Shown here piece after piece: positions 1 through 44,304 of a stretch of 44,304 nucleotides of DNA (position 1 is its first letter; each line of letters begins with the position of its first letter). Source of the stretch: Gammaproteobacteria bacterium (GTDB lineage: Bacteria > Pseudomonadota > Gammaproteobacteria > GCA-001735895); assembly GCA_030066085.1 (NCBI GenBank), contig JASJCI010000003.1, positions 1 to 44,304 of the forward strand, in the 5' to 3' direction. The notes under the pieces were generated by a model that was given only the letters and a program-made list of their open reading frames with translations, searched no databases and was not told where the DNA came from. The position numbers and the translations under genes were made by a program.

Positions 1-695
1 CGCCGGCCGGTATCGAAATCGCCGCGCAGCGCGCAGGCCTCGTACAGGGCGACGTGAATTTCCGGCGCGAAGTTGGAGCCGGCACAGACCCAGGAGCGCG
101 CACCCCAGGCGAAAAACTCGAGCGCCTGGTCGTCCATGCCGCAGGACATCTGGATGTGCGGGTAATCGCGTGCCAGCAGATGAATCCGGTTGACGTCGCC
201 AGAGCTTTCCTTGATCGCGCAAAAATTGGGCGAACGGCCGACGCGGTCGAGGTACTCCTCGCCCATCTCGGCGCCCATGCGGCCGGGGTAGTTGTACAGC
301 AGGATCGGCAGGTCGGCGGCGCGGTCGATCGCAAACGCATGCAGCGCGTTTTCCCGCTCGGTAGGTAACGAGTAAGGCGGCGTCGCGACCAGGATCGCGT
401 CCGCGCCGAGCTTGCGCGCGGCAGTGGCGTACTCGATAGATTCCTCGGTGCGCAGTGCGCCGGTACCGACGATGAACGCGACCCGCCCGCGAACCCGCTT
501 GTGAATGAACTTCATCAGCGCCATGCGCTCGTCCATGTCCTGGGCGTAGTATTCGCCGGTGGTGCCGGCGGAAATGATCCCGTGCACGCCGCCGTCGACC
601 AGGAAATCGACGATCTCCGCCAGCCGGTCGTAGTCGATGCTGTAATCGTCCCGGTACGGCGTGATCACGGGCGTGTAGATGCCTTCGAATTTCAT
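1..695 (-). CDS. DapA/NanA-family aldolase or dehydratase, 3' end beyond window
   Basis: Reading the minus strand from the ATG at 695 gives 231 residues with no stop before the window edge, so the C-terminus is missing. The class I aldolase signature of the dihydrodipicolinate synthase family is clear: the GTTGEYY loop near residue 45, the catalytic tyrosine in YNYPGR near residue 145, and the Schiff-base lysine in IKESSGD near residue 170. Family members condense or cleave pyruvate-type 2-oxo acids (DHDPS, N-acetylneuraminate lyase, KDG or hydroxy-oxoglutarate aldolases). The gene starts 14 bases after the end of a GntR/FCD regulator gene and is surely co-transcribed with it. That pairing is typical of sugar-acid or amino-acid catabolism, so I infer a catabolic aldolase and not the lysine-biosynthetic DapA. 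The substrate cannot be read from the sequence. Confidence 0.85.
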   Translation of the reverse strand, partial: MKFEGIYTPVITPYRDDYSIDYDRLAEIVDFLVDGGVHGIISAGTTGEYYAQDMDERMALMKFIHKRVRGRVAFIVGTGALRTEESIEYATAARKLGADAILVATPPYSLPTERENALHAFAIDRAADLPILLYNYPGRMGAEMGEEYLDRVGRSPNFCAIKESSGDVNRIHLLARDYPHIQMSCGMDDQALEFFAWGARSWVCAGSNFAPEIHVALYEACALRGDFDTGR

Positions 696-709
696 AGTGT
701 TTTCCGCGT

Positions 710-1390
710 TCAGGAGTTGACCGCCGGCAGCTCGAACGCCAGCGGATCGGGTTTGACGAAATATTCCAGCAGGTCGCGCGACAGTTCCCAGTGCTCGACG
801 ATCAGGTCCACCATGCGCTGGCCGTCACCGGCCTCGATCGCGGCGATCATGTAGTCGTGCTGCGCGAGCGCATCCAGCGTGCGCTGCTGCATGTCCTTGT
901 CGCGCGGACGGTAAAAGGTCTGGCTGATACGCGCGTGGTCGATCAGCAGGCGATCATAGCTCGGCCTGAGGTAGGGATTGTCGGCCATCTCGCCCATCAA
1001 CGCGTGGAAACGCTGATTCCAGTAAACCATGTCCTCGCTGCTACCCCCCTCGATCGCCTGGCGGAAGCGAGCCTGCACCGCGCGCATTTCGTCGATCTGC
1101 GCGGGCCGCGCGTTGTGCGCCGCCAGGCGACCGATCGCGGAGTAAAGCATCGGCGCGGTCTGAAAAAAATCGCGCAGCACCTTGTGGCTCATCGGTGCAA
1201 CGTGTGCGCCGCGATTGCTGACGATTTCGACGTAACCTTCACCGGCCAGTGCGCGCAAGATCTCGCGCAGCGGCGTACGCGAAATCGAGTAGGCCTGGCT
1301 CAGGCTCGCCTCGTCCAGCGCCGCACCCGGTTCGAGCTGCAGCGTGAGGATGCGTTTCTTCAGGTCGTCGTAGATCTCTTGTTTGTCCAT
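710..1390 (-). CDS. GntR-family transcriptional regulator, FCD (FadR-like) subfamily
   Basis: This is a 226-residue protein. An N-terminal winged helix (residues about 1-65, with SISRTPLREILRALAGEGY as the recognition region) is followed by an all-helical FCD ligand domain. Three histidines in RFHALM, QHDYMIAA and VEHWEL fit the metal-binding pocket of that domain. I place the start at the ATG at 1390. An ATG at 1429 is in frame but lies at the edge of the palindromic operator at 1411-1427, and the 13 extra residues do not look like GntR sequence. FCD regulators usually bind a small carboxylic acid and repress the adjacent catabolic genes. Here the next gene is a DapA-family aldolase 14 bases downstream, so the likely role is substrate-responsive autoregulation of this two-gene or longer operon. 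Confidence 0.9.
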   Translation of the reverse strand: MDKQEIYDDLKKRILTLQLEPGAALDEASLSQAYSISRTPLREILRALAGEGYVEIVSNRGAHVAPMSHKVLRDFFQTAPMLYSAIGRLAAHNARPAQIDEMRAVQARFRQAIEGGSSEDMVYWNQRFHALMGEMADNPYLRPSYDRLLIDHARISQTFYRPRDKDMQQRTLDALAQHDYMIAAIEAGDGQRMVDLIVEHWELSRDLLEYFVKPDPLAFELPAVNS

Positions 1391-1410
1391 AGGAGAATTG
1401 TCGCATAATC

Positions 1411-1427
1411 GTATACAAATTGTATAC
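1411..1427. promoter_or_regulatory. Palindromic operator for the GntR/FCD regulator
   Basis: The 17-base sequence GTATACAAATTGTATAC is a perfect inverted repeat with 8-base arms around one central base. It lies 21 bases upstream of the regulator's start codon. Its form, a TTGTATAC/GTATACAA dyad, is typical of FCD-type GntR operators. I infer autoregulation; binding is not shown by the sequence. Confidence 0.75.
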
Positions 1428-1492
1428 ATTATTTTCTACACCAGGCGATACGGTGTTCGTGTTGCGATTTCTGTTCAGTAGAGGGTCGGAAA

Positions 1493-2176
1493 TCAGCGCC
1501 GCAAAACGGCAAGCCAGCGCCAGAAGTTGAGTAGCGAGGCGAGCGAGGCGGCAACGTAGGTCCAGGCCGCGGCACGCAGTATCGAGCGTGCCGCCGGCTT
1601 CTGTTCATCCTCGAGGTAACCGCTTTCGAGCAGCGGCATCGCCTTGTTGAAACTGGCGTCCAGCTCGACCGGCAGGGTCACGAAGTGCACCACGATCGCC
1701 GAACCCATGACCAGGAAAGCGCCGAGCACGCTGATCAGGCCGGCGGCCGGGGCCTTGGTCACCAGCACGCTGAGCGGAGCCGCGAACAGCAGGAACGACC
1801 CGACCCCCTGGGCAATCACCGAACCGATCGCCAGCCGGCTGCGCAGCATGAAAAGTGGTTCGGCCGCGGCATGCTGCAGCGCGTGTCCGCACTCGTGCGC
1901 GGCCACCGTGATCGCGGTCATGGTCCTGCCCTCGTACTTGTCCCGGGTCAGGCGCACGGCGCGCGCCTGCGGATCGTAGTGATCGCCCGCATCGGTGATT
2001 TCGACCGCGATTTCCTGCAGGTCATAGCGATTCAGCAGGTGGCGCGCCAGTTCGCCCCCGGTGCCTGGAAAATTGGCCTCGGGCTGGCGGTTGTGGCGGG
2101 TCAGCACCCAGCGAACCCAGAACTGCGGGCCGTAAATCAGCACGACCACGGCGACGATGACCAGGAAATAAAACAT
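1493..2176 (-). CDS. Membrane zinc metallopeptidase, YugP/DUF-type (neutral zinc metallopeptidase 2)
   Basis: The product is about 227 residues. It starts with a strongly hydrophobic segment (residues 1-18) and carries the zinc-protease motif AAHECGHALQH (H94, E95, H98). Two or three further hydrophobic stretches follow (about 112-140, 145-170 and near the C-terminus). This order matches the YugP family of membrane-bound zinc peptidases, whose substrates are unknown. I choose the ATG at 2176 so that the hydrophobic anchor is at the N-terminus; an in-frame start at 2200 would add MPRVRLFR. Neither start has a convincing ribosome site. The gene follows the Hpt gene on the same strand after 50 bases and may be transcribed with it. 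Confidence 0.85.
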   Translation of the reverse strand: MFYFLVIVAVVVLIYGPQFWVRWVLTRHNRQPEANFPGTGGELARHLLNRYDLQEIAVEITDAGDHYDPQARAVRLTRDKYEGRTMTAITVAAHECGHALQHAAAEPLFMLRSRLAIGSVIAQGVGSFLLFAAPLSVLVTKAPAAGLISVLGAFLVMGSAIVVHFVTLPVELDASFNKAMPLLESGYLEDEQKPAARSILRAAAWTYVAASLASLLNFWRWLAVLRR

Positions 2177-2226
2177 ACGGAATAGCCTAACCCGCGGCAA
2201 GCGCCGACGCCAGTAGCGCCAACGGA

Positions 2227-2595
2227 TCAGTCGATGCTGATTTTCTGCAGGCTGTCGCTGAGCCGGCGGTACTCGTTGCGCATGAACTGCAGCTGCTGAT
2301 CGAGATCGATCTGCACCTGGTCGCGGTAGGAGTTTTCCATCTGCGCGGCGAGATGGGCGAGGCGCATGGCGCCGACGCTCGCCGCCGAGGACTTGATCGT
2401 GTGCGCCCAGCGGTGCAGGTCGTCCGGCTTGGTGCGCACCGTGCGATTCTGGATATCGGTCAGGAACTCGTCGATCGACTCGACATAGGATTCGATCACC
2501 ATGCCGGCATCCTCGCCCATGTCTTGTATGAGCTGCTGGATTACCTTATTGTCGAGCGTCTGCTGACTCTCGGGATCGGGTTCTATTCGCGCCAT
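2227..2595 (-). CDS. Stand-alone histidine phosphotransfer (Hpt) domain protein
   Basis: This 122-residue helical protein consists of little more than one Hpt domain. The phosphoacceptor histidine is H65 in AHTIKSSAASVGA, the usual HxxKSSA-type motif, and is followed by the conserved LAAQMEN helix. Such proteins carry phosphoryl groups between a hybrid kinase receiver and a final response regulator. No hybrid kinase or receiver gene adjoins it; its neighbours are a zinc peptidase downstream and a divergent glycerophosphodiesterase. The large PAS kinase at 20-24 kb ends without a receiver domain, so it is not an obvious direct donor. The partner must lie elsewhere in the genome. Confidence 0.88.
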   Translation of the reverse strand: MARIEPDPESQQTLDNKVIQQLIQDMGEDAGMVIESYVESIDEFLTDIQNRTVRTKPDDLHRWAHTIKSSAASVGAMRLAHLAAQMENSYRDQVQIDLDQQLQFMRNEYRRLSDSLQKISID

Positions 2596-2681
2596 CTATG
2601 GAATTAAGTGAAAACCGATAGCGCGATTATAGTTGAAGCCTGCAATTTCGCCCGTTCTCCGCACCCCGAAAATGCAATGAA

Positions 2682-3377
2682 ATGAGTGAACGATTTTACA
2701 TCCTCGGCCACCGCGGCGCCGCCGGCGAGTACCTCGAAAACAGCATGCAGGGATTTGCCCACGCGCTGGACATTGGCGTGGACATGATCGAGCTCGATAT
2801 CCGCGAGCACGGGTCAGAACTCTGGGTGTTCCACGACGCCGCGCTCGACCGCGTAACCGATGCCAGCGGCAGCTTCGCGGCGTTGACCGATCCGGGCGCC
2901 ATCCACCTGTCCAACGGCGAACCACTGCCGACACTGAAAGCCGTGCTGGACATGGCCTGGGGCCGCGTGCCGCTCAATATCGAGATCAAGACGATCGAGC
3001 AACCGGCCCTGTTGCTGGAACTGCTGGCGCGCTATCCCCGGCCGGAAGCGCGCGCTGGCCTGCCGTGGATCCTGCTGTCGTCGTTCAACCACCGCGTGCT
3101 GGTCGAGTTGCGCGAGCTCGGCAGCGAGTGGCCGCTGGCGCCGATCGACAGCGGCATCCCGGTCGACGTCGAACTCGAAATCGAGACGCTGGCACCTGCT
3201 TCGTGGCACTTCGACAACGAGTATCTCGATTTCGAGCTGGTCGCCCAGCTGCGCGATCGCGGCGTCCCCAGCCTGGTCTTCACGGTCAACGACGTCGAAC
3301 GCGCACGCGAACTCAAACGTCGCGGCGTAGCCGGTGTTTTTACCGATCTGCCCTCCAAACTGATGCGAATCGACTAA
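2682..3377 (+). CDS. ugpQ: Glycerophosphodiester phosphodiesterase, cytoplasmic UgpQ type
   Basis: The product is 231 residues and has no signal peptide, which points to a cytoplasmic UgpQ-like enzyme and not the periplasmic GlpQ. The GDPD signature is complete: H10-R11 in GHRGAAGEYLENS, E37 and D39 in IELDI, and H51 in FHD. The enzyme hydrolyses deacylated phospholipid head groups to sn-glycerol 3-phosphate and an alcohol. That is a source of phosphate and carbon, which fits the nearby Pho cluster, although I see no Pho box in front of this gene. It is divergent from the Hpt gene. An HDOD gene follows after 38 bases on the same strand. Confidence 0.88.
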   Translation: MSERFYILGHRGAAGEYLENSMQGFAHALDIGVDMIELDIREHGSELWVFHDAALDRVTDASGSFAALTDPGAIHLSNGEPLPTLKAVLDMAWGRVPLNIEIKTIEQPALLLELLARYPRPEARAGLPWILLSSFNHRVLVELRELGSEWPLAPIDSGIPVDVELEIETLAPASWHFDNEYLDFELVAQLRDRGVPSLVFTVNDVERARELKRRGVAGVFTDLPSKLMRID

Positions 3378-3415
3378 ACTCCTGTTAATTCCACAACCTG
3401 GCGACCTTTCCCGGG

Positions 3416-4654
3416 ATGACGCATCCAGATATCCAGTGCCTGCAGCGGATTCGCAGTCTCAGCCAGTTCGATGCCGGCCAGCTCGAAGCCCTCGCGCAAC
3501 GGCTCGAAATTGTCGATGCCACGGCGGGCGAAATGCTGATGGACCACGGCTACGCCGAGCGCGACAGCCTGTACCCGATCGAGGGCAGCCTGTGCGCACT
3601 CAGCCGCGACGGGGTCGAAACCCGTTTCGATGCCGGCGCGGACGGCGAACTGGCGGCGATTGCCCGCCTGCGGCCGAGCATGTACCGCGTCAGCGCGGTC
3701 GGCGCGGCGCGCTACCTGCGCATCCATGACGATCTGCTGACCGAGTTCGCGCAAACGCTGGAGGGTAATGACGACAGCCTCGAACTGGTCGAACTCGAGC
3801 AAAGCGAAGAAGAAAACGCGCTCACGATCGAACTGTTCCAGGACCTGATGGCCGGCAAGCTCACCCTGCCCAGCCTGCCGCATGTCGCCGCGCGCATCCA
3901 GCAGGCGTTCGACGACGATGCCGCCAACGCGGAAACCGTCAGCCAGATCATCCAGACCGATCCAGCGATTACCGCCAAGCTGATCATGATCGCCAACAGC
4001 GCGCTGTACGGTGGCCAGGCGTCGATCGAATCGCTGCAGCAGGCGGTGGTTCGGCTCGGTGCCGAGACCACGCGCAAGCAGGTCATGATCTACGCCGTCA
4101 AGGAACTGTTCCAGGCGCGCACGGACGCGGTGCGCAAGCAGATGATCGAACTGTGGAAACACTGTCAGCAGGTTGCTTCGCTGAGCCGGCTGCTGGCTGG
4201 CAAGATCGGCGGTTTCGACCGCGAACAGGCCCAGCTCGCGGGACTGGTACACGATCTCGGCGAAGTCGCGATCCTGCACTACGCGCAGGACAACCCGGTA
4301 CTCAGCGGCGACGCCGACCTGCTGCGCAAGGCCTGCAACAACCTGCGCCCGCAGATTACCGGCATGCTGCTGAACCAGTGGAACTTCGGCACCGAATTCA
4401 TCACCGTCGGCGAAGAATCCGAGCACTGGTTTCGCAATCCAGCCGACGAGGCCGACCTCTGCGACCTGGTGATGATCGCGCAGTACCATAGCTACATCGG
4501 CACCGAGCAGCAGAAAAACCTGCCGCCGGCCGCCAGCCTGCCGGCTTTCGACAAGCTCGGCATGGGTGACATCAACGTTGCGCAGATCGTCGAATTCCTG
4601 CAGCAGTCGCGCGCGGAAATCGAGGCCATCGAGTCCCACCTCGCCGCGATCTAG
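3416..4654 (+). CDS. HDOD domain protein with degenerate cyclic-nucleotide-binding-like N-terminus
   Basis: This is a 412-residue protein. Residues about 5-125 resemble the cyclic-nucleotide-binding (cupin-like) fold (FDAGQLEALAQRLEI, then LYPIEGSLCALSRDG), but the phosphate-binding cassette is not recognisable, so cNMP binding is doubtful. Residues about 135-340 form an HDOD domain, seen in LPSLPHVAARIQ, IIQTDPAITAKLI and AVVRLGAETTRKQ; this is an HD-like fold without catalytic metal ligands. HDOD proteins act in signalling and in control of motility, DNA repair or cell cycle, usually through protein contacts. The start ATG at 3416 lacks a strong ribosome site. The gene probably shares a transcript with the phosphodiesterase upstream. 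Confidence 0.85.
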   Translation: MTHPDIQCLQRIRSLSQFDAGQLEALAQRLEIVDATAGEMLMDHGYAERDSLYPIEGSLCALSRDGVETRFDAGADGELAAIARLRPSMYRVSAVGAARYLRIHDDLLTEFAQTLEGNDDSLELVELEQSEEENALTIELFQDLMAGKLTLPSLPHVAARIQQAFDDDAANAETVSQIIQTDPAITAKLIMIANSALYGGQASIESLQQAVVRLGAETTRKQVMIYAVKELFQARTDAVRKQMIELWKHCQQVASLSRLLAGKIGGFDREQAQLAGLVHDLGEVAILHYAQDNPVLSGDADLLRKACNNLRPQITGMLLNQWNFGTEFITVGEESEHWFRNPADEADLCDLVMIAQYHSYIGTEQQKNLPPAASLPAFDKLGMGDINVAQIVEFLQQSRAEIEAIESHLAAI

Positions 4655-4732
4655 GCCGCACGACCGCGTAAGCCTGCGATCCCCGGCATGATCCGATCGC
4701 CTCGATTTGGACGACACTCACCTGCGCGACCC

Positions 4733-4807
4733 CTGGACCCCGCGGTCCAGCCGCGGGGTGACAGGTAAATGCACAGCGTCATCCCGCGACTCGATCGCGG
4801 GATCCAG
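4733..4807. repeat. Inverted pair of REP-like palindromic repeats (SVIPRLDRGIQ type)
   Basis: Two 31-base copies face each other. The right copy (about 4777-4807) contains CGTCATCCCGCGACTCGATC and ends GGGATCCAG. The left copy (4733-4763) is its near-identical reverse complement. Each copy is itself palindromic (CCCGCG...CGCGGG). Read in one frame the right copy encodes SVIPRLDRGIQ, a signature I know from a dispersed repeat common in proteobacterial genomes. The pair could form a large cruciform or RNA hairpin between the HDOD and CvfB-like genes, and might act as a terminator or an mRNA 3' end stabiliser. It is not a protein-coding region. Confidence 0.8.
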
Positions 4808-4839
4808 ACACAGGCACTGGCCGTTACCCGCGGCTGGGG

Positions 4840-4845
4840 TACAAT
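4840..4845 (+). promoter_or_regulatory. Candidate -10 box placed for a leaderless transcript
   Basis: TACAAT ends only six bases before the ATG of the CvfB-like gene at 4852. A start seven bases past the -10 box would fall on the A of that ATG. No clear -35 hexamer is visible and there is no ribosome-binding site in front of the ATG. This is a weak call resting on one hexamer. Confidence 0.35.
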
Positions 4846-4851
4846 CGCGCC

Positions 4852-5682
4852 ATGGCGGAACTCGGTCGTTTCAATCGTCTCCCGGTCGTGCGACGCGCGA
4901 AGGTCGGGCTATTCCTCGATGCCGGCGCGCTCGGCGAGGTGCTGTTGCCACGCCGTTATGTCGACCCGGCCTGGCAGGTCGGCGATTCAATAGAAGTATT
5001 CCTCTACCACGACTCAGAGGACCGGGTCGTGGCCACGACCGAGACACCGAAGGTGCAGGTCGGTGAATGCGCTTACCTCAAGGTAGTCACCACGGGCCCG
5101 GTCGGCGCCTTTCTCGACTGGGGGCTGCCGAAAGACCTGCTGGCGCCGTTCGGCGAACAGCAGCAGAAGATGCAAAAGGGCTATTCCTACACGGTTTTCC
5201 TCTACGTCGATGCCGACACGCAGCGCATCGTCGCGTCGAGCAAGCTGGAGCGCCACCTGCACAAAATGGCCCCCAGGTTTCGCCCGCGGCAGCCGGTCGA
5301 CCTGCTGATTCATGGCAAGAGCGACCTGGGGTTCAAGGCGGTGGTTGACGGCACTCATCTCGGCCAGCTGTTCGCCAGCGAAACCTTTCGTCCCCTGCAC
5401 TACGGCGAACGGCTGCAGGGATACGTCCGCCGCGTGCGCGCCGACGGCAAGATCGACCTCGCGCTGCAGCTGCCGGCACATCTCGAACGCGATCGGCTGA
5501 CCGCCGCGATCGTCGAGCACCTGCGACAAAACCAGGGAGTCTCGACGCTGACCGACCGCAGCCCGCCCGACGACATCTACCGCGCTTTCGGCGTCAGCAA
5601 GGCAAACTACAAGAAGGCCCTGGGGCAACTCTATCGCCAGCGCACGATCCGCATCGAGGACAACCGCATTACCCTGTGTTAA
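4852..5682 (+). CDS. cvfB: CvfB/YitL-like S1 RNA-binding protein
   Basis: The product is 276 residues. It has S1-type OB folds in tandem: residues 1-65 (ELGRFNRLPVVR, then GEVLLPRRYV), about 70-135 (GAFLDWGLPKDLLAPFGEQ) and about 145-205 (YVRRVRADGKIDLALQ). A winged-helix region follows at the C-terminus (DDIYRAFGVSKANYKKALGQLYRQ). That is the domain order of CvfB, an RNA-binding protein linked to virulence gene control in Staphylococcus; the gammaproteobacterial homologues are mostly uncharacterised. The ATG at 4852 fits the usual N-terminus of the family. The gene has no visible ribosome site and may be leaderless. It stands between a REP-like repeat pair and the Pho cluster. Confidence 0.85.
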   Translation: MAELGRFNRLPVVRRAKVGLFLDAGALGEVLLPRRYVDPAWQVGDSIEVFLYHDSEDRVVATTETPKVQVGECAYLKVVTTGPVGAFLDWGLPKDLLAPFGEQQQKMQKGYSYTVFLYVDADTQRIVASSKLERHLHKMAPRFRPRQPVDLLIHGKSDLGFKAVVDGTHLGQLFASETFRPLHYGERLQGYVRRVRADGKIDLALQLPAHLERDRLTAAIVEHLRQNQGVSTLTDRSPPDDIYRAFGVSKANYKKALGQLYRQRTIRIEDNRITLC

Positions 5683-5719
5683 CCGCGCCGGATCGGCGCT
5701 AAAATAACGCCCGGTAATT

Positions 5720-5737
5720 TTGTCATGAAATCGTCAC
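5720..5737 (+). promoter_or_regulatory. Pho box upstream of phoB
   Basis: TTGTCAT-GAAA-TCGTCAC is two 7-base direct repeats separated by 4 bases, the 11-base period of the PhoB recognition site (consensus CTGTCAT repeats). A TAnnnT-type -10 candidate (TAGGGT at 5748-5753) follows after 10 bases, the spacing of PhoB-activated promoters, where the Pho box replaces the -35. It implies autoactivation of phoBR under phosphate starvation. Confidence 0.8.
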
Positions 5738-5783
5738 ACAGGCTGACTAGGGTGAAGCCTGCTCCCTGACCGGAAGGATCCCG

Positions 5784-6476
5784 ATGCACGTGCTGGTAGT
5801 CGAAGACGATCGTGATATTCGCGAAATGGTGTGCCAGTCGCTGGCGCAGAATGATTTCCAGACCCTCGGCTGCCGTGACGTGCAGGACGCGAAACAATCC
5901 ATCGCCAAGATCAACCCGGACTGCCTGGTGATCGACTGGATGCTGCCCGACGGCTCCGGCATCGACCTGATTCGCTGGCTGCGCCGGCAGGAGCAGTTCA
6001 AACAGATCCCGGTGCTGATGCTGACCGCACGCGCGCAGGAAACCGACATGATTACCGGGCTCGATTCGGGCGCCGACGATTACCTGACCAAGCCGATGTC
6101 GCTGCGCGAGCTCAATGCGCGGGTGCGCGCCCTGCTGCGGCGGCCGGCACATTACGAGGAACAGCAGGATCTGCTGCAGTCGGGTCCGCTCAGCCTCAAT
6201 ACACGCACCCATGAAGTCTTTGTCATGGACAACCCGATCGAACTGACCAAGACCGAGTTCAAGCTGCTCAAGCTGCTGATCGGAAACCCGAAAAAGGTTT
6301 TCAGCCGCGAGCAGATCCTGGACGCGGTTTGGGGCATGAACGCGTTTCTGGGCGATCGTACCGTCGACGTGCATGTCCTGCGCTTGCGCAAGACGCTCAA
6401 ACCCTACGGCGTCGAAGGCATGATCATGACCGTACGCGGCAGCGGTTATCGCCTGTCAGAGCAGACGTCGGCCTGA
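5784..6476 (+). CDS. phoB: Phosphate regulon response regulator PhoB
   Basis: This is a 230-residue OmpR/PhoB-type regulator. The receiver domain has the acidic pair D8/D9, the phosphoacceptor D51 in VIDWMLPDG, T81 and K103. The winged-helix DNA-binding domain (about 130-228) includes TKTEFKLLKLL and the recognition segment RTVDVHVLRLRKTL. PhoB phosphorylated by PhoR binds Pho boxes and recruits sigma-70 polymerase. GGAAGG lies about eight bases before the ATG, and a Pho box lies 47 bases upstream. phoR begins five bases after the stop, with its ribosome site overlapping the phoB stop, so the two are translationally linked. The gene order phoB-phoR-pstSCAB-phoU confirms the identity. Confidence 0.96.
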   Translation: MHVLVVEDDRDIREMVCQSLAQNDFQTLGCRDVQDAKQSIAKINPDCLVIDWMLPDGSGIDLIRWLRRQEQFKQIPVLMLTARAQETDMITGLDSGADDYLTKPMSLRELNARVRALLRRPAHYEEQQDLLQSGPLSLNTRTHEVFVMDNPIELTKTEFKLLKLLIGNPKKVFSREQILDAVWGMNAFLGDRTVDVHVLRLRKTLKPYGVEGMIMTVRGSGYRLSEQTSA

Positions 6477-6481
6477 GGATT

Positions 6482-7813
6482 ATGTCGAAGATCTGGGCCA
6501 CCGAGTATCCCGCGGTTCTTACCGCGGCGTTTGCACTGATCGTGATCGGACTGGTGACCGGCCACTGGTGGCTGGCCAGCACCCTCACCCTCGGCGGTTA
6601 CATCCTGTGGATTTATGCGCGCCTGGCAAAGCTGGAGAAGTGGATACGGCGCGGCACCAAGGTCAGCCAGGTCTACGACGACGGCGGCTTCATCGGCATC
6701 ATCATCCGCCGCCTGCACCAGCAGAAAAAAACCCACAACCAGCGAAAAAAGAAAACAAAACAGATACTTGGGCGGCTCAATCGGAATATATCCGCGCTGC
6801 CCGACGCCACCGTGCTGCTCAACCCCGACCTCGAAATCGAGTGGAGCAACGAGCCCGCGCGCTACCTGCTGAACGTGCGTTCCCCGCAGGACCTGGGCCA
6901 GCGCATCGGTAATTTCGTTCGCAGTCCCGAGTTTCTCGACTACCTGGCTAACGAGGATGCGCGTGAACAGATCGAGATCCCGGCACCGAGCGATCCATCG
7001 ATTACGGTACACGTACGTAACGTCGCCTTCGGAGGTGGCCAAAGGCTCATCATCGCGCGCAACATCAGTGATCAGAAGCAGCTGCAGGAGAGCCTGAAGA
7101 ACTTTGTCGCCAACGCCTCGCACGAGCTCAAATCACCGCTGACCGTCATCTCCGGCCACCTCGAGATGCTCGATGGTGAGCAGCGGCTAACGGACACGGG
7201 ACGGGCGTCACTGAAAACAGCCCGGCGCCAGGCCGCGCGCATGCGCGACCTGATCCAGAACCTGCTGTTGCTGTCGCAGGTCGAGAGTTACCAGCTGCGC
7301 CCTGACGAGGGTGAGCGCGTCGCGCTGCTCGAGGTCATGACGAATACCATGGCCGCGATGGACAAGTTCGAGGACCGCGATCGGGTCAACTGGGATTATC
7401 CGTCCGATCTGTACCTGCTCGCGGTTAAATCGGAAATCGAAGGAATTTGCATCAACCTGGTGGAAAATGCGCTCAAGTACGCCACCCCGGGCACGCCGAT
7501 CGACGTGCGCTGGCAGGCCAATGAGCTCGGCGAATACAGCTTCGAGGTCTCCGATCGCGGGCCGGGTATCGATTCCGACGAGCTACCGCATTTAACCGAA
7601 CGCTACTACCGTATCGCGCACAACGCGGCCGATACAACCGGTTCCGGCCTCGGGCTCGCGATCGTCAGCCAGGCATCCAACAAGCACGGTGCCAGCATCG
7701 AGATCGACAGTGCACCCGGTCGAGGATCGACTTTTCGCGTGATCTTTCCGAGTTACCGCTGCCTGCAGGCGGAGCGACCGACGGCCAGGGTTTTCAACCT
7801 GTCGGACTATTGA
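6482..7813 (+). CDS. phoR: Phosphate regulon sensor histidine kinase PhoR
   Basis: The start ATG at 6482 has GAGGATT just upstream and gives 443 residues, close to E. coli PhoR (431). Two hydrophobic segments (about 8-28 and 30-45) anchor it. A very basic linker (KKTHNQRKKKTKQ, about 81-95) is encoded by an A-rich stretch at 6723-6770. Then come a PAS domain (about 105-195), the dimerisation/phosphoacceptor helix with the catalytic His in NASHELKSPLTVISGH (S in place of the usual T before P) and an ATPase domain with NLVENALKYA, DRGPGI and GSGLGLAIV. PhoR senses Pst transporter status through PhoU and phosphorylates PhoB when phosphate is scarce. Any upstream in-frame extension lies inside phoB and is not real. 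Confidence 0.96.
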   Translation: MSKIWATEYPAVLTAAFALIVIGLVTGHWWLASTLTLGGYILWIYARLAKLEKWIRRGTKVSQVYDDGGFIGIIIRRLHQQKKTHNQRKKKTKQILGRLNRNISALPDATVLLNPDLEIEWSNEPARYLLNVRSPQDLGQRIGNFVRSPEFLDYLANEDAREQIEIPAPSDPSITVHVRNVAFGGGQRLIIARNISDQKQLQESLKNFVANASHELKSPLTVISGHLEMLDGEQRLTDTGRASLKTARRQAARMRDLIQNLLLLSQVESYQLRPDEGERVALLEVMTNTMAAMDKFEDRDRVNWDYPSDLYLLAVKSEIEGICINLVENALKYATPGTPIDVRWQANELGEYSFEVSDRGPGIDSDELPHLTERYYRIAHNAADTTGSGLGLAIVSQASNKHGASIEIDSAPGRGSTFRVIFPSYRCLQAERPTARVFNLSDY

Positions 7814-7845
7814 TCCGACCCACCGCAACAATCGAATATTCGCTT

Positions 7846-7879
7846 TTGTAACCTGATTGTTACACTACAAAAGCATAAT
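7846..7879 (+). promoter_or_regulatory. Pho box and -10 of the pstS promoter
   Basis: TTGTAAC-CTGA-TTGTTAC (7846-7863) has the 7-4-7 direct-repeat layout of a Pho box. A good -10 element, CATAAT at 7874-7879, follows after exactly 10 bases. The match to the consensus heptamer is weaker at positions 5-7 than in the phoB box, but the spacing and location 42 bases before pstS make a PhoB-activated promoter likely. Confidence 0.8.
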
Positions 7880-7920
7880 GGGGCCCGCTTTTAACCATTA
7901 ATCTGCTGAGGGCTCCTCAA

Positions 7921-8967
7921 ATGAAAAAGCTAATGCTTACCGCTGCCGTCTCGGTTGCTTCCGTGGCTCTCGTAGCCAACGCCTACGCCGCCGGGCGCAG
8001 CACCATCAGCGTCGTCGGCTCGTCGACCGTTTACCCGTTTGCCACCGTGGTGGCGGAGCGTTTCGGCAAGAAGACGTCCCACGCAACCCCGAAAATCGAG
8101 TCCACCGGTTCCGGCGGCGGCATGAAGCTGTTCTGCAACGGCATCGGTCTCAACACCCCCGATATCACCAACGCCTCGCGCCGGATCAAGCAGTCCGAGT
8201 ACGAGAAATGCCAGGCCAACGGGGTCAAGGACATCATCGAAGTGCACGTCGGTTTCGACGGTATCGCCGTGGCCAACTCCAGCAAGGCGCAGAAGCTGGA
8301 ACTGACCCGCAAGGACCTGTTCCTGGCGCTGGCCAAGGACGTACCGAACCCTGACGGCAGCGAAACCCTGGTCGAAAACCCCTACAAGACCTGGAAAGAC
8401 GTCAACCCGGCCCTGCCGAACATCGAGATCGAGGTGCTCGGACCACCGCCGACGTCAGGTACCCGCGACGCTTTCGCCGAACTGGCGATGGAAGGCGGTT
8501 GCAAGAAGTTCGACTGGATCAAGGCGATGAAGAAGACCGACAAGAGTGCTTACAAGAGCGTCTGCCACAACGTTCGCGAAGACGGTCTGTACATCGAAGC
8601 CGGTGAAAACGACAACCTGATCGTACAAAAGCTCGACAAGAATCCCAATGCGCTCGGCATCTTCGGCTTCTCGTTTCTCGAGCAAAACGACGACAAGGTC
8701 CAGGGTTCTGTTATCGAGGGCAAGTCACCGGAGTTCGAAACCATTGCCGACGGTTCCTACCCGATCTCGCGCCCGCTGTACTTCTACGTCAAGAAGGCAC
8801 ACATGGCGTCCATCCCGGGCATCGATGCGTTCCTGAAGGAATTCACCAGCGAAGCCGCAATGGGTGAAGACGGTTACCTCATCGACAAGGGCCTGATCCC
8901 GCTGTCCGATTCCGAGCGTGAAATGCTGCGCAAGAACACGCTGGCCGGAAAGACCTTGCAGATGTAG
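7921..8967 (+). CDS. pstS: Periplasmic phosphate-binding protein PstS
   Basis: The product is 348 residues with a classical signal peptide (MKKLMLTAAVSVASVALVAN, cleavage probably after AYA at about 22-24). The mature protein starts with SVVGSSTVYPF, the phosphate-binding loop of the PstS family. Other family motifs are STGSGGGMKLF, DITNASRRI and PPPTSGTRDAFAELAM. PstS captures periplasmic phosphate and delivers it to PstCA. A Pho box promoter lies upstream, and a strong intrinsic terminator follows 27 bases after the stop. That arrangement should give far more pstS transcript than pstCAB transcript. Confidence 0.95.
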   Translation: MKKLMLTAAVSVASVALVANAYAAGRSTISVVGSSTVYPFATVVAERFGKKTSHATPKIESTGSGGGMKLFCNGIGLNTPDITNASRRIKQSEYEKCQANGVKDIIEVHVGFDGIAVANSSKAQKLELTRKDLFLALAKDVPNPDGSETLVENPYKTWKDVNPALPNIEIEVLGPPPTSGTRDAFAELAMEGGCKKFDWIKAMKKTDKSAYKSVCHNVREDGLYIEAGENDNLIVQKLDKNPNALGIFGFSFLEQNDDKVQGSVIEGKSPEFETIADGSYPISRPLYFYVKKAHMASIPGIDAFLKEFTSEAAMGEDGYLIDKGLIPLSDSEREMLRKNTLAGKTLQM

Positions 8968-8994
8968 GCTGGCGATGTAATGATCCGCCGAATC

Positions 8995-9025
8995 GCTCCC
9001 TTGAATCTTCAAGGGAGCTTTTTTT
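8995..9025 (+). terminator. Rho-independent terminator/attenuator after pstS
   Basis: GCTCCCTTGAA and TTCAAGGGAGC form a perfect 11-bp stem around TC, followed directly by seven T residues (9019-9025). It lies between pstS and pstC in the same transcription direction. Partial read-through would supply pstC, pstA, pstB and phoU at a lower level. Confidence 0.93.
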
Positions 9026-9076
9026 CGGCCTCGGGCTTTTACCGCCAGGCGCACAGCATAACGAGCTGAAACTTTC

Positions 9077-10447
9077 ATGCAGACCACGACCCTCGTCATC
9101 GTCATTGCCGGATTATCGCTGATTTCCTACTACACCGGGCGCACGCGGGCACAGGCCTATCGCCTGGACGGGCGGCTGCTGGCGCTGCCGAACCAGTACG
9201 GCTACCTGACGGCGATGTGGAGTGCCTTGCCCGCGATCATCCTGCTGCTGGCATGGTTAGCCTTCGAGCCCGGATACCTCAACGACCAGGTTATCGCCAA
9301 CCTGCCGGCCGCAGCACAGCAACTGCCGACCGAGGAACTCGCGCTGCTGGTCAACAACGTGCTGCTCGCGGTCGGTAACGGCGGCTTGTCGCCCGACCCG
9401 GTCATCGAGGACGCGGCCGCGGCCTACCTGGCGGCCCGCGAACAAAGCCGCATGCTTGTCACCGGCCTGATCCTGCTGCTGTGCCTGTCGGGCATCATTT
9501 TTTCGCTGACCCGCTACCTGACCCGGCTGCATGCGCGCAAGCGTGTCGAGACAGTTATCCGCTGGTTTCTGATGCTGTGTTCGGGAGTGGCCATCGTCAC
9601 CACGGTCGGGATCGTGCTGTCGGTACTGTTCGAGGCCATCCGCTTTTTCGAATCGGTTCCCATCCTCGATTTCATGTTCGGCACCACCTGGAGTCCGCAG
9701 ACCGCGATCCGCGCGGACCAGGTCGGCTCGTCCGGCTCCTTCGGCGCCATTCCGCTGTTTGCCGGCACCATGCTGATTTCGCTGATCGCGATGACCATAG
9801 CGGTACCGGTTGGCCTGCTGACCGCGATCTACCTCGCCGAGTACGCGTCTCCGCGGTTTCGCTCGGCGGCCAAGCCGACGCTGGAGATCCTGGCCGGTAT
9901 CCCGACCGTGGTTTACGGTTTTTTCGCCGCCCTCACGGTGGCGCCCTTCATCCGCGATCTCGGTACGTCGCTCGGACTGTCCGTTGCCTCCGAAAGTGCG
10001 CTGGCGGCCGGCATCGTCATGGGGGTCATGATCATCCCGTTCGTATCCTCGCTGTCGGACGACGTCATCACCGCGGTGCCGCAGGCGATGCGCGACGGTT
10101 CGCTCGCGCTCGGCGCGACCCAGTCGGAGACCATCAAACAGGTGATCATCCCGGCCGCGCTGCCGGGTATCGTCGGCGGCGTACTGCTGGCGGCCTCGCG
10201 CGCGATCGGCGAGACCATGATCGTAGTCATGGCCGCCGGGCTGGCGGCCAGGTTGACGGCCAACCCGCTGGATGCGGTCACCACGGTCACGGTACAGATC
10301 GTGACCCTGCTGACCGGCGACCAGGAGTTCGACAGCCCCAAGACTCTGGCCGCGTTTGCGCTCGGCCTGATGCTGTTCGTGTCCACGCTGCTGCTCAACG
10401 TGGTCGCGCTGCACATCGTCAGGAAGTACCGTGAACAATATGAATAA
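9077..10447 (+). CDS. pstC: Phosphate ABC transporter permease PstC, long form
   Basis: This 456-residue permease is much longer than E. coli PstC (319). The C-terminal 280 residues are the standard PstC core, with FGTTWSP, the BPD_transp_1 domain and the EAA-like loop LALGATQSETIKQVIIPAALPGIVGG. The first roughly 150 residues are an extension. They carry a transmembrane segment at about 5-20, one at about 42-62, a hydrophilic stretch of about 60 residues (PAAAQQLPTEEL to YLAAREQSR) and a third segment near 120-142. Long PstC forms of this kind occur in many marine gammaproteobacteria. The 3' end overlaps pstA by 17 bases, which indicates tight translational coupling. It forms the membrane channel with PstA. 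Confidence 0.93.
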   Translation: MQTTTLVIVIAGLSLISYYTGRTRAQAYRLDGRLLALPNQYGYLTAMWSALPAIILLLAWLAFEPGYLNDQVIANLPAAAQQLPTEELALLVNNVLLAVGNGGLSPDPVIEDAAAAYLAAREQSRMLVTGLILLLCLSGIIFSLTRYLTRLHARKRVETVIRWFLMLCSGVAIVTTVGIVLSVLFEAIRFFESVPILDFMFGTTWSPQTAIRADQVGSSGSFGAIPLFAGTMLISLIAMTIAVPVGLLTAIYLAEYASPRFRSAAKPTLEILAGIPTVVYGFFAALTVAPFIRDLGTSLGLSVASESALAAGIVMGVMIIPFVSSLSDDVITAVPQAMRDGSLALGATQSETIKQVIIPAALPGIVGGVLLAASRAIGETMIVVMAAGLAARLTANPLDAVTTVTVQIVTLLTGDQEFDSPKTLAAFALGLMLFVSTLLLNVVALHIVRKYREQYE

Positions 10448-11705
10448 CACCGAAATCGTCAAGCAGAGCCTGAAACGGCGCTACGCAAGGGAAAAGCGCT
10501 TCCAGCTTTATGGGCGTTGCGCGGTCCTGGTCGGCTTTGTTTTCCTCGCGCTGTTGCTGACCGATATCGTGGTCAAGGCTTTGCCAGCCTTCAGCGTAAC
10601 CGAGATCAGGCTTGATGTGGACGTTTCGCGCGAGGCGCTGGAACTGCCCGTCGAGGGCCGCCTGGATCGGGATGCGATTATCGCGGTCAACTTTGGTGGG
10701 GTGATCAAGAAATCACTGCGCGAGGCCTTCCCCGACGTGACCAAGCGCAAGCAAAAGCGCGAACTGTATCGCCTGGTTTCGAGCGGCGCCGAGTTCGCAC
10801 TGCAGGCAATGCTGGTCAACAATCCGGATCTGATCGGAGACCAGCCGTTGAGAATCTGGTTCAAGGCGGACGACGACGTCGACACCCTGTACAAGCTCGA
10901 CACGCGTACCAGCCGCATTTCCGATCTGCAGCTCGGGATTATCGAACAGCTGCGCGCTTCCGACAGCATACGAACCGTGTTCAACACGACCTTGTTCACC
11001 GCAAGCGATTCGCGCGAACCGGAGCAGGCCGGTATCCGCGGCGCGCTGCTGGGTTCCTTCTGGACCCTGCTGGTTACCCTGATCGTATCGCTGCCGGTGG
11101 GTATCGCGGCGGCGATTTACCTCGAGGAATTTGCGCCCAAAAACAGGATTACCGACTTCATCGAAATCAATATCAACAACCTCGCCGCGGTGCCGTCGAT
11201 CGTGTTTGGCCTGCTAGGTCTCGCGGTGTTCATCAACTTTTTCGGCATGCCGCGCTCGGCACCACTGGTCGGTGGCCTCGTACTGGCGCTGATGACGCTG
11301 CCGACAATCATCATCTCCAGCCGCGCCGCGATCAAGTCGGTACCGCCATCGATCAAGGAAGCCGCGCTCGGCGTCGGCGCCTCACACATGCAGGTCGTGT
11401 TTCACCACACTTTGCCGCTGGCGATGCCCGGCATCCTGACCGGTTCGATCATCGGCATGGCGCAGGCGCTCGGCGAAACCGCGCCGCTGCTGATGATTGG
11501 CATGGTCGCGTTCATCGTCGACGTGCCCGGCGGTATTTTCGATTCCGCCACCGTGCTGCCGGTGCAGATTTATCTCTGGTCCGACAGCCCCGAGCGCGCG
11601 TTTACCGCACTGACCGCCGCCACCATCCTGGTGCTGCTCGGCTTCCTGGTCGTGATGAACGCGATCGCTATTTATCTCCGCCGTCGCTTCGAGCGCCGCT
11701 GGTAA
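10431..11705 (+). CDS. pstA: Phosphate ABC transporter permease PstA, long form with DUF3333-type N-terminus
   Basis: The product is 424 residues against about 296 in E. coli. A transmembrane segment at about 28-48 is followed by a soluble, presumably periplasmic region of about 140 residues (EIRLDVDVSREALELPVEGR to TLFTASDSREPEQ). The canonical permease core follows, with SLPVGIAAAIYLEE, NNLAAVPSIVFGLLGL and the EAA loop EAALGVGASHMQVVFHHTLPL. I choose the GTG at 10431 because AGGAAG sits seven bases upstream; an ATG at 10440 is the alternative. The gene overlaps the end of pstC. The extra periplasmic domain pairs with the extension in PstC and may contact PstS. Confidence 0.93.
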   Translation: MNNMNNTEIVKQSLKRRYAREKRFQLYGRCAVLVGFVFLALLLTDIVVKALPAFSVTEIRLDVDVSREALELPVEGRLDRDAIIAVNFGGVIKKSLREAFPDVTKRKQKRELYRLVSSGAEFALQAMLVNNPDLIGDQPLRIWFKADDDVDTLYKLDTRTSRISDLQLGIIEQLRASDSIRTVFNTTLFTASDSREPEQAGIRGALLGSFWTLLVTLIVSLPVGIAAAIYLEEFAPKNRITDFIEININNLAAVPSIVFGLLGLAVFINFFGMPRSAPLVGGLVLALMTLPTIIISSRAAIKSVPPSIKEAALGVGASHMQVVFHHTLPLAMPGILTGSIIGMAQALGETAPLLMIGMVAFIVDVPGGIFDSATVLPVQIYLWSDSPERAFTALTAATILVLLGFLVVMNAIAIYLRRRFERRW

Positions 11706-11729
11706 TCGCCTGAAAGAGAGTCTGATATC

Positions 11730-12608
11730 ATGAACGCTTCCGTAACCGAAGATCTGGGCACCAGCTCCGTAACCGAATTCGACGTGCGAGACCCTGACCG
11801 ATCAACCCAAGTCAAGGGTTTCGAGGGCACCATCGGTGAAAACACCCTCGATAATCCGAAGATTTCGACCCGTAACGTGAACATTTCTTACGGCGAGAAG
11901 CAGGCGATTTTCGACGCCAGCCTCGATATCGGCCGTAACGAGGTGATCGCGATGATCGGGCCGTCCGGTTGCGGCAAATCGACCTACCTGCGCGCGCTGA
12001 ACCGGATGAACGACACCATCGTTGGCTGCCGCGTCACCGGCGACCTGACCATTGACGGCGAACCGATCTACGCCCACAACATGGACCCGGTACTGCTGCG
12101 CGCGCGCGTCGGCATGGTGTTCCAGAAACCGAACCCGTTCCCCAAGTCGATTTACGATAATATCGCCTACGGGCCGCGCATCCACGGCCTGACCAGGACC
12201 AATGCCGAGCTCGACGAAGTCGTCGTCACCAGCCTGCAGCGCGCCGGCCTGTTCGAAGAGGTCAAGGATCGCCTTGACGCGCCCGGTACCGGCCTGTCCG
12301 GCGGTCAGCAGCAGCGCCTGTGCATCGCGCGCACGATCGCGGTCAGCCCCGAGGTGATCCTGATGGACGAACCCTGCTCCGCGCTGGATCCGATCGCGAC
12401 CGCGATCATCGAGGAGCTGATCGACGAGCTGCGCGCCAATTACACCATCGTAATCGTCACTCACTCGATGCAGCAGGCAGCGCGCGTGTCGCAGCGCACC
12501 GCCTATTTCCACCTCGGCAAACTGATCGAGGTTGGTGAAACCAACCAGATCTTCACCAACCCCAGGCACGAACTGACGGAAAACTACATCACAGGGAAAT
12601 TCGGGTAA
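11730..12608 (+). CDS. pstB: Phosphate ABC transporter ATPase PstB
   Basis: This is a 292-residue ABC ATPase with Walker [10 protein letters not shown] (about 81-89), the Q-loop region [16 protein letters not shown], signature [13 protein letters not shown], Walker [14 protein letters not shown] and switch histidine in [15 protein letters not shown]. The C at DEPCSALDP and the [11 protein letters not shown] segment are typical of PstB. About 40 residues precede the usual start of the domain; they are hydrophilic and acidic and may be a lineage-specific tail. A ribosome site AAAGAGAG precedes the ATG. phoU begins four bases after the stop. PstB drives phosphate import and takes part with PhoU in signalling to PhoR. 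Confidence 0.96.
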
Positions 12609-12612
12609 CATC

Positions 12613-13317
12613 ATGAGCAGCAACGAGCCGCAGATTACCGGTCACATCTCGAAACGTTTCGACCAGGAACTCGATGACATCCGCAACCAGGTGCTGTCGA
12701 TGGGCGGGCTGGTCGAAACCCAGGTCAGCAACGGTATCGAGTGCCTGCTCAAGGCTGACTCAGACCTCGCGCGCCGGGTAATCAACGAAGATCACAGCGT
12801 CAATCGGATGGAGGTTGAGATCGACGAAGAGTGCGTACAGATTCTCGCGCGCCGGCAACCCGCGGCGGGCGATCTCAGGTTGATCGTCGCGGTGACCAAA
12901 ACGATCAGCGACCTGGAACGCATAGGTGACCAGGCGGCGAAACTCGGCAAGATCCAGCTCGAACTCGAAGGCCAGGGCGTGACCTCGTCGACTTACGTCA
13001 AACTCGAACACCTCGGCAACCTGGTACGGCAAATTCTGCACCGCTCGCTGGATGCCTTTGCGCGCATGAACGCGGAGGACGCGATGGCGACTATCGATTA
13101 CGATGCCAAGGTGAACGATGAGTTCGAGAGCCTGATGCGCGAACTGATCACGCACATGATGGAAGACCCGCGCACGATCCGCAGCGCGCTGCGCATGTCC
13201 TGGTGCGCGCGGGCGCTGGAGCGTATCGGCGACCACGCCAAGAACATCTGCGAGTACGTCGTGTACTTCGTACTCGGCAAGGACGTGCGCCACATCGATA
13301 CCAACGACCGCGACTGA
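12613..13317 (+). CDS. phoU: Phosphate transport regulator PhoU
   Basis: The 234-residue all-helical protein consists of two PhoU repeats. Each carries the acidic metal-binding pattern: DLRLIVAVTKTISDLERIGDQ in the first half and LRMSWCARALERIGDHAKNI in the second. PhoU links the Pst transporter to PhoR so that PhoB stays inactive when phosphate is plentiful, and it limits toxic phosphate uptake. It is the last gene of the cluster. Its stop codon is the first base triplet of a 22-bp perfect palindrome, followed by a second hairpin, which probably marks the end of the operon. Confidence 0.96.
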   Translation: MSSNEPQITGHISKRFDQELDDIRNQVLSMGGLVETQVSNGIECLLKADSDLARRVINEDHSVNRMEVEIDEECVQILARRQPAAGDLRLIVAVTKTISDLERIGDQAAKLGKIQLELEGQGVTSSTYVKLEHLGNLVRQILHRSLDAFARMNAEDAMATIDYDAKVNDEFESLMRELITHMMEDPRTIRSALRMSWCARALERIGDHAKNICEYVVYFVLGKDVRHIDTNDRD

Positions 13318-13367
13318 CTTCGACGCGTCGAAGTCATCCCCGAAAGCGCGCAGCGCTTATCGGGGAT
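13315..13367 (+). repeat. 22-bp perfect palindrome plus REP-like hairpin at the end of phoU
   Basis: Positions 13315-13336 (TGACTTCGACG and its exact complement CGTCGAAGTCA) form a perfect 22-bp palindrome that begins with the phoU stop codon. It runs directly into a second hairpin at 13336-13367: ATCCCCGAAAGCGC, loop GCA, then GCGCTT-A-TCGGGGAT with one bulged base. There is no T-run, so it is not a textbook intrinsic terminator. The second hairpin resembles dispersed REP elements. It probably protects or ends the pst-phoU mRNA. Confidence 0.75.
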
Positions 13368-13392
13368 CTCCTGCCAACTTGTGCGATGATGT

Positions 13393-13577
13393 CTCCCGCC
13401 GAGAACGCGGAGGACGGCGCTGAGCCCGCAGAGGGATTCAAGGTGATTGCCGGTAGCAGAGGACGCACCACCACAGCCCCTGTCTCGGGATCTTTTCCAG
13501 CCCGGTAGTCGATCCACGCGACACCATTGTCAGCCTCGCGACCCCTGCGCCAATGCACGTCAGCGCCTCCGCGGGAA
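13393..13577. repeat. Inverted-repeat-bounded intergenic element, unit 1
   Basis: The unit opens with a TCCCGCCGAGAACGCGGAGG-like end and closes with GCGCCTCCGCGGGAA, the inverted form of the same end. The interior holds short CGCAGAG/GCGGAG motifs and no credible gene. It is one of six similar units in the window. With unit 2 it makes up most of the 548-base gene-free stretch between phoU and the dUTPase gene (13318-13865). Confidence 0.7.
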
Positions 13578-13666
13578 CTCCACGGCAGTCCTTCGAACCA
13601 GGCAGCCGCGTGCCGACCGAGTGCCCCGAAATTACCCTGAGGTCCGGCGGCTTTGCCAGCTTGGGG

Positions 13667-13846
13667 TTCCCGCGGAGGGCGCAGGGAATTCGCGGAGTTC
13701 GCAGAAGATATTTTTGACAGACACAAGCCGATGTCTCGCCGAGTGTTCTGTCTCGAGGTTTGTCTCTGTTCAGCAGGCAATCCCCGCAACACCGCTAATC
13801 CACCCAGCGATCCCTGCGCCAGTGCGCGCCAGCCCCCCCGCGGGAA
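13667..13846. repeat. Inverted-repeat-bounded intergenic element, unit 2
   Basis: The left end is TTCCCGCGGAGGGCGCAGGG and the right end is CCCCCCCGCGGGAA. A 50-base segment at the right end (13808-13857, CGATCCCTGCGCCAGTGCGC onward) repeats the right-end segment of unit 1 (13539-13588, CGACCCCTGCGCCAATGCAC onward) with about 80% identity. The two units are therefore diverged direct copies with a period of 269 bases. Confidence 0.7.
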
Positions 13847-13865
13847 CCCCACGGCAGGCTGGCAA

Positions 13866-14477
13866 CTACCCGGGGTAACGCTCGGCCAGGGCGGCGTAGA
13901 CGTCGTCGCGGAAGGTCTGGCTGTCGCTGTCGAGGATCGCCAGGATTTCGCTGAGGTGTTCGTTGTCTTCGCGACCATCCCAGGTCTTGACGTAGCTGCC
14001 GTCCTTGTAGCCATGATCCTGGCGGAAGAAGTTCAGCACGTTTTTACCGACGTACATGCGAAACAGCTCGTCGAAAGACATGTCGACCAGCGCCAGCATG
14101 TCGGCAAAATCGGAAAAGTGCATGGACTGCTGCGCGATGGTCGACTGCGCCATCGCCTCGATCGCGGCACGGATATCGTCGTGTCCACGCGGTTCGGCAA
14201 GCTCACGGCCAATGCGTTGCGCGACTGCGTCGTTGTCAGCCTCGCGCAACAGGTAGTCGCTCATCGCGAAGTGCAGGATATCGACCAGCTCGAGCCGCAC
14301 CTGCTCGAGGTCGGGCTGCTGGTGTTTCCACCACTTCCAGCCGTAGTGATCCAGCATTTCGGCGCATTCGGTCCAGATCGCGCGGTACCAGGCGTTGCCG
14401 GCGTTGCGCCAGTCGGGATTGACGCGCGCGTTCATCGCATCCTGCATTTCGAGCATGACGAGCAGTTGTTGGTGCAT
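13866..14477 (-). CDS. Dimeric all-alpha dUTP diphosphatase (dUTPase_2 family)
   Basis: The 203-residue protein has the all-alpha NTP pyrophosphohydrolase signature: ExxE at E37/E40 in WTECAEMLDHYGWKWWK and ExxD at E63/D66 in LELVDILHFAMS. The later family blocks FRMYVGKNVLNFFRQDHGY and WDGREDNEHL are also present. It hydrolyses dUTP to dUMP and pyrophosphate, keeping uracil out of DNA and feeding dTMP synthesis. I use the ATG at 14477; a TTG at 14492 would add five residues. It is unrelated to trimeric Dut. The gene follows the SLC13-type transporter on the same strand after 40 bases. Confidence 0.9.
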   Translation of the reverse strand: MHQQLLVMLEMQDAMNARVNPDWRNAGNAWYRAIWTECAEMLDHYGWKWWKHQQPDLEQVRLELVDILHFAMSDYLLREADNDAVAQRIGRELAEPRGHDDIRAAIEAMAQSTIAQQSMHFSDFADMLALVDMSFDELFRMYVGKNVLNFFRQDHGYKDGSYVKTWDGREDNEHLSEILAILDSDSQTFRDDVYAALAERYPG

Positions 14478-14517
14478 GGCCTGGCCGGTCAAAAAAAGCC
14501 GGATTTTACCGGAGCGG

Positions 14518-16356
14518 CTACATGCCGTATAGCCAGGGCAGCAAAAAGCTCAGCAGGGCCCACATGATCAGCACCAGCGGCAGACCGACCTTGAGGAAGT
14601 CGGCAAAACGATAGTTGCCCGCGTTCATCACCAGCAGATTGGTCTGGTAAGCCATCGGCGTCGCGAAGCTCATGTTGGCGCCGAATATCACCGCCAGCAC
14701 GAACGGCTCGGGCGGCTGGCCGATCTGCTGGGCAATACCGATCGCTATCGGTGTGCCAATGACCGCGGCGGCGTTATTCGATACCACGTTGGTCAACAGC
14801 GCCATCATCGCCAGCAAGCCGCTCAGCACCAGCCACGGCGACGCGCCGGCGGTCAGTTCGACATAGGCGGTGGCAAGCATGTCGGCACCCCCGGTTTCGA
14901 TCATCGCGCTGCCCATCGCCAGGCTGGTCACGATGATCAGCACCACCGGCGCGCTCAGCGCGCGCGTCGCATCGAACCAGCGGATACAGCCGGTAAACAG
15001 CATCAGCACCACGCCGGTCAGCGCGCTGACCGCGATCGGCAGCAGGCCAAAGGCCGCGGTGACGATGATCCACAGCATGATCATCAGCGCCAGCGGCGCA
15101 CGTTTCGAAATCGGCAGCGCCGCCTTGGCGTCGAGCACGAGCAGGTTGCGGCTGGACTTGAGGCGCTTGATGTTTTCCACCGAGCCCTGCACCAGCAGCA
15201 CGTCGCCCGAGTGCAGCCGGGTTTCCTCGGTGTGTTCCTTGCCCTGCTCCGCCAGCCACTTGTTGGTGCGGAACAGCGCCAGCACCATCAGCTGGTAGCG
15301 TTCGCGAAAGCGCACGTTGGCCAGCGTGCGGCCATCGAGAGTCGAACCCGGCACAACCACCACCTCGGCGATCTGCTGGGTGGTATCGCGCAACGGATGT
15401 TCCTCGTCAACCCGTTCGTCGCCCGAAAACAGGCTCGCGCCGAGCAGGCTTTCGAGCTCCTTCAGGCGATCGGGCGTACCCTTGACCATGATCCGGTCAC
15501 CGCTGCGCAACACGAGGTCCGGGATCGGCATCAGCCGGTTGTTGTTCTTGCCGCGCAGGATGTGCACCACGTCGAGCATACCGCCGCAAAGCTCGATGAT
15601 TTCCGACAGCGTCCTGCCCTCGACAATGCTTTCCTCGTGGATGCGCAGCTGCGCACTGAAAACCCGTGGCGAGGTGGTCGGCAGGCGCGCCTCGCGCGAC
15701 GGCAGCAGGCGCGGCGCCAGCAGCCACAGGTACAGGATGGCAAAGCCACCGGCTATCATTGCCGGAAAAGCAAAATCGAACATGCCGAGCTGGCGCAGGC
15801 CCAGGTCGGCGGCTACCGCGACCACCAGCAGGTTGGTCGACGTGCCGATACTGGTCGCCATGCCGCCGACCGAGGTCGCGAGCCCCATCGGCAGCAGCAG
15901 GTCCGAGGCCGGCGTCGAGGTCTTGAGCGAAACGCTGATCAGGATCGGCAGCAGCAGGATCACCACCGGCGTATTGTTGATGAAGGCGCTCAGCATCGCG
16001 CCGACGACGAGGGTGGCAAGAAACGACAGCAGCGGCCGGCGCGTCCACCAGCGCGCCAGCTGGCGACCGATCGGCTCCAGCGCACCGGTACGCACCAGCG
16101 CCTGGCCCGCGATCATCAGCGCGCAGACCGCGACCAGGGCCTGGTGACCGAAGCCGAGGAACAGGTCGGCGGCGCGCACCGGCTCGCGCGCATTGCTGTA
16201 AGGAAAGATTTCGAACAACAACGCCAGCAGAACCAGGATCAGCAGGCTGGATGACGCCAGCGGCAGGCGCTCGCTGGCGAACAGGAACAGCGCCAGCACG
16301 ACCAGCGCCATCACTGCATAGGCATGAAAAGCCGGAACGGAGGCCGCGATGTCCAT
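14518..16356 (-). CDS. SLC13/DASS-family transporter with two RCK_C (TrkA_C) domains
   Basis: The product is 612 residues. An N-terminal membrane half (about 10-210) has the re-entrant motif INNTPVVILLLP near residue 127. Two cytoplasmic TrkA_C-type domains follow (about 225-300 and 310-390). The C-terminal membrane half (about 400-610) has the matching motif VVSNNAAAVIGTPIAIGIA. This layout is found in SLC13-family permeases annotated as anion, sulfate or dicarboxylate transporters of the inner membrane, usually sodium-coupled. The regulatory domains suggest ligand control of transport. The substrate is not determinable here. The neighbours lysS upstream and dUTPase downstream give no clue. 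Confidence 0.88.
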   Translation of the reverse strand: MDIAASVPAFHAYAVMALVVLALFLFASERLPLASSSLLILVLLALLFEIFPYSNAREPVRAADLFLGFGHQALVAVCALMIAGQALVRTGALEPIGRQLARWWTRRPLLSFLATLVVGAMLSAFINNTPVVILLLPILISVSLKTSTPASDLLLPMGLATSVGGMATSIGTSTNLLVVAVAADLGLRQLGMFDFAFPAMIAGGFAILYLWLLAPRLLPSREARLPTTSPRVFSAQLRIHEESIVEGRTLSEIIELCGGMLDVVHILRGKNNNRLMPIPDLVLRSGDRIMVKGTPDRLKELESLLGASLFSGDERVDEEHPLRDTTQQIAEVVVVPGSTLDGRTLANVRFRERYQLMVLALFRTNKWLAEQGKEHTEETRLHSGDVLLVQGSVENIKRLKSSRNLLVLDAKAALPISKRAPLALMIMLWIIVTAAFGLLPIAVSALTGVVLMLFTGCIRWFDATRALSAPVVLIIVTSLAMGSAMIETGGADMLATAYVELTAGASPWLVLSGLLAMMALLTNVVSNNAAAVIGTPIAIGIAQQIGQPPEPFVLAVIFGANMSFATPMAYQTNLLVMNAGNYRFADFLKVGLPLVLIMWALLSFLLPWLYGM

Positions 16357-16508
16357 GGGCGGAGTCTAGCAGCTGGCGTGAATTCCACCGCTTTGGCACA
16401 TTCGAAAGCGCCGGGGCCGACGCTGGACGAATGAGATTCCGCTGGTCCGATTGCCTCGCGGGCCGCCCGCCGCGCACCGATTCGAAACGGTGCATCGCGC
16501 GCTAGCGG

Positions 16509-17987
16509 CTATTCGGGGCGCATGTGCGGGAACAGGATGACGTCGCGGATACTCGGCGAATCGGTCAGCAGCATGACCAGGCGGTCGATACCGACACCCT
16601 CGCCCGCCGCCGGCGGCATACCGTATTCGAGCGCGCGGATATAATCCGCGTCGTAAAACATGGCTTCCTCGTCGCCGGCTTCCTTTTCCTCGACCTGCTG
16701 GCGGAAGCGCTCGGCCTGCTCTTCCGGGTCGTTGAGCTCGGAAAAGCCGTTGGCAAGTTCCTGTCCCGCCATGAAGAACTCGAAACGGTCGGTCACGAAC
16801 GGGTTGTCGTCGTTACATCGTGACAGCGGCGACACCTCGGTCGGATAGGCGGTGATGAAGGTCGGCTGCTCGAGCCGGTCCTCGGCAGTCTTCTCAAAAA
16901 TCTCGATCTGCAGCTTGCCGGCGCCCCAGCCCGGTTCGGGCTCGATACCGAGCGCTTTCGCCGCGTCGCGGCAATAGTCGACGTCCTCGAGACGCGCCGG
17001 GTCCAGCTCCGGGTTGTATTTCAGAATGGCCTCGGCCACCGTCATGCGCACGAACGGCTGCGACAGGTCGTATTCCCGGCCCTGGTAGCTGATGGTTTGC
17101 GTGCCCAGCACGGAATCCACCAGCTTGCGCAACATGTCCTCGGTCAGGTCGATGAAATCCTCGTAATCGGCATAGGCCTGGTAGAACTCGAGCATCGTGA
17201 ATTCCGGGTTGTGCCGGGTCGACAGGCCCTCGTTGCGGAAATTGCGATTGATTTCGAAGACCTGCTCGATGCCGCCAACCACCAGCCGCTTGAGATACAG
17301 CTCGGGCGCCACGCGCAGGTAAAGTTCCATGTCCAGCGCATTGTGATGGGTGATAAAAGGCCGCGCGGTGGCACCGCCCGGAATCACCTGCATCATCGGC
17401 GTTTCGACCTCGGTGAAGCCGACGCCGATCATGTATTCGCGAATGAACTGCACCGTACGACTGCGAATCGAGAACACACGACGCGACTCTTCGTTCATGA
17501 TCAGGTCCACGTAACGCTGGCGGTACTTCTGCTCCTGGTCGGTCAGGCCGTGAAACTTTTCCGGCAATGGTCGCAGCGACTTGGTCAGCAGCTGGAGACG
17601 CTCTGCCTTGATGCTGAGTTCGCCGCGATTGGTCTTGAACACTTCTCCCGTCACGCCGTAGATATCACCGATATCGGCGTGTTTGAAAGCTTCGAAGGTC
17701 TCTTCGCCTAATGCATCGAGCCGGGCGAATACCTGGATGCGCCCGCTCATGTCCTGCAGGTCGGCAAAAATCACCTTGCCACCGTCGCGCTTGAGCATCA
17801 TGCGGCCGGCCATTTGCACCTGCGCGCCCTTGTCGGCCAGCGTCTCCTTGTCGAGTTCGCCGAACTCTGTACGGATGTCACCGGCCAGATCCTGGCGATC
17901 GAAGCCGTTGGGATAAGCCTGGCCCGTGGCACGCAACGCGGCCAGCTTTTCGCGCCGCTGTTCTATGTAGCGATTTTCATCGTCCAT
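16509..17987 (-). CDS. lysS: Lysyl-tRNA synthetase, class II
   Basis: The 492-residue product is close to E. coli LysS (505). The N-terminal OB-fold anticodon domain (about 55-150) includes [20 protein letters not shown]. The class II catalytic core has motif 1 around [20 protein letters not shown], motif 2 [20 protein letters not shown] and motif 3 [20 protein letters not shown]. It charges tRNA-Lys with lysine. The start lies 17 bases after the prfB stop, the classical prfB-lysS operon. A small GC hairpin (16474-16493) lies downstream but has no T-run. Confidence 0.97.
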
Positions 17988-18004
17988 CTGGATTCTCGTG
18001 TTGT

Positions 18005-19109
18005 TCAGGCGCCGCTCTTGAGGCTGGCTTCGATGAATGGATCCAGTGCCCCGTCGAGCACCGCCTGGGTATTGCCCGTCTCGTGCCCGGTGCGCAAATC
18101 CTTGATCCGCGACTGGTCGAGCACGTAGGAGCGGATCTGGCTGCCCCAGCCAATGTCGGATTTCAGGTCCTCGATACTCTGCGCCTCGGCATTACGCATC
18201 TGGATTTCCAGCTCGTACAGCTTGGCCTTGAGCTGCTTCATCGCGGTGGCCTTGTTCTTGTGCTGCGAACGATCGTTCTGACACTGCACCACCACGTTGG
18301 TCGGCAGGTGCGTGATACGCACCGCCGATTCGGTGCGGTTGACGTGCTGCCCGCCCGCGCCGCTGGCCCGGTAGACGTCGATGCGCAGGTCGGAAGGATC
18401 GATCTCGATATCGATATCATCGTCTACCTCGGGTGACACGAAGGCCGAGGCAAAGGACGTGTGCCGACGGTTGCCAGAGTCGAACGGTGACTTGCGCACC
18501 AGTCGATGCACCCCGCTCTCGGTGCGCAGCCAGCCGAAGGCATAGGGACCCTCGAAACGCACCGTGGCGCTCTTGATGCCGGCGACATCACCGGGCGACG
18601 CCTCGATAAGCTCGGTCTTGAAGCCGCGCGCCTCGCCCCAGCGCAGGTACATGCGCAGCAGCATTTCGGCCCAGTCCTGCGCCTCGGTACCGCCGGCGCC
18701 GGCCTGGATATCGAGATAGGCGTTGTGTTCGTCCATGTCGCCGGAGAACATGCGCCGGAACTCCAGTTCGGCCACCCGCTTCTCGATGCCGGCGAGGTCG
18801 GATTCGACCTCGGCAACGGTCGCCTCGTCATCCTCGGCCGCCGCCAGCTCGAGCAGCTCGGCCGCTTCCTCGAGGCTTTGTTGACTGTCGTCGAGGCCGA
18901 TGACAACCGTTTCGAGCGCTACCTTGTCCTTACCCAGCTGCTGGGCTTTTTCGGGTTCGGACCAGACGTCGGGGTTTTCCAGCTCGAGCATGACTTCTTC
19001 CAGTTTTTCTCGTTTCTGGTCGTAGTCAAAGATACCTCCGCAGCGCCTCGACCCTCGTCTTGAGGTCGTCGATTTGCTGAAAAATCGGATTTGTTTCCAA
19101 TGTAGCCAT
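18005..19109 (-). CDS. prfB: Peptide chain release factor 2, programmed +1 frameshift
   Basis: Translation starts at the ATG at 19109 and reads 27 codons to an in-frame TGA at 19028-19026. A +1 slip there continues in the frame running to 18005, giving about 367 residues (E. coli RF2 is 365). RF2 motifs are complete: the tripeptide anticodon SPF in [12 protein letters not shown], and the catalytic GGQ in [16 protein letters not shown]2 ends translation at UGA and UAA, and the frameshift makes its own level self-regulating. HTSFASAF carries Ala just after the SF in the region of E. coli residue 246, the activity-modulating position. lysS follows in the same operon. The interrupted frame is not a pseudogene. 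Confidence 0.96.
19026..19039 (-). promoter_or_regulatory. RF2 programmed frameshift site
   Basis: On the minus strand the sequence reads GGAGG-TAT-CTT-TGA-C. The internal Shine-Dalgarno-like GGAGG lies three bases before the CTT slippery codon, and the stop is TGA followed by C. It matches the universal RF2 recoding site (AGGGGGTATCTTTGAC in E. coli). Confidence 0.96.
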
Positions 19110-19141
19110 CCCCACTTGAAAAAACGCGCATTCTACCCGAT

Positions 19142-19162
19142 CTAGTGAGCCTTTATCACTAG
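19142..19162. promoter_or_regulatory. Inverted repeat between divergent prfB and coiled-coil gene
   Basis: CTAGTGA and TCACTAG form a perfect 7-base dyad around a 7-base spacer. It lies 33 bases upstream of the prfB start and 71 bases upstream of the divergent gene at 19233. A -10-like TAGAAT is at 19194-19199 for the plus-strand gene. The dyad could be an operator, but the sequence does not name the protein. Confidence 0.4.
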
Positions 19163-19232
19163 TCACGGCCTATTTTTCCGGGCCTTCATCGGCTAGAATA
19201 ACGCGCCAAATTTTCAACCCCCGAGGTAAGCA

Positions 19233-19958
19233 GTGTCACAAGACGTTGAGATTCAGCTGCAGGTCTGGAAGGACCTCGCGATCAGCAAACAAATCCTGAT
19301 GGGCGCGGCCACCGACGCGCTCGGCCTGGACGCGGAGTGTTCCACCGAGGAGCTCAAGTCGGCACTCGATTCCGCGATCAAACGGGCCCGCGACGCCGAT
19401 ATCAACATCCAGGAGACGCGCGCGCAGGCGGATGCGCAGGTAGCCGATTTCAGCCAGAGAGCGGAAACCGCCGAGGCTGCGCGGGCCGAAGCCGAATCCC
19501 GCATCGAGGCCGCCGAACAGGCGCGCGAACAGGCGGAACGGCAGCTGGCCAACGGCAAGGCCGAAAACGCGGAAGCGCTCAAACGCGCTCGCGCCGAGGT
19601 CAACGACAAGCAGAACCGGCTGAAGGCGATTTCCAAGGCACTCGCGGATACCCCCGAGAACGTCGTGCGCAAGCTCAAAACGCTGAAGAAGCAGAAGATG
19701 GACGAGGCCAAGCTGCGCGGCCAGGCCGAGAGCAAGCTGCAGTCCATGCGCAAGGAAAACAGCAAGCTGGAGGCCGAAATCGAGTCGCAAAAACAGCAGC
19801 TCGCATCCGCCGCCACCCTGCTGGAGCAGATGAAGGCACTGCACGAGGCCTGCCAGCAGGCGGTGGCACGCATCGATACGAAAGACGATCCTGTCACGCT
19901 ACCCGAGGTCGATCTCGAGGCGCTCGAAGCCCTGCAGCAGGCGCTGGCCGACGACTAG
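19233..19958 (+). CDS. Coiled-coil protein of unknown function
   Basis: The start is a GTG at 19233 with GAGGT nine bases upstream, giving 241 residues. Residues 1-50 are a mixed region (QLQVWKDLAISKQILMGAA). From about 50 to 215 the sequence is a nearly continuous, Ala/Glu/Arg/Lys-rich coiled coil (for example EQAREQAERQLANGKAENAE). A short acidic tail follows (VDLEALEALQQALADD). There is no signal peptide, membrane segment or catalytic motif. I do not recognise the family. It stands alone, divergent from prfB and convergent with the PAS kinase, with 19 bases between the stop codons. A structural or scaffolding role is possible, but that is a guess from composition only. Confidence 0.8.
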   Translation: MSQDVEIQLQVWKDLAISKQILMGAATDALGLDAECSTEELKSALDSAIKRARDADINIQETRAQADAQVADFSQRAETAEAARAEAESRIEAAEQAREQAERQLANGKAENAEALKRARAEVNDKQNRLKAISKALADTPENVVRKLKTLKKQKMDEAKLRGQAESKLQSMRKENSKLEAEIESQKQQLASAATLLEQMKALHEACQQAVARIDTKDDPVTLPEVDLEALEALQQALADD

Positions 19959-19977
19959 TGTTTTAAACCCCCGGGGT

Positions 19978-22900
19978 TCAGCCCGTCGGCAGTTCGACGT
20001 GAATGCTGCTACCCACGTCGCTGTTATTTTCCGCCCAGATCCTGCCGTGGTGCAGTTCCACGATCTCGCGACAGATTGCCAGCCCGAGGCCTGTCCCGCC
20101 GGGTATCTCCCGGCTGCGACTGCTCTGGTGGAATTTTTCGAACACGCGATCGAGTTCATCCTCCGGAATCCCGATACCCTGGTCCGCAACCGACAGCTGG
20201 AAATTGCCGTCGTCACGCCGCAGCAGCATACGAATTTCCCCACCCTCGGGACTGTACTTGACCGCGTTGGCCAGGATGTTGGTCACAACCTGCATGACGC
20301 GGTGACGATCGCAAACGCAGCGGGCGCCTGAAAACCCGGTTTCAAGCACGCAACGCAGGTTTTTATCCTGCAACCTCAGCTGCTGTTCGTCGATACAGGC
20401 CTGCAGCAGCTCTACCAGGTTGACCGGGCCCGGCGCCATGCTCATCTTGCCGGCCTCGAGCTTGGACAGGTCCAGCAGGTCGTTCAGCAGGTACAGCAGC
20501 CGGGTACCGCTGAGCTGAATGTTCTCGAGGTACTGGCGCATCTTGTCCGGCGCGATCTTGTCGATACGCTTCAGCCCCAGCTCGGCAAAGCTGAGGATGC
20601 CGTGCATCGGCGTGCGCAGCTCGTGGCTCATGGATGCGAGAAAATCGGACTTGGCGGCATTGGCCGATTCCGCCTGCTCGCGCGCGCTTTCCAGCTCGGT
20701 AACGTCGACGTGAATACCGACCCGGCTGCCGTCCGCCTGCAGGCGCGAAGCCACGCGGATCGAGCGGCCGTCAGCCATTTTTTCGGTGTATTCCACGCTG
20801 TCTGACATGGCGAGCCTCATGCGCTGCGCTTTCCATCCCTCCGGGTCATCGAGTGCGCCCTGGTAAACCCCGCGCTCCACGCCATAGTCGATAAAACGCT
20901 GCAACGGTATACCTTCGTTGATGAAAAACTGCTGCTCCGGGTAGAGGTCGAAAAACTTGCGGTTGAAACGCTCGATCGTGCCCGCGGCATTGACCACCAG
21001 GAAACCGCCGGGTACGTTTTCGATCGCGGCCTCGAGCATCGTCTCGCTGGCGGCCTTCTGTAGCTCGGTTTCGAGCCGGTCGGTGATATCCTGCAGCGTG
21101 CCGATCTGCTCCACGATGCGGCCATCGCGCCATGCGGAGGCCTGCAGACGCTCGACCACGTAGCGCACCTCGCCGTCAGGACGCAGGATGCGATACTCGA
21201 TCTCCAGCACCTTCGGGTGCACATTGGTGAGCTCATAAGCTTGCAGCAGGCGATCCAGGTCATCGGCGTGCACCAGCTCGCCGAAGTCCGACTCGCGAAA
21301 CTGCTGCATTTCGGCGAAGGTGCGGCCGTAAATATTGAGGTACTGCTGCGAACAGGAAACGAGCTCGCCCGCATCAACGTCCCAGGTAAAGCTGCCGATC
21401 TTGGCCAGGGCCTGGGCCTCCTCCAGCTCGAATTCGATGCGTTTGGAGCGCGTGATGTCCTGCAAGGTGCCCAGCTGCTCCACCACCCTGCCATCGCGCC
21501 GTATCGATGCATCGCGGCGTTCGATCACGTGACGGATCTCGCCATCCGGCAACAGCAGGCGATAGCTGATCTCCCGTTGTCCGCCTGCCTGGCCGGAAGT
21601 ATCGAACGCGCCCATCACCCGCTCGCGGTCCTCGGGATGGACTTCGTTCAGCAGCTCGGCCTCATCGAGGGACAGCAGGTGTTCGGCCGAGCGGCCGTGG
21701 ATCCTGGCGAACTCGGGCGAACAGAAGACGAGGCGACCGCTTTCGACATCGCGGCGGAAGCTGCCGATCTCGGCCACACGCTGTGCCTGTGCGAGTTCCG
21801 CCTCGATCCTGCGGGACTCGGTGACGTCCTGCACGGTACCGAACTGCTCGATTACCCTGCCCTCGCGCATCTCGATGGCAACGCCGCGTTCGACGATATT
21901 CCGGATTTCACCGTCGGCTCGACGAATGCGGCATTCGAGATAATACTCCTCGCCAGTGCGGTCGAATTTCTCGTATATCGCATTGACCCGATCACGATCT
22001 TCTTCCAGCGTCAGGTCGTCGAGATCGTCACCCGTCAGGCTCGTCATCTGCTTGCGCGAATAGCCGAAGATACGTGCCATCTGGTCCGACACGGAGATAT
22101 AGCGCCCGTTTTCGACGTCCCAGCGAAAACTGCCGATGCTGGCGATGCGCTGGGCCTGTTCGAGTTCGGCCTCGGTCAGGCGCGACGCGGTCACGTCCTG
22201 CACGGTACCCAGCTGCTCGACCACCCTGCCGGCACGCATCGTCGTCGCAATGCCGCGTTCGACGATGGTGCGAACCTGCCCGTCGGGACGTCGAATCCGG
22301 CGTTCGAGCTCGAAGGCCTCGCCGCTTCGATTGAAATTGTCATAATGCCGATTGACCCGCTTGCGGTCTTCCGGCAGCGTAAGCCGCTCGAAGTCATCGG
22401 CGCTGAAAGCCAGCGCCTGCTCGCGCGTCAGGCCGAATATCTTCGCCATCTGCGGCGAGCAGGAAATCATGCGTTGTTCCGCCACGTTCCAGCGAAAGCT
22501 GCCGGTTTCGGCCACGCGCTGCGCTTCCTCCAGCTCGGCTTCAATGCGGCGGGAATCGGTCACGTCCTGCACGGTGCCGAAGTGCTCGATCACCTTGCCG
22601 TCCAGCATGACGGTCGCGACACCGCGTTCGACTATGTTGCGGATCTCGCCGTCGTTGGCACGGCGGATTCGACATTCGAATGCGAATTCTTCGCCGCTGC
22701 GATAAAAATCATCGAACACGGCCCCGACGCGTTCGGCGTCCTCTTCCAGCGGAAGACTTTCGAAGTCGGCGCTCCCCATCGTCATCATCTGGTCTTTCGA
22801 ATAGCCGAAAATGCGCGCGAGTTCGTCGGAAAAGGTGATGTAGCGGTCCTGTTCGACGTCCCAGCGAAAACTGCCGACGTTGGCGATACGCTGGGCCTGT

Positions 22901-24300
22901 TCGAGTTCGGCCTCTGCGCGCCGCGTTTCGGTAACGTCCTGCAGCGAGCCGAACTGCTCGATTACTTCCCCGTCACGCACGATCGACGCCACGCCGCTTT
23001 CGACCACGTTACGGATTTCACCGCCGGGGCGGACGACCCGGAACTCCACCCGGTACGAATCGCCGGACTGGTCTGCCTGCTGGTAAGCCTCGTTGACGCG
23101 ATCGAGGTCATGCGGATGAATCCAGAGCGCCTGCTCGCCGCTACCGTAACGCACGACTTCGTCGTAAGGTCTGCCGATTATCTGCGCGAGTTCGGGCGAA
23201 CAGGAAATAATCCTGCCCTCGGGCACGCTCCAGCGATAGCTGCCCACCATCGCCATCCGTTGCGCGTTTTCGAATTCTTCCTCGACGTGCTTGCTTTCGG
23301 TGATGTCGATTCGCAGGCCGACTACCCCGCCGCTCGGCAGTCTTTGATCGATGATCCGGATCCAGGTGCCGTTGGCCAGTTGCTGATCGAACGGCGCTTG
23401 CGGATTGCGGTGTTGTTCGAGGCGGTGCTCGATGAACGCGCTCCTGTCCGCTTCGCTGTCGAATTCCAGCGTATCCGCGTAGGCGCGGCAAATCGTCTCG
23501 AATGCCACTCCCGGTTCGAACAGCCCGGCAACCTCCGGGTAAAGCTCTCTATAGCGCGCGTTGCAGGTCACCAGCCGGTCGTCGGTATCGAACAGCACGA
23601 AGCCGGAGTGGAGCGAGGTCATCGCGGTATAGATCGGTTCCTGGCCGAAAGGCTGCAGCCGATCTTCGTCGGGCTGATCCGTTATATCCACCGCCAGTCC
23701 GCGATAACCGAGGAACCCGCCCTTGTTATCGAAGAAAGGTTTGCCGCTGGTGCGGAGGATACGTTCACCGCGCGGCGTACGCGCGCGATACCTGAAATTC
23801 TCGAAAACCTCGTGGCGCTCGAGACACTGCAGATGTCGCTCCCAGGCCTCGCTTTCCACTGGATCGTCGCCGTCCAGGCGAATCTCGGTACGCCGCTTGC
23901 CGAGCATCGAATCCGGATCGATGCCGGTAGCCTCAAACAGGTGCGAAGAGAGAAAGACGAAGCGGTGCTCGACATCCGTTTCCCAGAACCAGTTATCCGC
24001 CGAGCGGGTGTATTCGTTGAACCGGGTTTCGGTAGCCTCCAGTTCTTGCGTACGTCGCTCGAACTCGACCTGCAGCCTGCGCCTTTGCCGATGCAGGTTC
24101 CTGTCGAGCAAAAAGGCGACGAACCAGGTTGCAGCGCTGCCGAGCAGGAACGGAATCGAAAGGCTCAGCGCGGTTACGTTGGCAAATCCAAAATTGAGCC
24201 CCTGGACCATTACCGCGACGATTGCCAGGCCGACACCACCAATGGCGGCAACGGCCAGGACCGGGAATCGAGACGACCGGGTGTTCGATATTTGCGACAT
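19978..24300 (-). CDS. Giant multi-PAS sensor histidine kinase
   Basis: The product is 1440 residues from the ATG at 24300 (a TTG at 24327 would add nine). Two membrane segments (about 12-34 and 42-65) flank a very short periplasmic loop, so sensing is probably cytoplasmic. A PAS domain (about 95-210) is followed by a PAS with GFVLFDTDDRL (about 220-337). Six near-identical PAS/PAC units follow (343-1093), then one more PAS (about 1095-1210, GGFLVVNAAGTIERFN). HisKA has the phosphoacceptor H1226 in FLASMSHELRTPMHG. The ATPase has NILANAVKYS, DQGIGIP and GGTGLGLAI. There is no receiver or Hpt domain, and no response regulator gene adjoins. It ends a run of minus-strand genes starting with pepN. 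Repeated PAS units suggest redox, light or small-molecule input; no cofactor-binding Cys motif stands out. Confidence 0.95.
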   Translation of the reverse strand: MSQISNTRSSRFPVLAVAAIGGVGLAIVAVMVQGLNFGFANVTALSLSIPFLLGSAATWFVAFLLDRNLHRQRRRLQVEFERRTQELEATETRFNEYTRSADNWFWETDVEHRFVFLSSHLFEATGIDPDSMLGKRRTEIRLDGDDPVESEAWERHLQCLERHEVFENFRYRARTPRGERILRTSGKPFFDNKGGFLGYRGLAVDITDQPDEDRLQPFGQEPIYTAMTSLHSGFVLFDTDDRLVTCNARYRELYPEVAGLFEPGVAFETICRAYADTLEFDSEADRSAFIEHRLEQHRNPQAPFDQQLANGTWIRIIDQRLPSGGVVGLRIDITESKHVEEEFENAQRMAMVGSYRWSVPEGRIISCSPELAQIIGRPYDEVVRYGSGEQALWIHPHDLDRVNEAYQQADQSGDSYRVEFRVVRPGGEIRNVVESGVASIVRDGEVIEQFGSLQDVTETRRAEAELEQAQRIANVGSFRWDVEQDRYITFSDELARIFGYSKDQMMTMGSADFESLPLEEDAERVGAVFDDFYRSGEEFAFECRIRRANDGEIRNIVERGVATVMLDGKVIEHFGTVQDVTDSRRIEAELEEAQRVAETGSFRWNVAEQRMISCSPQMAKIFGLTREQALAFSADDFERLTLPEDRKRVNRHYDNFNRSGEAFELERRIRRPDGQVRTIVERGIATTMRAGRVVEQLGTVQDVTASRLTEAELEQAQRIASIGSFRWDVENGRYISVSDQMARIFGYSRKQMTSLTGDDLDDLTLEEDRDRVNAIYEKFDRTGEEYYLECRIRRADGEIRNIVERGVAIEMREGRVIEQFGTVQDVTESRRIEAELAQAQRVAEIGSFRRDVESGRLVFCSPEFARIHGRSAEHLLSLDEAELLNEVHPEDRERVMGAFDTSGQAGGQREISYRLLLPDGEIRHVIERRDASIRRDGRVVEQLGTLQDITRSKRIEFELEEAQALAKIGSFTWDVDAGELVSCSQQYLNIYGRTFAEMQQFRESDFGELVHADDLDRLLQAYELTNVHPKVLEIEYRILRPDGEVRYVVERLQASAWRDGRIVEQIGTLQDITDRLETELQKAASETMLEAAIENVPGGFLVVNAAGTIERFNRKFFDLYPEQQFFINEGIPLQRFIDYGVERGVYQGALDDPEGWKAQRMRLAMSDSVEYTEKMADGRSIRVASRLQADGSRVGIHVDVTELESAREQAESANAAKSDFLASMSHELRTPMHGILSFAELGLKRIDKIAPDKMRQYLENIQLSGTRLLYLLNDLLDLSKLEAGKMSMAPGPVNLVELLQACIDEQQLRLQDKNLRCVLETGFSGARCVCDRHRVMQVVTNILANAVKYSPEGGEIRMLLRRDDGNFQLSVADQGIGIPEDELDRVFEKFHQSSRSREIPGGTGLGLAICREIVELHHGRIWAENNSDVGSSIHVELPTG
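21025..23275 (-). repeat. Sixfold tandem repeat encoding PAS/PAC units
   Basis: Six consecutive units of about 125 codons (375 bp) begin with [R/V/I/L]A..GSF.WDV, pass through a G.IR.IVERGVA block and end with FGT[V/L]QD[V/I]T.SR..EAELE.AQR. Similarity is visible in the DNA too, for example the recurrent GTCCTGCACGGTACC near the unit junctions. They arose by internal duplication within the kinase gene. The copies have diverged, so the array is not brand new. Confidence 0.88.
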
Positions 24301-24346
24301 GGGCAGGCTACTTGTGCTACCCGGCAATTATAGCCGAGGGTATGGA

Positions 24347-25507
24347 CTATTGCGGCAGCAGCGGCGGCGCGTCCACCGATACGAAGGTCTCCGGAAAAAA
24401 GCCGTTGAAACGCGTCGCCGCCGAATTACTGTAGGCACCGGTCTGGCCAATCTCGATCCAGTCACCCTCCTCCGCGTCCACCGGCAGGTGAAACGGCTCC
24501 GGCAGTATGTCCAGGTTGTCGCAGGTCGGCCCGTAAATGGTGAAATCCTGGTATTCGTCGGCAAATTTACGCGCCGGGTTGACCAGGCGAGCGGGCAGTT
24601 TCATCTTGCCCAGCAGGGTTTCGGACAGGCTCTGGTAGATACCGTCGTTGATATACAGCTGGTTGTCCTTGCGCAGCTGTATCTGGGTCAGCAGCGAACA
24701 GCCCGACGCTACCAGCGCCCGTCCCGGTTCGCACATCAGGACGCAGTCGCGGCGCAGGCGCGACTGGTCGAAGGCGGCATAGATGGCATCGAAGTATGCC
24801 GCGAGCGGTGGCGGCTGGTCATCCTGGTACAGCGCGGGGAACCCGCCGCCGACGTCGAGATAGTGGACCGGCACGTCGGCCGCGTCGATGACATCCAGGG
24901 CGGTATTGACGCCGTCGACGAAAGCCTGCGGCGTGCGGCACTGGGACCCGACATGAAACGCGACACCGGTCTGGAAATCCGCATCATGCACCTTGCGCAG
25001 CAGTTCCGGCGCCGCTTCCGCGGATATACCGAACTTGTCGGACAGCTGGTACTGCGCATCGTGTACCGGTGTAACGATACGCACCAGCACCACCATGCCG
25101 TTACCGCCCCCGGTCTGATCGATGATCTTGTCCAGCTCTTTTTCATGGTCGATGACAAAATGGCCGACCTTGTACACCTCGTGCGCGGTCAGGATAGACG
25201 CGCGCGACTTGACCGGATGCATGAAGTAACAGTCGGCCTGCGGCAGGTGTTCGCGTACCAGCGCTATCTCGGCCAGCGAAGCGGTGTCGAAGTGACGAAT
25301 GCCGGCATCGTAAAGCGCCTTGAGCACCGTCAGGTGAGGATTACACTTAACCGCGTACATGACGCGTCCCGGAAAGGTATCGAGAAAATAACGCGCCTGG
25401 CGCTTGATTTCATCGGGTCGCAGGCAGTACACGGGATAACCCGGCTTCAGGTCCTCGATGACCTCCTCGACCGTTGCAAAAGAGCGAACCTGGCTGATGC
25501 TGCTCAT
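24347..25507 (-). CDS. PLP-dependent ornithine/lysine decarboxylase, fold III
   Basis: This 386-residue enzyme is of the alanine-racemase-fold decarboxylase family. The PLP lysine is K54 in YAVKCNP; H185 in FHVGSQ stacks on the cofactor; DVGGGFP (218-224) and E260 in CEPGRALV bind phosphate and the ring nitrogen. C329-D330 in YGPTCDNLD is the active-site Cys-Asp of ornithine decarboxylases, as against the CESGD pattern of diaminopimelate decarboxylase. It most likely makes putrescine (or cadaverine) from ornithine (or lysine). I use the ATG at 25507, though the preceding TTG is in frame. It is followed after 46 bases by the PAS kinase gene and lies downstream of the COG4255-like gene. Confidence 0.9.
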   Translation of the reverse strand: MSSISQVRSFATVEEVIEDLKPGYPVYCLRPDEIKRQARYFLDTFPGRVMYAVKCNPHLTVLKALYDAGIRHFDTASLAEIALVREHLPQADCYFMHPVKSRASILTAHEVYKVGHFVIDHEKELDKIIDQTGGGNGMVVLVRIVTPVHDAQYQLSDKFGISAEAAPELLRKVHDADFQTGVAFHVGSQCRTPQAFVDGVNTALDVIDAADVPVHYLDVGGGFPALYQDDQPPPLAAYFDAIYAAFDQSRLRRDCVLMCEPGRALVASGCSLLTQIQLRKDNQLYINDGIYQSLSETLLGKMKLPARLVNPARKFADEYQDFTIYGPTCDNLDILPEPFHLPVDAEEGDWIEIGQTGAYSNSAATRFNGFFPETFVSVDAPPLLPQ

Positions 25508-25568
25508 GCCCAATTCCCGTTACAAAAGGCGTATCTTCGCACAGTAATCACGGCTTGAATATGTTCGT

Positions 25569-26579
25569 TCATCCTCCCTGCAGGCGATCCGCCAGCGAAC
25601 GCTGCGCGCGCCAGAAACGAAAGCCGTCACGGGCAGCGATAACCTGGTCGTCGGCACTTGCGGCCCGCAGGGTGAGCGAGGCGCGATGACGCCTGACCCA
25701 GGTGAGCGCCGGCGCCAGCACCGCTTCGTCGAATGCACGCAACCATTCCGTCAACGCTTCGTCGCGGGCACCCTTCAGGGTTTCGAGCAGGGTCAGGTCG
25801 ACATAGTTCCAGTCGGTCGGCGGCAGATCGGCGGCGAACTCCGTCGTCGACGACAGCTCGAGGCCGAGGTATCGCGGCAGCCGGGCCAGCAACGGATCGT
25901 CGCAAAACCACCGGGATGGCCGCGAATCGCCCTCGAAAGTCCCGCCTCCCCAGCACCACAGGCTGTTGATCGTCAGCAGGCCGTCCCGCGCGCGCTCGGC
26001 ATTACAGGCATGCTGGTGCAGGAACATCTGTATTTCGTTGAGCAAGCGGTACCACGGCAGGTGCGCGCGCGACTGTTCCGTCCAGGGGTTGGCCGCCTTA
26101 CCCACGACCGATAGCGGGTGGGGATAATGGGTTGGCGCGTCGAATTCCCTGAGTATCATCAGGTAAACACCTTCAGCCACGGCCACTATATCACAATCTA
26201 CTTTAAATAAATCTGATAAGTCTTTGATCAATATAACAATATCATTGACGTTTCGCTGATTCCTGGGTATCGGCAGCAACAGCGCGGCATTCAGATCGGC
26301 ATGCAGGTGGACCGCCTCGAACAATAGTGCCCGGGCCCCATCGGTCTCTTGCTCGCCGGCATAGACCCGCGCCAGCGGCAGGCTGCTGCCGGGCACATGC
26401 CCCGCGAACAGCGCGTTACCAAGCAGGTCATCGAGCGTATGGTGATTGTTTGACCGGACCGCGCCAAAGCGCAGGATGTGGTTCAGGCACGGCAATCCTT
26501 CGCGCAGGAAATCCGCATCGAATTCGTCCGCGGGCAGATCGAACAGTCCCGGCAGGATAATCTGGGCCCGCGTCGCCAT
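25569..26579 (-). CDS. COG4255-like conserved protein (often annotated phosphoglycerate mutase-related)
   Basis: The product is 336 residues. The clearest landmark is the block LLNEIQMFLHQHACNAER followed by INSLWCWGGG (about 185-225), which I know from a proteobacterial family of undefined function that databases sometimes label as a cofactor-independent phosphoglycerate mutase or its regulator. I see no metal-binding phosphomutase residues that would prove an enzyme. The gene starts seven bases after the pepN stop, with no good ribosome site, so it is translationally tied to pepN. A sharply AT-rich patch (26187-26250, about 15 G/C in 64 bases) with rare codons lies mid-gene without breaking the frame. 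The function is unknown. Confidence 0.75.
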   Translation of the reverse strand: MATRAQIILPGLFDLPADEFDADFLREGLPCLNHILRFGAVRSNNHHTLDDLLGNALFAGHVPGSSLPLARVYAGEQETDGARALLFEAVHLHADLNAALLLPIPRNQRNVNDIVILIKDLSDLFKVDCDIVAVAEGVYLMILREFDAPTHYPHPLSVVGKAANPWTEQSRAHLPWYRLLNEIQMFLHQHACNAERARDGLLTINSLWCWGGGTFEGDSRPSRWFCDDPLLARLPRYLGLELSSTTEFAADLPPTDWNYVDLTLLETLKGARDEALTEWLRAFDEAVLAPALTWVRRHRASLTLRAASADDQVIAARDGFRFWRAQRSLADRLQGG

Positions 26580-26586
26580 CGCAGGA

Positions 26587-29202
26587 TCAGGATTCGAGGC
26601 TGGCCGACAGCAGTTCGTTCAGGTCACCCGACAGGGATTCCCCGCCGAGCATACCCTCGACTTCCTGCTTCAGTTTCTGTCCCTGCTCCGGTACCAGTTT
26701 GCGCCAGTGCACGAACGGGTTGGCCAGGCGGGCCGCAACCTGCGGATTGATCGAATCGAGCGCCAGTATGCGATCGGCGGCAAAGGCATAACCGGCTCCG
26801 TCGGCGCGATGAAAAGCCAGGCTGTTGGCGATCATCGGGCCGAGCAGCGAGCGCGCACGGTTTGGATTGTTGAGGTTGTAGGCCGGGTGCTCGAACAAAG
26901 GCTGAATCGCTTCCAGCGCATCGTCGCGCTGCGCCATGCCCAGCGCGGCGAACCACTTGTCGACCACCAGCGGGGTATCCTGCCACTGGCGGTAAAAGCC
27001 ATTGACGATGCGATCGCGCAGCGTATGTCGATAATCCACGATCAGCTGCAGGCAGGTGATCTGGTCGGTCATGTTGTCGGCGCTGTCGTACTGTGCCTCG
27101 CAAAGACCGAAATACTCGTCGCTTTGCAACGTGAGCAGGTATGCAAGGCAGCGGTTCCTGAGCCGCCGGTCCGCGATTGCGTTCGCCTCGAAACGATAGT
27201 CGCCGTCGTCGCGGCAGTCGAGGTATAGCTGGCGCAGACGCTCTTCGTGCCGGCGAGCGATATCGTCACGCAGCGCCTGGCGAACCCGGCGCACGCGGTG
27301 CACATCGACGCGCTCGAGCATCTCGGCGAGATACTTCTCGCCCGGCAGAACCAGCATTTCGGCCAGCAGCGCGCGTTCGATCGCGTCATGGCCGAGCAGG
27401 TCGCCGTAGGCCGCGATCAGCGGCTCGGCGATTTGATCCCAGGTCTCCTCGGTCGCGTCCAGCATCGCCAGCATGACCCGGCAGGCGAACTGTTGCGATG
27501 CTTCCCAGCGGTTGAACGGGTCGGTGTCACAGATCATCAGGCGCGCCAGTTCGGCGTCGCTGGCATCGGTGGTCAGGATGATCGGCGCGGAAAAGCCGCG
27601 GAAAGCCGACACCAGGCTGCCCGGCGGCATGTCGTCGAACGCGAGCCGGGTCGAGTGCTCGGTCAGCGAAACGACCTGCTCGACGCTGCCGTCTGCTGCC
27701 AGCGGCAGCGCCCGGCCGTCGGCATCGAATAGCGCCAGCCGCATCGGCAACTGGAACGGGCGGTTATTCTCGCCGCGGGTCGTGCCGGCCTGCTGCGTGA
27801 TCTCCAGGTTGAGCACGCCGCTGGCGGCATCGTAGTCACGGCGGATATCGACGCGCGGGGTGCCGGACTGTTCGTACCATCGCTGGAAGCGATCGAGATC
27901 GACCCCCGAGGCGTCCTGCATTGCCGCGCGAAAGTCATCGGTAGTGACGGCCTGGCCGTCGTGGCGCTCGAAGTAGAGATCCATGCCCTTGCGGAAATTC
28001 TCCGCGCCCAGCAGGCAGTGCATCATGCGTACAACCTCGGCGCCCTTGTTGTAGACCGTGGCGGTATAGAAATTGTTGATCTCCTGGTAGGCTGCCGGCC
28101 GCACGGGGTGCGCCATCGGTCCGGCATCCTCGGCAAACTGGTGGTTACGCAGCACGCGCACGTCGCTGATGCGCTGGATCGCGCGCGACGACATGTCCGC
28201 GCTGAACTCCTGGTCGCGGAACACGGTCAGGCCTTCCTTCAGGCTCAGCTGGAACCAGTCGCGGCAGGTCACCCGGTTGCCGGTCCAGTTATGGAAGTAT
28301 TCGTGCGCGATCACGCCCTCGATCGCGAGGTAGTCGTCGTCGGTCGCGGTCTGCGGATTGGCCAGCACGTAGCGGGTGTTGAATACGTTGAGACCCTTGT
28401 TCTCCATCGCGCCCATGTTGAAGTCGTCGACCGCGACGATCATGTACAGGTCGAGATCGTACTCGAGGCCGTAGACCTCCTCGTCCCAGCGCATCGCCTT
28501 CTGCAGTGACAGCATCGCGTGATCGCACTTGTCGCGGTTGTGGTGCTCGGTGTAGATCTGCAGGCTGACTTCGCGCCCCGAGCTCGTGGTAAAACTGTCC
28601 TCGATGCAGGCCAGGTCGCCGGCCACCAGCGCGAACAGGTAGCTGGGCTTGGGGAACGGGTCTTCCCAGCGCTGCCAGTGGTAGCCATCGGCACTGCCGC
28701 TGGCAACCGGGTTGCCGTTCGACAGCAGCACGGGGTAACGCGATTGCTCGGCGTGTATCTCGCTGCTGAACACCGACATGACGTCCGGACGATCGAGGTA
28801 AAACGTGATGTAGCGAAATCCCTCGGCTTCGCACTGGGTACAAAAATTACCGTTGGACAGGTACAGCCCCTCGAGCCGGGTATTAGCGGCGGCATCCACG
28901 CGCACCTCGGAATACAGTTCGAACTCGTCGGGGACCTGGTAAATGGTCAGGGTTTCCTCGCCCTGCTCGTATTCATCGGCGGTCAGTACGCTCTTGTCGA
29001 GGCGCAGTTCGAGCAGTTCGAGCTCGACGCCGTCGAGCACCAGCGGCGCATCCGCGGCGCACGCGTTCCGCCGGATCCACAGGCGACTGCCGACCCGGGT
29101 GCCGGCGGCATCGAGGTGGAATACCAGGTCTGTTCGTTCGATCAGGAACGGCGGCGGACGATAGTCCCTGAGATGCCGGCGCGGATGCTGGTCGGTCTTC
29201 AT
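26587..29202 (-). CDS. pepN: Aminopeptidase N (M1 family)
   Basis: The start ATG at 29202 follows GGGGAG by five bases and gives 871 residues (E. coli PepN is 870). The exopeptidase motif GAMEN is at 264-268. The zinc site is H300-E301-xx-H304 in [12 protein letters not shown], with the third ligand E323 in LKEGLTVF. The C-terminal half has the helical solenoid of the PepN subfamily. The enzyme removes N-terminal residues from peptides in the cytoplasm and supports late proteolysis. It heads a minus-strand run: pepN, the COG4255-like gene (seven bases on), a decarboxylase and the PAS kinase. It is divergent from ndk. Confidence 0.97.
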
Positions 29203-29344
29203 GCAACTCCCCGTACTGGAAACCGTCAAGTGTACCCTAAGCTGTGGGCGGCAACAGCCGCTCTCAAGCGGCCAGCGGGCACTGGCGCAAGCCGCGGGTT
29301 ACGGATATCATTCGCCCCATTTTGTGATTCCCGGAGATTCCTTC

Positions 29345-29776
29345 ATGGCAATCGAACGCACTCTTTCGATCATCAAGCCCGATGCCGTCGCGAAAAACGT
29401 GATCGGCGAAATCTACGACCGCTTCGAAAAGGCGGGCCTGCGCATCGTCGCCGCGCGCATGGAGCACCTGTCGGCCGCAAAGGCCGGCGAGTTTTACGCG
29501 GTACACAGCGAGCGCCCGTTTTACAACGACCTGATCGACTTCATGACCTCGGGACCGGTCATGGTGCAGGTTCTCGAGGGTGACAACGCGATCGCCAAAA
29601 ATCGCGAAGTCATGGGCGCCACCAACCCGGCCGACGCGGCGCCGGGCACGATCCGCGCGGACTACGCGCAGACCGTCGACGAAAACGCCGTGCACGGCTC
29701 GGACGGGCCCGATACCGCGCGCAACGAGATCGATTTCTTCTTCGGCAGCGACGGGGTTTGCCCGCGCACGCGCTAG
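29345..29776 (+). CDS. ndk: Nucleoside diphosphate kinase
   Basis: The ATG at 29345 has GGAG nine bases upstream and gives 143 residues, the normal bacterial length. The catalytic histidine is in NAVHGSDGP near residue 117; other landmarks are [18 protein letters not shown] and [19 protein letters not shown]. Ndk transfers the gamma phosphate from ATP to nucleoside diphosphates, balancing NTP and dNTP pools. An in-frame upstream extension to 29201 is not supported by the family. It is divergent from pepN and converges on the HAD hydrolase gene with 24 bases between the stops. Confidence 0.98.
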
Positions 29777-29793
29777 CCGCCTGGCCCGGGAAT

Positions 29794-29811
29794 CGCAGGC
29801 TCAGGCCTGCG
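29794..29811. terminator. Possible bidirectional hairpin between ndk and the HAD gene
   Basis: CGCAGGC and GCCTGCG form a 7-bp stem around TCAG, 18 bases after the ndk stop and overlapping the last codons of the convergent HAD gene. There is no T-run on either strand, so termination here is only a suggestion. Confidence 0.35.
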
Positions 29812-30604
29812 CGTCCCACCACGCCGGCAGGTCGGCGAGCGAATCGAGTACCGCGGCGGGCACGATCTCGCCGCCGAGATCGGCCTCGCGGAACTTGCCG
29901 GTTCGCACCTGGATACCCCTGATACCGCATTGCTGCGCGGCGTCGATATCGCCGCGGATATCGTCGCCGATCATCAACGTGTGCGCGGCGGGACAGTCGA
30001 GCTGCTCCAGCGCCGCCTCGAAGAAGCCGCGCGCGGGTTTGCCGACCACTACCGCCTCGCATCCGGCGGCATGTTCCAGCGCCTTGACGAACGGCGCGAC
30101 GTCGAGCTGCAAACCCCGTGGACCGCGCCAGTAGCGCGTCATCCCCAGCGCCAGCAACTGCGGTTGCGGCTCGCGCATCAGTCGGCGGAAGGCATTGTTC
30201 AGCAGGTCGAAATTCCAGGCTTCACCGAGATCGCCGATCACGACCGCGTCGACCGGCGCGTCGCTGTCGATCTCGATTGCCTCGATCGGGGCAAAATCCG
30301 ATTGCGCCTCGCGCGGCAGGTAGAGCGCGGCGCGGCCGAGGCCACGCTGCGCCAGCCAGCCCGCGGCGGCAGTAATCGGGGTTATGATCTCGTCGGTTTC
30401 GGCAGCAAATCCGAGACGTTCGAACTTTTGCAGCAGGGCGCCGCGTGAGCGTGACGTGGTATTGGTAACGAACAGGTGCGGAATTTGCCGGCGCCTCATC
30501 CAGTCGATAGCCGCAACCGCGCCGTCGATGGGTTGACCCGCCTGGTACACCACCCCGTCGAGATCGATCAAAAGCGCCCTGTTGCTGTCTGTACCCTCGG
30601 CCAT
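29801..30604 (-). CDS. HAD-IIA family phosphatase, LHPP/NagD-like
   Basis: The product is 267 residues. HAD motif I is LLIDLDGVVYQ (nucleophile D14 and D16). Motif II is FVTNTTSRSR, motif III the lysine in VVVGKPARGFFEAAL and motif IV MIGDDIRGDIDAA. A C2-type cap lies between motifs II and III. The WRGPRGLQLDVAPFVKALEH segment matches the LHPP-like (TIGR01458) group, whose vertebrate members hydrolyse phospholysine, phosphohistidine or pyrophosphate. The bacterial substrate is uncertain; nucleotide or sugar phosphates are alternatives. It stands between ndk and the divergent guaC. Confidence 0.88.
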   Translation of the reverse strand: MAEGTDSNRALLIDLDGVVYQAGQPIDGAVAAIDWMRRRQIPHLFVTNTTSRSRGALLQKFERLGFAAETDEIITPITAAAGWLAQRGLGRAALYLPREAQSDFAPIEAIEIDSDAPVDAVVIGDLGEAWNFDLLNNAFRRLMREPQPQLLALGMTRYWRGPRGLQLDVAPFVKALEHAAGCEAVVVGKPARGFFEAALEQLDCPAAHTLMIGDDIRGDIDAAQQCGIRGIQVRTGKFREADLGGEIVPAAVLDSLADLPAWWDAQA

Positions 30605-30800
30605 TCGCTACTGCCTCGCGCTCGCGGCCACCGAATGCCGGGCAACCGGCAGGCGGTCGCGATTCTGTCAGAATACGCAGGCCAGGCGGCACATTCAAGT
30701 CAGCGGATTTGCGCTATAGTTGTCTGCGGGCCCAGGTATTACCACCTCCCGGATTCGTGCTAATGTTCCGGGTATATCTCCGCACCGACACCGACCGCAG

Positions 30801-31913
30801 ATGAGAATCGAAGACGATATCAAGCTCGACTACAAGGACGTCCTGATCCGGCCGAAACGCAGCACGCTCGGCAGTCGCAAGGATGTCGAACTGGAACGCG
30901 AGTACAGCTTTCGCAATTACCAGGGGCAGCGCGAAATCCACTATCGCGGCATCCCGATCATGGCCTCGAACATGGACGGCGTGGGCACCTTCGAAATGGC
31001 CGACCGGCTGGCCGGGCTCGGCCTGTTCACCTGCCTGGTGAAAAACTACGACGCCGAGGCCCTGATCGGTTTTTTCGCGGCGGGACAACCGGCGCGGCGG
31101 GAAAACGTGGCCTATTCGACCGGCATTACCGAGCAGGACTATGCCAAGTTCGAATCCGTCTACGAGCGCACCGGCCGGGGACTGAAATACGTCTGCGTCG
31201 ACGTCGCCAACGGTTATTCCGAACGTTTTTCCGAGTTCATCAAGCACCTGCGCGAGGCGTATCCCGCGATCGTCATCATCGCCGGCAACGTCGTCACCGG
31301 CGAAATGACGGAAGAACTGATCCTGAGCGGCGCCGATATCGTCAAGGTCGGTATCGGCCCGGGCAGCGTCTGCACCACGCGTATTCAGACCGGCGTCGGT
31401 TTTCCGCAGCTGTCGGCGGTCATCGAATGTGCCGACGCGGCGCACGGCCTCGGTGGACATATCATTGCCGACGGCGGCTGCACCTGCGCCGGCGACCTGG
31501 CCAAGGCCTTTGCCGCCGGCGCCGACTATGTCATGCTCGGCGGCATGCTCGCCGGCCACGACGAGGGCGGCGGCGAAATCATCACGCGGCACTACCGCAC
31601 CGGGGAAGTCAGGGCGGTCGACGACGGCTGGGATGACGTCATCGAGGAACGCAAGTTCGTCAATTTTTACGGTATGAGTTCGCGCGCGGCCAACGAAAAA
31701 CACTTCGGCGGACTCAAGGAGTACCGCTCCTCCGAGGGGCGCGAAATCCTGGTACCCTACCGCGGCCGGATCGAGCATACCATCCAGGACCTGCTGGGCG
31801 GCATCCGCAGCACCTGCACCTATGCCGGCGCCAAGAAGCTGAAGTGGCTGTCGAAGTGCACCACCTTCGTCCGCACCGCCGAGCAATTCAACAAGGTCTT
31901 CGCCGACCACTGA
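30801..31913 (+). CDS. guaC: GMP reductase
   Basis: The ATG at 30801 gives 370 residues; E. coli GuaC has 347. The IMPDH/GMPR fold is clear: [18 protein letters not shown] at the N-terminus, [17 protein letters not shown], the catalytic loop [20 protein letters not shown] with C191, and [11 protein letters not shown]. There are no CBS domains, and [20 protein letters not shown] near the C-terminus is of the GMPR type. The enzyme reduces GMP to IMP with NADPH, recovering guanine for adenine nucleotides. Extension upstream to 30720 would add a non-conserved sequence. A TATAGT at 30715-30720 could be a -10, without a convincing -35. It is divergent from the HAD gene. Confidence 0.95.
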
Positions 31914-32014
31914 GGATAAATCGGCTCTCACCGGGTCTTGCTGGCACCGGCCAATCCTTCAGATCAAGACAGTCGGCGAAATTTGGCGGGCATGGCGTTT
32001 TCGCCTTGCAGGGG

Positions 32015-32194
32015 TTTCCCGCGGAGGGCGCGGAGGGGCAGAGAGCGCTGAGGATCGAAAGGTAATACCGTACCGACAACGCGCGGGAATTCGGCTTTGA
32101 CGCCAATCCCCGGCTGCCGTTTAAACAAAAGACACGCCGCCAGGTAAAAGCTCCGCGGTCTCAGCGGCACTGCGCGACAGCGCCCCTGCGGGAA
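32015..32194. repeat. Inverted-repeat-bounded intergenic element, unit 3
   Basis: The left end TTTCCCGCGGAGGGCGC (32015-32031) is mirrored by GCGCCCCTGCGGGAA at 32180-32194. The interior starts with GGAGG/GCAGAG/GCGCTGAGGA motifs and carries no credible gene. It occupies most of the 300-base gap between the convergent guaC and oxidoreductase genes (31914-32213); I see nothing else there. Confidence 0.7.
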
Positions 32195-32213
32195 CCTGCC
32201 GTTTGTCAGGCCG

Positions 32214-34343
32214 CTAGTTGCGGCGCCAGGCGTGGAAGCGGCCGATCCATTCGAGCAGACCTTGCGGTGCGTGCGCGCGTTTCCACTCGCCGGCGGCATA
32301 CTTGTTGGCCTCGGCCAGCGTCGGGTAGATATGGATCGTGCCGAGGATCTTGTTCAGCCCCAGGCCGTGCTTCATCGCCAGCACGTACTCGGCAATCAGG
32401 TCACCGGCGTGTTCGCCGACGATCGTGACGCCGAGAATGCGGTCCTTACCCGGTGCCGTCAGCACCTTGACGAAGCCGTGGGCCTCGCTGTCGGCAATGG
32501 CGCGATCGAGGTCGTCGATACCGAAGGTCGTAACCTCGTGTTCGATTCCCTGTTCCTTCGCCTCGGTTTCGTTGAGGCCGACGCGCGCGATTTCGGGCTC
32601 GGTAAAAGTTGCCCACGGAATGACCGAGTAGTCGACCTTGAAACGCTTGATGATACCGAACAGCGAATTGACCGACGTGTACCAGGCCTGGTGGGCACCG
32701 ACGTGGGTAAACTGGTAGGGCCCGACCACGTCGCCGGCGGCGTATATCGTCGGGATGCTGGTTTGCAGAAACTCGTTGACCTCGATGGTGCCGTTCGGGT
32801 TCAGGCGCACGCCCAGCTCCTCGAGTCCGAAACCGCTGGTACGCGGACGGCGACCGACCGCGACGATCAGCGTATCGAACTCGATTTCGATCTCGCCGTC
32901 GTCGTGCTCGGCAATCAGGAAATCCCTGCCGTCGCGCTTGACGAACTGTTTGGCGCGGTGCCCGGTCAACACCCGGATACCCTCGGCTTCGAATTGACTG
33001 CGCACCAGGTCGGAGATTTCCGGGTCTTCGCGCAACAGGATGCGCGGCAGCATCTCTACCTGGGTAACCTCGACGCCGAGGCGGCCGAACGCCTGGGTCA
33101 GCTCCGAGCCGATCGGACCGCCGCCGAGTACCGCCAGCTTTTGCGGCTTGCGGCGCAGCTCCCACAGGTTGTCCGAGGTGTAGTAGTCGACCTGCTCGAT
33201 GCCGTCGATCGGCGGCACGAAGGGCTGACCACCGCTGGCGACGACGATGTTGCGCGTGCGGATGGTTTCGCCGTTGACCTCGACGGTCCACGGCGAGGTA
33301 ATGCGTGCCTCGCCCTCTACCACGTCGACGCCGAGACCGGTATAACGTTCGACCGAATCGTGCGGCTCGATTTTCTTGATGACCTGCTGTACCCGCTGCA
33401 TGACCTCGGCAAAGTCGAAATCGGCACTGGCTTCCTTGATACCGAATTCCTTGCTGCGGGTGATATGCGACATGAACTTGGCCGAGCGGATGATGGCCTT
33501 GGACGGCACGCAACCGAAGTTGAGACAGTCGCCGCCCATCTTGTGTTTTTCGATCAGGGTCACTTTCGCCTTGACCGCGGCCGCGATATAGGCCGTGACC
33601 AGGCCGGCCGAACCCGCGCCGATCACGACCAGGTTGGTATCGAAAGCCGACGGTTTGCTGAAGCCGGCCAGCGCCTTGCGGCTGGCGATGATCGACAGGG
33701 CCTTGCGGGCGATGAACGGCAAGATCGCCAGCAGCACGAACGACAGGACGATCTCGACACTGAAAATTCCCGAGGCCGACTCGATTTGCGCCAGCTGGGT
33801 GCCCGCGTTGACGTAGACCACGGTGCCGGCGAACATGCCGACCTGGCTGACCCAGAAAAATGTCCACAGGCGCAGCGTCGTCAGGCCCATGACCAGGTTG
33901 ATCACGAAAAACGGGAATGCGGGCACCAGGCGCAGTGCAAACAGGTAGAAGGCACCATCCTTGTCGATGCCGGCGTTGATTGCCTGCAGATTCGCGCCGA
34001 AGCGCGACTGCACCGTGTCGCGCAGCAGGTAACGCGACAGCAGAAACGCCAGCGAGGCACCGATGGTACTGGCAAAAGACACCAGGATCAGGCCCGTGAC
34101 CAGGCCGAAGATGCCGCCGGCCGCGAGCGTCAGCACCGCCGCGCCCGGCAGGGATGCGCCGGTAATGACCACGTAAACCACGAAGAATCCGAGCAGGGTC
34201 AGCACGCGGTTTTGCTGGTAATACTCGTCGATTTGCTGCTGCTGGCTCTTGATGTACTCCAGCGTCAGGAACTGGCCCAGGTCGAACTGGAAGAACAGCA
34301 AGACAACTAGCGCCAACACTGCCACGAGTACTATTTTTTTCAT
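32214..34343 (-). CDS. Fusion of VTT (TMEM64/DedA-like) membrane domain and flavin disulfide oxidoreductase
   Basis: The 709-residue protein has an N-terminal membrane half (segments at about 4-20, 48-66, 70-105, 132-152, 162-180, 195-215) with the TVP38/TMEM64 pattern GASLPGAAVLTLAAGGIFG and FALRLVPAFPFFVINL. A short linker leads to a complete class I pyridine nucleotide-disulfide reductase: FAD motif GAGSAG (242-247), redox pair C273/C278 in DCLNFGCVPSK, NAD(P) motif GGGPIGSE, second FAD motif YAAGDVVG. The C-terminal dimer motif is HIYPTLAE: Tyr673 stands where dihydrolipoamide dehydrogenase has its catalytic His. The enzyme part resembles mercuric reductases but has no HMA domain. The substrate is unknown; membrane-anchored thiol or quinone redox work is an inference. 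Confidence 0.92.
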   Translation of the reverse strand: MKKIVLVAVLALVVLLFFQFDLGQFLTLEYIKSQQQQIDEYYQQNRVLTLLGFFVVYVVITGASLPGAAVLTLAAGGIFGLVTGLILVSFASTIGASLAFLLSRYLLRDTVQSRFGANLQAINAGIDKDGAFYLFALRLVPAFPFFVINLVMGLTTLRLWTFFWVSQVGMFAGTVVYVNAGTQLAQIESASGIFSVEIVLSFVLLAILPFIARKALSIIASRKALAGFSKPSAFDTNLVVIGAGSAGLVTAYIAAAVKAKVTLIEKHKMGGDCLNFGCVPSKAIIRSAKFMSHITRSKEFGIKEASADFDFAEVMQRVQQVIKKIEPHDSVERYTGLGVDVVEGEARITSPWTVEVNGETIRTRNIVVASGGQPFVPPIDGIEQVDYYTSDNLWELRRKPQKLAVLGGGPIGSELTQAFGRLGVEVTQVEMLPRILLREDPEISDLVRSQFEAEGIRVLTGHRAKQFVKRDGRDFLIAEHDDGEIEIEFDTLIVAVGRRPRTSGFGLEELGVRLNPNGTIEVNEFLQTSIPTIYAAGDVVGPYQFTHVGAHQAWYTSVNSLFGIIKRFKVDYSVIPWATFTEPEIARVGLNETEAKEQGIEHEVTTFGIDDLDRAIADSEAHGFVKVLTAPGKDRILGVTIVGEHAGDLIAEYVLAMKHGLGLNKILGTIHIYPTLAEANKYAAGEWKRAHAPQGLLEWIGRFHAWRRN

Positions 34344-34396
34344 TTGTTATTTCTCATGCTATGTGATGGCTTCAGACGTCGTCCGGGGGACTTAGT

Positions 34397-35518
34397 TCAG
34401 CCACCCCGCCAACTTTTTGCCCACTCCAGCAGTTCGCTGTCGCTGCCCTCGAACACGACCCTCGGTTGCTTGAGCTCTTGCTGGTAGCGGTACATCGGGT
34501 CGTAATACTCTTCGAGCAACAGCCGAATACCGTCGGCGAAGCCGGCGTCCTCCCCGCTCTCGAACAGGCTTTCGAGGGCAGACTCGAACTGCCGCCGGAC
34601 CCGTGCGTAACGTTCACCCCCCAGGCGTTTGCGTATTCGTGCCAGATTATCGAGCACATAGCAACTGAATTGCGCGCGCGCCTCCACACCGTGGGCCCGC
34701 CGATACGCCGGCCAGGCGTGCTCCACGTAGTCCTCGCGTATGAGCTCTACCCGTTGCTCGACGGGCGCGCGCAGGATGGCCCGCGGTGCGCGCAACAGCG
34801 CCGTGTAGAGGCTGTCAGGCATGTTGATCCGACCGATAAGGCGACCCTCGTCCTCGACGAACAGCGGTATGCCGGGATACTGCTCGCGGTGCCGCAGCAT
34901 CGCGATCGATACCGCGTTCTCCCAGTCGATCGTGCTCGGCTGCCGATCGAGCGGATCGCGGCCGAAGGCGGAACCGCGGTGGTTGGCCAGCCCCTCGAAG
35001 TCGACGTGGTGGCGAACCTGGCGTAACACCCGGGTTTTACCGCTGCCGGTCAGGCCGCCGATACAGACCAGTTGCAGCTCCGCCGCCGAACGCTCGAGGG
35101 CGTCGATCAGGAATCGCCGCATCGCCTTGTAACCACCGCGCACCAGCGGGTAGTCGATACCCTGCTCGCGCAGCCACTGTTGCGTCGTGCGCGAGCGCAG
35201 GCCACCGCGAAAACAGTAGACATAGCCATCGGGATGATCGCGACAGAATTCACTCCAGGCCGCCAGCCGCTGTGCACGTATCGCCGGCGTCGCGAGCTCG
35301 AGCCCGAGCCGGATCGCCTCGTCCTGGCCGGCCTGCTGGTAACGTTTGCCGATCGCCTCGCGCTGCGAATCGTCGAGCAGCGGCAGGTTGCGCGCGCCGG
35401 GGAAAGCACCCTGCGCAAATTCGACCGGCGCGCGCACGTCCATCAGCGGCACGTCGTCCAGGAACAGGCGGCGATAATCCTCGGTATCAGCGCGCAGCAC
35501 GGCCGCATCAGCTGCCAT
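34397..35518 (-). CDS. mnmH: tRNA 2-selenouridine synthase MnmH (SelU)
   Basis: The start ATG at 35518 gives 373 residues (E. coli 364). An N-terminal rhodanese domain carries the active cysteine C102 in YVYCFRGGLRSR. A P-loop domain has GLTGSGKT (155-162). The segment FVEDEGRLIGRINMPDSLY is characteristic of the family. MnmH converts 5-substituted 2-thiouridine at wobble position 34 of Lys, Glu and Gln tRNAs to 2-selenouridine, using selenophosphate, through a geranylated intermediate. It implies that the genome also has selD. The gene overlaps the end of rlmKL by 11 bases, so the two tRNA/rRNA modification genes are translationally coupled. Its start could not be further upstream without entering rlmKL. 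Confidence 0.95.
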   Translation of the reverse strand: MAADAAVLRADTEDYRRLFLDDVPLMDVRAPVEFAQGAFPGARNLPLLDDSQREAIGKRYQQAGQDEAIRLGLELATPAIRAQRLAAWSEFCRDHPDGYVYCFRGGLRSRTTQQWLREQGIDYPLVRGGYKAMRRFLIDALERSAAELQLVCIGGLTGSGKTRVLRQVRHHVDFEGLANHRGSAFGRDPLDRQPSTIDWENAVSIAMLRHREQYPGIPLFVEDEGRLIGRINMPDSLYTALLRAPRAILRAPVEQRVELIREDYVEHAWPAYRRAHGVEARAQFSCYVLDNLARIRKRLGGERYARVRRQFESALESLFESGEDAGFADGIRLLLEEYYDPMYRYQQELKQPRVVFEGSDSELLEWAKSWRGG

Positions 35519-37685
35519 GACGCAGCTCCCAGCACTGGTGTATCTGCGGCCGGCGGCGGAAATCCTCGTCGATGGTCGAGCGCGTGATATCGCTTGGCGC
35601 GTAGCGCTCGGCCAGCGTCGGATCGAGCCGGAAGCCGCGCCGGTTGGTCGAGAACAGCAGCAGGCCATCGGCGCGCAGAAGGCGCATCGCGCCGTCGATC
35701 AGCGCAACATGATCGCGCTGCACGTCGAGCGCCCGCGCCATCGCGCTGGAGTTGGAAAACGATGGTGGATCGAGGAATACCAGGTCGAACTCCGGTTGCA
35801 GGCCAAACCTGGCCGGATTGTGCAATAACTCCAGCACATCGGCACGTAAAAACTGGTAACGCGCTTCGTCTTCGAGACCGTTGAGGCTGAAATTTTCCTC
35901 GGCCCAGCGCAGGTACCCGGCCGACAGGTCGACGTTGACCACGCTCGCGGCACCACCCAGCGCGGCCAATACGCCGACGCTGCCGGTGTAACAAAACAGG
36001 TTGAGCAGGCGCTTGCCGCGTGCTTCGCGGAACAGGCGCGCACGCAACGGGCGGTGGTCCAGGAACAGGCCGGAATCGAGGTAATCGGCGAGGTTGATCA
36101 GCAGGCGCGCCTCGCCCTCGCGTACTTGCAGCAGCTCGCGCCGATCGTTCTGTCGCTGGTACTGGTCACGCCCGCGCTGCCGCTGGCGGGTCTTGGTATA
36201 AACATGGCCTGCATCGGCGCCGAACACCTGCCGCACGCAGGCCTGCGCCAGCTCCAGGCGCCGTGCCGCCAGCGCGGCATCGATACTCGCCGGTGCGCGG
36301 TATTCCTGCAGGTGGTACCAGGCCTCGTCCGCATCGAGCGCGCTGCGATAGACATCCAGGGCAAACGCGAACTCCGGCAGGTCCGCGTCGTAGATCCGGT
36401 AACAGTCGATGCCGTTGCGCCGCGCCCAGCGCTCGAGGTGGCGAGCGTTCTTGCGCAGGCGGTTTAACAGCGGGTCGGCCGTGGACGGCAATTGGGCCGC
36501 GTGCGCGTCATCGTCGGCGTCGACGGGCTGCGCATCGGTCACGTAGGTCGCCAGCAGGCAGTCGAGCGGACCGTTCCTGACGTCCTTGCGTTCGAGCCGG
36601 GTCATTTCGAGCCTGTGCAGCAGGTCCGGATTGGCCGAAATCAGCACCAGCCGCGCCGGTCGATGGCGCCGCAGGCACTCGCCCAGGTCCTGGTACAGGT
36701 TGGCCAGGCCCTGCTCCGCCTGCAGGCGCTGGCCCCACGGCGGATTGGTGACCACCAGTGTCTCGCGCTCGTCGGCGGGCAGCTGCAGGTCGGCCAGCTG
36801 CGCGTGTTCAAAGCGGACCAGGTCGGCGACCCCCGCGCGCTCGGCGTTGGCGCGCGCGATCGCCAGCACCCCGGCATCGCTGTCGCTGGCGAATATAGCG
36901 CAGCCAGGCGCCGCGCGGATACGTTCGCGGGCCGTCTCGAGACAGTGCCGCCAGCGCGCGGCATCATGCTGACGCCAGCCGAGAAAGCCGTAGTAGTCCC
37001 GTGTCAGACCCGGCGCCCGGTCACTCGCAATCAGCGCGGCCTCGATCGCGAAGGTACCCGAACCGCACAGCGGATCGAGCATTCGTCCGCGCGCCGCGGA
37101 TTCGCGCTCCCAGCCGGCCTGGCGCAGGATCGCCGCCGCCAGGTGCTCCTTCAGCGGCGCACCGCCGTGCTCGGTGCGATAGCCGCGCCGATGCAGGCTC
37201 TCGCCCGACAGGTCGAGGCTGATTCGCGCCTGGTCGCGGTGGATATGCACATGGACCTGCAGGTCGGGACGTCGCGGTTGCACACGCGGCCTTTCGCCGG
37301 TCGCGGCGCGAAACTGGTCGACGATGGCATCCTTGGTCTTCTGCGCGACGAAGCGCGTGTGCCGCAGCCGGGAGCTCGACAGGCTTGCGTTGACCGCGAT
37401 ACTGTCGCGCGCACGCAGGTGCCGGCTCCAGTCGATCGCCGCTACCGCGTCGTAGAGACCGGCCTCGTCTGCGGCGCGCCCGCGCGCCAGTTCGCAGAAA
37501 ACCCGGTTGGCCAGCCGCGAATACAGGCAGATCGCGTACACGGCCTCGAGATCGCCTTCGATTTCGAGCCCGCCGTAGACCTTGGTCGGCGCGAGCTCGA
37601 GCCCGGCCAGGATCTCCCTGATTTCGTGCAGCAGGGCCGTTTCGAAGCCCTTGTGCCCGGTAACGAACAGACTGTACTTGTGCAT
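35508..37685 (-). CDS. rlmL: Bifunctional 23S rRNA methyltransferase RlmKL
   Basis: The product is 725 residues (E. coli RlmKL 702). The N-terminal half, RlmL, has a THUMP domain (about 45-160), the SAM motif DPLCGSGTFAIEAAL near 204 and the catalytic NPPWG at 314-318, where E. coli has NPPYG. The C-terminal half, RlmK, has RPLRARLFREARGKRLLNLF, CYTGSVGVLAA and LVFLDPPSFSNS. Together they make m2G2445 and m7G2069 in 23S rRNA. The fused form is typical of gammaproteobacteria. The stop overlaps the start of mnmH. The gene is divergent from the DUF1631 gene, with 168 bases between the starts. Confidence 0.95.
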   Translation of the reverse strand: MHKYSLFVTGHKGFETALLHEIREILAGLELAPTKVYGGLEIEGDLEAVYAICLYSRLANRVFCELARGRAADEAGLYDAVAAIDWSRHLRARDSIAVNASLSSSRLRHTRFVAQKTKDAIVDQFRAATGERPRVQPRRPDLQVHVHIHRDQARISLDLSGESLHRRGYRTEHGGAPLKEHLAAAILRQAGWERESAARGRMLDPLCGSGTFAIEAALIASDRAPGLTRDYYGFLGWRQHDAARWRHCLETARERIRAAPGCAIFASDSDAGVLAIARANAERAGVADLVRFEHAQLADLQLPADERETLVVTNPPWGQRLQAEQGLANLYQDLGECLRRHRPARLVLISANPDLLHRLEMTRLERKDVRNGPLDCLLATYVTDAQPVDADDDAHAAQLPSTADPLLNRLRKNARHLERWARRNGIDCYRIYDADLPEFAFALDVYRSALDADEAWYHLQEYRAPASIDAALAARRLELAQACVRQVFGADAGHVYTKTRQRQRGRDQYQRQNDRRELLQVREGEARLLINLADYLDSGLFLDHRPLRARLFREARGKRLLNLFCYTGSVGVLAALGGAASVVNVDLSAGYLRWAEENFSLNGLEDEARYQFLRADVLELLHNPARFGLQPEFDLVFLDPPSFSNSSAMARALDVQRDHVALIDGAMRLLRADGLLLFSTNRRGFRLDPTLAERYAPSDITRSTIDEDFRRRPQIHQCWELRHGS

Positions 37686-37853
37686 GAACTCGACACCGGC
37701 GCTGCCGGCAAATGTGCTTTTGGATCCTTCTGTCGGAAAATTGACGAATTGGCCGGGTTTTATGACATTAGTCGCAGCACAAACGTCGCGTTTGACCTAT
37801 ATTATGCACGTCCAGCCGGATTTGAGACACAAACAGGCAAGAGACCCCCAACC

Positions 37854-39827
37854 ATGCGCCAGAATGCCGCATCGTCGTCGGGACCGGAAGTTTACAACGA
37901 GGTCTCCGGCCTCGCCAAAAAACGAATGACACAAATGCTCGAGCGCATGTTCGACAGCGCCGACGAGTATTACGGCTGGAGCCTGTCGGAGCAGGACGGC
38001 CAGCGCGTCGTCAAGCTGCTGCGGCACAAGCAGCGTATCATCGCCTCTTCCTTCAATTTTCAGCTCAGCAAGCATTTCAACGATTTCAAGGCAGCGAAGG
38101 ACCAGACCACGTCCGCGCGTGACTGGAACCGGCTCGGATTGCCCGGCGCTATCGATCCGCGTGAAACCGACGAGCTGACCAGCATCGCCGAACGTTACGA
38201 CGAAGCCTTCCGCGAATTCGATCGCAGTATCCTCAAACGCCTGCAGACCTGCATCAAGCGTCCGCGCGCGAGCGTGTACGAAAACCCGCTGCAGGTGCGC
38301 CGCCTGTGCGAGTGCTTCCAGTACGCCATCGACAGTCTCAACCTCGCGCTCAACTACAAGCTGGCGCTGTACTACCTGTTTGCCGACCGCTTCATCGAGG
38401 CGCTGGGACCGCTGTACCGCAGCATCGACCGCTACCTGCTCGAACAGGGTATGCAGCCCGACATTCCGCCGGCGCGTATCCTGCTGCGCGATGGCGAAGG
38501 CCTGAGCGAAAGCGAGCCGCCGGGGTCGTTCACGCCCGACCAGAGCGCCAGCCTGCTGATCCTGCTGCAGCGATTCAAGGAAAAGTCACGCCAGGCCACC
38601 GCCGCCTACAAGAACCTGTTCCCGGAGCTGAAGCAGCGCTTCACCCACCTGGGGCTGACCGGCCACCACGAGCAGATCGACCAGCTCAACGGAATCTTCA
38701 AACTGATCTTCGAGGACGAAGACCTGCCGGTGCCGGTCAAGCAGCAGCTCGCGCGGCTGCAGATCTACGTGTTCATCACCGCGATCCAGGAAGAAGACTT
38801 CCTGCGTCGCTCGAGCAACCCGGCGCGACGCCTGCTCGACGAAGTCATCAAGCACGAGGTCGAGATAGCGCGCGGCGATAATCCCGATTTCTCGGGTATC
38901 AAGTTCATCCGCGAGTACATCGACGGGCTCGCCAGCCGCCAGTTCATCACGATCGAGAGCTACAGCGAAATGCTGGACGCCTACCTCGAGTACCTGCGGG
39001 AGCACGAAGCGAAGACCCGCAAGGCGCGGCGCGATGAAGCGACGCGCAAGATCATGCCGCTGGTCACCGGCCGCCTGTCCGAGCTGACGCATCCGCTCGA
39101 AATCCAGGGCACGTCGCTGATCCTGTTCGAAAAGGTCTGGCTACCGCTGCTGGTGCAGATCGCGCTGCAAAAGGGCATGGACTCGGACGCCTGGCACAAG
39201 ACCATCGCGATGGTTCAACGGCTGGTCTGGTCGCTGATTCCGAAATCGACTCTCGAGGAACAGACGGAACTGCTGGAGGCGCAGGAACAGGTCGCGCACT
39301 CGCTGCACCGCGCGATGCGCAGCCTCAAGCTGGCGGAAAAACTGCAGCAGTCGCTGCGCGACTACCTCAGCCTGCAACAGCAGGACGTCGCTGAAAAAAC
39401 CACGCAGAATATCGTCGAGGCCAAGCGGCGCACGCGTTCGCTCGGCGCCCAGTCCTTCGGCACCTTCGAAGACAGCACCGAGTTCGATGCGATGATGCAG
39501 ACCGGTGTATTCCAGGTGCCGAAAGACATGCTGGAAACGCTCAACTCCAAGAAAACCGAACCCAAGCGCGTCAACCTGATCGAAACCCTGAATACCGGCG
39601 ACTGGCTCAACCACCGCAAGGACGGGCAAACCAGCCTGGTCAAGCTCAAGTGGAAAGCCGAGGATTCGAGCCTGTTCATATTCGTCGATCGCGACGGCAG
39701 CCGGGTGTGCGAGATCGACGCCGAGGAACTGTCGTCGCGTTTCGACAGCGGCGAGATCTCAACCCTCGAAGCTGCCGGCACGACCGATTCCGAGAAAACC
39801 CAGTTCAGTTTCATGAAAACGCTCTAG
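37854..39827 (+). CDS. DUF1631 family protein with PilZ-like C-terminus
   Basis: The product is 657 residues from the ATG at 37854. Longer in-frame starts lie inside the antisense strand of rlmKL and are not credible. It is a helical, cytoplasmic protein. The DUF1631 blocks are VRRLCECFQYAIDSLNLALN, then LALYYLFADRFIEALGPLY, then DLPVPVKQQLARLQ with SSNPARRLLDE. The last 80 residues (GDWLNHRKDGQTSLVKLKW to ISTLEA) form a beta-rich, PilZ-like domain, but the RxxxR and DxSxxG residues for c-di-GMP are not clear. Databases often mislabel this family as thymidine phosphorylase. Its function is unknown; a link to envelope or c-di-GMP signalling is only inferred. A TATATT at 37798-37803 may be its -10. 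Confidence 0.88.
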   Translation: MRQNAASSSGPEVYNEVSGLAKKRMTQMLERMFDSADEYYGWSLSEQDGQRVVKLLRHKQRIIASSFNFQLSKHFNDFKAAKDQTTSARDWNRLGLPGAIDPRETDELTSIAERYDEAFREFDRSILKRLQTCIKRPRASVYENPLQVRRLCECFQYAIDSLNLALNYKLALYYLFADRFIEALGPLYRSIDRYLLEQGMQPDIPPARILLRDGEGLSESEPPGSFTPDQSASLLILLQRFKEKSRQATAAYKNLFPELKQRFTHLGLTGHHEQIDQLNGIFKLIFEDEDLPVPVKQQLARLQIYVFITAIQEEDFLRRSSNPARRLLDEVIKHEVEIARGDNPDFSGIKFIREYIDGLASRQFITIESYSEMLDAYLEYLREHEAKTRKARRDEATRKIMPLVTGRLSELTHPLEIQGTSLILFEKVWLPLLVQIALQKGMDSDAWHKTIAMVQRLVWSLIPKSTLEEQTELLEAQEQVAHSLHRAMRSLKLAEKLQQSLRDYLSLQQQDVAEKTTQNIVEAKRRTRSLGAQSFGTFEDSTEFDAMMQTGVFQVPKDMLETLNSKKTEPKRVNLIETLNTGDWLNHRKDGQTSLVKLKWKAEDSSLFIFVDRDGSRVCEIDAEELSSRFDSGEISTLEAAGTTDSEKTQFSFMKTL

Positions 39828-39877
39828 ACCCGCCGATATCCCGTCTCGGCCAGTCAACTGCGTTAAATCTTCCGTAA

Positions 39878-40031
39878 TTTCCCGCCGAGGCGCTGGCGCG
39901 CGGGCCCGCCGAGTTCGCTGAGATTAGAGGTCGGATTTGCTTCGATCCATTCGAAAGCACGTTTGATCGTAGTACCACGACCTTCCACCTCCCGGCGGCC
40001 TAAGCGTCTCCCCCGCGCCCTCCGCGGGAAA
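39878..40031. repeat. Inverted-repeat-bounded element, tandem unit A
   Basis: TTTCCCGCCGAGGCGCTGGC at the left and GCGCCCTCCGCGGGAAA at the right are inverted ends of a 154-base unit. The interior has GCCGAGTTCGCTGAG and a conserved TTTGCTTCGATC segment. Followed by a 73-base linker that is also repeated after unit B. Confidence 0.85.
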
Positions 40032-40104
40032 TCCCTGTCCTCGAAAGCGGCAAACGCCATGAGCCGCTCTATTACCTCGAGCGCCAGGCAACGATTTAAT
40101 TGAG

Positions 40105-40260
40105 TTTCCCGCCGAGGCGCTGGCGCGCGCAGGGCCGCAGAGCTCGCGGAGTTTAGAACTCTGGTTTGCTTCGATCGGTTCGAAAGCAAGTTTTACTGGA
40201 GTGCGACAAACTTTCCCCACCCGGCGTTCTCCGCGCCTCCCCCGCGCCCTCCGCGGGAAA
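40105..40260. repeat. Inverted-repeat-bounded element, tandem unit B
   Basis: This is the second copy, 156 bases and clearly homologous to unit A over its whole length (227-base offset), including the linker CCCTGTCCTCGAAA.CGGCAAAC and the ACGATTTAATTGAG end. Confidence 0.85.
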
Positions 40261-40334
40261 TCCCTGTCCTCGAAACCGGCAAACGCCATGAGCAGCTCTA
40301 CTACCTCGAGCGCCAAGCAACGATTTAATTGAGC

Positions 40335-40489
40335 TTCCCGCGGTGGCGCTGACGCGCGCAGAGCCGCAGAGCTCGCGGAGTATAGAGAAATGGTTTGCTT
40401 CGATCGACCAGAGAGCCCGACTGATCAGGGTGCCGCAATCTTTCACCACCCGGCGGTCCCCGCGTTTCCCCGGCGTACTCCGCGGGAAA
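40335..40489. repeat. Inverted-repeat-bounded element, tandem unit C
   Basis: This is the third copy, 155 bases and more diverged than A and B (229-base offset), with the left end TTCCCGCGGTGGCGCTGACG and right end GTACTCCGCGGGAAA. Its linker continues to about 40559. Confidence 0.82.
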
Positions 40490-40591
40490 CCCATAGCCTC
40501 GAAATCCACCGAAGCCATAAGCAGCCCGATCACCTCGAGCACAGAGCTAAGGATGTAACCGCGGTGCCCGCCCGGACGCTGGCGGGCGGAT

Positions 40592-41833
40592 TCAGACGCC
40601 GAGCATCAGGCGCGCCGGATCCTCGAGCAGGTTCTTGATCGTCACCAGGAACTGTACCGCTTCGCGACCATCGATGATCCGGTGGTCGTAGGTCAGCGCG
40701 ACGTACATCATCGGCCGCACCACGATTTCGCCATCGATGACAACCGGGCGCTGCTGGATCGCGTGCATGCCGAGGATCGCGGATTGCGGCGGATTGAGGA
40801 TCGGCGTCGACAGCATCGAGCCGAAAATACCGCCGTTGGTGATGCTGAAAGTGCCCCCGGTCAACTCTTCGATACCAAGCTTGCCGCTGCGCGCGCGTTC
40901 GCCCATGTCGCGGATAGACTGCTCGATTTCGGCGTAATTCATCTGGTCCGCGTCGCGCAGGATGGGCACCACCAGGCCGCGGTCCGAGCTGACCGCGATG
41001 CCGATGTCGAAATAGTCGTGGTACACGATATCGTCACCGTCGATCGAGGCGTTGACCGCGGGGAATCGTTTCAGGGCCTCTACCGCGGCCGCGGTGAAGA
41101 ACGACATCATGCCGAGTTTGACACCGTGGGTCTTTTCGAACAGATCGCGATAGCGGGCGCGCGTATCCATCATCGGCTGCAGGTTGATCTCGTTGAAGGT
41201 AGTCAACATCGCCGCGGTGTTCTGCGCCTCTTTCAGGCGCTCGGCGATCTTGGCGCGCAGGCGGCTCATCGGCACGCGGCGATCGTTACGCCCGGCACTC
41301 GGCATGATCGGCGCCGCCGGTGCGGCGGCTGGTGCCGGCGCGGCCTCGGCCGGCGGGGTTGATCGCAGGTACAGCTCGACGTCTTCCTTCGTGATTGCGC
41401 CCTTGCGCCCGGTCGGCTGCACGTCCTCGACGCTGAGGCCATGCTCGTTGAGCAGCTTGCGCACCGCCGGGCTGGCCTTGCCGTCACCCTCGGCAGCCGC
41501 CGGTGCCGGGGCCTCCGCCGCCGCGGCCGGGACGGCAGCCGGTGCCTCCGCCGGTGCCTCGGCGGGAGCCTCCGCCGCGGGCGCGGACGCGGTCGCCTCG
41601 GTGTTGATCACACCGAGTACGTCGCCGTTCTTGACGGTTGCGCCGCCCTCGAAGGCAATGGATTCGAGCACGCCGGCAGAGCTGGCGACAATTTCCAGCA
41701 CAACCTTGTCGGTTTCTAGATCGACCAGGTTTTCGTCGACCGCAACGGCGTCGCCGACCTGTTTGTGCCAGTCTCCCAGAGTCCCCTCGGTCACCGATTC
41801 CGGCAATACCGGGACCTTGATTTCTACCTGCAT
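40592..41833 (-). CDS. sucB: Dihydrolipoyl succinyltransferase, E2 of 2-oxoglutarate dehydrogenase
   Basis: The ATG at 41833 with GGGAG eight bases before it gives 413 residues (E. coli 405). The lipoyl domain (1-76) has the lipoylated K43 in [10 protein letters not shown]. An Ala/Pro/Glu-rich swinging linker (about 85-120) follows. The E3-binding domain (about 120-160) has [20 protein letters not shown]. The catalytic domain ends with H384 and D388 in [16 protein letters not shown]2 passes the succinyl group from lipoamide to CoA in the TCA cycle. It lies 23 bases downstream of sucA in one operon. The next gene should be lpd, but the repeat array follows instead, so E3 must be encoded elsewhere. 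Confidence 0.97.
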
Positions 41834-41856
41834 GCTCAACTCCCGTTGTTGATTTT

Positions 41857-44304
41857 TTACCTGTCGGTCCAGCGGGTCGGCGCGTAATCGGCCTCGAAAG
41901 CCTCCTGGATCAGCTGCGCTTCCTGTTCGAGGTGCAGCGACATGTAGCCCACGGCCGGCGATGCTGACGAAATCCGACCCGCGTATTGTACGCGGATCGG
42001 CGAGAAAATCTCGTTGAGGCGACTCTTGAACTCGCGGAAACAGCCCTGGTTGCGCGGCTCGTCCTGGCACCAGACGACGTTCCTGACGTTCGGATAACGT
42101 TCGTAAATTGCTTTCAGGTCGACCTTCGGGAACGGGTAGAGTTGTTCCAGGCGCACGATCGCGGCGTTGTGCCCGTATTTCTGCGCGCGGGTTTCGTAGA
42201 GCTTGTAGTAAATCTTGCCGCTACACAGGATCAGCCGGTCGACCTTGCTCTCGTCGATCTCGTCGATCTCGGGAATCACCTTCTGGAATTCACCCTCGCT
42301 GTAGGCCGACAGGGGTGAAACCGCGGCTTCGTGGCGCAGCAGGCTCTTGGGACTCATGACCACCAGCGGCTTGCGAAAGCCGCACATCATCTGGCTGCGC
42401 AACAGGTGGAATACCTGCGCCGGCAGGGTCGGCTGCACCACGCGCATGTTGTGCTGCGCGCAAAGCTCGAGGTAACGCTCGATACGCGCCGACGAGTGTT
42501 CCGGCCCCTGCCCCTCGTAGCCATGCGGTAACAGCATGACCACCCCGCTGAGGCGGCCCCACTTCATCTCGCCCGAGCTGATGAACTGGTCGATCACGAC
42601 CTGCGCGCCGTTGGCAAAGTCGCCGAACTGGGCCTCCCAGATTACCAGCGTGTTGGGATCGGTCGAGGCATAGCCGTATTCGAATGCGAGTACCGCTTCC
42701 TCCGACAGGAACGAATTGATGACCTCGAAGCGTGGCTGGTCGGGCGCGAGGTGCTTCAGCGGCTTGTAGATTTCACCGCTCTTGACGTCATGCAGCGCGG
42801 CATGCCGGTGGAAAAAGGTACCGCGTTCGCTGTCCTGCCCCGACAGGCGTACCCGGTAGCCATCGTTGAGCAGCGACGCGTAGGCCAGGTTTTCGGCGAA
42901 ACCCCAGTCGCCGGGCAATTCACCGGCGATCATCTTGTGGCGGTTGTCGTGAATCTTCGCCACCCGCGGATGCAGGCTGTAGCCCTCGGGCAGTTCGAGC
43001 ATGCGGCGACCGATCTGCTGGATGGTTTCGGCCTCGACCGCCGTTCCGGGAGTAATGTTGACGTCGCCGTCGTGCAGCGCCGCCCAGTCCCGCGCGGTAC
43101 TGGCCTCGAGCCCGGATATGACGTTCAGCGCCACCGCGCCGCCCTCTTCCAGCGCGCGCCGATAGTCGGCGATCATCTGGTCGACCTTTTCACGCGTGGT
43201 GAAGCCTTCCTCGATCAGGCGCTGCGAGTGCAGCTCGACCAGGCGCGGATGCTTGCGAATCCGGTCGTACATCAGCGGCTGGGTCACGGCCGGCTCGTCA
43301 GCCTCGTTGTGGCCGTGGCGCCGGTAACAGATCATGTCGATCACGACGTCGCTCTGGAAAGTCTCGCGATACTTGACCGCGATCTCGGCGATGAATACGC
43401 AGGCCTCGGGGTCGTCGCCATTGACGTGAAATATCGGTGCCTGCACCATGCGCGCGACCTCGGTGCAGTAGGTGCCGGAGCGCACGTCGCGCGGGTCGCT
43501 GGTGGTAAAGCCGATCTGGTTGTTGACGATGATGTGAATCGTGCCGCCGGTCTTGTAGCCGCGGGTCTGGCACATGTTGAAGGTTTCCATCACCACGCCC
43601 TGGCCGGCGAAGGCCGAGTCGCCGTGAATCAGCACCGGCAGCACGTCGTTGGTGGTGCGGTCATCGAACCGGCGCTGGCGCGCGCGCACCGAACCCTCGA
43701 CCACCGGATCAACGATTTCGAGGTGCGACGGATTGAACGCGAGCGCCATGTGCATCGGCCCGGAATCGGTGTAGATGTCCGACGAAAAACCCTGGTGGTA
43801 CTTGACGTCGTAGTTGTAGCGTTCGTTGAACTCGACCTTGCCCTCGAACTCGTCGAACAGGTCGCTCGGCATCTTGCCGAAGATATTGGTCAGCACGTTG
43901 AGTCGTCCGCGGTGCGCCATGCCGATAACGACCTCGTGGGTGCTGGTCACGCCGGCCTGCTGCACCACGCGGTCGAGGATCGGTATCAGCGACTCGCCGC
44001 CCTCGAGCGAAAATCGTTTCTGCCCGATGTAGCGCGTATGCAGGTATTTTTCCAGGTTCTCGGCGGCGATCACGCGATCGAGTATTCGATTGCGACGGCC
44101 CTCGCGGAAGCTGGGCCGGGCCAGCGAGGTCTCGAGCTGTACCTGCAGCCAGCGTTTGTGGGCGCGATCTTCCATGTGCATGTACTCGGAGCCGATCGTA
44201 CCGCAGTAAGTCTGTTCCAGCCGTTCGATGATTTCGCGCAGCGGGGCGTCTTCCACGCCGAACAGGGAGCCGGTGTTGAACACGGTGTCGAGATCGGCCT
44301 CGGT
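41857..44304 (-). CDS. sucA: 2-oxoglutarate dehydrogenase E1, 5' end beyond window
   Basis: The frame is open to the window edge and gives the C-terminal 815 residues of a protein of about 930-945. An internal GTG at 44283 is not the start, because E1 sequence (TEADLDT) continues above it. E1 landmarks include [37 protein letters not shown], the thiamine-diphosphate region [31 protein letters not shown] and [17 protein letters not shown]. The enzyme decarboxylates 2-oxoglutarate and succinylates the lipoyl group of SucB. It indicates a complete oxidative TCA cycle step, hence a respiratory organism. sucB follows after 23 bases. Confidence 0.97.

Follow-up and report, generated by a model that had tools for sequence, protein, structure and literature searches.

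In the flavin disulfide reductase superfamily, NAD(P)H reduces FAD, which in turn reduces a cysteine disulfide. The dithiols of enzymes of the mercuric reductase (MerA) type bind soft ions with a tyrosine of the partner subunit close by, and we take the two MerA tyrosines to be Tyr605 and Tyr264 of the Bacillus enzyme. ArsS, the product of the arsenosugar radical-SAM gene arsS, needs trivalent dimethylarsenic.

Reductase domains of this superfamily are also found joined to membrane proteins. In the available excerpt of an mBio article on DedA proteins from 2023 (PMC10127716), PF07992 and PF02852 are given as the most common fusions of COG0398. Proteins of this architecture are listed on plasmid records by NCBI under the product name "bifunctional TVP38/TMEM64 family protein/FAD-dependent oxidoreductase". 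Among the matches listed from the openly licensed literature, the titles, opening lines of abstracts, and excerpts contained no link between a VTT-reductase fusion and arsenosugars and no tested function for such a fusion.

Here, a gene of this kind was analyzed in a 44,304-nucleotide stretch of DNA (the window) from a Gammaproteobacteria bacterium (GenBank assembly GCA_030066085.1, contig JASJCI010000003.1). The encoded fusion belongs to a widespread family that has been catalogued before, and nothing in it is out of the ordinary for that family. The new lead, which we hold with moderate confidence, is the link of this family to arsenosugar genes.

Domain architecture of the fusion

A preliminary description, made from the sequence letters and the open reading frames (ORFs), had proposed that a VTT membrane domain of the TMEM64/DedA type is fused to a flavin disulfide reductase, and this architecture was borne out by Pfam hits above their cut-offs and by full-length relatives (Table 1). 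The 709-residue ORF, which starts with ATG in the ORF list of the window, can be taken as a real gene, chance being excluded by the full-length relatives together with class-wide matches. By residue count, neither Asp nor Glu occurs in residues 56-108, the first re-entrant stretch. Since the lack of acidic residues at this stretch is the criterion for COG0398 in the excerpt of PMC10127716, the VTT domain is assigned to the COG0398/TVP38-TMEM64 type.

A whole-protein model was predicted with AlphaFold2 from an alignment of 49 family members (mean pLDDT 84.8, pTM 0.74), and the VTT half was its weaker part. When the PDB was searched with Foldseek, the top 50 matches were all chains of lipoamide dehydrogenase (LpdH) and MerA, with TM values of ~0.9 by target length, and the matches span ~450-475 columns that correspond to the reductase half. 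The fusion is read here as a MerA/LpdH-superfamily flavin disulfide reductase that its VTT domain is predicted to anchor in the inner membrane. As had been noted from the letters, an HMA domain and a C-terminal Cys pair are both lacking: HMA is not among the 13 Pfam families reported in a search that included the fusion, and the C terminus reads ...FHAWRRN.

Table 1 Features of the fusion gene and its upstream neighbor (positions in the window)
Feature	Position	Strand	Evidence
VTT / flavin disulfide reductase fusion gene	32214..34343	(-)	709-aa ORF, Pfam, 53-82% identical full-length relatives
VTT domain, residues 69-182	33798..34139	(-)	PF09335 above cut-off; 79.9 bits vs 33.9
FAD/NAD(P)-binding domains, residues 237-553	32685..33635	(-)	PF07992 229.4 bits; Foldseek
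Dimerization domain, residues 575-683	32295..32621	(-)	PF02852 108.6 bits
Redox-active Cys pair C273-x4-C278	33510..33527	(-)	C at both positions in 123/123 family members
H671-I-Y673 of HIYPTLAE (671-678)	32325..32333	(-)	Structure-sequence alignments, column counts
mnmH (tRNA 2-selenouridine synthase), upstream neighbor	34397..35668	(-)	NF008751 462.9 bits vs cut-off 361

Active-site residues and family cut-offs

The CxxxxC pair had been read as intact, and its conservation throughout the family agrees with that reading. The placement of Tyr673 within HIYPTLAE, at the position of the LpdH His, was likewise numbered correctly. In HMMER alignments, Tyr673 falls opposite a Tyr in the mercuric reductases 5x1y (APYLTMAE) and 4k8d (FPYLTMVE), and opposite the His of HPTLSE in the LpdH 2eq6. 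When five references were aligned with MAFFT, the same column held Tyr in MerA and SthA and His in Lpd, Gor, and RclA. Among relatives, Tyr is present at this position in 122 of 123, the sole exception being clipped by a contig end. Judged by these alignments, Tyr673 is MerA-like and common to the family, not a departure from both known enzymes; because it aligns with the MerA Tyr, it gives no ground for setting the fusion apart from MerA.

Other positions differ from MerA. The MerA reference has a CC motif within its last 12 residues, and none of the 123 family members does. At the position of the second MerA Tyr, which belongs to KYEG, the fusion has V331, which lies inside a family motif P-H-D-S-x-x-R whose D329 and R333 are kept in 123/123. 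Residue E430 is Glu in 96 of 123 family members, as in Lpd, and Ala in the MerA reference. An acidic residue at this position favors NADH, which suggests that the fusion may prefer this cofactor.

The fusion missed the NCBIfam cut-offs for MerA (TIGR02053, 408.6 vs 454.45 bits), LpdH (TIGR01350, 401.3 vs 408.8 bits), RclA (NF040477, 229.3 vs 740), and hypothiocyanous acid reductase (NF041853, 251.6 vs 650). An ordinary MerA or LpdH is rejected on these cut-offs together with the residues (the missing C-terminal Cys pair, and Tyr in place of His). The preliminary description was thus correct as a description and mistaken in its key residue argument: its view that the protein is neither an ordinary LpdH nor an ordinary MerA stands on the missed cut-offs, the Tyr for His, and the absent Cys pair, but the Tyr cannot serve as proof against both enzymes because MerA shares it.

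Distribution of fused and split forms

In a search of the class in which at most three candidates were scored per genome, a family match at E ≤ 1e-60 was obtained in 257 of 369 genomes, and among the best 150 matches listed, 99 (in 98 genomes) span the full fused length. The plasmid copies listed are 53-61% identical to the fusion over the full length. Judging by record titles, relatives occur in Gamma-, Beta-, and Alphaproteobacteria, desulfo-bacteria, Nitrospina, and one Gemmatimonadetes bin. Fused and unfused members clustered together (SH-aLRT 99), separate from the references, in a tree of 99 rows, which took in 63 of 97 fused rows and the window copy; reference rows sat on long branches, and support for the placement between MerA and LpdH was weak (70).

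Unfused relatives were often accompanied by a separate VTT gene. It was overlapping or ≤ 123 bp away on the same strand in 12 of 26 (10 upstream, 2 downstream), and 347-2110 bp away in a further 6, once on the other strand. The fetched stretches of the other 8, two of which (L133 and L158) are near or cut by a contig end, contained no VTT gene, and no VTT remnant was found in these eight loci by tblastn. Among 15 unfused loci chosen without regard to arsS, the VTT gene adjoined the reductase in 8, in all cases upstream. The pairing of VTT and reductase parts is thus frequent but not universal.

The window locus and its genome

The window copy sits between rlmKL-mnmH and a convergent GMP reductase gene, without arsenosugar genes beside it. 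A gap of 53 bases separates the fusion from mnmH, which precedes it on the same strand, and rlmKL lies before mnmH. Because the NF008751 match begins at residue 60 of the mnmH product, the true start of mnmH is probably near 35491. Across 80 loci of relatives, mnmH was directly upstream of the fusion in only one (L040), which is the nearest relative of the window fusion and has a similar setting. A promoter scan of positions 31800-35700 found 0 where 0.7 was expected. About 6 kb from the fusion, the window also holds a 2-oxo-acid dehydrogenase E2 gene (40592-42070, minus strand), and the adjoining long ORF (41857-44283, minus strand) may be E1.

The arsS gene of this genome is located on contig C36 (C36:7893-8807), with a TIGR04283 gene directly after it and a TIGR04282 gene next. 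A second cluster is found on a short contig of the same genome (L123, G000:C68), where genes for DUF547 and DUF6436 proteins accompany those for a TIGR04283 glycosyltransferase, a radical SAM/SPASM protein, and a cyclase-like protein; the 6.6 kb of this contig contain no arsS. By tblastn, no relative of the fusion was present in the 20-kb stretch of C36 holding arsS, in the fetched C68 stretch, or in the arsS locus of a sister genome. Of the three candidates scored in this genome, only the window fusion matched at E ≤ 1e-60. In G154, which represents another genus of the same family, arsS was present and no fused match was found.

Gene neighborhoods of relatives

In order to compare neighborhoods, ORFs were clustered in 87 loci, comprising 80 picked by sequence similarity alone, six plasmid stretches, and the window. 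Flanks extended up to 8 kb per locus (shorter at contig ends), and each cluster was annotated from one representative, not from each member. DUF547 and the arsenosugar markers were the most frequent of the annotated clusters: DUF547 was found in 28 of the 80 loci, arsS in 23 (in 20 of these on the strand of the fusion), TIGR04283 in 17, and TIGR04282 in 15, with any of ArsS, TIGR04283, and TIGR04282 in 31. A PhnC-like ABC ATPase was present in 15 of 80, and ArsM and MnmH in 4 of 80 each. No arsS was present in the flanks of 57 of 80 loci, although contig ends clip several of these, and neither arsenosugar markers nor DUF547 occurred in 32 of 80.

Several loci had the arsenosugar genes in direct succession, with the orders arsS-fusion-DUF547-TIGR04283 (L112), arsS-fusion-DUF547-TIGR04283-TIGR04282-methyltransferase (L035), and arsS-fusion-TIGR04283-TIGR04282 (L087); L085 and L101 carried the same arsenosugar genes with others interspersed. 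The environmental strain Methylomonas sp. LW13 (L055) likewise has arsS and the fusion within a single cluster. Unfused relatives lay 25-194 bp from arsS in L130-L135, loci that were selected for that nearness. Beside some relatives, a PhnC-like ABC transporter and a CDP-alcohol phosphatidyltransferase were found, with no arsS in the stretch shown.

On plasmids, genes for DUF2282, DUF692, DNA-binding-domain, and DoxX proteins were located directly before the fusion (L034:5168-7655 and L039:5476-7891). This set resembles copper-buffering RiPP (bufferin) operons, and L039 additionally holds both arsenosugar glycosyltransferases. A cluster of proteins of ~391 residues (c6, e.g., L094:6525-7697), whose representative had no Pfam or NCBIfam match, occurred in 14 of 80 loci; it was directly upstream of the fusion in 9, and 9 of the 14 loci had arsenosugar markers. 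A DUF3047 protein (e.g., L085:12307-13155) was encoded in 12 of the 80 loci, and arsenosugar markers accompanied it in 8 of these.

Association with arsS

ArsS was present in 183 of the 369 genomes of the class. Counted over the best 150 matches listed per search, and only in genomes with a listed ArsS match, 28 of 98 family reductases were located ≤ 6 kb from ArsS, compared with 0 of 81 LpdH (Fisher 7e-9, with kinship ignored). The corresponding figure for fused full-length reductases was 12 of 61 (against the same 0 of 81, Fisher 2e-5, kinship again ignored). Of the 28 linked reductases, 15 were ≤ 320 bp from ArsS.

ArsS also co-occurred with the fusion, being found in 74 of 98 fused genomes and 109 of 271 others, where fused genomes beyond the best 150 matches listed were counted as without a fusion. 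With one genome taken per family, the sole correction for kinship, the proportions were 32 of 43 fused and 52 of 115 others (p = 0.0012). No ArsS match at E ≤ 1e-40 was present in 24 of the 98 fused genomes. Mapping the presence of arsS onto an 81-sequence tree required at least 14 changes (shuffled mean 19.5), which is only mild clustering; the link is therefore either old and often lost, or re-formed.

Proposed function

Tentatively, and at somewhat less than even probability, we propose that the fusion works at the membrane, where it would use NAD(P)H to reduce soft metalloid species, among which organoarsenicals are the likeliest. The gene neighborhoods of relatives are the basis on which the substrate may be placed among the organoarsenicals. 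From superfamily chemistry, NAD(P)H would reduce FAD, and FAD would reduce the C273-C278 disulfide. The C273/C278 dithiol and the nearby Tyr673 of the partner subunit would then bind and reduce a thiophilic substrate, as in MerA. In much of the family, this substrate would most likely be pentavalent dimethylarsenic, made trivalent before ArsS adenosylates it; alternatively, it could be an arsenosugar or arsenolipid intermediate at the membrane. In the genome of the window, where arsS is on another contig, the fusion would serve the arsenosugar locus in trans.

Because ArsS depends on the trivalent form of its substrate, an aerobic cell would need a reductase, and a membrane-held MerA-like enzyme would fit. 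In its most specific form, which we consider rather unlikely, the proposal would make the VTT-reductase family the source of a reductase missing from the arsenosugar/arsenolipid pathway. Held at the membrane and dependent on NADH or NADPH, this enzyme would maintain the trivalent state of dimethylarsenic, or of an arsenosugar lipid precursor, for use by ArsS by means of its MerA-like Cys pair and Tyr, and it would do without a C-terminal Cys pair since its ligand would arrive as an organoarsenic thiol and not as Hg(II).

The role might instead be broader. A general membrane-associated reductase for thiol or soft-metal stress (copper, gold, HOCl-type, mixed thiol disulfides), for which the arsenosugar genes would be one module of several, is possible though doubtful. 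It is kept alive by the ABC transporter/CDP-alcohol phosphatidyltransferase and DUF2282/DUF692/DoxX contexts, and it draws further on ECF sigma factors and carboxymuconolactone-decarboxylase-family genes (each in 11 of 87 loci), on a peroxiredoxin-like gene in the neighborhood of a relative, and on the tie of COG0398 to aerobic metabolism in the excerpt of PMC10127716. It is opposed by DUF547 and the arsenosugar markers being the most frequent of the annotated clusters, by the His of the RclA reference, and by scores under the RclA and hypothiocyanous acid reductase cut-offs. The preliminary description had suggested that the substrate may be lipid-soluble, and a reductase acting on a quinone, a membrane thiol, or an arsenosugar phospholipid presented or flipped by the VTT domain is unlikely in our estimate. 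The fusion or adjacency of the reductase to a VTT domain speaks for such an enzyme, as do CDP-alcohol phosphatidyltransferase and fatty-acid hydroxylase genes (in 7 and 8 of 87 loci, respectively), whereas the VTT domain is seemingly dispensable in the part of the family where the fetched stretch held no VTT gene (8 of 26 unfused relatives, two near or cut by a contig end). Set against a generic lipid-soluble substrate, the gene neighborhoods may point to organoarsenical chemistry, possibly of arsenolipids.

That the protein is a true mercuric reductase in which the C-terminal Cys pair was lost or replaced is very improbable. The Cys pair and Tyr are as in MerA, the TIGR02053 score is 408.6 bits, and one of five MerR-like hits (an ORF in L082) reached 66% identity; yet the score is under the cut-off, the C-terminal CC is absent throughout the family, and V331 replaces the second Tyr. 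BLAST of the loci gave neither a MerT nor a MerP match at E ≤ 1e-10, and identity was 29-44% for the four remaining MerR-like hits. A part in selenium metabolism jointly with the neighboring MnmH is scarcely credible. Apart from the close same-strand spacing of mnmH and fusion, repeated directly upstream in L040, it could appeal to a DedA protein linked to selenite that is cited in the excerpt of PMC10470534, but the link was rejected because mnmH is near the fusion in just 4 of 80 loci, and mnmH is no part of the proposed function.

The repeatable link of the family to arsenosugar genes offers a substrate class open to direct testing and has implications for the bacterial synthesis of arsenosugars and arsenolipids. 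It also gives bacterial pathway context to the COG0398 VTT proteins, which are relatives of human TMEM41B and TMEM64.

Comparison with known systems

The fusion resembles MerA in its CxxxxC motif, in the Tyr at the position of the LpdH His, and in fold. Unlike MerA, it lacks the C-terminal Cys pair and the HMA domain, has V331 for the second Tyr, carries E430, and has an added VTT domain. With LpdH it shares the fold, the CxxxxC motif, the first His (H671), Glu678, and E430; it differs in that Tyr replaces the catalytic His, so that the dyad position reads Tyr673-Glu678 where the Lpd reference has His. The RclA reference of E. coli is unlike the fusion in having His, not Tyr, at the column of residue 673. 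The same two components occur as two genes in Sinorhizobium meliloti, where SMc01718 (TVP38/TMEM64) is listed next to merA1 in a table of the excerpt of PMC12445080, a likeness drawn from the table entry. The closest counterpart is the family of bifunctional TVP38/TMEM64 family protein/FAD-dependent oxidoreductases named by NCBI, whose members align with the fusion from end to end and carry both domains in the same order, and from which the fusion of the window differs in nothing notable except its uncommon neighborhood beside mnmH.
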